Origin: Agarophyton chilense
Lineage: Eukaryota > Rhodophyta > Florideophyceae > Gracilariales > Gracilariaceae
Direction: 5' to 3'
DNA length: 64,000 nucleotides
Assembly: GCA_030374765.1 (NCBI GenBank)
Contig: JARGXX010000088.1
Coordinates: forward strand, 1,860,001-1,924,000
Shown one piece after another: positions 1 to 64,000 of this stretch. The translations under genes were made by a program, and so were the position numbers. A model generated the notes under the pieces. The model had not been told where the DNA came from and did no database searches. It worked only from the letters and a program-made list of their open reading frames with translations. How positions within the stretch are numbered: the first letter of the stretch is position 1; each line of letters opens with the position of its first letter.

Positions 1-633
1 ATCCGAATAATCATCAAGGATCTCTTGTTCCTCTTCTTCAAAAGATGGTGAATGGGTCTCCATGTAGAAGCAAGGTATCTCTTCATCGATTTCGCCTTGG
101 GTTTCGCCCAGTGTTTTGAGTCGCGATAGCGCGTCAGCTTGGACATTGGCCAATCCCTTCTTATAATTCACTTCGAAATCGAATTCAGAAAGGCGTAAGC
201 GCCATCGTGCGAGACGAACAGACGGGTCTGTAATGGACAGTACCCATCGTAGAGACGAATGAACCGTGTTGACGGTAAAACGTTCTTCTTGGAGATACGG
301 TCGAAATGTGGTTAGAGCCCAAACGACTGCAAGGCATTCCTTTTCTGAAACTGAATACTTCTTCTCAGCAGCGTTTAGCGATCTTGACCAGTAACCAATG
401 GGTTTGCGTTCACCATCAGGGAGTGTTTGAAAAAGGGCACACCCTACTTGATACTCGCTAGAGTCAGTATCCACTGAGTATGGCAGGTTGGGGATGGGCA
501 GCGCCAAGACTGGGGCTGTAATAATCTTTGTCTTCAGCGTGTCGAACGCTTCCGCTTCAGCTTGTCTGAATTGTTCCAGCTGTACTGGTTATCCTTTACG
601 CACCTTTGCGTTGAGCGGTGCCGCTATATGCGA
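1..633 (-). pseudogene. Element A RNase H domain (partial, runs off window)
   Basis: Translation of the minus strand gives the RT thumb-to-RNase H part of a Ty3/gypsy polyprotein: a TDSSEYQVGCAL start of the RNase H fold, then KPIGYWSRSLN, EKKYSVSEKECLA and the RLARWRLRLSEFDFEVNYK block with the ADALSRL end. These are the diagnostic blocks of the Ty3/gypsy RNase H (RT_RNaseH). Two in-frame TAA codons, at about 630 and 585, separate it from the RT segment; each lies where the family has an ordinary residue, so they look like point nonsense mutations. The frame is open to the window edge. Confidence 0.85.
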
Positions 634-1857
634 TTATCGCGTCACGAATCGTCGGTAGACGTTGCACAAGACGAGAAAAGAACGCAATTGCTTCTGTGTC
701 GACGGAGGTTGTACTTCGCGGAGAGCCGCTGTTTGTGCCTCTTGAAGGGCAAGCTGTCCCGGCTTGATCACATGTCCTAAGTATCGGACGGTGCCAGCGA
801 ACCATTCGCATTTCTTGAACTTCAAGGTGATACCTGCGCTCTGTAGTGCTTTGAGAATCTCCTCTACATGCCGTAAATGGCTTTCCACATCCTGGGAAAA
901 GATGGTCACATCGTCCAAATAGACTAAACAAGTCTTCCACTTTTATATTGAGAGCAAGATGTCCAGAGTACGCTGGAAAGTAGCCGGTGCCTTCGTTAAG
1001 CAAAAGGGTATCCTTTTGAAACGGTAGAGACCGGCGTGACAGGCAAATGCGGTTTTATCTTGGTCTTCTTTCGCTACAGGCACCTGCCAATAGCCAGAGT
1101 TGGCGTCCAACGTGGTGAACACGTTCGCTTCTCCTAAGCTGTCAATACATTCGTCCATTCGAGGCAACGGGAATGTATCTAGAACTGCAACTGCGTTCAG
1201 TTTTCGATAATCGATACAGAATCGTAAAGAACCATCAGGTTTCGGAACCAGCACCACTGGTGAGGCCCAAGCAGATTGAGCTGCTTCGATTACTCCTTCT
1301 TCCAGCATTTTGCTGACATTCTCCTCCTCGATTTGGCGAGTTCGCGGTCCCGCTCTGTAGGGTGGTTGGGAGATGGGTCGTGACCATGGGACCAAATCAA
1401 TGTGGTGTTCCGTAGCGGAGATCTCTCCTAGTTTTCCACTCCACATGGATGTATACTTCTTCAGCACAGACCTGATCTTTGTTCTGTAGTATTCCGACAC
1501 ATGTGCTAAGTCTAGCTCATCGACCAGGCTCTCTGGATCCTTTGCCGTTTGCAATTGATCTCCAGACGGAGTTTGCAGTTCTTCGTCTGTTTCACCGACA
1601 TGGGTTAATCCCAATACCTCTGTGGTAAAAATATGAGTAGGGACCACCACTGTGGGATGAGGCAAAGCTGTTGCAACAACCTGATTCTTCGGTATATGAT
1701 GATCGTTATCGGTGAAGTTACTCACTAGTATCCAAAAGGGGCTACCAGGATCAACCTGAGCAGTGCTGTTAGCGACTAGCAATCCACGGATTCGTACATC
1801 TGAGTATTCAGTTGAATCACCACGAGCCCGTGTCGTTCTGTTCTTACTTGAATCCAA
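634..1857 (-). pseudogene. Element A reverse transcriptase
   Basis: This is the Ty3/gypsy reverse transcriptase. It begins after a linker with a DLVPWSRPISQPPYRAGP block, then shows EEGVIEAAQSAWASPVVLVPKPDGSLRFCIDYR-type finger sequence, DTFPLPR, LDANSGYWQVPV and the catalytic YLDD motif, encoded at 921-910. A frameshift lies between about 943 and 918, so the fingers/palm (943-1857) and the palm/thumb (634-918) are in different frames. The active-site aspartates are intact, only the frame is broken. The start shown is the first base of the open stretch, not a real initiator, because the domain is part of a polyprotein. Confidence 0.9.
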
Positions 1858-1859
1858 GT

Positions 1860-2558
1860 TTAGGTTTGCGCCTTCAGCATGGCACTCTTCGCTACTCGAA
1901 TCCTCGGCGAGACACGTCCTCGGGATTTCCCGTATTCCATAGATGGAGGAAGTGGAGATGCTTCAGGGCAACGACGCATTGGCTTGCGAACAATTGGTAC
2001 CATTGATCCATCATCTAGTTCCACTAGTTTTCTTCGCGGGCGAATGGCTTCGACAAACTTGTCGCAATAATTACATCCCAGTACCACTGGTGCAGCTAAT
2101 GTCTTACAGACGATGAAGTCGACTAGGACTAAAAAGCGTCCCAAACGCACCACGAGTCGAACTGTTCCCAGTGTCTTCACAGCATTTTTGTTGGCATCCC
2201 GGATGTCCAGTAAAGGACCGTATCGAATACGTTCTAAGTCAGCAGGAGCGAGCTCCGATTCTCGTATAAAGTTCGGACCAGCACCTGTGTCGAGGATAGT
2301 CAATCGACGAGATAACAGATTCCTGTCAGAGCCGATGTCGGCATAGACCTTATAGTTTCTTTTAGACACTACCATGAGGTAACTTTCCTGTTTTGACGGA
2401 CAAATATAACGTCTCCAAGGACGATGTAACTCACAGTCAAACTGTACTCGCGTTCCGTCCGGCGGATTGATTCCGTACGGCGGAAATTTGGGAGGCCTCA
2501 AGAGAATCTTGGGCTTCCAAGCGCGGGAGCAGGGAGGCGAGCTCTCCCTGGTCAGCAC
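1860..2558 (-). pseudogene. Element A aspartic protease region
   Basis: This is the retropepsin-like protease of the element. The active-site motif LDTGAGPNFI is present and is followed by the hydrophobic block APVVLGCNYCDKF, equivalent to the flap/ILG region of Ty3/gypsy proteases. A TAA stop separates it from the reverse transcriptase, which continues in another frame. The N-terminal part, rich in Pro and Arg, is the spacer after the gag zinc knuckle. Confidence 0.85.
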
Positions 2559-2599
2559 TACAAGATCAACTAGTGCCGACCCCCTAGGGGCTCCCTCAC

Positions 2600-2941
2600 T
2601 TATTTTTCCGGTTGCACCAGCTTATTCGCTTCAAATGCGCCTCTTCCTACCGGGGTTCCGGGTTGTAACACCTCAGCCTTCTGAGAAACCGGCTTGTCCG
2701 TCCGGTGCATAGGTGTCTGAGAAAACCAACTTTGGGCTTTCCAATACATGCCCGTCGGTACGCGGCTCCTTTCCTCTTCTGAGGGTGCTTCATAATTCGT
2801 CATGATACGACTCAGATCCTTTGCAGGAAGCGTGCATTCTGCACTCAACTGGTGTTTTCCATAACATGAATAACATATCAAACCGTCACAACGGTTGGTC
2901 AACATAGGTTGTGAACGGTATGCCGTACGAGTATCACCCAT
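2600..2941 (-). pseudogene. Element A gag zinc-knuckle tail
   Basis: This short reading frame overlaps the end of the gag frame and carries a CCHC zinc-knuckle-like motif, CYSCYGKHQLSAEC, the nucleic-acid binding end of retroelement Gag proteins. It continues the gag sequence in a shifted frame (overlap about 2899-2941). Whether the shift is a programmed frameshift or damage cannot be told from one copy. The His-Cys spacing is one residue longer than the usual C-x2-C-x4-H-x4-C. Confidence 0.7.
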
Positions 2942-4752
2942 CCCGGTTTCCCGTTCTTAAAACTTCCTTGTAGAGGCACCGTGTATGGACGGTACATAGG
3001 GCGACGGCCCTCCATGGCTATTAGGGCTTCCTCGTCCTGAGACTCCGAGTGTGGGAGATCCACTGTAGGTATAGAAGAGTGCGTATATTCCAATAAATGG
3101 ACCGCCTCCTCATGCGAGTCACTTTCTTTGGGTGCCAACGACGAATCTCGTGAGTGCACTGGAGATTCCAGATGTAGCAGTTTGCTGCGCTGATTAACTC
3201 TGGCGGAGATATTCCCCTTACCCATTGAGGTTCCAAAAAACACTGAACGACGGGGACTACCACGCGCTCTGGCCGCGTCTCCTTCAGCTTTCGCAAACTG
3301 AACTAACTCCAAGAAGGAGACTCTTCCATGCTTCTCTCGATATCGAGCTACCAACGACTTGATGCTCGGGTCCAGCCCGTCGATGTACAAGTTAATCTTC
3401 TTCTCCGTCGAGTGGACGTTTCCACAGCGGACTGAAGCTTTGGTAAGCCTTGAGCTGTACTCAGCTTCGCCCTCCTCAGGCTTTTGGGTCACATCCCTTA
3501 GGTCCAAGATCGCCTGAAGTATCGCGTTTGATGTCGCGTAACTGCGCAGCAAACACTGCACCGCCTCTGGCCATGAGGTAACGCCGCCTTCATCGGTTGT
3601 CAATGATCCGCATACGGAACGATATTGCTCTAAAGCAAAACCCTTCAGGAAGTGTGGTAAAGACACAAATGTCTGTGGCTCACTCATCTCTAGAGTGTCT
3701 GCTTCGGCAACGAATCGAGTGAGAAACTCGATAACGAGAATGGGGGGTTTCCCATCAAATTCTAAATCATAACGGCCGATCTTCAACCGTTTGATGTCAT
3801 CCTTCACCTTCGCGGTTTCGCGTCCTGAGCGCTTCTTGCTTTTCACCTTCAGACGGTAGTACCTGTAATTCAGGACCTTCCGATAAAGTGGATTCTTGCA
3901 CGGGAGCACCTTCAATCCTCTGTAAGGTGAGCCTTTTTTTCTCATTAACCACGAAGACGTGTTCTTCTTCCGAGATCGGGACCTTCGATGACCATCATCA
4001 CTGTCGTCGTCATCTGACGTATCTGAATCATCAGAATCATTAGAACTGGAACTGAAACCCGCCGCACTTGACGATTCATCACTCGAATCACGTGCGGACT
4101 TCCGCTTCGTACGTCGTGACTTCGACTTCTTCGAACGAGCTTCCTTCAAAGGAGCCCCTTCCTCTTCCCGCACGACTGGTTTAGCAGCAGTCTGCGCATG
4201 AACTGCCGCCTCCAGGCGTTCTAAACGAGGGTTAACTCGAGTGAGGACTTCCTCTACATCTACGGTTAAGCCGGGTAGCGCATCGGGCGTATTCCCGTAC
4301 CTCTCCAGTAAATGGTTCAAATTCTCACGTAGTGTTTTCACTGATGCAGAGACCTGCTTCCCATTGTCTTGACGAACGAGTGCTTGGTGCGCACTGCGTA
4401 ATTGCTGGGCATCAGCGATAAGAGCAGCGACTTGCGATTCCAACGCAACCATGCGCACACGCGAAGCGCTTGACTCAGACTTGAGACGACGCACTTCCCT
4501 GCGTAAATCATTCTCTTCTTGATGTCCGACGACCTCAGGGTCAATTAAGGCTTCTGTGGTGGGCGTGACTGCCGCTGCCACAGGGGCCGGTACATCCGAG
4601 AGATCTCGTTCATCATTCACCGAGCGTGAGCGCGACATCGCTTGACGATACAGCCGCTCTCCGGCTTCAACAGATGAGGCGAGCATCGGTTTCGGGGGTG
4701 GTCCCGCAGGACCGGGGCGACCAGTACTCGACTTGCTTTGGGTCTTCGGCAT
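2899..4752 (-). CDS. Element A Gag (retrotransposon capsid protein)
   Basis: Long intact Gag frame of about 617 residues. I prefer the ATG at 4752 (MPKTQSKSS) because the equivalent frame of element B also begins with an MP-S-rich block. The N-terminal third has a Pro/Ser-rich start and a coiled-coil stretch (EENDLRREVRRLKSESS region). The middle is very basic (KKSKSRRTKRKS) and is followed by a Ser/Asp-rich acidic tract and the conserved capsid core (YDLEFDGKPPI through ARYREKHGRVSFLELVQFA), matching the Retrotrans_gag type. Its capsid block is recognisable in element B at 20.7-21.2 kb, showing the two elements share a family. Confidence 0.85.
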   Translation of the reverse strand: MPKTQSKSSTGRPGPAGPPPKPMLASSVEAGERLYRQAMSRSRSVNDERDLSDVPAPVAAAVTPTTEALIDPEVVGHQEENDLRREVRRLKSESSASRVRMVALESQVAALIADAQQLRSAHQALVRQDNGKQVSASVKTLRENLNHLLERYGNTPDALPGLTVDVEEVLTRVNPRLERLEAAVHAQTAAKPVVREEEGAPLKEARSKKSKSRRTKRKSARDSSDESSSAAGFSSSSNDSDDSDTSDDDDSDDGHRRSRSRKKNTSSWLMRKKGSPYRGLKVLPCKNPLYRKVLNYRYYRLKVKSKKRSGRETAKVKDDIKRLKIGRYDLEFDGKPPILVIEFLTRFVAEADTLEMSEPQTFVSLPHFLKGFALEQYRSVCGSLTTDEGGVTSWPEAVQCLLRSYATSNAILQAILDLRDVTQKPEEGEAEYSSRLTKASVRCGNVHSTEKKINLYIDGLDPSIKSLVARYREKHGRVSFLELVQFAKAEGDAARARGSPRRSVFFGTSMGKGNISARVNQRSKLLHLESPVHSRDSSLAPKESDSHEEAVHLLEYTHSSIPTVDLPHSESQDEEALIAMEGRRPMYRPYTVPLQGSFKNGKPGWVILVRHTVHNLC

Positions 4753-4947
4753 CCTAGACCAAACCTGAGTCCAGGTGCGAACCAAATAGTGTCTTCTGCT
4801 TCTCGACCACGTGTTCAACCACGATGAATACCGCAATTGCCGGAGGTGGTTCGATAAACACTAACTGTAGTGATTCCACTTCTTCCAAGTATCGATATCG
4901 ATTCCAAGTTCCAGGAACGAATTGTTCAGTGCAGCTGACCACAGTGG

Positions 4948-4965
4948 TTCTAAGTCGGGAGACCA
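4948..4965 (-). other. Element A tRNA primer-binding site
   Basis: Two bases inside the LTR end (4968) the minus strand reads TGGTCTCCCGACTTAGAA, beginning with the TGG that pairs with a tRNA CCA end. Nearly the same 18 bases follow the 5' LTRs of elements B and C, which supports its role in priming. Confidence 0.75.
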
Positions 4966-4967
4966 CT

Positions 4968-5683
4968 TGTAGTATCCGATCTAACGGAGAGAGCAGACAC
5001 CTGCGACAGCGTTTGGACTGCCGATGGGTCGCTTGCGGCGAAGTGAAAGGGGTGGTAGAGCTACAACACCAGCGAGCTGGAAGTGGGGTGTAAGGCCACT
5101 ACTCGCCAGCGAGGGTGAACAGTGCAACTGTAAAACGTTGAGGGAACGTAGGTACGAGACGGCTCGTGAAGTGGCTGGGGGCTGACTATCTATTATAGCT
5201 CGTCCGGATCTCCGGTTAAGGAATCCTAAGCGAGGAACAGAATAGTCACGATGCCCATGTTGTCTTCTTTACTTGGAGTCGGCGCTCACCTCTGGTACAC
5301 TATATACTGTGTGCCAGGGTGAGTGCCCAAATAAATATATAAATAATACCCAGTGGTCACCCACTTAGCCAGACCACTGTATGGGTATGGTTTCTAATGG
5401 ACGTCTAGCTACAAAGGGTAGTAAAGCCCTCCACGTGGATCGCCACTACATGCGCTGTTGCCAATACGGCATTCCCCTAGGAAGGGTCACAACTATGCGC
5501 GCGCCGCGGTAAGCCACTCGACCCATGACGCCACGTGTTCCACTAAGACATTCTGCCTCTAGGCATCCTATGCGTAATGCCGCTTCATAGCACAATGCTG
5601 ATGATAACACTCACTTATGAGTTCCAACCGCGACTTCGCGAAAAACAAACCTATCGGATTCCCCGTCATAGTAGAATACTACA
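4968..5683 (-). repeat. Element A 5' LTR
   Basis: The 716-bp repeat starts TGTAGTAT and ends ATACTACA, an inverted terminal repeat with the TG...CA ends of LTRs. A second copy (665 bp) lies at 27125-27789 in the same plus-strand orientation; the length difference is mostly one block of about 50 bp present here near 5465-5515. The flanks here (CCACT / GGTTA) are not a target duplication, as expected because one flank is the element interior. Confidence 0.9.
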
Positions 5684-8090
5684 GGTTAATCTTTGCATGA
5701 TGAGCTCTTTTCACGTCCAGGACGCACAGGAGGCACAGGAGGCTACGCTTGAATACCTTAACTCATTGTCGATGTACGAATTTGTAAAGGAGGAGGGTTC
5801 TCTAGTGGGGTAGCTAAAGGGAGTCCGCGACGCTATCGTTAAGCACGTTAAACTGGTGCGAACGGAAAGGCAAACAGACCAAGATTAACGTCGATGGCTG
5901 AAAAATGCTGTGCATTTGTCAAGTGGACACGCGCGACCAACGCGAGGGCGCATGAACTTGACTTTCTCAGTTTGTACTTCACGCTGAAGTGCCAAGCCAT
6001 CGAAGAAGACCGCCAAATCGATACGGAAGAATCTTTATTAGTGACAAGACGTTAAGAAAGGCTGTATACTACGGTGATGTGTACGTCTGTGTTCTCGGAA
6101 AGCTAGTATTAGCCGCTAGTTTAGTATGCAGGAATATATCCATCGAAAATTCTGCGAAAATTGCCGGATCGCGGATGCAGAGGTAATTTCTGTTAATTTT
6201 TTAGAGTGCCAGGCTATTTTTGGCTTTCGATTCTATATCAAAATCCTGCACATTATGAATAGGAAACGAATACCAAAAGTCCCTGCTAGTTTACCGCCTA
6301 TGTTTGGATGCCAAACGCTAGATGTAATTGACTAAAGTCTGGCTCAAACACCCTCACACCAACCCATATCACAATGATACCTCCCAGAACCACCATCCAC
6401 ACTACGACCTGGTCTCGCCAACCCTCTCCTTGCACCCCTCATCCTTCTCTTCACTCCCCGTAATCCCCGCTACAAACCCTCCTTCCCCCTTCTCCTCTTC
6501 CCCATCAACTCCCCTTCTCCCAGCTCTAAAAACCGTCCCATCTACCCTCCCAATCCTAAAACTACACCACCCACCCTCACGCGTCACACCTCAACCCCCC
6601 CCGCCACCACTCTTCTCCCGAACATCCCTCCCATCCTCCACCTCCATAGCTTTGCCTCACAACTCTCTTCGTCCTCCCTCAACCCGCTGACGTCACCACC
6701 GCATACGCCGCCATCATCTCCAATATCCCATGCACAATCATCCCTTCACCACCTCCCCCGTCGCCCTACTTCACAACACAACCGCTCCCTCCAACTCTCC
6801 TTGTCTTTCGCATTCTCTTCTTTTCAAACAACTCTTCCCAGCGGCACGTTACCTGCTGCGGCCGCTCCACATGGCCCGAAACCAGCGGCGCTGCTCGAAA
6901 CACAACAAAAATCGACCTCAAATAGCCACAACACCGCACAGCACGCGTTACAACCGCTCCCCTGCATTCAATTCCCCGCCATTTTATTTCACATCTAAAC
7001 ACCCCCGACTGTACTCCAAAACGTTCGAACACTTTCGGCCTCGAAGATAAATCCTTGAAAAACAAAGGAATTTGGAATGAGATGCAACAAGCAATCATAG
7101 AAGTATGATTAAGCTTAATCAGGAGATAGTTGATCACCTAGAAATGACATGAACGGCACAGATGGACTAAACGTCGTTCGGGAGGAAGAAGTATGAGTAA
7201 CCTTCTTATTTCTATTCAAAATATATCTCATAGAATCTGAACCGTACCGATCATCTAGTGGCATCTGGAATGGAGTGGATACGAAAACAAGATATAGCTC
7301 TATAACGTGTCTGGCCACATTCTACGAGGATCTAGCGAAAGTTTTAAATTGTTCAATAACTCAATACTATTCAAAGTGAAAGAGTTTCTTACTGGAAACT
7401 TGTCTTTCTCCTCTTCTTAGCTCCCTTGCGAGTGCTGTAGAATCTCTACAATAGATCGTTTCTTGGTCACATCACAGCATGAAAGAGTTTGTCACTCTCG
7501 CACATGGAAGCGTTCCATTCAACATGAGATAGAAAAGTCTTTTTGAAAGGGCAGGCACAGGAAGACTTGCGTCTGCCGGCTGTTCCAAAATACCAGAAGA
7601 GTCGAATCTACAAAGGGTGAAAGTGTAACGAGAGTAGAATAGCGGTACTTTCCAGTCGCTCAAGAGAGCCCTTGGTGAGCAAGTGAATAGGTGAGAGAAA
7701 GATTGTTGCATACAGAAATTTTGACAAAACGTAATCTGACGAAACACGATATTCTTCTCGATACTTCAGACGTGCCGCACACGACATGCGTGATGTGACG
7801 CTCCACGCAGCCAATTGGTCAATCATAAAAAAGCCGGACAGCAATCCAAAGTACGCCTGTATCTGGCGCAACAGAGCGCAGCAATGCGTATCGCCGAAAA
7901 CAAGTGATTAGAGAAACATTGCAAAAAATTCTCCGGTCACAATTCGAATAGAAATGAGACAGTGACACGAGAAAAAAGTAAGCAAGTGCGTAGGTGAACT
8001 ATGCAGAGCAAACCAAAAAAAAGTTCTGGAGAAGGCAATTCAAAATTCGGAGGCGTTTCTCTGACAGCAACAGTAGTAGGGAATTGTCTT
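5684..8090. other. Gene-free stretch with degraded repeat
   Basis: I see no convincing gene in these 2.4 kb. About 6080-6325 is a diverged inverted copy of sequence at 12.2-12.4 kb: the stretch around 6082-6111 matches the reverse complement of 12350-12379 at about 27 of 30 bases. About 6340-6700 is strongly pyrimidine-rich (C/T) on the plus strand, which opens long but compositionally biased frames. The rest shows only short unsupported frames. Confidence 0.6.
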
Positions 8091-8942
8091 CTAACACGTA
8101 TCGAGTTGACTACGAAACCATTTCAAAATTTGGAAATCTTGTTCATAGCCCTTGCTAAGAACAATAAACCGGTGTTGCATAAAAACGTGTTCAACGCAAG
8201 CCCGCTTTTTCTTCGCATTCTCTCTCTTGACAGAAGTCTTAGAATCACAGAGATGTACGCCGTGCGTCTTGCAAAAGCACTCAAAACTGTCTTGAAGTCG
8301 CTCTTGGAGGAAGATGAAATCTAACTGAGACACGACGCGAGTGATGTTCAGCTTTTTGGGACGCAGCGCCAGTCGGGGTGATCGTTCCTGCAACTGGAAA
8401 AATTGAGATGCTTGCATCCTGCGTTGGTCGACAAACTTATCGAACTCGGTGATAATTAATTGTTCTTTCTTGGGACAGTCCATTTCTGAAACGCATTCGA
8501 ACTGGTTGATCTGCTGCCTAAACGACGAAATGGCGCGATCAGTAGGGTGGCGAATGCTGGACAGAACAAAGTTTGGACGGACTTTGAGGAAGGTATCCCG
8601 AACTGGGAGGTTGTACGGCATGTGCTGCAAGGCAATGAAATAAAAACGATCGGCGGTGGGGTTGGGGTTCGGTAATATATTTGTATCCGGAAGCAGTTGA
8701 AATGGATAGGTCATGGCGTGAGGCATATTACTGAGCGCCCTAGAGATGGTGGTGGAGGCAGTTTTTTGCATCTTCAAATAGAAAATGGGACGACGAAGAC
8801 GCTCCTGGGGAGGGGTCTCGACTCTGATAAGCGCCTGGAAAATGGCGCAGTAATTCGCGCTGACAAGAGCGATGCTAGCGCAAAAGAATGATTTCGTAAC
8901 TCGATAGTTGGTGTGGCAGTAGATATATTCTTGTCTCGACCT
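8091..8942 (-). CDS. Carbohydrate sulfotransferase (Gal-3-O/Sulfotransfer_2-like), start unclear
   Basis: Predicted Golgi type II membrane sulfotransferase that would transfer sulfate from PAPS to a sugar. A hydrophobic anchor (FFCASIALVSANYCAIF) is followed by a short stem and the 5'-phosphosulfate loop FYLKMQKTASTTISR (Lys and Thr/Ser in the usual places). The 3'-phosphate motif is SSIRHPTDRAISSFRQQ, and the Cys/Lys-rich C-terminus ends at 8091. The size fits a compact catalytic domain. The odd point is the start: the frame is open from 8942, after a TGA at 8945-8943, yet has no ATG before the membrane anchor. An ACG at 8897 sits where an initiator would be expected (268 residues); a spliced upstream exon or loss of the start are alternatives. 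The 5' end overlaps, out of frame, the end of the PDS5 remnant. In red algae this family sulfates cell-wall galactans (family knowledge); the substrate here is not shown. Confidence 0.72.
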   Translation of the reverse strand, partial: RSRQEYIYCHTNYRVTKSFFCASIALVSANYCAIFQALIRVETPPQERLRRPIFYLKMQKTASTTISRALSNMPHAMTYPFQLLPDTNILPNPNPTADRFYFIALQHMPYNLPVRDTFLKVRPNFVLSSIRHPTDRAISSFRQQINQFECVSEMDCPKKEQLIITEFDKFVDQRRMQASQFFQLQERSPRLALRPKKLNITRVVSQLDFIFLQERLQDSFECFCKTHGVHLCDSKTSVKRENAKKKRACVEHVFMQHRFIVLSKGYEQDFQILKWFRSQLDTC

Positions 8943-10394
8943 TCACCATGGCTCTTCGGGAAAACGTTGGGTGAACGGGAGTAGTCTGCCTTTCCACGTG
9001 ACTCAAAGGCACACCTGCCTTGCATGAGTTCAGTCGGAATTGAGCGATTAAGACTAGTGCTGCTCTTGTGTTCCACCGACTTCGCACGATTGCCATAAGA
9101 TTTTCATAAGACGTTTCCGAAAGCTGAGAGATAAAGATGGCCAACCGACGAAGGCCAGCCCTAATACTTACACCGTCGTGCTTCGAGGTTGTAGGTATCC
9201 GTTCAAGGATAAGCCTTTCAATTTCACGAGCGCTTTTCTGGTCTACAGCATCGTCCAGAGCCATGTTGGAACGCAGAATGGCGTCTGGTGGCCATGAATG
9301 CTTTAGCATGCACGTTTGTAACACGTCTTTCATCGTTACTAGCTCAATTGATGATGGAGGTCTCCCGCGCTCGAGACCTTCTCCACTTGACTCTTTATTT
9401 TCCCCCCAGTCCATTAAAACGTTTCTTTCGTCATTAGGTTCAGAACTTGGGCTTGGCCTTGAATACGATGGAGTCGCATTCGTGCAAAGTTCGTAAACCT
9501 GGGCAAGGGCAGCCTTTCTCACCTGCGGCTTCCGGTCACAAAGACGCAAAGCCAATACCTGTAGCAAGGATTCGCTCGCACGATGAATGTACTTGCCAAT
9601 AGACTCTACAGCAATACACCTGACATGGTCATCCTTATCAATTGCTCTGCCCTTCAGCATACTGTCAAAAGTTTTTGCATGCTTGGGGTGCGCCACAAGC
9701 AGGGGACCAAGAGCAACGGCAATCTCCTCGCGAATCTCGGCGTTGACATCGCGCTGCCGGTTTAAAAACTCGGCGAACAACGACGGATAAGAATCTATAG
9801 CATCCAATAATACTGCAGCTGAGACACGAGCGGTACTAACCTTGCATCCAGCACCTCCCTTTTCAAATGCTCTGCCTCTTAATGAAGCAAGATGAGAATG
9901 TAGGCGAGGTATTATCTCGATTTTTCGGACTGATTAGCGCGAACAGTGGCGTAGAAGCAGCAGAAAATGTCGCACACAAACTGGTCATCGTCACAAAATA
10001 TAAGAAATGTCTTGACGGTGGCCAGCTGCTCCAGCGGCGAAAAGCGAAACGTCTCAGACACATCCTTTGCGCAGACCATGACGGTAAGCTGTTCAATAAA
10101 AAGGGAGCTGAGTTGATCTAGTTTGCGCTGCGACACAGGTGGGTCTGGGGCGCAGATTCGCAGCAGTTCGGCCATGCAGCAGGCGGTGAAGAGCTTAACT
10201 CAATGATGGGGATGTGTAAGAAAGCGCTCAGTGGTGAGAGCGTCACCCGGCGTATGCTCCGCAGCCTCGACGATGTTAACGATCGTCTCAAGACGCACAA
10301 GTAGCCAGCGCAGACTGGCCACAAGCTGCTCATCGGGGAGTTGGACGGTGCGATGTGCCCAAGCGACAGTGAGCGCGACGCGGTCGGGCTGCTG
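8875..10394 (-). pseudogene. PDS5 cohesin-associated protein, broken N-terminal fragment
   Basis: Minus-strand translation matches the N-terminal HEAT-repeat part of PDS5, which regulates sister-chromatid cohesin. From 10394: LPDEQLVASLRWLLVRLET, ERFLTHPHH, then ACCMAELLRICAPDPP (the PDS5 signature) and FRFSPLEQLATVKTFLIF. After a shift come EIIPRLHSHL, REEIAVALGPLLVAHP and LCDRKPQVRKAALAQVYELC. Three lesions are visible. A TGA at 10202-10200 interrupts a stretch that is otherwise co-linear with the family. A frame change near 9911 coincides with loss of about 25 residues. The frame ends at 8875, where about 450 residues are present instead of the usual 1,000 or more. An intron cannot restore the missing block, because no DNA is left to encode it. 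The open frame 8875-9807 is its longest intact piece. Confidence 0.75.
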
Positions 10395-12248
10395 TTAGTG
10401 CAGCGGGGACGCGGGGTCAGAAGAGAGTTGCGAGAACGGATCAGTGGTTGAAGAAAAGAGCGGAAGGCGGGTTGCAATACTGTTGGGGGCGCGTCTGGCG
10501 GCGGCGACGTGATGTGCGGCTATTCTGTTAAAGTGGGCGCTTTCGCGGGAGGTCGCGCACACATCGCGCCGAGTGGCGGAACGAAGCGCGGCGGAGACGG
10601 CGGAGTGGGGTGGCATCGGGCACCGGCGCGGCTGCGCGTGGACTCGGCATGCGGCATGCGGCGGATGCTTGCAGCCCGCGGGGGGGAACGAAGTCGAGGG
10701 GCAACGCCGAGCGGAAGGCGTTAGGCGGAAGCGGCGAGGGGGTGTGGGTCGAACTGGAAATAAGGGTTGGACCGCTCCTTCGCGGACACATCCATGCAGT
10801 GCAGTGTGGTGGATACAGTGGAAGCGTGAGTTTTGGCGCGAGTTTCGCTTACGCCTTGGCCACGATCGCAGTGCCGCGATAGCGGGCCTAGGAGATCGCG
10901 TTTTCGGACCCCTCAAATAGTACCGTTGAACAATGTGTCGAGTTCCAAACAGAGTGCTTTAGACCACCATCCGTGTGCAGGCGCACTTCACACTTTACGA
11001 AGTGCCCCGTTAACGGCGCGGGGAAAAATATCGATGTACTTCCCTCAAAGCCATGTGACAAAGCTCTGAGTGACAATGATCATTGTCAGAGAGATAAACC
11101 GAAACCTATAATTGCGGACCGTGGTAGACCAAAACTGTGTGTGAGATGAGTCGAAAACATCTAGCACGTTGTTAGCACGTACCTCAACGTAGTTCGTTTC
11201 CCTATTGCTTTGAACGCCATTTCGGGTCCACAGAGAACAAATGCAATCCCCGCAATATCGAAACCCTCCAGCTTCACATGGCCGCTAAGCATGTGCTCAA
11301 ATTCGCAGCTCCTCAGTTCGTCGCCAACCAGCTTAGTGTAATAAAGAGATGGTGAATGCAGTCGAGGCCTTCTCCAGATGGAGGCGAAGACAGGCTGGCG
11401 CTCCTTTTAGACGCACCTCGAAGCCTTCTATCTGTCTTTAAGATAGATATAAGCTGAATACTGTCTCTTTACAATGTAGGTTACAACCTGATCCCGGTGA
11501 TCAAACGTGACTGGGCTTGTAGTGCTAAGTTTGAATTGAACCTAGCCAAATGACCGTTGTCCACAAGCTGTCAGGGAAAATATCGTCAGTATGCGTCAGG
11601 GAAGGAGATCTGACTTGCCGTTGTTTGCTGCTGCAAGAGAACAGACCAGGGAGGCAAGACAGGAGGCACATTTTTTGGAGAGGTAAGTTTGTTTCTATAG
11701 AATGTGATTGCATAAAGCAAGGAATTGCGCTCTAACTTGTGTGATTTTGTGATGTCTATCTAGTTATGTAGGAATTTGGGATTCACGAAGGGTGAACTGG
11801 TGTACCACTTGGCCGGTTATCGTATAATGGAGTGTTCCTCGCGCCGCCCTTCGCGCAACGCGAAGTGAAGCGCAACGATCGGAGGGCGAGATGCAAAGCG
11901 GGTCACCGCATGTCAATTGGGAAGATCTCATTTCACGTGCAATTGGGACCCGTTTTTGGTCTCAATTGCAGGATTGCAGTATTACGCACTGGCCATTAGG
12001 GTCATTAGAGGACATTAACTTGAATGTGCAAGGCATTTGAACGGTTCATGTTAGCTACGATACCTGCGCGAAATGAATGATCATGCGCTAGATAGCGTTC
12101 AGTATTCCTTTCATTGTCAGTAGAATTCATGGTCTAGGATTTATGAGTATCGAAAGATATCTCCCAAGTTCTCTTCCATTATTCCTAGTGTGCCAGTGTT
12201 AGTGCGGAAGTTTGCTAGTTTTCTACATTCTCCCCAGAATTCAATTGG
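10395..12248. other. No recognised gene
   Basis: The part to about 10900 is GC- and CpG-rich and would be the former promoter/5' end of the PDS5 fragment; it opens several overlapping GC-driven frames without family features. A TAA at 10397-10395 precedes the first PDS5-like codons and is followed by CAGCAG, so a 3' splice site here is possible. From 10.9 to 12.2 kb I see no coding signal, only short palindromic pieces such as that around 11850-11880. Confidence 0.55.
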
Positions 12249-12358
12249 GCTAGTATTTTTGCGCTAGATATTCGGGCATCAAAATTCTGCAGAATTTTGA
12301 ATGCTAACCATAGACATTCTAGCACACCCAAACTAGAAATCTAGCACACAATACTAGC
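12249..12358. repeat. MITE-like palindromic repeat, 110 bp
   Basis: The repeat begins GCTAGTATT and ends AATACTAGC. The inverted ends run on with mismatches through a second GCTAGAT-type block. The centre holds the perfect palindrome AAAATTCTGCAGAATTTT. A diverged inverted relative, together with about 25 bases of flank, lies near 6080-6325, so this is a dispersed family. No clear target duplication is visible. Confidence 0.55.
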
Positions 12359-12574
12359 TTTGCGAAAACACAGACGTACGGAAAGAGAAGAGAAAACCCG
12401 AAGCACAAGCCATACAAACCAAGAGAAAGGAAACCATTCAACGGTACCTGTTCTGGGTGAGGGGAGCGCGGTTACCGGAGCGTGGACTGCCCCAAGTGCA
12501 AAGGTAAGTCGGGCCACAGTGGTGAAGGGAAATGGTCTCTGCAAGCCACTCACGAAACCACAACCATCTATTAA

Positions 12575-13357
12575 ATGACCGAGGAAGTGAAAGAACTATG
12601 CATCCAGTATGGCGGAGACTGCGCGGAGACCTTGGTCCAGGGTGGAGATGATTCTCGAGACGACGATGAAGGGGAAAGCCAAATTCACTTCGCAGAAGAC
12701 GTAGAGATGATTGAAAAGGGAAATAAATCGAGCAGCCGCGACGACGAACCTGGACTAAGTGAGTTTTTCGCCTCAGAATTTGGAATTAACTTCACCGAAA
12801 CATCCAGTGATGGCAATTCCAATCAAGGTCCGGACCCGGAGATCGAGGTGATTAATTACGCCAAGTTCGCAAAATCTATTCAGAATTTCACACCCACAGG
12901 CGGAGAAGTTGGACTCATCCCATTAAAGGCCTCAATTCTCCCGATCCACTCGAGCTCGCAGATCGACCCTGGTGTCTTTGAGGGAGTATTCCTTGACATC
13001 AGAGCCTCGACGTCGGTATGCCGACTGCGAAAGGCAAAAGCCTATTCTGCCTTTGTTGGATGCAGATTCAAGGCGAGGAAGTCCAGAAAAAAGTCCAGCA
13101 AGGTCTTCCGTTTTTAAGCTTTGAAGGAGGCTAGCCTTGGAAATCTAACTGTCAGACTGCAGGTGCCGGTAAACACTTATGTTGAAATCAACGTTGACAT
13201 TGTTAACGCCAATATACCCTTCCTTATAGGGCTTGATGCACTAGACGAGTATGCGTTGTATGTTAACAATGTACAAAACCTACTGATACACGACAAGCTA
13301 GGCTGGAAAATCCCACTCATCAAGCTAGGAGGTCACAAGTACTACCGCAAGGGATAA
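12575..13357 (+). pseudogene. Copia-type protease region
   Basis: Two frames belong together: 12575-13117 (acidic spacer ending in a damaged active site, FLDIRASTSVCRLRKAKAY, where LDTGAS would be expected) and 13121-13357 (PFLIGLDALDEYALYVN, the hydrophobic second half of retropepsins of this type). A TAA and a frame change separate them. With Thr-Gly replaced by Ile-Arg beside the catalytic Asp, the enzyme should be inactive. Confidence 0.65.
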
Positions 13358-13361
13358 AGAG

Positions 13362-14290
13362 GTGCTGCTCACGCTCGGAGAGTTGAGGACAATGCACGAA
13401 GGGTTTTATCACCTCTCAACAAACAAGCTGTACAACCTCATCAAGCGGACCAAGCCAGCAGACGCTACGCCAATTGTCAGGAAGCTGCTCGGCGACATAG
13501 CCGCTCGCTGTCGCCCCTGCCAATTTCACTCATCAAACCTACAACTATTCATGGCTTCGGTCTCTGAATGCATCTTATTTAACAGCACTGTTATAATTGA
13601 CCTGAGGTGGATTATGACCAGGGCGGTCTTACACGACATCGACATGGATACTCGCTACTCCGCTGCGAGGTTTATCGATGGGCAATCTGCAGAAGACGTC
13701 TGGGAGACGTTCTTACTGTGCTGGGTTGGAATGTATAACGGCTATCCAGATTCCGTTCGAAGCGACGCCGGTTCGGTATTTACGAGCAGGACCTGGAACA
13801 CTCAGGCAAAAGACGCTGGCGTTGCGGTCGAGATGGTTTTCGTGGAGAGCAGCAACCCCATGGGCGTCGGGGAGAGGTACCATGACTCCCGGGCGCATCT
13901 TCAGGAAGATTTTTATGGACCACCCTGGGAGCTCGAAGGAAATCATCGTCACTCTTGCTAACAAAGCTATGAGCGATACTATGAGATCGGAGGGGCTGGT
14001 ATCGAGCCTGTTAGGTTTTGGTACAATCCCTCGTATATGAGCAGAAACTGTAAGGCGGACGGATCGAGAAGAGCGTCTGTCGATGATGCAAACTGCAAAG
14101 GAGGAGATGGAGAGGATTACGGCACGACTCAGGCTGCGCAAGGTGCTGAGTAGTTGAGCTCCTAAGGCAGTGCCCGCGATTTTGCGTGAGGGGGACCCGG
14201 TGCTGGTATGGAGAAAGAAGAAGGAGGCAAGCGACGGCCTCTTGACCGGACCTTTTGAGATCTTGAAGATCAAAGGGAAGGCCCCTCGCA
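13362..14290 (+). pseudogene. Copia-type integrase
   Basis: The N-terminal zinc-binding HHCC module is visible (HEGFYHLSTNKLYNLI ... CRPCQ), followed by the catalytic core: VIIDLRWI with the first Asp, YPDSVRSDAGSVFTS with the second Asp, and a region MGVGERYHD with the Glu. The frame breaks near 13960. It continues as AMSDTMRSEGLVSSLLGFGTIPR, a block typical of copia-type integrases, and then REGDPVLVWRKKKEASDGLLTGPF, the small C-terminal barrel. It ends at the border of the next transposon. Confidence 0.75.
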
Positions 14291-14583
14291 CCTGACCTCA
14301 TATGAGGTCAAATTCGTTGTCGAATATACACTAGTATCTATACGACCGATGGCCTTATGTGAGTTCCATTGGCCTCATATGAGGCCATAATTACATTCTT
14401 GATCGATTTTATGAAATTTAGCAATATTTCTAAAATTTTGCTCCTATGTGTTGCAAACACTATGTCCATCCCTGTCTTCAAATTCCAACACAACGAAGTA
14501 TCGTCTACAACCTCTACAAAGCACTATTTAAACTCTGACCGGACACAACTCTTGTAACATGTCAACGTCAACCGATCTCGGAC

Positions 14584-14946
14584 ATGTGGTCGAAAATAAA
14601 CTTTACACCCGAGCAGGCCTCTTCCCATCAGAAAGAGATTTTAACTGCTTCTTTTTCACACAATAGAAAACTCATGGCGTCTGCGGAAGTGACAGATTTT
14701 GAAGTTGTTGTAAAAATAAATCGTCGACATTATTTTGTCACCATAGTCTTTGAACCATCTGGTCAAGGGAAGGTGTACACTCTAGAACCTTGCAAGTTTG
14801 AACATTTTGATCTTGTCATGGTTTATAAAAATGCTGAAATCCCTTCCCACTCAACCCAAAGAGAAGAAATACTGTTTTTAGTAACAAAGTCCCAAATCAT
14901 GTCAGACGACATACTGTCACAGATAGGACCGAGAGTTAAACTATGA
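14584..14946 (+). CDS. Unrecognised ORF in piggyBac-type element (N-terminal region?)
   Basis: Open frame of 120 residues starting at an ATG, with no motif I recognise. It lies upstream of the transposase pieces in the same direction, so it is probably the N-terminal part of the same protein or an accessory frame. Its TGA stop overlaps the ATG of the next frame in the string ATGA (14943-14946). Confidence 0.4.
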   Translation: MWSKINFTPEQASSHQKEILTASFSHNRKLMASAEVTDFEVVVKINRRHYFVTIVFEPSGQGKVYTLEPCKFEHFDLVMVYKNAEIPSHSTQREEILFLVTKSQIMSDDILSQIGPRVKL

Positions 14947-15227
14947 AGCCGACCAGACCTCTTACTATGACAAAAACATGCACGCATGACAGTGATTTGG
15001 AAGTTATTTCGACCAAGTCGGCATCGGGAAATGTGTTTTGGACTCTGAATGGTCCCGTAGAAATGCATCAATTGAAAGGTACGGAACCGGTAGAAGATAC
15101 TATTTCGACCATTCACGCTCCTTCAAGACTTTCTCAGAATATTTCATTCGGATCGATATTTTCTGTCCCTCATTTGAAAAAAACACTTTCTAATCTACAA
15201 CCTTCCAGTGGGGAGATGTATAACTAA
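14943..15227 (+). CDS. Unrecognised ORF overlapping the previous one by ATGA
   Basis: A 94-residue frame that begins inside the stop codon of the previous one. There is no recognised domain. The region would correspond to the stretch just before the piggyBac catalytic domain. The 4-base overlap may be simple frame damage of one longer gene, which is the more economical reading. Confidence 0.35.
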   Translation: MKPTRPLTMTKTCTHDSDLEVISTKSASGNVFWTLNGPVEMHQLKGTEPVEDTISTIHAPSRLSQNISFGSIFSVPHLKKTLSNLQPSSGEMYN

Positions 15228-15267
15228 GGGAGACTAGTAGATATAAATCTTTGAATTATTCGGTTTA

Positions 15268-16239
15268 ATGGTTTTGATGCACCGCTTCGTATTTTCGACT
15301 AGAAGATCAGTATGGTTTGAAGAAATGTCTTCTAAAGCTATCGACTGTTCACAAATCAGAAAGATCATGTCACGCAACCGGTGTGAACATATGAGATATT
15401 TTATCGTTTTCAGTGGATCCGAAAGCGATCAAACCCAGATGAAGCCAGGTGGTCATGCGTCACAAACTTTTTGAAAGCTCTGAATCACTCTACAAATCTT
15501 TCTTAACTTCATCACAGACATTGTGTGTCAATGAAAGTATGTCATGCTAGTGTGGACTCGGTGGAATTTAGATTTAAGTTGGACTTCCACACTATATTTC
15601 TTTAGATAGAAAACTTGATAATTATTCTAAAATTAACATAGTTGTCTGCAGAAGGAGTGAAATAATTCTTAAACTATAATAAAGTATGGGCTCTATAAAA
15701 CCAAATGTCCAGTCTTATGATCCTGAACAGGAACTCTGAACAGCTTTTTCATGAGAGTAGTGAATAATATTTTTGAAACCAATCACATTGATTACGTTGA
15801 CTCAAATTTTGCATCTGTTAGACCCGCCAAAAAAAACTTAAAAAGAGGAATAAAATTCATTGGAGTTAAAAAAACCTGCTACCAACAGGTTTCCTATGAA
15901 ACATCGTTCCGAAATCCGATAAAGTCACGAAGCCAGCACCTTTCACTGGTGGGTAACCTTCCTGAACTAGATCAAGAGTTGATTTCTGTGCTTTGCGAGA
16001 ACAGCAAGACGAGATTTCTTATCATTACTTACAGTATCAACGAACCAGGTACTTCTATTTTTCGTGAAGAATTGAGGAAAACTGATGGAGTACACAACAA
16101 AATACCGCTTTCTGTTTCTGTTCCAGAAGTCTGCAAAGAGCATTTTTCAGACTTTTCAAGAATTTATAAACAAATTAGATCTCGAGAAGATTATTTGAAA
16201 ATGACAAAGAACTTCAAACTGAAAGAGTTGTCTTTTTAG
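15268..16239 (+). pseudogene. piggyBac-type transposase (DDE_Tnp_1_7), degenerate
   Basis: Three blocks of the family are seen in order. First comes MSRNRCEHMRYFIVFSGSESD (15368-15430), matching the usual SRNRF...LHFSDN block. Second is TLCVNESM near 15520, where the catalytic D of the usual IDE-SM block is Asn. Third is the 15751-16239 frame, with YVDSNFASVRPAKKNLKRGI (second Asp kept), FLIITYSINEPGT and PEVCKEHFSDFSRIYKQIRSREDYLKM. The last block corresponds to the I-D-x-x-N-R end of the domain but lacks the third Asp. Stops and shifts between 15474 and 15751, plus the lost catalytic residues, mean no activity. Confidence 0.65.
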
Positions 16240-17256
16240 AGTGAATTCTTCTTTGCTGGCAATGTGCGTGGTCGACGCCTCGAATCTCTAGGAAGGTGCC
16301 AATGAAAACATTCGGAATCTCACACTGCATCATTATTATTGCAACTTAGGAGACGGGTTATTAAAGAACAACTGGGATACTGTAAGAACAATAAAAAGAA
16401 CCGTGAAGGAATAAGACGAAATAGAAAGTCCATATCTTGCTGGAACTGTAATTTATTTAACGCGGACAAACCGAAGGCGCAGGAAGTTAGGTGGTTCTCT
16501 AACATTTTCAACATACCAAGGTCGATGCAAAGTATGGAAAACTACAAATAAATCAAATCGCGTTTGTGCGGAATGCAAAAAAAAATGATATAGATACTTC
16601 CATATTTCACATCGGAACTGGTGGTGCTTCTGTTATAGATCACTTGCGAGACATTTATAATATTTGCTGCACCATGTAGTCAACAACAGTAATGTTCGTT
16701 TGACAATATGCGTTTTTAGGCCTTTCAGAGCCATTTTTAAAATATGTAGCAAAAGTTCAAATTCCCTGTAGCCCCCTACTAAATCGATCGTCGTAATTCG
16801 AACTGCTAAATATATTCTGGTCTCTGATGCAACTAGGAGTTTAGCACATGTCACGGTCTTATTTATTTTGTTGAAGAAGATACCAATGTGTTCTCAGACC
16901 GTAAAAAGTATTATATTTACTCGAACTCCCTAAGGATTTTTTGAGTTTCAACTATCTCAGTGAGGTTTAAACCATGTTTTAATCAGTCTCTGAGCAGTCG
17001 TGAAACCATATATCTGTTGTTACTGAAGAAGTTAGTCCAACTGATGTACTTTGAGGGAGGCGAAACGTGATTGGAATACTTCTCTATACTTTGAAAACAG
17101 ATTGTGACACTGCCAAATCGAACCCAGCGTCTCTTATTTATTTTTTGTAAAATAGGAATTGCGTCATATGAAGTAAAACCGAACTCACATGAGGTCAATT
17201 CTTCAGACATACCGACGCTAGCTATTGTCTTTTCGACTTATGGCCTCATATGAGCC

Positions 17257-18583
17257 CAAAATCTATTTATTTGTAGTTTAGCAATAAACAATATCTACAT
17301 ACTCTGCAAAACTATAACACATTGTTGAACACTCTGCCTTTGATGCAGTCTATTCTTCTCGCCCAGGGTAGTTTGGAACACATGGTAATTTAGAAAACAG
17401 ATCCAATTGTCGTTTTCTATTAAAACTGGATCCTTCATATCCGTACTGGGTTTACTAGAGCGTACACATCCTGAATATACGCTCTCACATAAGTAAATGC
17501 CGTTGTACTCCAGGCGGCACGTCAATCCGATACTTGCTGCTCTATGGTTCCAAGAGCAATCATCATGGCTGCGGAAAAAAAATAACGCCAAAAACTTGGC
17601 GTCAAAAGCCCCGTTTTTTTCTCCGTTTTGCTGTATGAACACATCTGTTTTATGACAATGGAGACATTTTTTGGTTTTGTTGGTGTCGTAGGTTTTAACC
17701 GCACGGAAAAGTTAGATAAACGTATTATGCTGGTCATTTTGGGGCTCCCTTCTTATTTTACCGAGAGAGATGTGACTCTGTTTGGTGTTTGGGATAATTA
17801 TTTCAAAGTAGGGAGGAATGCGTCGGTGGGAAGTACTTAGATGGTAGAAAGAAGATACAAAATGCAGGTGAAGCTCTATTTGGAACTGCTACCTGATAAG
17901 GAATGGATACAGTCGTTGATAAGTTTATCATCTGATTCTGATCCAATCTCACGAACTCTAAAACTTCATTTGTTGAGAACATTTTATACAAAATCGTCAA
18001 GAAACTATCAGTACGCTTGCACGCAAGTACATATGGTACGAATGGGTAGAATGGCCTTGTGGCGCACATATACCAATAACCATTCTGATTGAAACGGTTA
18101 AAAGCTTTATATATGGATTGAAAATATCTTGCGTGGCCGGCAGCTGTCAGGCCCTGTTCTTGAGTAAAAAAGCGGTTCTAAACCAATTAGCACTTAGTAT
18201 GTTTGGTATACATAAATGAGTTTAAGTTTTGGGAGCCAAGGTGTTATATGCCTCCACAGATCGGATCCTTTCTACGCTATGAAGTGACCGAAATTAGAAT
18301 GGAACACCCTCTTTTTTTCCATTTTCTGGTCAGTTTGTAGCTTTAATTAGTCAAATATAGCCATACGCTACTGTACTGTTTCAAAAATAAACGGAAGCTC
18401 AAGGAAACCAAACGATTCGTTTTTTACACACGTTAATGGGAAATAGTTACTCAGACCACGAAATTAAAAGAGAACAGAATCTTTTTATAAACGTTTGAAG
18501 CAAACGATCCTTCAATAGAGACAAAAAACTAACTGGAATGCATAGTTAGCGTTTTTTCCTTACATAACACGTTCTGTACTCAG
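17257..18583. other. No recognised gene
   Basis: This AT-rich spacer lies between the piggyBac-type relic and the 5' LTR of element B. Open frames up to about 115 residues exist on both strands (for example minus 17295-17642, plus 17628-17840), but I can assign no family or consistent coding pattern. Confidence 0.5.
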
Positions 18584-19329
18584 TGTAGTATTTTAGATGC
18601 GTTTTGAATCAAATAATCGAAAAGTTTCGAATGCGACATATTGCGTTCATAAGCTATTCTTAGACCTGGACTCGATAACGAGATATCATGAGAAGATTTA
18701 CTACATGGAAAGATTGGAAATCAGAATTGATATAGTAGCACTGTATTACTGTACACTTGTACGGTATGGCTACCTATTCTTTGGTTAATTGTAAAATAAT
18801 TATCTTGTGGGGCACCAGAGTGTAGATATTATATCATAGTAGCTCTTCTGCCTCCTGGCACAATAAAGGGTGCTTGGAGCAGGTGAAAAAGGCAGATGAA
18901 AACCATCAACCTACTTCTCACCATGTTGGTGTTCGCTAGGAATCCTAAAGTCGCTATAGACTAAGAGGAAACTGTAGCCCCTCTGTTTATCGCATAAGAA
19001 ATAGAGCTTTTGTTCCAAGGGTATCCTCTACTTTGCGCTCTTCATCGCTTCTTCATTGTGTGTTCTGTGTGTTGATTTTGTTGTTTTCTTGTTATTTGGT
19101 GAGTACACAAGGGTCGTCGAGCCGATCTCGTGTGCCTTCGGCACGACCGTAGCTGGAGTATTATCTCGTGTTTACACGTAACGTTTCTCTAATCAGCCTC
19201 CCCTGATCATCATCTTTCCGTCACCTTCTTTCAAGAACAGTCGCTCGCAAGGTGACGCCCGATTTCTGCGATGTGTTCTGTGGACACCCGCCTGGTATTG
19301 AGTACGCCACACTCTTTAATAGAATATCA
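18584..19329 (+). repeat. Element B 5' LTR
   Basis: Starts TGTAGTATTTTAGATGCG and ends at about AATATCA. It matches 29944-31135 through blocks such as GGAATCCTAAAGTCGCTA and the CTGCCTCCTGGCACAATAAA polyadenylation-like region (18850s). The end is set from the 3' copy and from the primer site 7 bases on, so it may be off by a few bases. Confidence 0.8.
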
Positions 19330-19336
19330 AATAAAC

Positions 19337-19354
19337 TGGTCTCCCGAATTAGAA
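19337..19354 (+). other. Element B primer-binding site
   Basis: TGGTCTCCCGAATTAGAA differs by one base from the primer site of element A. Confidence 0.75.
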
Positions 19355-19717
19355 AGAAGTACACTTATGTGTATGAATTGGTCACCTGGACTGGATCTTT
19401 CGTGTCTCGCACTTCATTGGATCTTAGATGGATTTTTTGTACGAGATACTTCGATCAGTGAACCGAAGCATGAACTGTCTTCAAGGAATCTGTTTTGTAG
19501 GAAGACACTCGGAAATGGATCAAACCGTTCGCAGAGTTCCTCGCTTACTTCGAAGCTTATTCTCGAAGATATGTATTTATCCTTTGTTATTTTATTTGCT
19601 GGAAGTTTTATTATCGATTTTGGTTGTATCGATTTCGATATCTATTGCTTTCACTTTTGAAAATGTGTTACGTCGTCGAAATTTTTGGTCTGGATAACCA
19701 GTTAATTCTGGGCCACG

Positions 19718-21180
19718 ATGCCAACGAGAAGCTTTTCAAGTAAGGATAATCCTGAGTCGGTGGTACCCCGCTTAGCCACCTCTACAGATTCTGGAAACCG
19801 CTTATACAGTTCGGCGAGAAGCAAGTCGATATCGACAGGAGGCGCTGGCACATCTTCGGAGGCACCGACGACGGTTGCTCAAGAGGATGCTACCTCAACT
19901 ATACGTGATTTCATGGGAGAGAAAGCCTTGTAAGCTGAGTTGCAGACACTACCTGCGAAATCTGCGACATAGAAGCTCCGTCTGGAGCAAATGGAAAGTC
20001 AAGTTTACTTGTTAAGGTCATCTTTTGAATCTTTAAGAAGGGATCATTCTGTTCTGAAGAACCGAAAATTGTATAGAGATCGGATATCCGATACAATTCG
20101 GTAAATCCAAGAAGATGTCAATCATTTTGCTAGAAGAGCAGGGAATTGCCACCGAGGTTTTACCAGCACTTCCAAACATTGTCAAGGAGATCCTCTCATG
20201 TCTCAAGCCTTGCTTGGAGCGATTAGAATCTTTGGTGAACGCACCGTTGTCAATTCTGCATACGAAAGTTCAGGATACACAGTTGGTTTTTGCTGGAGGG
20301 CAGTTGCACAAGCATAAACCGAAAGGGCAGGAGCTTTCTTCAAAAAGTTCAAAATCAAAGAAGTTCACAAGCAACAGCGATAGCGGAGTTGCTTCCGATA
20401 GTTCAGAGGAGCTTAATTGTAACTCGGGCAACCCTGGAGAGAACAGCTTATCAAAGGATGATAGATCGAGAGAGAATAACATTCGTAGATCGAGAAGAAG
20501 AAGAGTGGTCAACTACTGTCGCGTCCCAGAAGAGACCGGAATACAGAGCCCTGAAACGCCTTAAATGGACCAATCGGCTTTATAGTAAGAATATGAACTA
20601 CCTCAGGTTTTAGTTAAAACTCCAAAAGAGCAAGCAGTTTGGTCGCAAAACTGCAAAAGTGACGGAACGCACCAAGCTTTTAAAGATTGGAATCCATGGT
20701 CTAACTGTTTTGGTGAAGGATTCCAAACTCGTGTTCGAGTTTTAGATTCGATTGTTTCCGAAGCCGATACTTTAGGAATGAGTAAAGCTCGAGAATTCGT
20801 TTCTCTTGCACATTTTTAACTGGATTTGCTCCAGAGCAATACTGCGCTTTGAATGGTTTACTTATGGTTGATGAAGGTGGAATCACTAGTTTGGCAGAGA
20901 CTGTGAAGCATTATCTGCGTAGTTATGATACTTCACACGCAATTTGAAAAGCTATCTTGAATCTCAGGGAGGTTGCCCAGTATTCTAGTGAGAAAGAAGT
21001 TGGATACAGTTCATAACTTAACAATGCATCTAACCGTAACGGAAATGTTCACTCTACAGGTTATGAGATGAGTCTACCCATGAATGGCTTTAAAGCGATC
21101 ATTGAGTGTTTGATAGCCCGTCATCGGGAGAAGCATGGGCTTGTTAGCTGTTCATAATTAGTGCAGTATTCACAGGCTGA
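19718..21180 (+). pseudogene. Element B gag remnant
   Basis: The frame starts at ATG 19718 with a Ser-rich block whose SGNRLYSSARSKSIS resembles the AGERLYRQAMSRSRSV of the element A Gag. A coiled-coil stretch and a basic Ser-rich frame (20115-20564) follow. From 20,700 the capsid core is recognisable in broken frames: FALEQYCALNGLLMVDEGGITS, YLRSYDTSHAI, ARHREKHGLVS. Numerous stops and shifts are present. Confidence 0.8.
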
Positions 21181-23520
21181 AAATGGAGCCCCCTCCGCTA
21201 TCGCCAAACGTCGTGCTTCACCTGCCGGCCGATTTCGATCCTAGTCACATCCCGTTGCACGCTCCGCCGTCGCCGCCAGTCGCCATCGTTCTGCAAGCCC
21301 TCAAATCAAACGCCGCCTGCATTTTCACATGTCATATCGTGTCGGAATTAAAGATTCATCTTTCCAAGTTTCTCATCTCATTTATCACTCATGCGCTCTT
21401 GAAGAACGGCCGCCAAACACTCTACAGCTCTACCACACCGGTTTTACGCAAGACTTTCAAATACTTCTGCCAGAAATTTTATAGGACACTATATTCTTCT
21501 TTGGTCACCACCCACAATTACATCTTCTAAGTTTTTCTCTGCTTGCCAACATTGTCTGTCAATTTTCGGCGAATCACAATCAGAGAGCCACCACTTATTT
21601 GGGTGCGGTAGCTGGAACAGCTGCCCTCGCTTTATTTGTTACAGCGGTTTGTCAAAGAAACGTAGACAGAGGAATCACAAGCCTTTTCTACAGCACTAGA
21701 CTCGTCTTCACCTTGCAAATTAAGTTTTAGAAAGCCCTTTAGAATGGACTCAGCCCGCATCCAGTAGATCCACAGCAGGTGCGATTTAAAACTAGCATGG
21801 GCGCCATCTAAGGTGCTTTAATCTCCCCAGTGTTTGTATTCAAATATGGGTGTGACTATTATTGTCGGTTATGAAGCCAATTCTTCGCCTACCAGCTCCA
21901 TTGCCTCTGTTGTATTCGTCTTCATCACATGGGCATTTTAATTCTTCATTCTCACAAACCGCTTCTAAATTGTTCCTTAGTCCAATTCAACTTCTGCTCG
22001 CTTCAGGTAAATCTCATAAAGTTTTAGATCACACATCCGTGCTCGCATATATTATTAACTCTTCAGATGATCTGTTCTTTGATCACCAATATGGCAACAG
22101 CTTGCCAACATATCGCCTTCCTCCACGAGTCAAAGTGCAGAAAAAGGACACCTGGCTAGTTCCAGAACGAGTTTCCTCGCTTTTTATCTCACCAACGAGA
22201 CCTTACCAGCATATTCCAGAAGCACCAATGAGCCAAAAAAGCGATTGGCGTGCCGGTGATTACTTTACTACAAACACACCACTTATTCATTTCCGAGCTG
22301 TACATCACAAGAGACACTGGTAGCTTAGGACAAAAGTTTACCCCCGCCTGCCAAGGGTTAGATACCAGTTTCAGGTTGTATCGAAAAGAAAATAAGAGCT
22401 CCATCATACATAATCATCCACAAGCCGTTGTTCCACCGTAATCGAGTCATTTTCGTTATAACATTTCGTTGTGTTTGTGTACGACTTTGAACAAAAGAAA
22501 GAGTTTTATCTGCCCGAAAATGCGCATTGCAGCCAAGACCGTCTCAAAGATAAAGCGATATTTCTCTCCAGTCTGCACAATTCTGCGGCCATCGATTTTC
22601 AGCTTACGGATAACTTTTCTATTAACTTCTATTGGCGCTGGGTTGCCGTCACTTACCTCTCTCTAGAACGCCTCCTGTAGCCGTCGAGAAGTTCAGTCAA
22701 TAGCAATAAACGTTCCAGACCTTCTCTAACGTGCAAAAAAACGCCTAATCGGTGGCGCCAACACTCTTGTTTTAACAAATGGCCTGAGAGGATTTCATCC
22801 ACTCTTCTGCACAAGTCCAGGAAAGTGTCCGAACTCGGAGGCATGTTCTGGCCTGGGAAATCAAAACACTGCAACTGAACGACTTACAACACAAGACCCA
22901 TGAGCTCTAGAGTTCGAAACAGGTCCTCGTCCTTACAGTCAAACTGGTCTTCTGCGCACACTAGTTACGCACCACATCTTGTAGGATTCTGCAAAAGACT
23001 ACTGTAAATACCCTGGTCATTGTTCGAATCGCCGTGTACACGATCTCTCGCATGCCTTTTCGGCTTATCAAAGACATATCGGTCCTTGAGGCGACGGTGT
23101 ATAACTCCGTGTTCGTTTTCGACTTTGTGGTCAATTTGGTATACCAAGTAGTCGTAAATGAGAGAGTTATCGCCGATGGGGGCCAATATCGATTTATTTT
23201 CACGACATCGCATTATTTCTCTTGCTCCCTTGCGATCATAATGATGTCAGGTGAGACGGATTCGTACACCGTTTGCTGAAGCGGGGTGTGGTTTCAGGAA
23301 GCAACGCTTTAGTGGCAGTGAATATGTTTGTATTGGTATAATCTTTGCCATCAGGGGCGTTGTGCATCGTTGAAATCGCTGAAGGGAGGTATTGAATCAA
23401 TCAGCAAAGATGCAAAACGGTCGATATGTTTCGGTCATGGTGTTAATCTGTGCCCACTAGTGCACTGACACCGTATATCATCATCATGGACCACTTCGAA
23501 ATCTCTGTGTTAATAAACAG
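21181..23520. other. Unassigned 2.3-kb stretch between gag and RT of element B
   Basis: A Ty3/gypsy protease would be expected here, but no DTGA-type active site is visible. Instead there are fragments that look protein-like: 21183-21530 (Pro-rich start, 115 residues), 21862-22323 (153 residues) and about 22465-22680 (FVYDFEQKKEFYLPENAHC region). None belongs to a family I recognise. A later insertion of foreign sequence into element B is the simplest explanation. Confidence 0.45.
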
Positions 23521-23589
23521 TAGAGGTTTTTGAATTTTGTAAAGTATCACGGTCACCGGTGCTTTGAAAGAACCCTAGGAATCACGCCT

Positions 23590-25130
23590 AAAGGCAAACC
23601 GGAGACGACACCAACAGAAATAGAACAGAACATGAAGAACATGATGGAGATAATTGTCTCTGAAAAAGAGATAGAAAAAACCCTCGAAGGCGTGGAGATG
23701 GGCCACGTTCCTGCGGAATACTAAGAAAGACTGCGCAAGTTACTATTTAAATAGTCCCGTGTGTGGAATGGCCACATCGACCAGATTGCTGCTACAGAAC
23801 CTCACATTGACGAAATTCTGTGTATCTGACCAATTGGTCCACCGCCTAATCGAACAAGCCCGCGTATGAGTCAAGTAAAGCAGGAACATGTTGAAGCCAT
23901 GCTGGAGAAGGGAATTATAGAGCCCGCTCAATTAGCTTGGGCGTCCCCAGTGGTCATTGCTCTCAAAGGAAATGGTTCTCTACGCTTTTGCATTGACTTC
24001 CGTAAGTTGAACGCCGTAACTATAGGGAAGCCCTCCTGCTGCCACGATTATTTGAATGAATGGACAGTCTTGGGGTAACCAAAGTTTTGACTACGATGGA
24101 CGCAAATTGCGGATACTGGAAAGTACCCATGGCCCCAAAGGACAAAGATAGGACGTCATTCGTCTGTAATGCAAGACTGCATCGCTTTTATCGAATTCCA
24201 TTTGGTTTAACGAGTGCTACTGCGACGTTTCAGTGCGCCATCGCTATTATCTCATCGCGATAGATGTTAAAAAACGTGCTTGATCTGTTTAGATGACATC
24301 ATTGTCCTCAGTAATAGTATTTAAGATCCCTTTCTAGATATGGACGGAATCCCAGGGAAGCTAAGGGAAGCTGGTATTTACTTGAAGATTTATAAATGCG
24401 AATGATTTACAGACCAATTGAAGTACCTTGAACAAAAGATTTCAACAGGAACACTGGAAATGGAAAAGGTGCAAACCGTTTCGATTCGTGAGTTGAAACC
24501 TCCTAGTACGCAGACCCAATTGTAAGCCGTTCTTGAACTTTGTAACGTCTACAGACGGTTGATACCGCAATATTCGCATGTAAAACTGCCTCTGAACGCA
24601 TTATTGAAGAAAGGAAAACCTGTACTGTTGAAAAATGTCGGAACATCTGAGACACAAGCCTTAGAGATATTGAAGCGAACGCTGAAATCAGCTCCTGTTC
24701 TAGCACTTTTGAAAACGGATCTTCCCTATTCTATCGCCACGGATTCAAGTAATTATCAGGTAGAGTGTGGCCTTTTCAATCGCACGAAGACGGCCAACGA
24801 TATCCCATTTGATATTGGCCACAGTCATTGCATCAGAGAGATGATAATTATTCTTTATCTGAAAAGTAATGCCTTGATGTGGTATGGGCTGTAACGAACC
24901 TACGGCCCTATCTCCAAGGAGTATAGTTTACGGTCAATATCGTTCACTCATGTTTAAGATGGCTCATGTTGATTAATGACGCTTCGGTACGGTCTATGTG
25001 ATGGAGTTTGCGCCTTTCCGAATTTGAAATCATCATGAACTACAAGAAGGGGCCTTCAAACATTCATGCCAACGCGTTATCGGGACTTGAAACCTTGGGA
25101 GAAACCCATTAGGAAACCGATGATGAGCTA
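23590..25130 (+). pseudogene. Element B reverse transcriptase and RNase H remnant
   Basis: The fingers/palm blocks are KGIIEPAQLAWASPVV, GSLRFCIDFRKLNAV and LTTMDANCGYWKVPMAPKDK. The catalytic region reads CLDDIIVLS near 24290. KLPLNALLKKGKPV and LPYSIATDSSNYQVECGLF mark the connection and the RNase H start, and NYKKGPSNIHANALSGLE marks its end near 25080. Many stops and frame changes interrupt it. Sequence order and blocks parallel element A. Confidence 0.85.
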
Positions 25131-27124
25131 ACATGTTTGGTAATGAATACCTCGATGACCAAAGATATAGAAGAGGAGAACATTGTAGAGGAACAATATT
25201 ATGAATTTGATTTACTGACCGAGATTACGAACACAGGTCTCGATGATCATTTCGAACGATTTAGGATTTCAGAGATTCTGCTTGAACAGGTCACTGACAG
25301 CATTTGTGCGGTTATCGGCTTTCGTCTAAACGCGGGGAGGAGCTACCGTTTCCTCTCCATGATAGAGGATTTATTGTTCGAACTGTCGAAACTCATGATG
25401 GAATCGTGATACCTCACGTTCTGAAGAGCAGAGTACTACACTTGGTTCCTTACTCACAGTTGCCTGGTCATCCAGGAAGATCAAATTCGTACCGAACCTT
25501 CCGAAGTGATTATTGGCCTACTTTTGCAGTGGATTTTCATACGACATCAAAGTTGTGCGCAACATTCGCTGGACATAGAGTTAAGCTGTGCGCAAAGAAG
25601 AAACCACTGAAGGTATGTTCGGCAAAAGCGCCTCTAGAGTATGTCAGTAACGATATACTCGAAGAATTCATTCGCTCGAAGCGAGGAAACAGATACCTTC
25701 TGGTAGTTGCTGATAGCTTCTCTAAGCTGGTCAAGAATTGTTAGCTGATATGTATCACTGCTGCCGTGATAGAAGGAGCGATTATCCACCACCGGACGTA
25801 TTAATACGAACCGCCGGATACCCGGCTCTCAGATAATGGTATGCAATTCTTCGCCCGCACCTTTCAAGATGTATGCAAGACCGTGAGAATTTTGAACATT
25901 TCCACCACAACCTATCATCTGCAATGTATAGAGCAGGTGGAACATTTCAACAATACGCTACTCGTGGCAATACGGCATTACTTTGCTGAACGCCCCGAGG
26001 ACTGGGATATTTGTACACACACTCTGTGTTACATGTACAATACGCAGACTATCTCGAATACGAATTTAACGCCATTCGATCTGGTAATATCAGACCGACC
26101 ATTGTTTTTCCAAATCCCGACTCGTTCGGAATAAACCGAAAATTAAGGCATGCGGTAGCCGGCTCGGTTTCATCTACTGTGGAGGGAAGTGCAGCTCAAA
26201 CACACTACACAAGCCGTAACCCAGATGATAAAGGCCAAAGCACGCTACATGCGCAATTAGGACGCCTCAGTACGGCGGGCAGTCCCAGATATCCGATTTA
26301 GAGGACACATCTTCGTGAGAATAGAAAAGAAGGATAACCGGATATCTGGAGAAGAAAAAAACGGAAACTCCGTCACAAGCTAGCACCAATCGCGACTGGA
26401 CCTTATAAATTTGTCGAACTCGACGACCACACTTTTGTTTTCCGAAGAGATAAGGATGTTTAGCGCATCTCACGCGATAGAGTGGTAAATGCACCAATTT
26501 CAGGTATAGCAGTCGTCGTACCGGGTTTTGAAGCTTATGTGCAGCAGAGAGATATGACATATGGGCCTGCTGGGCTGCAAAAACCACCTCAGAGCCCTAC
26601 AAAAGAGGCGCATGCGGACTTGACGCCAAGGAAAAAATTAACTCAAAAATATTGCCACATGGCTGCCACGATCCGGAGAACCAGCGCTTGAGGTCAGTAA
26701 ACGGGCCGCTGCCATACAGCGCATCAATGGCTGAGATTATGGAACTTGAAAGTCAGATTGGAGCAGACGCGGCGACACTCGCAGTGAAGACGCAGCGAAG
26801 TGCAGCTCCCACACCAGGTCACGTTATCGTGAAGAATACCAATGAAATCAAAGAGAAGAGTGAGAAGAAATATTCATTTAATGGTGGTCTCGCATCTCAC
26901 ACAGTGGAACCATCAACAAGAGAACCTGACGTAGTAACTGTTTCGCCGCCCACAGTACCGCAAAATAATGAAAAAGCTTCAATCAGCAGGAATGTTGCTA
27001 TACTCGAACGGAAAGACATAGATGTCCCTGGAGAACAGAAAGAATCTGACAAGGAGAAGAGAGATCTCGATCTTCAAAAATACATAATTGAAGTAGAAAG
27101 GCCACAGTTCAATCGCAAGGTTGT
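25131..27124 (+). pseudogene. Element B integrase remnant
   Basis: A GHPGRSNSYRTFRSDYWPT block near 25470 is the H-x-G-H part of the zinc-binding module. It is followed by SAKAPLEYVSNDILEEF (first Asp of the core), LSDNGMQFFARTFQDV (second Asp) and YHLQCIEQVEHFNNTLL, where the Glu-containing GQ-E-N block is kept as EQVEHFN. 26011-26700 continues with C-terminal sequence. The polyprotein is then cut by the solo LTR at 27125. Confidence 0.75.
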
Positions 27125-27789
27125 TGTAGTATCCGCTCTAACGGAGAGAGCAGACACCTGCGACAGCGTTCGGACTGCCGATGGGTCGCTTGCGGCGAAG
27201 GAAAAGGGTGGTAGAGGTACAACACCAGCGAGCTGGAAGTGGGGTGTAAGGCCACTACTCGCCAGCGAGGGTGAACAGTGCAACTGTAAAACGTTGATCG
27301 AACGTAGGTACGAGACGGCTCGTGAAGTGGTTGGGGGCTGACTATCTATTATAGCTCGTCTGGATCTCCGGTTAAGGAATCCTAAGCGAGGAACAGAATA
27401 GTCATGATGCCCATTTTGTCTCCTTTACTTGGAGTCGGAGCTCACCTCTGGTACACTATATACTGTGTACCTGGGTGAGCGCCCAAATAAATATATAAAC
27501 AATACCCAGTGGGCAGCCACTTAGCCAAACCACTATATGGGTATGGTCTCTAGTAAACGTCTAGCTACGAAGGGTAGTAAAGCCAGCCACGTGGATTGCC
27601 ACTACATGCGCCGTTGCAAGCCACTCCACTCGTGATACCACGTGTCCCACTAAGACATTCTGCCTCTAAGCATCCTACGCGGTGTGCCGTTTCATATCAC
27701 AAGTTTGATGACATCACTCACTTATGAGTTCCAACCGCGACTTCGCGAAAACCGACATATCGCATTCCCCGACATAGTAGAATACTACA
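27125..27789 (-). repeat. Solo LTR of the element A family, with target duplication
   Basis: This 665-bp copy of the element A LTR has TGTAGTAT/ATACTACA ends. It is flanked by GTTGT on both sides (27120-27124 and 27790-27794), a perfect 5-bp target duplication. No internal retroelement sequence accompanies it, so it arose by insertion followed by LTR-LTR recombination. The strand is given by comparison with element A. It separates the integrase and chromodomain of element B. Confidence 0.88.
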
Positions 27790-28149
27790 GTTGTATCACC
27801 TGATCCGTCGTCGGAGGTGGCCCCGCAACAGAGGATATGCCCAACGCCCACAGTTACTATTAGCAGAGAATCGAAAATGCCCTGAAATGCAGAAGAAAGG
27901 CGTACGGAAAGAAGGAACATCGCGCCATCTTTGAAGGATTTGCATAAACCGGATGATGAGTTGAAGGCACCGGCGAGACTGGAAATATCCCAGGAATCCA
28001 GAAGACTTGCTGTAAGACACCCAGAAGTGGTTTAACCATATGAACGCGGTATGTAGACACCAGATGCTTCAAAGGAGCCATCGAACATTGAGCACGATCA
28101 TTCAACTGTACAAGAAGTACTTACAGCAGAACCTGATGACAAGAGCGCT

Positions 28150-28440
28150 ACACCGGTCTTAACACCGTTCGATGGAGGAGAAAAGATCTTTATGGAAAGA
28201 ATTATTAGCCATGAATGGCGTTCTATGGATAACAGTTTACTTTTTAGAGTACGATGGTATGGGTATAAACCCGAAGACAATATATGGGAGCCCATTTATC
28301 ACTTACCACAATCTCACGGGTTGTGTTATTGTATACGAGTTAGTTTGGATATCCTCAGTAGTATTCATGACGCTCTCGTCAGCTTAATCGTCTCAGGAAG
28401 GCCTAATCTAATGGCATACATAAGGAAACAAGAAGTGGCA
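28150..28440 (+). pseudogene. Element B chromodomain
   Basis: FMERIISHEWRSMDNSLLFRVRWYGYKPEDNIWEP (28190-28295) has the chromodomain pattern (aromatic VRWYGY, then D-x-W-EP) found at the integrase end of chromoviruses, where it binds histone marks. It matches the element C chromodomain in position and pattern. Confidence 0.75.
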
Positions 28441-29943
28441 TGAAGTATCATGAAGATGACGAAAGAAGTGGAGAACCCCGGAGTAGAAAATAAAGAAGAG
28501 GATAAAGTGTCTGAAAGCAGGAGTGAATGAGTTTATTTTAAGATTATACCGCTAGAAGGTCTACTACATTACAACTGAGTTGCGACCTCACGGGCTTTCA
28601 GCGCCAGGGTGGTTGCCCATCAAGACGTGCAAGAGATTCAGCCTCTGCTGACGATCGACTTGAATGGCATCGAGAGGAATCCCAGGTTCTTCGAGGAACA
28701 GCCTCAGACAATCGACTTGCGCAATGTGTGCTGACAACACCGGCTGTTCCGATTCGTACGCTGGACTCCGCATCTGAACTGTCGCCATTGGCTCATGGCC
28801 ATCTGTCTGCGTTTCAGCAGGATCTTAATATTGAGCTCATTGTACACATCTACCCAGTAACAGGAGAACAGATCATTTGTAAGATAGGAACACACATAGG
28901 TAATCACTGGAAGGAGGTTCACAGGAGAACGGCGAGGGCTCTCGATTTCATTCCAATGACGAAGGATGGGACGTAGCGCCCGATGTGCGAGTTATACCGA
29001 GTTCCGTCGATCTCCAGCACTGGGTACGTGACCACGTATCCTAGTCCTGATCAAGCTCGTCTCTCTCATGAAGAGAATTCCAAATAGAAATTATCGCGCT
29101 TGCGAAGGTAAAGGAACTACCTTCGTGTCTGGGGACAGTCGAAAGAGAGAGCCATGTCGGATACTCCGTGTACGCCGCCCCACATCTGGCTAATCATATC
29201 AGCGAGATTCTCGACATACGAGGAGCATTCTCCGTTCGTTCTGGCCAGACAATTATCGAAGTGCCAATCGTCGTATAATAGAATGCTCGGAATTACGCAG
29301 CGCATCCACTGGAATACTAATCAAGTGAACTTTTCGCGGGCTTCTGCGACGCTTTCAGAGCCAAATCGGCTTGTCGCATTGTTTTGAATCACATAGTGGC
29401 TCAGACAGTGCCTCTAGAACAGTGCATACGACGGAATAACGCCAGGAAGTCTACCAGCGACTACGTAATGACCAATCAGATCTCCGTCACGGACAACCGC
29501 ACGGTAAAGCAAGGGAGCACGAGCGAAGAGTGCATTGTGCTGCATTGGATTCCGCCCGACGAAATCCGCATAATGCTGGGAATTCTGGATCGTAGACCAT
29601 GACGGTTGCGATACGGCTGCTGTGGAACAATGATACGTTTCGGCGAGACCAAAGAAGAAGCCAGAAGCGGTGATGTTTAAGGTATCGGAGTGGGACCACT
29701 CTAACAGGCAGTGGTTTGGTGATTTGCTTGGTTATACAGATCGTTGTATGACGTTGATGGGTTCATCACATAGGGGGATTGTTCATCGCGAGTGTTGCAA
29801 GACATTCAAGAAGACTTGAGGAGCGGTCGTATCTACACGCAAGGTTGAAAGATGGTTAAATCTGGGGAGCCGGAGTGAAGCACGCTGTCGATACGCTTTT
29901 ACGTTTTTGCGTGGCGGGTGCTTCGCGCTTAACGAGTGGGATA
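28441..29943. other. Element B 3' untranslated region
   Basis: This 1.5-kb stretch lies between the chromodomain and the 3' LTR. I see only short frames without family features. Element C has a comparable 1.6-kb tail, so a long 3' region seems normal for these elements. Confidence 0.45.
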
Positions 29944-31135
29944 TGTAGCGTTGGAGATGCATTTTGAATGAAATGATCGAAAAGTATCGAAGTGGACATA
30001 CGGCATTCATATGTTATTCTTGCTACTGAATTTGCTAACGAGATATTATGAGAACAGTTACTTCATGAAAGACTTGTAAAAGAATATTAATATAGTAGCA
30101 CGATAGTACTGCTATGAAATCCCGTACATGATTCATGACACAGAATAGAAGCAAACAGAACGCCTATACACGTGCGAGAGCTCATGAAAAGACTTGAGGG
30201 TAAGAGATTTTAAAAGATTATTGCAATGACGTAATTACAACCCTTTGAAAGGGACAGAAAATCGAAACGGACGGGACAGAAGAACATATCGTAGGCAGGC
30301 TAATTCGATTATAGAATTGTAACGCCAAAGAGTCGAAATTTAGGACCGAACGATATAAATCTTGAGGGAGACTCCAACCCTTGTGATTAGTCGAAAAGAA
30401 AAAGAAATAGAGAACCTGTGTTCTTCCGGCACTGCCGAATCTTTTTGCCTCTCTACTGTTCTTCCTTTTTTTTCGCCAATTACAGTATTCCTCTTGTGAA
30501 CATCAGTAATTTACATCCTTGTAGACATCTAGATATGGCACAAAGTTCCAAACAGACGGGAACTGTACATTTGTACGGCATGACAACCAAATTTTTTATT
30601 CGTTTATGTTAAAATATTTATCGTGTGGCACACCACAGTCTAGAAATTATATCACAGTACCTCATCTGCCTCCTGGTATAATAAAAGGTGCTTGGCCCAG
30701 GTGACAAAGGCAAAGGCCAACGAACACTCAAATTATCACCATTTCGGTCTTCGCTAGGAATCCTAAAGTCGCTACCGACTAAAGAGCAACTAAATCTTCT
30801 GTAAGTATCGCATCTGAAGTAAAGATCTTTTTCCAAGGATATACTTTAATTTGAGTTGTTTATCGCCTCTTACTTGTTTGTTATGTGTGTTGCTTTTGTT
30901 GTTTTGTTTTTCTTTTGTGAATGCACAAGGGTCATAGAATAGATCCCGTGTTTCTTATGTACCACCGAACCTGGACTATTATATCGTGTACAAGTGGCGG
31001 TCATCTCATCAGGCTCCGCTGATAATCCTCTTTCACAAACTATCTTTCGAGGACAGTCGCTGGCAAGGCGACTGTGATGTTTTCTGTGGATATTCATCTG
31101 CTATCTAGTACGCTATAGTCTCTAGTGAAATACCA
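29944..31135 (+). repeat. Element B 3' LTR with internal insertion
   Basis: It starts TGTAGCGTTGGAGATGC and ends at about AATACCA. It is about 450 bp longer than the 5' copy because sequence at about 30113-30561 has no counterpart there; the LTR match resumes at CTGTACATTTGTACGG. Shared blocks include GGAATCCTAAAGTCGCTA. Confidence 0.8.
30113..30561. repeat. Insertion inside the element B 3' LTR
   Basis: These bases are absent from the 5' LTR. A possible ACTG duplication flanks them, and TCCCGT near the left end faces its reverse complement ACGGGA at the right end. It holds no gene and may be a MITE or another solo LTR. Confidence 0.4.
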
Positions 31136-31154
31136 CACTTAACCCTAAAAGGGT

Positions 31155-31760
31155 TTGAAACCGTGTCTTACCCCTGAAGAAAAAAGTTCCATTGATGCTT
31201 TATTTAAGAAAGATTACCGTTTAATCTTTCCCAAATCAGGAAAAAATCAATATTATACATCTCAACTAAGAAGTATTCTCAATGTACTTGTGACCAATCG
31301 GCTTGTCCAACAATTACTATCTGAATCTACAAGTATGCAGTATATGAAGATCAAAAAGCAATGTAGTGCATGCCGAGACATTTTCAAGAAAGTCTAAAAC
31401 AGGCACGACTTTAACATTTCAATGATAGCGCAACCGTCAAAGATTATTCTGTGTTATAAAAAACTATAACCTGAAAATTTTGAAGAAAGGAATTGGTCTG
31501 CATGCAGTCCTGATATACACCCTATCTAGAATGTATGAGAGGTTTTATTTCGTGCAGTCTTTAAGAATGAAAGGCATTTTACTGATGTAGAATCCCTGAA
31601 AAGCGCCGTTGTTGAAAAATTAGAAAAATTGGGCCAAGGTTTGAGGTATAAATTGCTTAAAAATATGGAAAGTCGTTGGTTAAAGTTTTTAGGAATAGGT
31701 GGAAACGAGCCAATAAAACATTGCTATATAACAGTCGAAAAACGAAACGCAACAAATAAG
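31155..31760 (+). pseudogene. Tc1/mariner transposase relic 1
   Basis: Between about 31508 and 31740, read through stops, the plus strand gives PDIHPI-NV-EVLFRAVFKN followed by DVESLKSAVVEKLEKLGQ and LLKNMESRWLKFLGIGGN. This is the C-terminal pattern of Tc1/mariner DDE transposases (SPDLNPIENVW ... SMPRR ... GG-TKY). The 31155-31397 frame (LTPEEKSSIDALFKK) may be the helix-turn-helix start, with the catalytic middle deleted. Confidence 0.6.
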
Positions 31761-32090
31761 AAATACAGTTCACCGCGACGCAAGTCCTTTAATCACGTAA
31801 CAAAAAACTATCAAATAACAGCACACTATCGACTTACAAAGTGTCACCATAGTCCTTTGCAACTCCCCGCACCAATTTCGGCACACGTGTGTTCCATTGA
31901 AGTCAGTGACAAAAAGAACGCGAAAAATCAAAGTGCACAAACCCTTGCTTTCAAAATTGCCGACCAACGCAATGATATTTTAGACTCAAATATTGGGGCG
32001 AAAATCTTACTATTTCAGTCTCTCAGAGTGCCCATTTTGCACCGAATGATATGATACTCGTTCAGCATGCCTCCGCTAGGGTACTCCTCT
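31761..32090 (+). pseudogene. Tc1/mariner relic 2, left part with start codon
   Basis: This is the left side of a Tc1/mariner gene that is split by element C. An ATG at 32067 opens a frame of eight codons that ends exactly at the LTR border (32090). Skipping the LTR element and one CCTCT copy, the same frame continues at 41146 with a helix-turn-helix start. The sequence before the ATG would be the 5' region of the transposon; its end was not found. Confidence 0.6.
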
Positions 32091-32535
32091 TGTGAAAGAG
32101 CAACGATAACGGTTGAGCTCTGTAAGCCGCCGGGGCATGAGGTATCTTACAGACGCCACGTGGACTGGTCGACCTGAGCTGGGCTCATTTACATTATTAT
32201 TTATTCTAATTACTGTAATAGATTAGCATTACAGTACCAGAGAGATCCCAGCACCTCGCCAATGTTATTTACTTGGCTCGAGTGACGCTTCTCCCTTAGA
32301 GTAAGGTTTCCACCATTAGGATACTAAATTACCCCGTTTGGTACATCAGTTCCACCAATTGGTCTTCAAGCCATTGTTTCCGTAGCTCCAACCTGTAGAA
32401 CTACGCAGTAAACTCCAGCCCATTGAACCAAGTACTCTGGGAGTGCCGCCGTCAAGGAGTCAAACCTTAGAACGTGCTCTACCACGCTACCACCGGTTAA
32501 GACCAGTACGCTGACCCATCAGTCATTGCGTTACA
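32091..32535 (+). repeat. Element C 5' LTR
   Basis: TGTGAAAGAGCAACGATAAC ... TTGCGTTACA, 445 bp. It is preceded by the CCTCT duplication. It contains a degraded, antisense tRNA-like segment near 32435-32510 that is better preserved in the 3' LTR. Confidence 0.92.
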
Positions 32536-32538
32536 TTT

Positions 32539-32556
32539 TATTCTTCCGACTTAGAA
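32539..32556 (+). other. Element C primer-binding site (diverged)
   Basis: TATTCTTCCGACTTAGAA, three bases inside the LTR, matches 15 of 18 bases of the element A site. The leading TGG is lost. Confidence 0.55.
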
Positions 32557-32819
32557 GCCCTTAGAAATAATTCAACGGAACACTGGAACGAAGAATTATC
32601 CGCATTCTAACATTTGGTTTAACCCCCCAACGGACCAAAAGTACAGAAGCAACCAACATTATGGATGCAGGAAACACACCCAACAGACCAGACCATACAA
32701 CTGCTACGGCAGGACCCATTGCCACTGCACCGCCGACGATGTCGCCTGCACCATAGTTTGACACTGTTAGCGACCGCAGGAGCATTAGAAGCCAGCCGCA
32801 AGGAGTACTGACTCTCATG

Positions 32820-34235
32820 GACGACCCTGAAAGGATTCGCCGAGAACTCACGGTAGCAGCACGTTTACGAGAACGCCTCACCAGAGCCACCTCTATGCCA
32901 AGAATACCCCAATGAGAACCCCGTAAGTCCGAAGTAATTAGAGAGAATATTCCCACAGGGCTTGCCGACCTTCTCTGGCCCCGTCTCCGTGAGCTCTGCT
33001 CAGCCCATGTGGATTCCACTGTGGACATGCGACTCGCTACAACGATACCTGACCATACGGATTACCTCATTATGCGAATCGTCTCCAAGGTCATGCAGTC
33101 TGAGCTATTCATAGACTCCCTCATTCAGGCCGTTCAAGGAGCAGTCACTAGCTAGTCAGGCAACGCGGTCCCTAGGACCACTTCACAAGTCATCCATCCG
33201 GGTTCCATACGGTAACCCTCTACCGAACCCCCAAGAGTGGCGGAATTAACCGCCCCTCGCCGGGGACACCATCAGGAAAACCCAATGGAAAGGCAATCTA
33301 GGAGCAGAAGAGAGGCTCCGCTTCTAGAAGAGAGACAGATTGCCCTTCCCAAAGGACAATATGAGTTACAGCGACCTCAGGGCTCCATCGGATCTGATAG
33401 AGAGATCGATCCTTTAGATCACTACTCCGCTGGAAAGAAAAGAAGTAACCGCTGGAGAAAAAAGAACAGAAGAAGTAAAAGAAGACACCATTCGGACACG
33501 AGTGATTCCGAGACGGCCTCGACCGAAACGACCGACTCGGAAGTGGATGAGGTTGCCGTTCGAGGCCTAAAACCACTGAGAACATCCAACAAGCTTTTCC
33601 TTAAGGTTCTAGACTACCGGAATTATCGGCTGGCAGACAGGTCCCCGAAAGAATCTGGTTCGGTGGTTCGAAGGGTCGCCAAATGGGCCAAACGGATGCA
33701 ATTACCCATCACCGACAAGTTCTCGGGTTCCGATTCCATTGCTGTCCTTAGGTTTCTCAGTTTCTTCCGTACAGCCTTTGATCAGAACGTTGTCCACGAG
33801 GGCGCCGCTCTGTACCTTTTCCAATTCTTCCTCACATGGCAGGCACCTGACCGAGTGGTTTCGAAGATTTCGAGCACAACTGACCTCGTGGATGCTGAAG
33901 ACCGTGAGCTCCTCAGGCCATACCCTCAGGTTGTTCATTACCTCTTGGAAACTTACGCCACAGATGACGTTATAATGGATGCCCACCAGGAAGTAATATC
34001 CTTTAGGCGGAGCTCCAACATGACCGAATTGGCTTTCGCCGAAGAACTATGGAAGAAGACTTACCAATGTCGACACGTGTCCGCAATTACCACACGGAAA
34101 ACCCACAATAATCCTCCCGAAGGCTCGTTATTTATGCCGAAGGTTATGGGCAAACCTACAGGACGTCACGGCGGTATGCTGACATATCCAGAGAACACGC
34201 AACTCCATTGCGTAAACCCAATCAAGCCCATTTAA
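32820..34235 (+). pseudogene. Element C gag
   Basis: The main frame is 33237-34235. A basic, Ser/Asp-rich N-terminal part (KRSNRWRKKNRRSKRRHHSDTSDS) leads into a capsid core (LPITDKFSGSDSIAVLRFLSFF ... PYPQVVHYLLETYATDDVIMDA). The layout matches the element A Gag, with a shared LFLKVLDYRNYRLAD-type block. Upstream, from about 32820, gag-like sequence continues in frame-broken form (TVAARLRERLTRATSMPR, LADLLWPRLRELC). A short degraded segment follows to 34513. Confidence 0.8.
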
Positions 34236-34754
34236 TTAGCTCCACGTAATCGGAAATGGAATCATCACTCCATTATACAGACTCGGGAGATGTCTTCGCG
34301 GTTAATTTCAGTGCTCCTCCGTCCGGGCCCCCATCATATACCTCCCAGAAAACTACAGCGACCACTGGACCACCCACACCCAAGTTTTTCCCCTTTCCGC
34401 ACTACAAGGACGTTTTTTTCGCGCCCCAAAGGCCTGTTTCCTCTGTCTTTCAATGGCCCAACCTTGTGACTGCACGAGATATCTGCCTGGGAACGCACGA
34501 AAGAGCCTCCTAGCCTGAAGGGAAGAGAATTACCGGGTGCGGCGATCCGAAGGAATGTTTGACAGGGCACAGCAACGAGCCACAGGGACCTCGGATCCTC
34601 CGATCAACGCCCCACAGGGCCACGAAATCGTAGACCCTACGGACGAACCCGAAGAGGAATCTTATCCTCAGGAAGAAACGGAAACCCCATCGGAAAACGC
34701 TTAGAGGGTCGACGCCAGGCAAATCCTCCCTCTTCAAGCCCCTGCCTCAACCAA

Positions 34755-35639
34755 TTGGACGGTCATGAGCCAAGGAGCTTCTCAACTCCCAATACAAACC
34801 ACCCACGATTGACCACTCATGATGAACCAGAATTGGAACATAGTAACGACCCTGTGTGCATACTCAAAAAAGAGAATTATAAAGATCGAGTAACGGTGGG
34901 ACTTCGTTTCAACAACTCTCGAGTGACCACAGCCGTATTGGACACAGGCGCTGGTCCCAATTTGCTCCATCTTAAGCTACTCCCGTTCGGCTTGCACAAG
35001 TTCGTTCAGGCAAAAAAGACCACCATGACTACCAATACATCACGTAGACCAATGGACATATAAGAGATAGTACCAATTTACCTCCAGTTAGGACAATTAA
35101 AAGTCCGCACGTGGTTCCATGTATGTCTTACCTTGGGCACTGAAAAAATCCTAGGGACCTCCTTTATCGATCGATACATTGAGGCCATTTATGCCGGCCT
35201 TAGGAAAGCCGAATTCTACTGCGCACCTTCCATCTCCATAACTGGTTCCGCGCCAGGTCCAGAAGCTAACCGGAAACGAGCGATTATCTCCGAAAACACG
35301 AAGTCCAATAAGGTTCGCTTGTCAAAGACCATAACGATACCCCCGATGACCCAAAATACTGTCTCGGTCCATTCCCAGTCCTCAGGTTTCGTGGAGATTC
35401 AGAACCAACCGAAAACGGTTCTGAAGCACCTTACCTTACTGGCCAATGGAGTAATTGACACCCACTCCAACAGGGTCTTCTTGGTCACAATCAGCAACTT
35501 CCGAGATAAACCCGTACGGTTACCTAAATGTTCAGTAATTGGCATCACTCTACCTGCGCCCGTGGCCATCATGGAGCCCCAAATGGATAACCCTACACGC
35601 CAACTCCCGAAGAGGGCGTCGACTCTTGGGAGGGGATAG
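34755..35639 (+). pseudogene. Element C protease and linker
   Basis: The active-site motif LDTGAGPNLLH is intact (about 34937-34970). A TAA at 35060 cuts the domain, and the frame 35133-35639 continues with KILGTSFIDRYIEAI, the equivalent of the LG-NYCDKFVEAI block in element A, followed by the linker to RT. Confidence 0.8.
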
Positions 35640-35656
35640 TCGCTATCTGCGCAGAA

Positions 35657-36588
35657 TTAGAATCCTATAGGCCCCAGGTACTTGATCTCCTCAGGGAATA
35701 CCAGACCATGTTGACAGGTAGATTGGGAAAAATCAGAGCCACCGCACACCGCATTGACCTTCAGGTTGATGCTAGACCACAGTTCCAGCACCCATACCGT
35801 ACAGGCCTTAAGGGTAGGGAAATTGTCGCCGACTAGATGGACAAGATGCGCAAAGCTCAAGTCAGAGAGCTGTCGCCTCTGAACCAATCCGTATGGGCAA
35901 GTCCCGTTGTCCTCGTGGCGAAGAAAGATGGCTTCGTCAGGTTTTGTGTCGACTACAGCAAGCTGAATGCAGTAACCAAGAGGGACTCATACTCAATACC
36001 CCGCATATATGACAGTCTAGATTCCTTAGGGGAAGCTTTCGTATTTACCCCACTCGACGCTAACTCTGGATGATGGCAAATCTCTTTGGCCGCAAATGAG
36101 AGAGCGCTGACAACCTTTACCAGCCATGACGGTCTGTTCAGATTTACTCGTATGACCTTTGGTTTTAAGAATGCACGATCAGCCTTCCAAAGTGTAATGG
36201 GCATCATACTGTCCAGAGTCAAATGGAAATTTGCCCTGGTCTATTCGGATGAGGTTATAATCTTCTCATGGACCGGAAAGAAACATCTTCGCCACGTGAA
36301 GAAGGTGCTAATAATCCTACAGGATGCTAGAGTAACACTGGAACTCCGCACATGCGCCTTCTTTCAAGCCTCGGTGGACTATCTCGGTCGCGTCGTACTC
36401 TCAGGAAAGCTAAAGGTAGCCACACGGACCACGAATTCTATCCGCCAGGCTAAACCCCTGCACGACCCACACGGAACTACGATCCTTCGTGGGCTTGTGC
36501 AATGTCTACTGAAGGTTTGTCCAAGGGTTTGCCAAGGTCTTGGCCCCGCTCGACGCAATGCTGAAGAAGGGAACACCTTCGGAGTTTG
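35657..36588 (+). pseudogene. Element C reverse transcriptase
   Basis: RT blocks are clear: VWASPVVLVAKKDGFVRFCVDYSKLNAV, FTPLDANSG (followed by a TGA replacing the usual Tyr/Phe-Trp), FGFKNARSAFQSVM and the catalytic region FALVYSDEVIIFS. The second catalytic aspartate of Y-x-D-D is Glu here. A further frame change lies around 36530. The enzyme cannot be active in this copy. Confidence 0.88.
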
Positions 36589-37325
36589 AGGCCCGTACCG
36601 ACGACCAGTACGAGGCATTTCAGACTTTAAAGGACAAATTGCAGAACCCACCTATGCTGGCTTTACCAAAACCCAATAGGCCCTTTGCATTGGACACAGA
36701 CGCCTCGGATGTCCAAGTGGGACGTGAACTGCTACAGGAACAGCAGTCACCGAAGGACTACCGACCTATTGGATACTGGAGCAGAACGCTCACCAGCGCG
36801 GAACGAAACTACAGTACTGCCGAAAAGGAATGTCTAGCCATCTTGTGGTCCGTATTGACACTCCGTTCATACCTCGAGGGATCTAGGTTTACCATTGGGA
36901 TAGACCACGATTCATTCCGCTGGTTACTCAATATAACCGATAAATCAAGTCGCCTCGCTCGGTGGCGCCTCAGGCTGTCAGAATATGATTACGAGATAAC
37001 CTATAGGCCAGGCATCAAACACCAGGCAGCAGATGCCCTCTCGCGAATCGTTACCGACGGAACTGATGACATTCCATTGGACGACCTAATTCCTACCCCC
37101 TTTACTGATGATAGACCTCAGGGTTATACGGAAACGGATGACCTTATGGGTAAGGTCCAATCGGATGATCCTAAGGTAAAAGAGAACGAAGTATACCTAT
37201 TGGACTGGGAGACAGTACCGCCCAATTCAACACCACTTCAGGTTAACGGGATATCCCCAGAGGAAAAAGAGCTCCTCCCTATAACTATTGAGGAACTCTT
37301 ACAGGGGCAGGTCGAAGACGAGTAA
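36540..37325 (+). CDS. Element C RNase H segment (open frame)
   Basis: A 261-residue open frame that begins with the RT connection (APLDAMLKKGTP) and holds a well-preserved Ty3/gypsy RNase H: FALDTDASDVQVG with the first catalytic Asp, YRPIGYWSRTL, NYSTAEKECLAILW with the Glu, SRLARWRLRLSEYDYEITYRPG and AADALSRI with the last Asp. It is the least damaged coding part of the element. Confidence 0.85.
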   Translation: MAPLDAMLKKGTPSEFEARTDDQYEAFQTLKDKLQNPPMLALPKPNRPFALDTDASDVQVGRELLQEQQSPKDYRPIGYWSRTLTSAERNYSTAEKECLAILWSVLTLRSYLEGSRFTIGIDHDSFRWLLNITDKSSRLARWRLRLSEYDYEITYRPGIKHQAADALSRIVTDGTDDIPLDDLIPTPFTDDRPQGYTETDDLMGKVQSDDPKVKENEVYLLDWETVPPNSTPLQVNGISPEEKELLPITIEELLQGQVEDE

Positions 37326-37439
37326 TGCAAGGAAACAGCTCAGTTGGTAGGAAACCATGGATGCCTATTCGACTATCACTGATTTGGACTACTGTGTCCC
37401 CGCGCACCACTGGATGGCGCACTCCAACGGATAGTACCA

Positions 37440-38116
37440 AGGTCATTTAGAGCGCAATTCCTATGCCTCGCCCATTTCCCTCACCTAGCTGGTCACCCTG
37501 GAGGCCGAAGAATGTACTAGACCCTAAGGAAGTTCTTATACTTGCCACTAATGGCGCAGGACCTATGGCAAACCTCACGGAACTGTAAATCATGCGCACA
37601 AATCCGAGAGCCTCGCGCCAACCATCAGGATGAATTGAAACTTTTTCCGGCGGCAGGTCCGATGGAATTTGTCTCAATGGATATACTTATACATCTGCCT
37701 AAGTCGTCCCATGGGAAACGGGTTATCTTGATAATGACCGATAGGTTTACCAAACTTACTCGAGCCCTACCCCTAAGGATGACAACAGCCACAGATGTCT
37801 CCACGGTACGGTCTTCTTGTCCCACTGGGTATATCCATATGGCATACCACTTAACCTCCTTACGGATAACGGCAGCCAGTTTGTATCCAAATCCTTCTCA
37901 CTCGTTTGTGCTACCTTAGGTATCAAACATGTGACCACTACGGCGTACCACCCGCAAATCAATGGCCAAGCCGAACGCTTGAACTGCACCCTTCTGGACC
38001 GATTGGCACACTACGTATCGGAGCACCAATTGGACTGGGACGACTACGTTGAGCCACTGGTTCATGCCTACCACACGCAGGTGCACGCTTCCACGGGACA
38101 ACACATTTCGATTTAA
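37440..38116 (+). pseudogene. Element C integrase
   Basis: Zinc module: AHFPHLAGHPG and CKSCAQ near 37595. Catalytic core: PMEFVSMDILIHLPKS (first Asp), LLTDNGSQFVSKSF (second Asp) and HPQINGQAERLN (Glu). The frame shifts near 37800, between the first and second Asp. The sequence continues in broken form to the chromodomain, with a barrel-like KLFPRSTGPFKVL block near 38400. Confidence 0.85.
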
Positions 38117-38634
38117 CGCTAACGAGGTCGCCACCGCCGATAGTAGTTGACCTGCAGGAGTCCATTATTCCCCAGGACATAACCGAAGTAATGATTCCTA
38201 CCCAGGCGAAGCGCTACTCACGCAGCCGCATCGATCGCATTATCCAATCGGCTAGAGCTGTACTGACCAAAGCCCAACGGCGTTACAAGGTCAACTTCGA
38301 CAAGGCCATCTAGAACACACCTACCTTTGGGAAACGAGAATTGGATTACCTGGACCGGCCACCAAAGGACAATGATTAACTCGAGGACACTACGCGGAAG
38401 CTCTTTCCCCGCTCTACGGGACCATTCAAAGTCCTTAAGGCCAATCAACATACCACTAGCTTACTAATTGACGGCCTACAGGACACCGTATCTATTGATC
38501 GGGTGACACGAGCCCCCAGCTTTCCCGAATCACCAAAGTCCCAGTAAGCTAGTCCAACGAAATCACTACGGCCTCAGGTCGACGCTCAAGTCCCCACAAC
38601 CCCTGAGGCAGCATCTGCGGACCCGACCAGCCCC

Positions 38635-39057
38635 ATGGACCCGATGGTCAATGCCAGTGACGATGACCCATCTCTTCCAACCGACTCCGATGAATTCGCC
38701 CCTCTAGACCACACTCTCCTTCCGGAGAATGAACACCAACCGGAATACATGATTGAGCTCATCATCTCCGCTGGTCGGGGAGAAGATGGAACTATGCGCT
38801 ATGGCGTCCGTTGGTTCGGCTACACCCCGGAGGAAGACACTTGGCAAGAGCCTCAAACCATTCCGGCTATTTTCATCGCCTGCTTTTGGCAAAAAATCGG
38901 CACCACGGAGCGCAGCCTTCAGGAGGGGGCAACCATTGCCCCGAATAATACCAATACGCTTCCCAAACCGCCTCCCAACATGAAGATTCGCCGTAGCACG
39001 ACGGGTCGCTGTAGCTTCCGCATCAGGGAACAAAGTCAGTCCTCAAGCGACACCTGA
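38635..39057 (+). pseudogene. Element C chromodomain and C-terminal tail
   Basis: YMIELIISAGRGEDGTMRYGVRWFGYTPEEDTWQEP is a chromodomain with the aromatic and acidic positions kept, placing the element among chromoviruses. An acidic linker lies before it and a Ser/Thr-rich tail after it. The frame is open for 140 residues, but it is the end of a polyprotein interrupted upstream. Confidence 0.8.
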
Positions 39058-40694
39058 GGAAAATCTAAGACAATCTCAAGATTGAAGGACGTCCCAGGGC
39101 ACGCACGATTAAGATACAGGAGCGACCTTGGGAAAGCACAAGCATTACTTTATTTGACTAACTAGCAGAGTCCTAACAGCCCTCGCCATAACCTCAAGGG
39201 TCGCGGAAGCGCTCGGACCACCGACAGGGCTCATTGGGGGCGGCGCAAAAGTAGCTCCGTCGTCCTCATTGGAACCTGCAGGAGCGAAACCGGGGCTGGG
39301 ATCACCCGAGGGGCGTACTCTACCAATAGGACCTGTACCAGCGAACCGAGCACGCTTCTTCGGCGGAGATTCACCTGAGAAATTATTGTCACCCTCGGAA
39401 GCCTCCCGTTCGCTCAGATTTAGACCAACGGTACAGCGGAATGGCATGACACGCTGCCTGCTGGTTTCGTCCGATGGTATGGTCATAACGGTCCCCAGGG
39501 CGCTCATAAGCCCCTTGGTATCCCGAAGAGCTTTCCGCTTGGTCGCTCGAAGCCATGGCGCCGCTGCCCACAGGCTGGTCCGCTGGGAAATAGATAGGGG
39601 AGCCGACGGAAGCGACAAAGTCCGGAGTGAGAGTGGCATATCTGATGTGCTTATAAGGCGATTGCAGCATTGCGTGCGACCAATGGAGGAATACCGAGAC
39701 GGGAAGGAGGAAAGATGAAACCGCATCGGGCAGGATGACCGACGTGACCCCAAATGAACGCAGCGCGCACTGTGGTTCACGGCAGACAACTCGCGTAGGG
39801 TCGCCGAAGGAATAGCGAAGGATAGAAAAAGTGGGATGGAACCCCCGCCCCCCCCCCTCCTCCCGGTGTGCGTAAAGTTGTGGAAGTCTCAGTATAGAGG
39901 AGGACAATATAAGACGAATTAGAAACATGTAAACGTGGATACTGATGATAATAATTAGAATAGGCTGACAAACAGGAACCTACACATGAACATGGAATTC
40001 AAGCACAGGGATTCAAGGGAAAATAAAAGGGGCATTGAATATGGAAGGTTCAGTGACAAGAGACCCAAGAGGAAAGGGAGAGAACAGAGAGAACAAAGCA
40101 AGGGTCAAAAGCAGACAGAGGCGGTAGAGACTGCGGAAAAAGAGCACTCGGGGGAAGAGACCCGGGGGAGCACAAAGACTACTTAAAGAGAATAGAAAAC
40201 ACCCAAGAGGGGAGAAAGAAAGAAAAGAGGGGAGGAGTTAGACCCTTGGCACTGCCGACTGTATTTGCCTTTACCCACCCACACCTTTCTTACCAGACCG
40301 TCCTCTTTAACTCAAATCCCTTTCCCTCGTCGTAACAACAGAATGGCACACGTGTCTCGTAATAACACTACAGTACCTTAGGTGAAATTTATTGCCAACC
40401 TGGCGCCGAGGGTTAGCTCTTACGCACTGGTACCCCCGAAAATGGTGGCGATGCGACGCCCCGTCGCGCCCACTGGTAACGAGAGCAACTAACCCCCGGA
40501 CTGGCCATAAGACGCCGACATGTCGGGCACGGCACCGCTAGTGTCCAGGCCATTAGGACGCTGAGGATCACGACGTTCCGACCCCCAACGCAAGATTGGA
40601 GGTTCACCTATAAGTCCAATCAGAGTCAGACCCCCAGGAGGGTGTGAGGCAATTTGGACTTCGCTGTGACGATCGAATCCTAAGGAGGGAGATA
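39058..40694. other. Element C 3' region with antisense open frame and purine tract
   Basis: The tail has 1.6 kb without family features. On the minus strand a frame stays open at 39145-39789 (nearest ATG about 39720, some 190 residues) and contains a PPKKRARF nuclear-signal-like motif and an acidic/Pro-rich end. A plus frame overlaps it, so chance is possible. About 39990-40250 is strongly purine-rich. TAAGGAGGGAGATA next to the 3' LTR is the likely polypurine primer for plus-strand synthesis. Confidence 0.5.
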
Positions 40695-41140
40695 TGTGAA
40701 GGAGCAACGATAACGGCTGAGACCTGTAAGCCGCCGGGGCCTGAGGTATCTTAAAGACGCCACGTGGACTGGCCGACCTCAGCTGGGCTCATTTACATTA
40801 TTATTTTATTTAGAGTAGTGTAATAGATTAGCATTACAGTGCTAGGCAGATCCCGGCGCCTTGCCACTGTTATTTTCTTGGCTCGAGTGACGCTTCTCGC
40901 TTAGAGTAAGGTAGGCACCATTAGGATACTATATTAACCCGTTTGGTACATCAGTTCCACCCATTGGTATTCAAGCCATCGTTTTCGTAGCTCCGACCTG
41001 TAGGACTACGCAGTACACGCCAGCCCATTGCACCAAGTACTCTGGGAGTGCCGTCGTCAAGGATTCGAACCTTAGGACCCGCTCTACCACGCTACTACCG
41101 GTTGAGACCAGTACGCTGACCCACCAGTCATTGTGTTACA
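40695..41140 (+). repeat. Element C 3' LTR
   Basis: TGTGAAGGAGCAACGATAAC ... TTGTGTTACA, 446 bp, followed by the CCTCT duplication. Contains a minus-strand tRNA-like segment (see the entry at 41035-41105). Confidence 0.92.
41035..41105 (-). other. Antisense tRNA-like segment in LTR (not a functional tRNA)
   Basis: The minus strand reads TGGTAGAGCGG, an A-box match, then seven bases, then GGTTCGAATCC, a perfect B-box, with a T-arm-like AAGG/CCTT stem and an acceptor-like GGCACTCCCA. The anticodon arm is missing, so it cannot be a working tRNA. The 5' LTR has a weaker copy. Confidence 0.5.
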
Positions 41141-41145
41141 CCTCT

Positions 41146-42120
41146 GAACACGAAAAAGGACAAAATGTAGCCCTTTCTAACCCACACCTTCTCATAAGAG
41201 CGATTGTAAACCATCTCAGCCGTTCATCATCAACCAAATCCAAAATTTACAAGCATCATAGGAAAGAAAAAACTGTTGTTACTTCCAAGAGCATTCTAAA
41301 AATTACTGCACATACCAAACGGCTATTAATAACACTGGCTTCAACGAGTGACTACGGCGCTTACGATTTCTATAATCGTCTCAATTTGCGAATTGGTGTT
41401 CGCAGTATACAACAGATCCTAAAAAACAGCCCCATCTGCAATTTCACAAACTGTTTAAGGCCCCTCAGATAGCCATTACACAAAAACCGTTTGAAATGGG
41501 CATAACTTCATATTAGCAAGTGAGACCATTATTGGGTGAAAGCAATTTTTTGGAAGGAAAAGAAATTCAATTTGAATGGAACATAAGGACTTGCGCATTA
41601 CTGGCATGATTTACGCAAGAACTGTCGTCTTCATTCTACACGTCAAAATGGGGAAGATTCTGTGATGGTTTGGGGGGCTAATTTGTTTTATGAAGTCTCT
41701 AAGCCGTTTTTCTGAAATGATAATCAGAATTTTATGAATTAATGCGAAACGTTAGAGCACGGTTTACTACAATTTGGGGCTTATGTGTCCGCTGAATCGT
41801 CGCCTTTTATTTTTCAACAAGAAAAAACGTCTAGAAATACTGCGCGATAAACGCGCGATTGGCTCTCGCAAAATCAATTGAGAGTGTTTCATTAGCCTGC
41901 AACTTTTCCGGAATTAAGTATTATGAAAAAGTGTGAGGTATTATGGCTAGAAAGCTGTGTGATGAGTATAAACAGTTTGATACTGAGACAGAGTTAAAGG
42001 GAAAAGTTCTAGAGATGTAAAAAGGGCTTTTTACAGGATATCTCATATGTGTGTCCCATAGTTTGAAAAGGCGTCTTTCGGTGGTCGTTGACGGGAAAGA
42101 GGATGCTACAAATTATTAAT
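41146..42120 (+). pseudogene. Tc1/mariner relic 2, main part
   Basis: It continues the frame begun at 32067. A helix-turn-helix start has HEKGQNVALSNPHLLIRAIV (about 41149-41210), then KRLLITLASTSDYGAYD. Catalytic-core traces follow in broken frames: EDSVMVWGANLFYEVSKPFF near 41660-41700, FIFQQEKTSRNTAR near 41810, and the end VVVDGKEDATNY at 42110. Stops at 41470 and beyond break it. The family is Tc1/mariner (DDE superfamily). Confidence 0.75.
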
Positions 42121-43289
42121 TAACTTTGTATGTAAGCCTTTATATATATTTTATATGCGTTGTGTTTTACCCGCCTTGGTCGAAATATCGTTTTTGTTTA
42201 AGAAGTGTTTAGAAAGATACACTGTCCCGCAAATAGTGGAAGTGGGTTTTAATTTGTGCAAAAATTGCTCGCTTGAGCTAGTAGGATTCCGAAATGCGTT
42301 TTCCTGCTTTCTGATTGGAACAGAATGGAGTGGAGTTGTTGTTTTTCGTTTTTCGCGCACTGAACCATACAAACAATGAAATAACGTTTGTTGTTATATT
42401 CTGAATTTGGTCTTTACAGTAGCCGTTGCTTGTTTTCTTGAAAAAACAGAGCATCTTGATTAGATGGAACCAGTTTTGAGGCTTTTTTAATTGGTTTTCT
42501 ACGCAGACTACGTCTTATTTAAAACAATCACTAAGAGCATCCCCACGAGAGGTAGGTGCAAATCAGCAAAGTAGAAAAATAGTTTTCTACCTGTTCGTCT
42601 CCCATTGGAAGGTGTAAAATTGCTGATTTACTGAATTGCCTAAATCAAAGATTTACGCACTGGGACAGTCTTCATCAACGCCAACTTCCGCTGTTGCATG
42701 CACGAAATGGATGACATATGGTTTCGAGAACAGGCCAATGATCTACGTCTTTGCCATCACAGCGTCTTTTAGCAGTGTTAAGTTTGCTCCACGTGACGCT
42801 ATCTTTCGTTTGCATGACTTGATTGCTGGTTTTTTTGCTGTTTGCGCTGGCGCACATGGAGAGGGTGTGGTCGAACGGGGAATGGGTCCTGCCATGATGA
42901 TGGACAAATGATTCAACGGCAAGGGAGGTGTTTGGAAGAACTATTGGTGATAGGGAACTTGCATTTATGTATCGTAGATAGCCTGGGGTTTGCCTGCTTC
43001 ACGGCTTTTGCCGCGAAAGGTACTAGATCTTGACCAATGAGCAGCGTGAAAACGTTTGCTTCGATAGCACCAGGTCAAAGAGCAAAGAGGCAAATTCGCT
43101 CGCTTTGCACCCTGAAACTCTGCCGTTGCTATTGGGAGACTCCTAGAAACTCAATTTATGTAGGCACAACTTCTGGCACTATAGTCCAAAGATGCATTAC
43201 ACAAATTGTGCGTTCGCACAGAAAACATTAGGATTTCTGTATAGTACGTATATCTGTTCACGCCATATCTTCCTGGCAGGGCCATCCTC

Positions 43290-44479
43290 ATGTTTCCAAT
43301 CCGCCTTCTCTTGCTGCTCGATGCCTCTAGGACGAGGAGGCGGGTGTTGTTTCGCAGCACTATTTCGAGAAATGCTCTTCGGCAGGGAGATCACCGCATT
43401 CCACGCTGTGCTCTCATGCAGCCCAGCCTCTCTGCGTTTGAATTTCTGTATGGATCCGGATCGGATCAGGCTCTTTTAACTGTTTGCGGTTTTGAACATC
43501 GATCAATGCAGTCTCTTCATGAACTTTTCGCCCCTCTTTATGAGCGCTTTTCTTCATACAGCATTGACGGAAATATAAGGCTCCTACCGGCTAGACTATG
43601 CCGTAGAGAACGGACCCGATCAATGACAGCTGTTCAATGTCTTGCTCTTTCGCTTGCATGGTATTGCACCAGGGGTTCTACGATGGTTCTGTGCACTATT
43701 TTTGGGGTCACAGCTTCAGTTTGCTCTTTGTTTCTAAGGTTTGGCAGGCCTCTACTTCTAAAAGCCCTTGTGCAACATCCAAAGGCCTCCATTAGAATGC
43801 CATCTGACTCTGAAATAGCCTCTTATATGGAAACAATGAGCTCTAAATACTCTCTTCTGTCTGATGTTTATACTGTAGCTGACGGTCTAAAGCTTCATCT
43901 CCATCAGTTAAGCAGCGCTATGATACAGAACATATTTTATTATGGATGGACTCATGATCACTACGTTGGTAATCTATTTGTCTTCTCCCCCGCTGGTGTA
44001 GTTATAGCATGCGCATTTAATGCACCCTGGTCGATGCATGAATCTGATATTGCTGAGTGGGGATCTATCTATTTTGAGTTGGAGGAGGTATATGAAAGAA
44101 CTGGTGGAACTTGTGCGGTGGACTCTGCTTTTAGCAGGGGACATTACCCTTTTTTTTAGTGAGGTCTGCTCAATCGCTTCCTGATACTGCTGAGCCGGCA
44201 GTTTTGCATTGTGCTAAGCAAGCTACGTCGGCACATCAAGGCTCAGATTGGGGAATGAGAGCCTTCCAGGGCTCCTTCCCACGTATCAAAGAGAGGCTCG
44301 TGTACGAAGAGAGGGGAGAACGTCGATTGATATTACACCTGGTCGTTCTACTTTTCAATTTGCGAACTCGTCTCGTGGGAATCAACCAGATCATTACAAC
44401 TTTCATGCCTCATTTAAGAATCGAAGCTAACTCTGTTATTATACAGGAACTGTTACCAAACCTTTTAAAATTTAATTAA
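43290..44479 (+). pseudogene. Harbinger-type transposase (DDE_Tnp_4), one frameshift
   Basis: The N-terminal frame 43290-44159 starts at an ATG. It contains a basic start, a region FEHRSMQSLHELFAPLYERF, and the catalytic core: VYTVADGLKL (first Asp), IQNIFYYGWTHDHYVGNLFVFSPAG, NAPWSMHESDIAEW (second Asp region) and CAVDSAFSRGHYPF. At a run of eight T (44150-44157) the frame breaks. It resumes at about 44159 with SAQSLPDTAE, QGSDWGMRAFQGSFPRIKERL (third acidic residue region) and NLRTRLVGINQI, the family end. A change of +1 or -2 in the T run restores the family pattern, so damage, slippage or a base-calling error are all possible. Without it the length (about 395 residues) is normal for the family. 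Confidence 0.82.
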
Positions 44480-44539
44480 CCCTTATTTACCCCAAAGTTA
44501 CTTCCGTCCCCTTTAGCGAACAGCATCATCATCATCTGC

Positions 44540-45625
44540 ATGTATGATTCACGCGATTTCAGGTCTTCTTCCCTCTGTTACCTATCCTCTGTGCGTTCCC
44601 TCTCCCTTTCCGTTCGCTCCTCCTCTCTTATTTCTTCACAGATTCGTGCTGCTTCTGATCTTCTTGCTCTATCGTTCTATCGTTCCTTTCCCCTTCTTTC
44701 CCTTTCCTTCGCCCTGAAGTCCCACTCGTGTAGCATAGATGATTTGAAAAGCACTATAATGGAGTCTTCACAACCGAGAGAGCCGCGGAGGCTCTTTTTA
44801 TGCACCAAAGAAAATGTAGGAGCAGAGAAAGGTGTGCTGCCTGTATGGAACAACAACGGTTGATGAGTTGGAGGCTCATCATCTGCTTCGTCCTCGCTGT
44901 TTGCAATCTCAGCCCGTTCAAACCATAAATTATCCATTTTCCAGCATCACCATCCCCATATCTACCCTAGCTGTCATATCCTGACGAATAGATTTAGCGA
45001 GAAGAACGGATCTAGGAATCCTCGGATCGCCCGTTGGTATCTTTTTGCGATATAGGAGGGCAAATTTCCTGCAAAGCGAGTCTGTAGATCGTTTTTCATC
45101 AGGATACCTCTTCTCGTGTATCCTAGCCACCGTGTTCTACTCGTCAGCGCAGACATAAAGGTGATCTTGTAACACCTCTAAGAAACGTTCTAACTCTGCT
45201 TCTGTAAACGTAGAGCCACGCCCACCCTCGATTCCAGCCATATTATTAGACCTAATACGCTTCCCTGCATGGCTCCTGTCGTTGCCAGCCTGCCCACGGT
45301 GGTTGTTTTGTGTTTTGGCGGTCGGGCGGCGAACAAGGCCGGCGGCGCCCGCTTGAAGCCGCCCGTACCCAGCAGCGGTGACAAGGGACCGGTTGGTGAG
45401 CACGCCAGGAAGAGGCTGAGAATTGTCCGGCTCGGAAAGGGGTGTCGGTGGCGGCATTTCATGTGCGTTAGCGGAGGCGGAACCATAAAAGTTGGAAGGA
45501 ACTCTGCTGTTTGAAGCACACTCAGTGTCGCGCTCTACTTTGTCGGTAAGCGGTGATTGTGACGGCGCGAAAGAGATGGCTGGCGGGTGGAAGTCATCTA
45601 CTTCATCGGTTTCAACAATAACCAT
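44540..45625 (-). pseudogene. Harbinger Myb-like accessory protein, nonsense and frameshift
   Basis: This is the second gene of PIF/Harbinger elements, a Myb/SANT-like protein needed with the transposase (family knowledge). It starts at ATG 45625 with a Pro/Ser-rich N-terminus. The DNA-binding part is FTEAELERFLEVLQDHL ... ADE[stop]NTVARIHEKRYPDEKRSTDSLCRKFALLYRKKIPTGDP. The stop TAG at 45139-45137 sits where the family has Trp (TGG), a one-base change in the key aromatic position. A second break lies near 44935. The coiled, charged C-terminus (FRAKERERRGKER) ends in a Met-rich tail near 44530. Both genes converge. Confidence 0.7.
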
Positions 45626-46211
45626 TTGAGTGGAGCCTGCGTTCGTCTTGGTCCTCGAACGAAGACGGCGGGGAAAACATGCACGAATTGTTTAGGGAAA
45701 GAGGCGAAGGATGGGACCGGAACGAGGGGTGTGGAATCGGGGGGTTGCGAGGAGTACTGAGGGTGGGAACGAGGGAACTTGGGAGTTTGCGAGTGGTCGC
45801 CGTTCGGGTGGTGTCCGGTTGATGTGAGCAGGTCGGCTCTGGATCGCAATGTGCCTACACAAATCAACCTCCGACGGTGCTGCGTGCCGTGCAATTCAGA
45901 CAGTTATGCACACACAATCACGGGTAAATTGATTGAAAAGCAGCATTTTATGTAGGCCTAAATTAAGTCGTTGTGTTTTCAGGAGTCTCCCATTTATTTG
46001 ACACTTGTTGACCAGTGCGGCCGACCAGGCAGATGCATTGAAGCAAATGTGATCATTTGGTAATTTACGCCCGGTGGGGATGCTCTAAGAAGTCAAGTGA
46101 CATAAAGAGTGTGGGAGTTTCCTTTTCTAATTTCGGTCACTGTAGTGTCGGCTTCAATTCACTCAGTAACGCTCCTCGTTCGTACTATCTGCACACCAGC
46201 CCAACAGTCCC

Positions 46212-47195
46212 ATGAAACCAGACTCTCCTGAAGCGCCACCGTGCGCGACTACGGAGGCAACGAGCATTGCGGAATATAAATTTCGGCCGATATCCTCACC
46301 TGCACTCGTTGTTCTCTCTAGTCTATGCTTCACCCTGATGAACACCATCAGTCGTAACATCACATACCAGCATCATATCTCATCTTCAGTGGTAACCGTT
46401 TCTCGCGGCAGCTTCCAGCTCTTACTTTCTTCACTTCTCATTTCCAAATTGTCAGTTCCGGATACTTCCGGATCCCAAAAGTCACTTCTTGTTTTGAGAG
46501 CGTTGCTAGGAGGAGCAGCATCTTACTGCCGTTTCATATGCCTCTCTAGACTGAAAGTTGCCCTAGCAAGTGCCCTTTTAGCTACGACGCCTGTTTTTGC
46601 TATAGTGCTCGGTCTAATATTCTTACATCGCCCAGTGCTCCGCAGTGATATACTTTCCATCTTCTTCTGTTGCTCCGGAGCTACTCTCATTACGTATGAT
46701 TCGATAACAGGCCAATCTGAAGGACGAGTGTCCGCCACGCCCATCATTGCCGGTATTGGATCAGCGGCTCTGACGGCGTCAAGTTACGTGGTAGTGCGCG
46801 TTATGGGAACAAAAGTGCACTTCATCTTAAACGTTTTTGTCACAAGCATAGCAAATATTCTGCTTCCAATTGCTACAGTGGGAATTCGCAAACAAAGAGC
46901 ACCCTTAGTTTTACACTTCTTCCGAGAAGAGATTAAGCGGATTGACGACTGGTGGATATATTGTCGCCTTGGTTTGGTTGGAGTGCTTGGCTTCGGCGGT
47001 GCGTCCTGCCTCAACCACGCGTTGCAATCCATGGCCCCATCTAGAGCAGCCACGATTCGCACCATGGATATTCCCTTGAACACCATTGCAGCTTTCGTAA
47101 TTCTCGCAGAGCTTCCGTCGTCTTCATATCAGGTTTTCGGCGGCGTCCTGGTCGCTCTTGGAGCATATACGAGCGCGATGAACAAGACCATATAA
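46212..47195 (+). CDS. EamA/DMT-family membrane transporter (SLC35G-like)
   Basis: A 327-residue protein with about ten hydrophobic segments in two five-helix halves, the EamA drug/metabolite-transporter fold. The first half has the SRGSFQLLLSS region and RFICLSRLKVALASALLATTPVFAIVLGLIF, with the Pro/Ala-rich end of helix 4. The second half repeats this as MAPSRAATIRTMDIPLNTIAAFVILAE near the C-terminus. Such proteins exchange small metabolites at plasma membrane or endomembranes; the substrate is not predictable. The ATG at 46212 is the first in frame, 127 bases from the Harbinger end, so the promoter must lie in or beside the transposon. Its stop is only 10 bp from that of the convergent NADKc-like gene. 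There is no intron. Confidence 0.85.
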   Translation: MKPDSPEAPPCATTEATSIAEYKFRPISSPALVVLSSLCFTLMNTISRNITYQHHISSSVVTVSRGSFQLLLSSLLISKLSVPDTSGSQKSLLVLRALLGGAASYCRFICLSRLKVALASALLATTPVFAIVLGLIFLHRPVLRSDILSIFFCCSGATLITYDSITGQSEGRVSATPIIAGIGSAALTASSYVVVRVMGTKVHFILNVFVTSIANILLPIATVGIRKQRAPLVLHFFREEIKRIDDWWIYCRLGLVGVLGFGGASCLNHALQSMAPSRAATIRTMDIPLNTIAAFVILAELPSSSYQVFGGVLVALGAYTSAMNKTI

Positions 47196-47205
47196 GAAAT
47201 ATTGA

Positions 47206-49362
47206 TTATGACACAATAACGTTGGCTTGATACAATTCCGAGACGCATCTCGCTTTGGTGTTTAGGAACTTCTTGCGCAGAAACCTATTGTAAGCGTCTT
47301 CATGCCTGATCACAAATCCACGCAGGCCTCTCGAGGAATGGATATTGGATTGAGGGTTTTTGAAGAGTAGCCCAGACTTGATAGCAATCAGCTGATCCGA
47401 GCTGGTAGGAACACAGTCTTCAGTGTCTGCTTGAAGCGTGGTGTCGAACAAATATGCCGAGTCTACCCAGCCAATATATTTTTCAAACTGCTTGGAGAAG
47501 AGTGCGTGAGAGTTCAACTGACTGGAAACTGGGACGCTTCTGCCTGTGGTCATCCTACGAATAATTCCGCGCATAACGGCTATTTCAGGGTCGGTAGTGA
47601 CACCCACAAGCTCAACGCGATAGGGGGCGACTGGTTTTGGTCTCTTCTTAGAGCGCACCCAGTAGATTTCGCTGGAGTCGCCATTCTCATTCTCGATATA
47701 CCCAGGGCCACGTTCATATTCATAGTCCGGGTCACGGAGCATATCGATGGTCTGTTTGGCAAATTCACACCATGACATAGTTCCGTCGAAGACGAGATCT
47801 CTTCTGGTGTTGACAGCTTGCAAGAAAAGCTGTTCCGCGGCGTCCATTGAATCCTTGTGAACTATTCGAGACGCAAGAGGGGTTACGCTCTGAAGGACTT
47901 GGAAGAGTGGATCACTGAGCTTGAATGCGTCTGCCTCAACCACGACGACATTAGCACCAAACTGTTTCCAAAAAGTGGTTTCAGAAATCATGCCAAAGAC
48001 AGTGGTCTTTCCGGCGCCCATTCCTCCTCCTAGCAAAATGCACAGCGGAGATTCTCCGCCAGCAGTCTCATCGTGAGAAGTGACTGAAAGCCCATCACCA
48101 CTGGTGCCGGCGCCATGAATGGCTTCATCAATCTTGGAGTGCAACACCTCTGACCTCTCAGACACAAGTGCATCGAGCTGGTCAATTCCCTGTCGCCTGA
48201 GCATGGACTTCCACTGTGAGTGGGCACGACGTGGGGAAGTGAGCTCGAGAAATTCCTCCTCCGGCTCGGTCGCAGAGGGGAGCTCGTTTTGAAACATGTG
48301 GCCGTTAGCGAAGGCCATAAGATTGACAAGATTCATCTCGCGGCGTAGCTTGGGGAATTCGACAAAATTGGTGTAGTCATCAAAGCGAAGGAGGGTTGGA
48401 TAGGAAGTAACGTTGTACTGGTTCTTGAAGTCTGGAGACTTGGGGCCGTTGAGAGTGACGCAAATGATTCTGGAGCCCACGGTGCGCGCCATCTCCTCGA
48501 AGACGGGTCTGACGGCCTTGCAGACGGAGCAAAAATGGGCGTACACGAAGAGCACGATGGGCATGTGGTTCTCATGCAAGGACATGAGCAAAATTGGGTC
48601 GACATCAGGAACGTGCGAGGCGTTGGAGAGGTTTTGGCGCAATTCATCCAGTTTGGTGTTCTGCAGACGCAGATGAGTGAGGCAGCTGGCGTTGGCGTTG
48701 ACGAAGAGCGATACATTGTCCCAGCGATTGGCAAAGTAAGTGCGGGCGGCGTCGTGCACGCTGCAAGTGAAGAGACGGCGCGCCTCTTGGATGGACTTGT
48801 CGGAGGCATCGGCTATGGAGCGCGAGAAGGAATCAATGTGGTTGCTCACGAAGTGCATGGACAAGTGCGAGTCGAAGCGGAAGAGAAAGACATTTGCGGC
48901 AAACTTGGTGCGGTCGGTGCGCAGACGGGAGGAGAGGTGCGGGTAACGGTGGGAAAAGTAAAGCGAGAAATACTCGCCAAAGGACACAACGGCGTGGTGT
49001 AGCTTCATGTCTGTGCAGCGCTGCGCAGAAGCAGGGCGGCGCGGGGCTCCAGCGGGGGCGGGGGCGGACGCGGCGAGCAAGACGCGGGCGCGCGGACGAG
49101 CGCGCGGGCGGGCGCACGGGAAGAGCGGCTGTGGCTGTGACGTTGGTGCGGCGCGGGCGAATTGCGACAGACGTCGCGACGCGACGTGGAAAGGGGGAGA
49201 GGCACGGACGACGTTTAAGTAGGCGCGTGGCATGCGGTGCAGTGCTGCCAATGGCACTCGCGCGTTGTGTCGCACCTCGCTGCGTTGTTGTTTCTCGCGA
49301 AGAAACGCGTCGTCGAGGGGCTTGCGTGTGACGCGCGCGCTGTTTCTCCGCGGCGCACTCAT
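47206..49362 (-). CDS. Thioredoxin-like domain fused to NADKc-like (zeta-toxin-fold) kinase
   Basis: A 718-residue intron-free frame from ATG 49362. Residues 1-115 are Arg/Ala-rich without acidic clusters, like an organelle-targeting peptide; a later ATG (49236, MPRAYLNVV) is possible. Residues about 260-355 form a thioredoxin-like fold: IVLFVYAHFCSVCKAVRPVFEEMA with C278-x2-C281 and the cis-Pro block VTSYPTLLRF. Residues about 438-650 are a P-loop kinase. Walker A is GGGMGAGKTT (445-454), followed by NVVVVEADAFK, DAAEQLFLQAVNTRRDLVFDGTMSW and PYRVELVGVTTDPEIAVMRGIIRRMTTGR. These blocks match plant NADKc (Arabidopsis At1g04280 type), the calmodulin-dependent NAD kinase with a zeta-toxin-like domain, so NADP synthesis is the best guess. 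The added thioredoxin part is not known to me in plant NADKc. A plain zeta-toxin kinase is the alternative. It converges on the transporter gene. Confidence 0.8.
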   Translation of the reverse strand: MSAPRRNSARVTRKPLDDAFLREKQQRSEVRHNARVPLAALHRMPRAYLNVVRASPPFHVASRRLSQFARAAPTSQPQPLFPCARPRARPRARVLLAASAPAPAGAPRRPASAQRCTDMKLHHAVVSFGEYFSLYFSHRYPHLSSRLRTDRTKFAANVFLFRFDSHLSMHFVSNHIDSFSRSIADASDKSIQEARRLFTCSVHDAARTYFANRWDNVSLFVNANASCLTHLRLQNTKLDELRQNLSNASHVPDVDPILLMSLHENHMPIVLFVYAHFCSVCKAVRPVFEEMARTVGSRIICVTLNGPKSPDFKNQYNVTSYPTLLRFDDYTNFVEFPKLRREMNLVNLMAFANGHMFQNELPSATEPEEEFLELTSPRRAHSQWKSMLRRQGIDQLDALVSERSEVLHSKIDEAIHGAGTSGDGLSVTSHDETAGGESPLCILLGGGMGAGKTTVFGMISETTFWKQFGANVVVVEADAFKLSDPLFQVLQSVTPLASRIVHKDSMDAAEQLFLQAVNTRRDLVFDGTMSWCEFAKQTIDMLRDPDYEYERGPGYIENENGDSSEIYWVRSKKRPKPVAPYRVELVGVTTDPEIAVMRGIIRRMTTGRSVPVSSQLNSHALFSKQFEKYIGWVDSAYLFDTTLQADTEDCVPTSSDQLIAIKSGLLFKNPQSNIHSSRGLRGFVIRHEDAYNRFLRKKFLNTKARCVSELYQANVIVS

Positions 49363-50631
49363 GCGGTCGAATGGCTGCCGGCGGCCGATTGTGGCGGCGG
49401 GCGATGGCGGCGGCAGAGACGCTCGGTTGCGGAGGCGTCACCTTTGTGTTCGAGTGGCTCTCGCTGCCAGGTCGGCGCACCTGTGCACGTCCCTGTTGTA
49501 ATCGCGATATCTCACTCTCAACTGACACGTTTTGAGCCTTCTCCCTCTCCTTTTTGGTTTTGCTTAACGGTCGCTTAGCTCTCCAATCACCGTCGTGGGA
49601 TTGCATTGCAAGCCATCGAATGCATTGCCGGTTGCATGTTCTCTGTGTTTCACCGCTTTCTAACGTATCGCTGCTCCGAACATTCCATCACAATCATTGA
49701 TGATCACGTTCTGAGCCACCGTCCTGTCCCCCACCACAAACGCAATAATTCCATGGCAAGATGAGCTGCGTGCAGCAAACGAGGACAACATTCCATAACT
49801 CAAAGCAAGCGACCAAGTCTTTCGTAGAAACCGCCCGCTCTCGCTTCATTGCATTTATCCTAGCCAGCATCCTGAATATACGGGTTCGCCATCGCATTAC
49901 CATCCCATACCCCGTTTCCCCAAATGTTTTCTTCGTAAGAAAAAACTGCACCCTCCGTCCGCATTGCATCATGGTGCTGTCACAGTTTGAGTGGCAGGAT
50001 ATGCTGGGCGTTGTGTAACCTTCATGGCAACGCGCCTACTCTCATGCGCCTACTCTCATGCGCCTACTCTACATCAATTCCTCGCCGAAGGCGAGAGCGC
50101 TGCCTGCAGCTTCTTTTTCGGAAGGCGAATTCTCCTGTTTATTGATGGTACTATGCTGGTTAGGAGCAAAGTTATCAAATGTCGCAGACACCAGTGTGCG
50201 AAACGCACACGTGCAGGTGCGCGTGACGTTTCCTCAACAAAGCACTCACCCCACACAACTCTGCACTCGCCAACAAGGCCATACGCCAAACATGACGCAT
50301 TCCAAGCTCCATATCACAGTCTGTCTGTCTGCCGACGACGCCCTCTAGTCTAGAGAGATGGAGAGGAAGTTGTAATCGAGAAATGGGCCACACCAAGTCA
50401 TAATTGTTGCGCGTCACTCAAACGTTTGAAATCGGCCTCGGGCATATTGATATCATAAAGTGGCCAGTTGAAAGTAACCTGCCATATATTTCTACCAGTG
50501 TTTAACAGTCACTGCAGCTTTAAAGCTTGGAGGGAACAGAGTTCATCAAGAAAAAGTGTACAATGACAATTGCTTTACAAATACGTACAAATGGGCACAG
50601 TCACCTTAAGTTGACATCTTACTGTACCACC
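49363..50631. other. Intergenic: NADKc-like promoter and Raptor 3' flank
   Basis: These 1.27 kb show no supported gene. To about 49500 the sequence is CpG-rich, fitting the promoter/5' UTR of the minus-strand gene. A 12-bp unit (GCCTACTCTCAT) is repeated nearly three times at about 50035-50072. Short frames elsewhere lack support. Confidence 0.6.
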
Positions 50632-53600
50632 CTATATCACTTCCTTGAGAGGATCCCCGTATATCACAACAGAGCTGTCTCGACACCCTATCGCAAAAAG
50701 GCTTGAATTTTGTTGAAATGATATGCTTGTGACAGGGCGTATGGGAGAGCTCAAAGGAAACAATCCGCTGCCTGATGTTGGCTGTCCGAACATCATGTTT
50801 TCCATAGTTCTGTCCGGTCCGAAAATCTTCACACACTTCCCAGTGGACCCAGTTGCCACATATCTTCCAGATGGGTGCACTTCCATCGCAGTTACACAAT
50901 TCGTATGGGCTCGTATTCTAGCCATCTCTGCTGTCTGCGATGGTGCGGAGGAAGCTAGGCTCCGACCATTCCATCTAGGATCCCAGAAAACAAGCTCTCC
51001 ACCAATATCTGCAGCAACCACTACATCTCTGTTGGAACTATGCTTTCCTTGAATACATGTACCAACAGATATTATTGGGTACCGCTGTTCCCCAAACTTG
51101 TGGAAACCAAAAGTTTCACGGCTGTGGGCTGCCGTTTCGCGAGTATCAATGACACTAATCGACCCATCGGAAGACCCGACTACAATTATTTTCGGATGTT
51201 TCGCATTCCATATGCTCAAAGCGGTAGGCCATGAACGTTTTTGCACAGATAACCCTTTCCATACGCAGCGTTCGGAGAACAAATCCCACAATCTCACTAC
51301 TTCATTTTCGCATCCTCCTGCAGCCAAGTACGATGAGCTGCAATCAAACGAAAGGGAAAGACCATTTCCAGATTGCTGAATCGCATCGGAAAAAACATCT
51401 GGCGCAGAAGTGGGCTCAATCCCAACGTTCAAAGTTGATCCGTCCCAAGAACCTCCAAGGCTTGGCATTTGAGACAAATCTGGACCAGAATACTTAGCTT
51501 CGCGTGTTGTTCCAACGGTACTCCAGAAGGACTTCCCGGAAGCCTGAAAAGTGCCCATGATGCGATACTTCCGGCCTTGCACATCAGACTTGAAGACTGC
51601 AGCTCTGCCATCATACGCTCCCGCCAGAATTATAGCAGATCTACTGTTCGGCACTTCATCACCTGATGACTCCGACCCAGAATTGTTCAAACAGAGAACT
51701 GTACTAATACCCACCTCTGGGGTCTCTGGAGGGGACGGAATACCAAATGATCCTTTGCATAATCCGTTCTCAACATCATATACCCCAACAGAACCCATAC
51801 TATCACCCGTTGCCAGGAGTTTGTAGTCTCCCACCTCTTTGTCGCAGGAAAGAAATGCCATTGTTGTTACTGCTCCTCCACCTGCGCCCATCATATACAC
51901 GCCAAGTTCACGAACGGTACTGAAATCAATCTCATTGACAACTCTCGAATCAGATGAACTTCCATCCGCAGACTTTGAACCTGATTTCGACTGTTCTTCC
52001 CTCGCTCGACGCCGCCGACAGAGCTTCTCCCACATAGTTATTCGCCGTGGTTGTGCTTTCTCCTCATGTACGCAGTCGAGTGTCGCTATATCACACTGTA
52101 CTCGATTGATAAGAGCACAACTCCATTCGAAAAGTGACAGCGTTGCGTTCCCGGCGTCCGATGAGAACATTCTAGGACGTTCTCTTCCAGAACCCGTGCG
52201 GCTAAGGACCTGGCTTCCATTTGTTGCTCTTTGTTTTCCACCGTCTTCGGTTCGAATGTGTCCTCCCACACTAGAGTCAGCAGGTTTTTGCCGCGGGGAC
52301 AAGGATTCCAAAGAGTTGAGAATCTGGTAGGAGTGGCTCCTTCTCGGTGGACGGGGTGGTGACTTGGCGGCGGAAACACTGCTTCTATCACCGTTGCGCG
52401 ATGGATTGTGAACGTTTGCAGATGCCGCAGAATTTGGAGATATTCCAAGCTGTTGAGATATGTTGCGCATTATTGTTTCAATACCCTTGACCACTTGCAG
52501 ATGTGATTTCTGTTGAGGACTACCAACTTGTGCTGCGTCGTTGATATTGCTCGTGTTTCGGCCGTAGAATCGGAGATCGCTACCAGAGCCCGATGGACTC
52601 GGCATGAGACTAGCGCTGTTTGTTCTTGGAAACCTAGTCACTTTTGGTATCCGAGGTGTCGCGTTGAGGTCGAAACTGCGTCCTCGTGTTCCTCGGACAT
52701 GGATTCTTCCGCTCTTGGTATGGTCCGTTTCCCTTCCCACTCGACCTTGCAGCTCAGAACGCTGAGTTTCCATTCTCGGCAGACCGATTGCCTCGCTTCG
52801 GTCAATAGCTACAGTTGCTGTGTTCTTCGGAAACAGAGGGGGTGACCCAGTACCATGATCGCTCGCCAGCCCCGTCGAAAAGCGTGGAGGCCGTGAATTC
52901 CGCTGTGTTGAACACCATTCATCTCTTTCTAATTGATTGAAAAGATTGACCGAGCCCCGTTCAGGCGTCTGTTCGAGTACTTCACGCGTACGTGATTTAT
53001 ACGAAGTTGAGCTCCTCCCGGGATATGAGTTAGGGGAGGTGCCTGCCTTCTCAGCCCCCTGCTCTGCTGATGAATCACGAGGAATGGTGATATCTTGAAG
53101 CTGGTCATATATGAGATCAACACTTTCCCTGGCGATAGCTGCAACAACTGGATGGGAATCGTAGGCCAGTTCCGAAAGCGATATCCACATCAACGCGTAC
53201 ACATTCTCGCATTGGCTTGCAGTCGAGCTGGATGACGAAGCACTAGATCTCACAACATCAACACCATCGACATCTGCGGAATAAGCTGCTCGGAGAAAGC
53301 AGTTATGCCTCAACTTTACAGCCTTCGATAAAGCTGCTGAAATCTCGCGCCGAACCAGTGTACTGCCCTCGTTGTCTAGATTCAAAGCTATTCTTCTTCC
53401 AATTAGAAGAAGTGCTGCCTGCTCTGGAGGCTTGAAATCGCTAAAGGGTGGAAGGTTCCTTTCTGTGGTTTCCGAGTCTTCAGCTTGTGCCATCTCTTGA
53501 GGACTGTTTTCCATCCACTGGTTGTGATTGGAACGCTGTGGAGGCAATTTGTACATAGATGTTGGCAGATCTCTGTCGGGGACATTTTCTTCGACAGATT

Positions 53601-56036
53601 GGTTCAATCTCTGGTTCTCAGTAGGCAGAAGCAACTGTGAATTCCTGCTGTCCCTGTGAAACGTTCTTTCTGCATCGCTGGGCAAATCTCCAAAAGTAGA
53701 GTTCATGATTATTGAAAGCGCGAAGGTCGCTGCTGCCCTCACGTCCGGTGCAGCATCTTCCGAAGCGAGTCGGCCCAGATGGGAAGTAAATCTGGACCAT
53801 GACAAAAGTTGAGAAATAATATCTCGATTGCTGTGCAGTATCACCTCCGTAAGACACAAGCAAGCCCACCTCCGCACGAACGAATCAAGGTGGTCTAGAC
53901 GTTCTAGACAAAGTTCAATTATCTTACACTCTCGGAGACGATCGGCGTATCGAACGGAAATTATCGACAAGATATAAAATGCCATGGAAATGTATACAGG
54001 TTTTGGCTCCAGTTCCCCGTTTTGTGGTTTGGCCACAAATTGTAAGAAATACATGAACCTATCTTTCTCCACAAGATCCGAACAAACAGAACCATCAAGT
54101 GCCAAAATTTTGCCCCATATGAACACCAGTTCCTGTCGCACAATATTGGACGGATGTTGAAGAAGACGCAAAACGTACGGAAACATGCCAATGGAAAGGG
54201 TGAGATCAACCGCATCAGCGCCAGTCTGGACAAACCGAGAGAGCAACTGAAGGGTGCGCAAGCGATCGGTTGGACTAAGCAAGCTATGCAATGTCATCGG
54301 GACCTGTTCAGGTGGACCGCGGTTCTTCGGTCCCTGATCAAGCCATATTTCAAATGAGCCCAACTGATGTTGAAAGAACGGATTGTGTTGATAACGATAA
54401 GTTGGAGAAGTATTGGCAGGCGGCTGAACCGGCGGAATATCCGCGTAGGACGTGCGAGGAGCATGACGGCGATCAATGTAAATCGGCCTCGTGCGATGAG
54501 GGTCATGGCTGGCAGATGAAACATTTTGTGATGGTGATTGCATATCAACCCCGGCACGCACAATTGATGAAGAGGACGACGACGATGAATTCATGGCGCG
54601 ATAGTTTTGGGGGACTTTGCTTTGATCCATATCGGCAATCATACTTGGCAACTGCACGAGAATATTTTCCATTGCAAGTTCAAACCATTGCCAAAGAGGA
54701 TGGTTATGCGTATCAGGCAAAGCAGGAGAAGACGCCGGCGTGCATCTATGAAAATGCATGATTCGATTAGCTAGCAAGAAGTTTCTCATTAGACTTGCCA
54801 CCATGAGGTCGCGACGATACAACTTATTAAAAAGAGTTCTTGGCAACACGTTCCAAGCAATTGTATCAGTAATGGCGGTAAGAATCCATTTAAGTTCTCC
54901 CAAAGGCGTGTTTCTTGCATCGAGAGTGCCTGGAATTTCGTCCAGCATTTCATATGTAACACCGTCGACAAGAGTTCTTCTCCAGAACCATCGCAAGGCC
55001 GTCTTAATTGGCGTTGTGAGGCAAGCGGTGAAAAGATCGGCAGGTAAGGCTGCGGTAGTAGGAAGCGTTTCACCCTCGGAACACGAAGCAAGAAAAATTG
55101 AATTAAGATGAGGAGGTGGAGAGTTATCGCTGCGTTCCCGTCTTCTGGCTTCACATTCTCTATCAAACTGATCCATGAGTTTGTCGAAATGTCGCATGAC
55201 TGTTCCAGCAGAATTGGTATCAAAAATGTAAACAGCAGGACTACCCACAACCTCATGCAAGTCATACAAGTTGAATGGGATGTACTGAGTGTAGTTATGG
55301 TTGAAGAACCAAAACTCTCCGTTTGGAGTCGGTCTGGGAACGCCATGACCATTATAATAAAACAGCATACGATCATCTTTCGCGTAACGTCGAAAAGAGA
55401 GGCATAACCGCTTCATTTCAATAACTGTAGGATCTGGAGCGACTCTGAAACGGGCTCTATGCTGCAAGCTCTCGAATTGCCTCTTCAAAGTAGTCGAAAT
55501 TTGCTGCATTGAGTCTGTTGGATTCTGCAAGTTTGGTTCTGTCCATGCTTCAAGACGCGCACATGGACTGAGACGCGATATATTCGGAGGGTCCACCCCG
55601 ATATTTAGACAGAGAATCAATACGCCGTTCACCGTCCTGATTCGGTCTGTGAACCGCCATGGTTTGAGGGCTCGGATAACAGGGGAGCGATATAGAGGTA
55701 GTAAAGATTGCGCCGTGGATAGTGGCCTACTTGCTGTTGGTGGTGTGTGCTCAGTTTGTGGTTGCGGCGCAGAGAGCTGTTGAGCCGGAATGTCATCTTC
55801 CTGTGGAGGGGGTGGAACAGCATAAGAAGGTCAGGACAAAAGCGGTTTAGAGAGCTAAGATAGAGCACAGGAAAGATGCGAGGGTATGGGAAACATACCT
55901 GCAGGACGAGAAGATGATTAGTGGTGGATGAATAGAGGTTACGCGAAGGCGTGGATTGGATACGGGATGATGACGATGGTTGGGGGAATGTTGAGGAACT
56001 TGAGGTTGTGTCGGAAGCGGAAGATGGGATAGACAT
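50632..56036 (-). CDS. Raptor (regulatory-associated protein of TOR), one intron
   Basis: Scaffold of TOR complex 1, which presents substrates to the TOR kinase. The model joins exon 1 (56036-55899, 46 residues, ATG) to exon 2 (55800-50632) across a 98-bp intron, giving about 1,768 residues. The raptor N-terminal conserved domain (about residues 95-255) reads LKPWRFTDRIRTVNGVLILC, CLNIGVDPP, FYYNGHGVPRPTPNGEFWFF, YTQYIPFNLYDL and GSPAVYIFDTNSAG. HEAT-like repeats follow (ILPLLLRLL-type blocks such as GMFPYVLRLLQHPSNIVRQELVFIWGKILALD). A Ser/Pro/Arg-rich linker of several hundred residues comes next, and a WD40 propeller from about residue 1330 (LATGDSMGSVGVYD, AAGGCENEVVRLWDLF, VATGSTGKCVKIFG). 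In animal and plant Raptor the caspase-like site keeps His (NGHG) and Cys (DCSNAG); here His is kept but Cys is Thr (FDTNSAG). The long linker is unusual and probably phosphorylated. Confidence 0.93.
55801..55898 (-). other. Raptor intron
   Basis: On the minus strand the sequence after CTGCAG is GTATGT (donor at 55898). The 3' end is a pyrimidine-rich run finishing CCACAG (acceptor at 55801), with CTGAC as a likely branch site about 40 bases upstream. The intron is phase 0, and its removal joins the ATG exon to the frame that runs into the conserved Raptor start. Confidence 0.8.
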
Positions 56037-57005
56037 ATTTCGGCTGCCAGGCAGCTAGGGCGAGAGTCCCTCCACCACTACGAGAGCTGCTTTCGTTCCA
56101 GGTTTGTAGAAGATTTGGCGCCACTGACTAGGAGAAGCAAAACAAATAGGAAATTGTTTCCTTTACGGTGGTAACAATGTGGTGATAGACAAAGGAGCGA
56201 AAGGTTTGACCAAAGCGGAAGAGCACCCCCTCTTCAGTTCTATAGAAGTATTATCTACAACGTGTCCCGAAAATTGTGTTGCCATGAGAGCGGCGAGTAG
56301 GGCACATCTCTCGTACGTGTAATACGATTCACGAATAATCTCGCTCAGTGTAGATGCGGCAGGGTCGTGCACGGGCAGATACAGTGAAAGGGTTAGCAAT
56401 CCTTGGTAGATATAAAAGATACATTTACTGAACTCGTGGGCCTAAGCACTCCACAGCGTACAGTTATAACAGCCAGTACACCAAAAGGGCACATGATTCT
56501 CGACGTGCTTCGGAAATCATCGTCCTTTTCTTGAAGATGAGGGCTTCAGCTCATGTAACGAACAATTGCTGAAAAGGTGGCAGCCCATGCGCTTCATAAA
56601 CTCAAACAGAAAGCCAACACTTAGAAGTCGAAATCTCTTTGCAGTGTCTGAATTTTGGCTAGACCGCATGTTGACTGTCGGTTGAATAAGAAAACCTCTG
56701 TTCAAAGCAGGGCCCACTTTGATGTTCCTTAGCAAGTTGCGTATATCGCCGCACTTTGTCCGCACCCGCACCAGTCGGCGGGGCACCTATGCTGGTGTGA
56801 CGTTGCCGTGAATTCGCTGTGGTTCTAGTTCAGGCCCGTGGGATTCGTATTAAGCAATTGTAGCACAATGCAGCGCGCGGATGGCATACAATGCATTGAG
56901 GACACGAGGGTTTGTGGTAAAAAGAAGACGAATATGTACGGAAAGTAGGACGGTCAGTGTGCATGAGACCATGCCGCTTGCAATGGGTTTTGGAATTGAG
57001 TGGCG
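56037..57005. other. Intergenic: Raptor promoter side and Nudix 3' flank
   Basis: Two minus-strand frames (56163-56399 and 56517-56786, the latter beginning with GTG) have no recognised domain and I do not call them genes. No other signal was seen. Confidence 0.5.
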
Positions 57006-57752
57006 CTATCTGCTCTTCATCTGTGGCTGAATCTGTTCGCTTTCCAAGTTATCCAGCGAATACTCCAGCGCCCATTTTACGGTCGGGAACGCAAGTTCTT
57101 CCCATGGAATGCTGCTCCATTCAAACATGCGCACCTGCTCCATTTCTATTCCTGGTGCAATCTCCAGCTCATTAAGCAAGGTGCACCGATAGACCAACTG
57201 CACTTGATTTGCCGGCAAAACGTTGTACACAGCGAACAAATGAATGCGCCTCATGTCAAGCACGGCCCCCATTTCTTCGAGCGTTTCTCGCGCTGCCCCG
57301 TCGTGGGTGGTCTCCCCTGACTCCAGAAAACCAGCCGGAATGGTCCACTTTCCGATGGGTGCAGCTGCTCGCTTTCCCAACAGCACGCGGCAACCATCGA
57401 CGGAGACTGGAACGCATGAGACGACCAGCTTGGGGTTTTCATAGAGCACTGCTGCGCAATTAGAGCAAACTAGCCTTTTGCGTTCGTCGCCAGGAGGCAC
57501 CTGGTATTGCAGCGGGGATGCGCAGCTGCGACAGAAACCTGGTGCGTTGTTGGTGAGTTGTGCGGCGGCGGGGCTGGCTGTGTTCTGCGAGCGTGCGGCG
57601 TTGCGTGCGTCGGGATTTGACTGCGAGCATGTCAACAACCAGTTCGGTGAATGAGAGAGTGGACGCGGGCGGGCACGCAAGGCGCTGCTCAAAGCGAATG
57701 CCATATCTGGCGGAGGTGTCTGGTGGCAGAGGAAGCGACGCGCTCTGCGCAT
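57006..57752 (-). CDS. Nudix hydrolase with zinc ribbon (NUDT23-like)
   Basis: A 248-residue protein from ATG 57752 (MRRARRF; an ATG at 57704 is also possible). The N-terminal about 65 residues are basic and Ala/Ser-rich, like an organelle-targeting peptide. A zinc ribbon follows: FCRSCASPLQYQVPPGDERKRLVCSNCAAVLYENPK, four Cys. The Nudix box GFLESGETTHDGAARETLEEMGA fits GX5EX7REUXEEXGU with all catalytic Glu kept. The layout and the wording around WTIPAGFLE match plant NUDT23, a plastid FAD/ADP-ribose pyrophosphatase that controls flavin levels, so that role is likely by family. It shares a 255-bp divergent promoter with ESF1. Confidence 0.9.
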   Translation of the reverse strand: MRRARRFLCHQTPPPDMAFALSSALRARPRPLSHSPNWLLTCSQSNPDARNAARSQNTASPAAAQLTNNAPGFCRSCASPLQYQVPPGDERKRLVCSNCAAVLYENPKLVVSCVPVSVDGCRVLLGKRAAAPIGKWTIPAGFLESGETTHDGAARETLEEMGAVLDMRRIHLFAVYNVLPANQVQLVYRCTLLNELEIAPGIEMEQVRMFEWSSIPWEELAFPTVKWALEYSLDNLESEQIQPQMKSR

Positions 57753-58007
57753 GTCATCTCCGCTGCACTTGCGCACAACCAGCGGCAGCTCGCGTGCACT
57801 CGTTCAGCGAGCTGTGAGAACGACAAAATTGAAATCGCCAGTTTTCAATTAGCCAATTGGGATAAAATCGACGACACTCCTCGTTTGTACTACTACTACA
57901 AACGTTATTAAACTGTGCGGCTTTCTCACGCCGCCGTCGCCGTCTGCGTTCTCTTCGCCGCTTTATTTGCCTTGCCTCCGCCTCTGCACTGGTCGCGGCT
58001 TCCCACC
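57753..58007. promoter_or_regulatory. Divergent promoter between Nudix and ESF1 genes
   Basis: 255 bp separate the two start codons. It contains TTAGCCAATTGG near 57848-57859, a CCAAT-type box readable on both strands (CCAATTGG is palindromic). There is no TATA box at a typical distance. Its function as a bidirectional promoter is inferred from layout. Confidence 0.5.
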
Positions 58008-60146
58008 ATGGCAGCAGAATCAAATCCATCTGCGACGCCCGCGATGCCCAAGACACCCAAAACCCCCAACAACCGGAAGCGCAAAAGCCCCACAGAGAAC
58101 CCCGAACGGCCCGACCAAGCCGAAAGTGATATTCGCTTCGCAGCGGCGCGTATCGACCCACGCTTCAGTCGAGTGCCCAAGAAGGCGAAGCGACATGTTG
58201 TAGACAAGAGATTCAAGGCTTCTCTCGTTTCTAACCCTGGATTTCGCGACCTGGACACGCCCACGGACCGGTTCGGAAGACCGAAGAAGGGCCGCCTGTC
58301 ACATTCAATTAAAGAGGCTATAGAGAGCGACGAAAGCGGTTCTGACAGCGCTGAAGAGGAGGATCCGCTTTTGAAATTTGGAGAGCGTTATGAGGCAGAC
58401 GAAAACTCGGATGAAGATGAAGAGTCACATGGGGTGGAGGCGGGTACGGCGCATGATGAAGATGCGCAAGTGGAGGCGATTCCGCTCGGAAAGGCGACCG
58501 ATAGACTGGCGGTGCTGGGTCTTGACTGGTCTACCACTCGAGCCGTTGATATTTTTGCTAGTCTAGACAGCTTTTGTCCGCCAGGAAAGCATATTCTATG
58601 GGTGGAGATTCACCCATCCAAGTTTGGCCTGGAACGTCTTGAAAAAGAAGCGACTCTTGGTCCACAGGTGCTTTCAAAGGTGGATTGGAACGTGGTGCAA
58701 ACCGCACGCGCACAGCAATCTGCGTCAGTGTTGCAGCCAAGCGCACAAGAGAATGAGCGCGACATTATAGGCAGTAAAGATGAAGACGAGAGCGAGGTTG
58801 AAGATGAAGATGTGGACGAAGACGAGGGCGAGGACGAAGACGAAGACGAAAAGAAATGGAAGGAGCAACTGGCGTTGCGCAAATATGAAGAGGAAAGGCT
58901 CAAGTATTACTACGCTGTAGTGCAGTTCGCAGACGAAGCGAGTGCTGACGCGGTGTACAAGCAGTGTGACGGAGTGGAATACGTTCAATCTGGGCTTGAT
59001 TTCGATCTGCGGTTCATTCCGAGCGACATGAAGATTGAGACCGAAGCCAGAGATCGGGCTGACAAGGTTGCAGAGGGTTACGCGCCGGCAGACGTAACGT
59101 CTTCGTCATTGAATACGTCGCGAGTGAAGCTATCGTGGGATGCAGATGACCCAGAACGGATGGTTTTGAAGAGGAGGGTCATTGGAAAGCGTGAAGAGGA
59201 TGAACAGAATCTGAAGGCGTATCTGGCGTGCTCGTCCGACGAGGAGGACGAAAACAAAGATAAAGTTGAGGAAAAGAAGAAGCTGCTGTTGGGTGCGGTA
59301 GAGGACGACGGCGGGGGCGAGGAGCGGGGCGAAGAAGGGGGAAAGGAGCAAGAGGAGGAGCCCGACATGGAGATGGAGGTTGTTTTTGAGCCGGGGATGT
59401 TTGAAAAGGGAGAGGAAATAGTGAAACGAAAGCAGGAGCGCGAAGAGCAAAAGAAAGAAAGCGCGTGGGAGGCACGAATGCGGAGGCGGGCGGAGCGCAA
59501 GACGGAGAAACGAAAGGCGCGGCGGGCGGGGAAAGTTGGCGAGGGCGGTGATGGAATCGAAATGCACGAGCAGCAGGTGGGAGGCGAAGATGGCGGGTTC
59601 GATGATGCGTTCTTCTCGAGGGAGCGGTCGTTTGACGATGTGGAGCACGGAATGGACGGTGAGGGCGCAAAACTGAAGTCAAGAAAGGACAGAACGGGGC
59701 GGAGGACGGGGAGGACGGGGCGGACGGGTGAGGCCGATGGCGGTTTATTGGGCATAGACATGAGCGACGAGGCGGATGAACGGGAGAGGGGCGGCGGGAA
59801 GAAGCGGTGGAAGAAGGGCGGCCGCAAAGGAAGAAAGGAGGATAGGTCAGAGGGGGTGAAGAGGGCGGCGGCGGTGGTCGCAGGAGACGAACGGTTCGAG
59901 AAGATGTACAGCTCGCATCTGTTCGCGATGGACCGCACGCACCGCAAGTACCGCGACAATGAGACGACGCAGAACGTGATGGCGGAGAGGATGCGGCGGC
60001 GCGGCGGGCAGCGCGGCGACGATGGTGGGGGGGGCGCGGCGGCTGGCACTAACGAAGAGGTGCGACAGCTGGCGGGGCGGGTGCGAGCGCGGGCGCAGGC
60101 GCGGGCGCAGAAGACTCAAGCTCAAGGCGGTGTAGCGCGGCGGTGA
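58008..60146 (+). CDS. ESF1: ESF1-like nucleolar pre-rRNA processing factor
   Basis: A 712-residue protein for 18S rRNA/40S subunit maturation in the nucleolus. I start at ATG 58008 in the good context CACCATGG; the frame is open upstream but without ATG. Residues 40-70 hold the conserved beginning DIRFAAARIDPRFSRVPKKAKRHVVDKRFK. Residues about 160-360 are the ESF1 RNA-binding-like domain (TDRLAVLGLDWSTTRAVDIFASLDSF, HPSKFGLERLEKEATLGP), interrupted by an acidic tract, ending in YVQSGLDFDLRFIPSDM. Then come DDPERMVLKRRV and long Glu/Lys-rich coiled regions. The C-terminal NUC153 motif is DERFEKMYSSHLFAMDRTHRKY near residue 627. It is intron-free and its 3' end overlaps the convergent hypothetical gene by 98 bp. 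Confidence 0.92.
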   Translation: MAAESNPSATPAMPKTPKTPNNRKRKSPTENPERPDQAESDIRFAAARIDPRFSRVPKKAKRHVVDKRFKASLVSNPGFRDLDTPTDRFGRPKKGRLSHSIKEAIESDESGSDSAEEEDPLLKFGERYEADENSDEDEESHGVEAGTAHDEDAQVEAIPLGKATDRLAVLGLDWSTTRAVDIFASLDSFCPPGKHILWVEIHPSKFGLERLEKEATLGPQVLSKVDWNVVQTARAQQSASVLQPSAQENERDIIGSKDEDESEVEDEDVDEDEGEDEDEDEKKWKEQLALRKYEEERLKYYYAVVQFADEASADAVYKQCDGVEYVQSGLDFDLRFIPSDMKIETEARDRADKVAEGYAPADVTSSSLNTSRVKLSWDADDPERMVLKRRVIGKREEDEQNLKAYLACSSDEEDENKDKVEEKKKLLLGAVEDDGGGEERGEEGGKEQEEEPDMEMEVVFEPGMFEKGEEIVKRKQEREEQKKESAWEARMRRRAERKTEKRKARRAGKVGEGGDGIEMHEQQVGGEDGGFDDAFFSRERSFDDVEHGMDGEGAKLKSRKDRTGRRTGRTGRTGEADGGLLGIDMSDEADERERGGGKKRWKKGGRKGRKEDRSEGVKRAAAVVAGDERFEKMYSSHLFAMDRTHRKYRDNETTQNVMAERMRRRGGQRGDDGGGGAAAGTNEEVRQLAGRVRARAQARAQKTQAQGGVARR

Positions 60147-60702
60147 AGACAGCTAGCGCGGCGCGCAGCTCGGCGCACGCGGCGACCGGAGCCGCGCAGC
60201 GACGCAGCTCGGCGCACAGTGGCTCGGCGGTGAGCACGGCGTGTGGCAGCGCTACGGAGCGCACGGCCCATCTAGTGCGCAGCGCGTGCACCAGCGCCGC
60301 AAAGTTACGTCGCGCCGCTGCGCCCATGCGCAGTACGCACGACGGCGGTGCCGCCGCCGCGTGCTGCAGCAGCGCGCTAAGCGCGTCGCGCCGCTCGTGT
60401 AGCACGTGTTGAAGATGTTGTCGTAGCGCGCGGAGAGCCGCTGCTAGCTCGCGCCGCTGCTGCTGCTCTTGTTGCAGCTGTGGTTGCGCTGAAGCACGGC
60501 GCGGTGGCTCCGGGTGCGTCTTGACGAGTGCGAGAGAGGCGGCGCGGTGCGCGGCTTGGGCGCTTTGCAGCATGTGCGGTAGAAGCAAGCTTGCGTCGCC
60601 GCCGTGCGCCTTGCTCGAGCCGCCACGTAGCTGCTCGCTGAGGGTCTGCCATGTGCGTGCGCGCTCCGCGGCGGCGGTGGTGGCGGCGGCGGTGGTGGCG
60701 GC

Positions 60703-60736
<34 letters not shown>

Positions 60737-60792
60737 GCCATGGGGCGTGACGGCGTCAGCGGCGGCTGCGGGCGGCGGTGGCGGGTGGCCAT
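60049..60792 (-). CDS. Hypothetical Ala/Leu/Arg-rich protein
   Basis: A 247-residue frame from ATG 60792. I recognise no family. The N-terminus has a poly-Ala/Thr tract encoded by GGC/GGT-type triplet repeats (60665-60745 on plus). The middle is Gln-rich and helical (LQQEQQQRRELAAALRALRQHL), with heptad-like Leu spacing to the end, and the tail is Ala/Pro-rich. Evidence for a real gene is its length, its helical pattern and its head-to-head position with the DP1/Yop1 gene. Against it, the region is extremely GC-rich, which favours chance frames. It overlaps the ESF1 end by 98 bp on the other strand. Confidence 0.45.
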
Positions 60793-61197
60793 CGTCAACT
60801 GGCGCGCACACTGAGGAACTAGAAATGCTCTCTCTGCGTATCGGCGCAAGCGCCCGTTTTGAAATGTTTTGAATTCAAACGCGGTGGCGGCCCCAGGCTG
60901 TAAGCTGCTCGCTCCCGCTGTCAGTCGCAGTCGTCACGCCGCTCGCTCGTTTCTAAGCCTGGAACTTTGCGCAGCACTCGTCACTCCCCGACTTGCTGAC
61001 GCGCGCGGGCGCCCTTAAGCACCCCCTCACCCCCCACCCCACGCTCACCGCCTCGCCGCGCATCTTTCTTAACACACCCCCGCTCCTCACTCCATTCCGC
61101 TTTCCCCTCCCTCCACTCCATCCCCCTCTACGCGCCCGCTTTGTCGTCGCCCGCCGCGCTTCGCTCCCCCCCCCCCCCCCCGCCCCCTTCACACCAC
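60793..61197. promoter_or_regulatory. Promoter region upstream of DP1/Yop1 gene
   Basis: 405 bp between two divergent starts. The part 61010-61190 is C/T-rich on plus with a run of C (61171-61182) shortly before the ATG, suggesting a pyrimidine-rich 5' UTR. No TATA box was seen. Confidence 0.4.
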
Positions 61198-61638
61198 ATG
61201 GCTTTCGGCGACTACCTCGCAAGGGCTGCCATCGTCCTGCTCGGGCTCGTGTACCCCGGCTACCAATCCTTCAAGGCCGTCAAGCGCGTTAACGTCCCAC
61301 GTCAGCAAGCCTGGCTCAAATACTGGTTGGTGCTCAGCGTCGTCGCCTTTCTTTCCCTTATTGTTGAGCCGCTGCTGTACACACGCGTCCCGCTGTGGAA
61401 CCTACTCAAAATCGCCTTTGTTGCATTCCTCGTCCTCCCCGTCACATCGGGCTACGAGCGCATTTACAAGCTCGTCCTCGAGCCCCAGCTTGAGAGGCAT
61501 GAGGCTGTCATCGACGAGACTGCCAACAAGCTCTACAAGGCCGGCGAGGAGCATGCCAGGAACATTGGTCCTGCCGTCAACAAGCTTGTGCAACAGGGAA
61601 GATCCGTCGCCGGAAACACGTTGAACAAGGCCCAATAA
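61198..61638 (+). CDS. TB2/DP1/HVA22 (Yop1/REEP5-like) ER membrane-shaping protein
   Basis: A 146-residue protein starting at MAFGDYL in CACATGG context. It has the family pattern: LGLVYPGYQSFKAV (the YP-Y-S block), a conserved WLKYWLVLS segment, two hairpin-type hydrophobic regions (LVLSVVAFLSLIVEPLL and LLKIAFVAFLVLP) and a GYERIYKLVLEP block, then a charged amphipathic C-terminal helix. Such proteins bend the ER membrane into tubules by hairpin wedging. The normal family length is about 150-180 residues, so it is complete. No intron. Confidence 0.92.
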   Translation: MAFGDYLARAAIVLLGLVYPGYQSFKAVKRVNVPRQQAWLKYWLVLSVVAFLSLIVEPLLYTRVPLWNLLKIAFVAFLVLPVTSGYERIYKLVLEPQLERHEAVIDETANKLYKAGEEHARNIGPAVNKLVQQGRSVAGNTLNKAQ

Positions 61639-62314
61639 TCATCCTTTTCCGCCCCCGTCTTCACTTTCTCTATTTGTACTTTGCTGTGCTTCCTTCGTAA
61701 CCACGTCCCCCCCCCTTCTTTTTTTTTCGATGCCGAATCTTACGCTGCAGGGCCGCCGCCATCGCGTGCGTGCAATCACTTGATCGTCGAAACTCTTCTT
61801 GTTGTGTTGCCCGAACAAAACGCCTGTCGCCACAACAACTGTCCCATAACACACACAAGTAAACCATCATCGTCACATCACACGTAGCGCCTCCCATTTC
61901 CAGCCTTTCCACCTACTGTACACTACGTACTGCTCCCCCTTAACTATCCCACCATATATTTTTCCACATATCGACTGGTCCTTGTGTGGCGCTTTCTGAA
62001 ATTCTGACAGCCCCGCTCATTCGCTAACATCCTATACACATCAAAAGCTCCTTTGCATTTGTAGACTACTCTCTTTGAAAAAAATAACGCCAAGCTCGCA
62101 TCCGCCCCGAACAACTCAGACCTAGGACCGGACCGATACGCTTACTATTGACGCAGCCAGCCAAGTTTTGCCTCCTGCTTCGTTGAGAGCACCGTCCTGC
62201 AGCATCTGAAAAGAACCGGTTTTTGGTTTTAAATCGATCATCGCGATTATTTAAACCGGAAACCGGTATCCACATCATGCCGTATGTTTGGAATGCTTAG
62301 ATTAACTCAAAACA
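61639..62314. other. Intergenic, no gene seen
   Basis: 3' flank of the DP1/Yop1 gene and promoter of the methyltransferase gene. It contains poly-C/T stretches near 61710-61730 and an imperfect palindrome AAACCGGAAACCGGT near 62255. No supported frame. Confidence 0.55.
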
Positions 62315-63400
62315 ATGCTCTCGAGGAAAGCACTTGGCACGGCTTTGGTGAAATTCAGACGTCGTCATATTCTCGCTTTTGAAGAGATTTGTCCAAGAAC
62401 TGTATGTTTAGCCCGAACATACAACTGCGTCAATATTTCAACCGCTGGTAGAAGATATGGATTCACGAGGCGGCGCTCCGACTACTGGGACCAGAAGGAT
62501 ATTGACTCTTTACCACAGCATCTCCGGCCTCATTCGGATGAAACTCTTGACCTCATCCTGCGCCAGAAAGTCTACCTACTTCAAGCTAGAAGAGGATACA
62601 GAGTCAACACGGATGCTCATATCCTTGCGTACTTTGCGTCCACGGCATACAGAAAGTTACCTGGCGCACGCACCAGAAGGCCACTACGAGTGCTGGATCT
62701 CGGATCTGGAGTTGGTCTTGTCTCTATGCTCTTCGCAAAGGCGCACAATCCCTGTTTACTGACCTTGATCGAAAACCAAACGCAGTTGGTGCACCGCGCC
62801 AGGCGAAATCTGGAATTAAACGATATCAATGGAAATGTGTTGCAACATGATCTGAAGAATGGAACGCTTCCTTCTTCTGTGCAGGGTGTGTTTGATGTTG
62901 TTCTGATGAATCCGCCGTTTTACGCTCTCAATGGCAACAGGAAACCCCCTACCAATCGAGAGAAGTTTCTCTCTCACATGGAAACAAGCGCATCCTTCTC
63001 CCATTTCATTTCAGCTGCCTCAGCGGCCTGTGACCCACAAAACCATGATGCGTTTGTGGCCGTTATTCATGATGTACAAGAGCTTACACGCATTCGAAAG
63101 GCCATAGTACGTTCCCGATTACACATACATGAGCATCAATTTTTATGCCATGTTCCTGGAAACGCACCCTCTAGGGTCCTATTGGACCTTAAACCACAGA
63201 TTGCCGCACAGATCTCGGCCCAACCTACTCTGGACAACGGAACAAACCCACCAGAACCCAAACCGACCACTGCTATTAGAAAGCAAATCATTCTTCATCC
63301 AGGTGGAACCAATTACAAGGCGTATAATCCAGACATAGAACGATTCTTTGAAGATCTTCCGAGATCAAAATTAAGCATAGGACGAATCAAACAATACTGA
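62315..63400 (+). CDS. TrmN6/YfiC-like adenine-N6 methyltransferase (tRNA1-Val A37 type)
   Basis: A 361-residue protein from ATG 62315. The first about 55 residues are basic with Ser/Thr/Arg, a possible organelle-targeting peptide. The SAM-binding motif I is LRVLDLGSGVGLVS (128-137 core), followed by LIENQTQLVHRARRNLELND (acidic end of strand 2). The N6-adenine motif IV is NPPFY (199-203). The upstream block QARRGYRVNTDAHILAYF corresponds to the Q-x-x-GYRFSxDSxLLA region of the YfiC/TrmN6 family, which methylates A37 of tRNA-Val in bacteria (family knowledge). A role in organellar tRNA modification is inferred from the N-terminus. No intron. The 63401-64000 flank has no supported gene. Confidence 0.85.
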   Translation: MLSRKALGTALVKFRRRHILAFEEICPRTVCLARTYNCVNISTAGRRYGFTRRRSDYWDQKDIDSLPQHLRPHSDETLDLILRQKVYLLQARRGYRVNTDAHILAYFASTAYRKLPGARTRRPLRVLDLGSGVGLVSMLFAKAHNPCLLTLIENQTQLVHRARRNLELNDINGNVLQHDLKNGTLPSSVQGVFDVVLMNPPFYALNGNRKPPTNREKFLSHMETSASFSHFISAASAACDPQNHDAFVAVIHDVQELTRIRKAIVRSRLHIHEHQFLCHVPGNAPSRVLLDLKPQIAAQISAQPTLDNGTNPPEPKPTTAIRKQIILHPGGTNYKAYNPDIERFFEDLPRSKLSIGRIKQY

Positions 63401-64000
63401 GAATCTAGGGTGATTCTCTCGTTACCCTTCCTAGAGTCATTCTTAACAGATGTTCGGCGATAGCCAACACCAGGGAAGCCTAAATGGTTGTGTAATTTGA
63501 GAAAACCTGGGTTATTACCAGTTCCTCATGGGTGATGGACGGTATCTTTGCGAAGAGCGCTGCCCAAATGCCTGTGTAACAGCTCAGATTAGTTTCAACA
63601 AATGAAACCATAATAAGCACCCCGCAAAACAACAAGCAGCGTGATTTCGCTCTGCCTGGTCATACCACCAACGAACAAAATGACACAATGTTTTGGAAGA
63701 CCAAAACATCCGTCGACAAAAGTACTCCGTATCTCAATTCGGGCTGTTTCCGAATACGGCCCCATCCTCAATCTTAAAAATGCACCTGACAAAAAAGAAT
63801 TCTCCCACATGAAGTCCCAGTGCCCTTTTTTGTTCTCGTAAACATAAGAAGAACACAAAAGAAAAGACACAAATAGTCGAGACACTTATTTCCTTGATCC
63901 AAATGTATAAAACGAGTATCTGCGGATATGTTATACTTCGTGAAATCAATACGGACTGCATCTGTTGGTGATTCGATCGAAGTCACTTAGTGATCTTTAA
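63401..64000. other. Intergenic to window end, no gene seen
   Basis: AT-rich sequence with overlapping short frames on both strands (for example minus 63595-63885); none shows a family feature. Confidence 0.5.

Follow-up and report, generated by a model that had tools for sequence, protein, structure and literature searches.

A red algal gene joining a thioredoxin-like domain to a zeta-toxin-fold kinase, with a possible role in redox-linked NADP synthesis

The window analyzed here, a 64,000-nucleotide stretch of the genome of the red alga Agarophyton chilense, carries a gene for a protein in which a thioredoxin-like domain is followed by a P-loop kinase domain of the zeta-toxin fold (Table 1). 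At the level of the DNA the fusion is genuine and is more than the product of chance. Tentatively, and with somewhat less than even confidence, we propose that it is an active zeta-fold kinase, most likely converting NAD+ to NADP+, that is regulated in cis by the thioredoxin-like domain. How photosynthetic cells match the size of the NADP pool to redox demand is an open question: according to section 7 of PMC6676473, ferredoxin/thioredoxin signaling affects chloroplast NADK2, either directly or indirectly, through a mechanism that awaits discovery. With sensor and kinase combined in a single polypeptide, such a redox–NADP link would become testable in vitro. If the proposal holds, NADP supply would be set directly by the redox state through a built-in thiol sensor, and zeta-fold metabolic kinases would extend beyond plants and bacterial effectors.

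Table 1. Features of the fusion gene, with positions in the window
Feature	Position	Strand	Basis or remark
Whole open reading frame	47206..49362	(-)	718 aa plus stop, one uninterrupted frame
Residues 1-118, Arg/Pro/Ala-rich, net charge +19	49009..49362	(-)	If translated, a transit peptide; if not, part of the 5′ UTR
Residues 119-247, predicted helical, no assigned family	48622..49008	(-)	AlphaFold helices
Thioredoxin-fold domain, residues 248-358	48289..48621	(-)	PF00085 2.1e-10; model; Foldseek
CSVC, Cys278 and Cys281	48520..48531	(-)	Motif position and alignment
cis-Pro322	48397..48399	(-)	Pro in 29/29 aligned thioredoxins
Calmodulin-type 1-5-10 motif WKSMLRRQGI, residues 384-393	48184..48213	(-)	Helix ahead of kinase; chance level
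Zeta-toxin-fold P-loop kinase and two N-terminal helices, residues 373-718	47209..48246	(-)	PF06414; model; structure matches
Walker A GGGMGAGKTT, Lys452	48001..48030	(-)	K in 36/36 relatives, as the search pattern demands
VVVEADAFK, presumed catalytic base Asp478	47920..47946	(-)	D in 36/36 relatives
DLVFDGTMSW, Asp526-Gly-Thr528, Ser530	47770..47799	(-)	T528 in 36/36; Ser here, Arg in 13/14 GTDB rows
Beta insert, about residues 548-580	47623..47721	(-)	Absent from 36 bacterial and viral relatives
RGIIRRMTTGRSVP, Arg602 and Arg608 pair	47530..47571	(-)	Both Arg in 36/36 relatives

A single frame across both domains

The original prediction of a single uninterrupted frame is borne out, with both of its Pfam domains scoring above their cut-offs, and 25 sense codons separate the first ATG from the nearest stop upstream. 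When the 79.8 Mb assembly was searched with the protein, the only full-length match was the gene itself, the seven others being weak and falling in the thioredoxin part. The coding potential was scored with a table of 12,266 codons taken from the window frames of at least 300 codons and from the longest frame in each of 17 loci of the same genome, one of them plastid, none of these frames having been checked as genes. From residues 301-340 to the C-terminus the annotated frame outscores the other five in each 40-codon window, the inter-domain stretch included. It is likewise the best of the six over residues 1-60, where its scores are comparable to those of residues 141-300. Across windows 141-180 through 281-320, where the DNA is GC3-rich, an antisense frame is slightly ahead by the codon score; over residues 141-320 the protein frame rests on the homology to thioredoxin. 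The inter-domain stretch is coding and is mostly kinase: the full AlphaFold model has helices at residues 377-390 and 396-416, with ten-residue mean pLDDT values of 81-92 over 379-418, and thus the kinase begins within the apparent linker and takes up most of it.

The base composition offers the one point in favor of an artefact, be it a chance reading of two genes as one or a join made in assembly. The first 46% of the gene has a GC3 of 0.74 and the remainder one of 0.55, the largest drop among the 28 frames compared, which include the fusion gene itself and four plasmid or phage frames. Taken locally (100 codons against the next 100), however, the drop is 0.21 and not extreme, as two of the other frames give 0.30 (L019) and 0.21 (L017). 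Moreover, the GC content peaks at 0.74 in 49000-49199 and declines in both directions, reaching 0.48 by 49600, which we read as the GC-rich 5′ end of a gene, although two parts joined long ago would have the same look. The frame is also open and protein-like across the join, most of which is occupied by kinase helices, and it lies in the interior of a 3.1 Mb contig. Hence, we regard an artefact as highly improbable and presume that a single transcript carries both domains.

The zeta-toxin-fold kinase

The C-terminal half had been predicted to be a zeta-toxin-fold P-loop kinase with a defined series of motifs, and each of these occurs once, at its predicted place and in the order GGGMGAGKTT (445-454), VVVEADAFK (473-481), DLVFDGTMSW (522-531) and PYRVELVGV (580-588). 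The Pfam Zeta_toxin profile (PF06414) matches residues 435-549 at 1.3e-20 (74.2 bits against a cut-off of 22.3), and at 1.6e-21 if only the kinase half (residues 371-718) is searched. Most of the kinase was modeled by AlphaFold with high confidence, even with 24 thioredoxin rows misplaced over it in the alignment of the full-length model (the thioredoxin half was modeled separately with its own alignment). The structure matches are to zeta, PezT and AvrRxo1, the last of which reaches back to residue 373 in VIA-align. Accordingly, profile and structure agree in placing this half in the Zeta_toxin family with a zeta fold.

Across an alignment with 36 bacterial and viral relatives (14 GTDB and 22 viral rows), K452, D478, T528, R602 and R608 are identical throughout, T528 being partly built in by the search pattern for the viral rows. 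A cruder motif pattern picked up ESS or EAS in many of the viral rows where the alignment gives D-G-T, and its count was set aside. By analogy to D193 of AvrRxo1, Asp478 is presumed to act as the catalytic base. As all five residues are intact and invariant, the kinase looks active.

Two features set this kinase off from its relatives. There are 35 letters between the columns of Y547 and R582 as against 2-7 in the 36 rows, indicating an insert of roughly 33 residues that the model renders as strands, with pLDDT values of 66-72 at the center. Additionally, position 530 holds a serine, where Arg is found in 13/14 GTDB rows and 1/22 viral rows. In the classical zetas this Arg, two positions beyond the Thr of the [DE]GT motif, would belong to the UDP-GlcNAc pocket; its replacement by Ser530 makes a classical UDP-GlcNAc pocket less likely.

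Separation from the toxin–antitoxin zetas

The insert, Ser530 and the position in the tree support the view that the kinase probably represents a eukaryotic lineage apart from the bacterial zeta toxins. With the zeta/PezT toxin kinases (PF06414) it shares the fold, the Walker A motif, the catalytic Asp, the Thr of DGT and the Arg pair, but it differs from them in the beta insert, in having Ser530 for Arg and in its separate place in the tree. Its nearest neighbors in the tree are uncharacterized phage protein domains, the closest by tree path being a zeta-like domain inside a 4212-codon phage frame (L093, IMG/VR record G007). A single clade of the window kinase with all the viral rows is rejected (p-AU 2.9e-56); this rejection may stem from two viral rows (L119 and L128), as both sit among the toxin–antitoxin zetas.

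We also considered bacterial contamination and a recent transfer from a toxin–antitoxin system as origins of the kinase and rejected both: its contig (C88) also bears a match to a phycobilisome linker, the tree sets it outside the toxin–antitoxin zetas, and the GTDB and IMG/VR scans recovered no close prokaryotic or viral relative. The single-sequence scans of these two collections yielded no confirmed relative. The profile scans yielded 65 loci in GTDB and 43 in IMG/VR, whose best segments are 34% and 30% identical, respectively, the exception being two roughly 50-residue GTDB fragments at 44–45%. One further short match, at 44% identity, came from a separate genome/record search. Phages gave seven records at 26–32% identity, and among plasmids 587 records matched, of which the 20 listed are at 28–34% and the rest under 60%. 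Of the flanking genes scanned, the two that gave Pfam matches code for an EamA transporter and Raptor, and neither is an antitoxin.

Within the A. chilense genome, three places other than the window frame score above the Pfam cut-off in a zeta search, the remaining matches lying below it. One of them encodes SRP54, for which it scores 245 bits vs 31.5 as zeta, and on inspection by eye the other two resemble an ABC transporter and a P-loop protein of the KTI12 type. Thus, no second clear zeta kinase was found in this genome search.

The thioredoxin-like domain

The prediction of a CxxC thioredoxin domain with a cis-Pro block at VTSYPT likewise holds. The Pfam Thioredoxin profile (PF00085) matches residues 263-345 with 41 bits against a cut-off of 23.5, and the motifs CSVC (278-281) and VTSYPT (318-323) are present once each. 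A thioredoxin fold is modeled by AlphaFold from an alignment with 29 relatives, with ten-residue mean pLDDT values of 85-95 at residues 249-328 and 65-78 at 329-370, and in Foldseek the model matches the thioredoxin m entries 2puk and 1fb0 with TM-scores of 0.88-0.90 by target length. Cys278, Cys281 and Pro322 are the same in all 29 aligned thioredoxins; as these were retrieved with a CxxC-centered pattern, the agreement near CxxC is partly built in.

The surroundings of these residues are less typical. Phe277 replaces the Trp that precedes the first Cys in 29/29 thioredoxins, Ser-Val stands between the cysteines in place of Gly-Pro (Gly in 26/29, Pro in 29/29), Phe272 occupies the site of the usual buried Asp (Asp in 17/29) and Lys338 a Gly site (Gly in 28/29). 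The score against the NCBIfam thioredoxin equivalog TIGR01068 (40.4 bits) is below the cut-off of 96.8. Thus, while the fold, the CxxC motif and the cis-Pro are common to this domain and the thioredoxin m and PDI-type domains, it differs from them in having F-C-S-V-C for W-C-G-P-C, a Phe at the usual Asp site and an attached kinase. We therefore regard the domain as thioredoxin-like and possibly able to form a disulfide, as opposed to a classical thioredoxin; Phe277, Val280, Phe272 and Lys338 suggest that it may not exchange disulfides normally.

The N-terminal regions

The N-terminus had been said to look like a targeting peptide, and this claim is weak. The composition of residues 1-118, with 22 Arg and 16 Pro and no acidic residue from 44 to 117, suits a putative transit peptide. 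Against this, the codon scores over these residues are negative in all frames with a minimum over 41-120, the DNA being 62–79% GC, and this weak coding signal makes a targeting peptide doubtful. Further, M44 and M119 offer alternative start codons, such that part of the N-terminus may be untranslated. The helical region that follows, residues 119-247, has pLDDT values that lie mostly in the range 40-70 and climb to about 83 toward the thioredoxin-like domain, and no Pfam match above the cut-off, its only match having an E-value of 0.19. A hydropathy scan of the protein detected no clear transmembrane stretch, the top 19-residue value (1.48) falling within the thioredoxin core, with the N-terminus being uncertain in this regard.

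Substrate and regulation

The zeta fold leaves the substrate undecided, since, according to PMC5491322, PezT and zeta phosphorylate UDP-GlcNAc, while AvrRxo1 phosphorylates the 3′ position of NAD to give 3′-NADP. In the structure matches, the fusion kinase shares 16% identity with AvrRxo1, a bacterial effector that is not known to carry a thioredoxin domain. Canonical NAD kinases (PF01513), with the same presumed product, belong to a family other than that of the fusion kinase, and PF01513 is absent among the 10 Pfam families listed for the fusion protein up to an E-value of 10. The plant NADKc-type proteins, among them the calmodulin-dependent NAD kinase of Arabidopsis, presumably resemble the fusion in having a zeta-type kinase half whose motifs are of the DGT-x-SW and PYR-x-ELVGV kind, a resemblance that serves as a lead only. 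Membership of the fusion kinase in the plant NADKc group is a reasonable but tentative reading of these motifs. The fusion has a thioredoxin-fold domain ahead of the kinase, whereas NADKc is described in PMC12178909 as calmodulin-regulated and located at the outer mitochondrial membrane; PMC6676473 attributes the NADKc activity to a P-loop ATPase. Additional N-terminal domains on NAD kinases have a precedent in the adenylate kinase fusions of subfamily II (PMC4072752).

Redox control of the kinase is a reasonable hypothesis suggested by the order of the domains. The single protein would comprise two working modules, the thioredoxin-like domain and a C-terminal small-molecule kinase that, like plant NADKc, most likely would convert NAD+ to NADP+. 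The Cys278/Cys281 pair would register the thiol state of the compartment through glutathione, thioredoxin reductase or another thioredoxin acting as partner. The thioredoxin-like domain might then dock on the kinase or exchange with one of its cysteines, candidate partners being Cys441, just ahead of the P-loop, and Cys532, adjoining the DGT motif. NADP production would thereby be raised or lowered. PMC6676473 reports negative regulation of NADP synthesis by ferredoxin/thioredoxin-m in chloroplasts. Extending this, a zeta-fold NAD kinase with its own thioredoxin domain as a thiol sensor would imply that this kinase type is older than the land plants and that the regulator was swapped, calmodulin acting in plants and the thioredoxin domain here; we consider this broader scenario doubtful.

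Weighing against the redox-regulated NAD kinase are the following points: the fold leaves the substrate open, the genome codes for two canonical NAD kinases, the thioredoxin site has diverged, and the 1-5-10 motif keeps calmodulin control possible. The former two bear on the alternative that the kinase is active and redox-linked, but on another nucleotide or sugar nucleotide, or on the NAD 3′ position to give 3′-NADP, and thus in a pathway other than NADP supply. Zeta-fold enzymes do differ in substrate and site (UDP-GlcNAc for zeta, the 3′-OH of NAD for AvrRxo1), the nearest sequences in the tree are the uncharacterized phage domains, and NADP supply is already covered by the two canonical enzymes. 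Yet the Ser530 that stands where 13/14 bacterial rows have Arg and the presumed likeness to the plant NADKc-type motifs argue against it, and we view it as a serious possibility that we would nonetheless not expect to prevail.

The latter two points bear on the alternative that the thioredoxin-like domain is a docking, folding or degenerate module, with the kinase under calmodulin control through residues 384-393 as in plants. In its favor are the diverged active site and the basic 1-5-10 motif in the helix immediately ahead of the kinase. However, both cysteines and the cis-Pro are retained and the motif is at chance level: at least one such motif, as defined in this analysis, occurs in 23.5% of 1000 shuffled sequences, and across the four calmodulin motif types scanned the protein has 1 as against a shuffled mean of 1.9. 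We deem this alternative unlikely.

Occurrence of the fusion in other genomes

A search for the fusion in eight genomes or records found matches in six, with none of the 10 rows covering both domains. Similarly, 89 of 377 Myxococcota genomes matched, and among the matches listed all are in the thioredoxin part, their rows spanning query positions 8-156 while the zeta match starts near 211. Sensitivity for the kinase part was poor in both searches, as a record bearing a zeta-like locus (L076 in G002) remained without a match. In the literature, no paper on a thioredoxin–zeta fusion was found by title or abstract opening among the matches listed, which cover few subscription papers.

Genomic setting

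The two canonical NAD kinases of the genome comprise one preceded by an adenylate kinase domain (L022) and one with the NAD kinase alone (L023). The former is a frame of 748 codons (644-2890 (-) in its locus, on contig C88 near 687842) with matches to ADK (1.3e-27), NAD_kinase (3.8e-16) and NAD_kinase_C (6.8e-37). This fits the pattern reported in PMC4072752, wherein most aquatic algae, rhodophytes included, carry two genes for NAD kinases, from subfamilies II and IV. With both of these present, the fusion would be an extra enzyme rather than the basic NADP supply.

We read the window as nuclear and contig C39 as plastid. The latter codes for PsaL (7.3e-60) and a thioredoxin about 700 bases apart, and it holds seven of the 13 phycobilisome-linker matches, the other six being on other contigs, one of them C88. 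As phycobilisome-linker matches recur 185,684 bases apart on C39, which is 227,691 bases long, this contig probably runs beyond one circle.

In the window, the EamA-type transporter gene (46212-47195 (+)) lies tail to tail with the fusion gene with their ends 10 bases apart, such that the two transcripts probably overlap at the 3′ side. The Raptor gene (50632-55632 (-)) forms one long frame with Raptor_N (1.1e-52), HEAT and WD40 domains. Elsewhere in the genome, a 553-residue protein (L003, 250-1911 (-)) begins with a Hsp70-interacting HipN domain, followed by a thioredoxin domain (1.4e-25) and then TPR repeats, an apparently unusual domain order.
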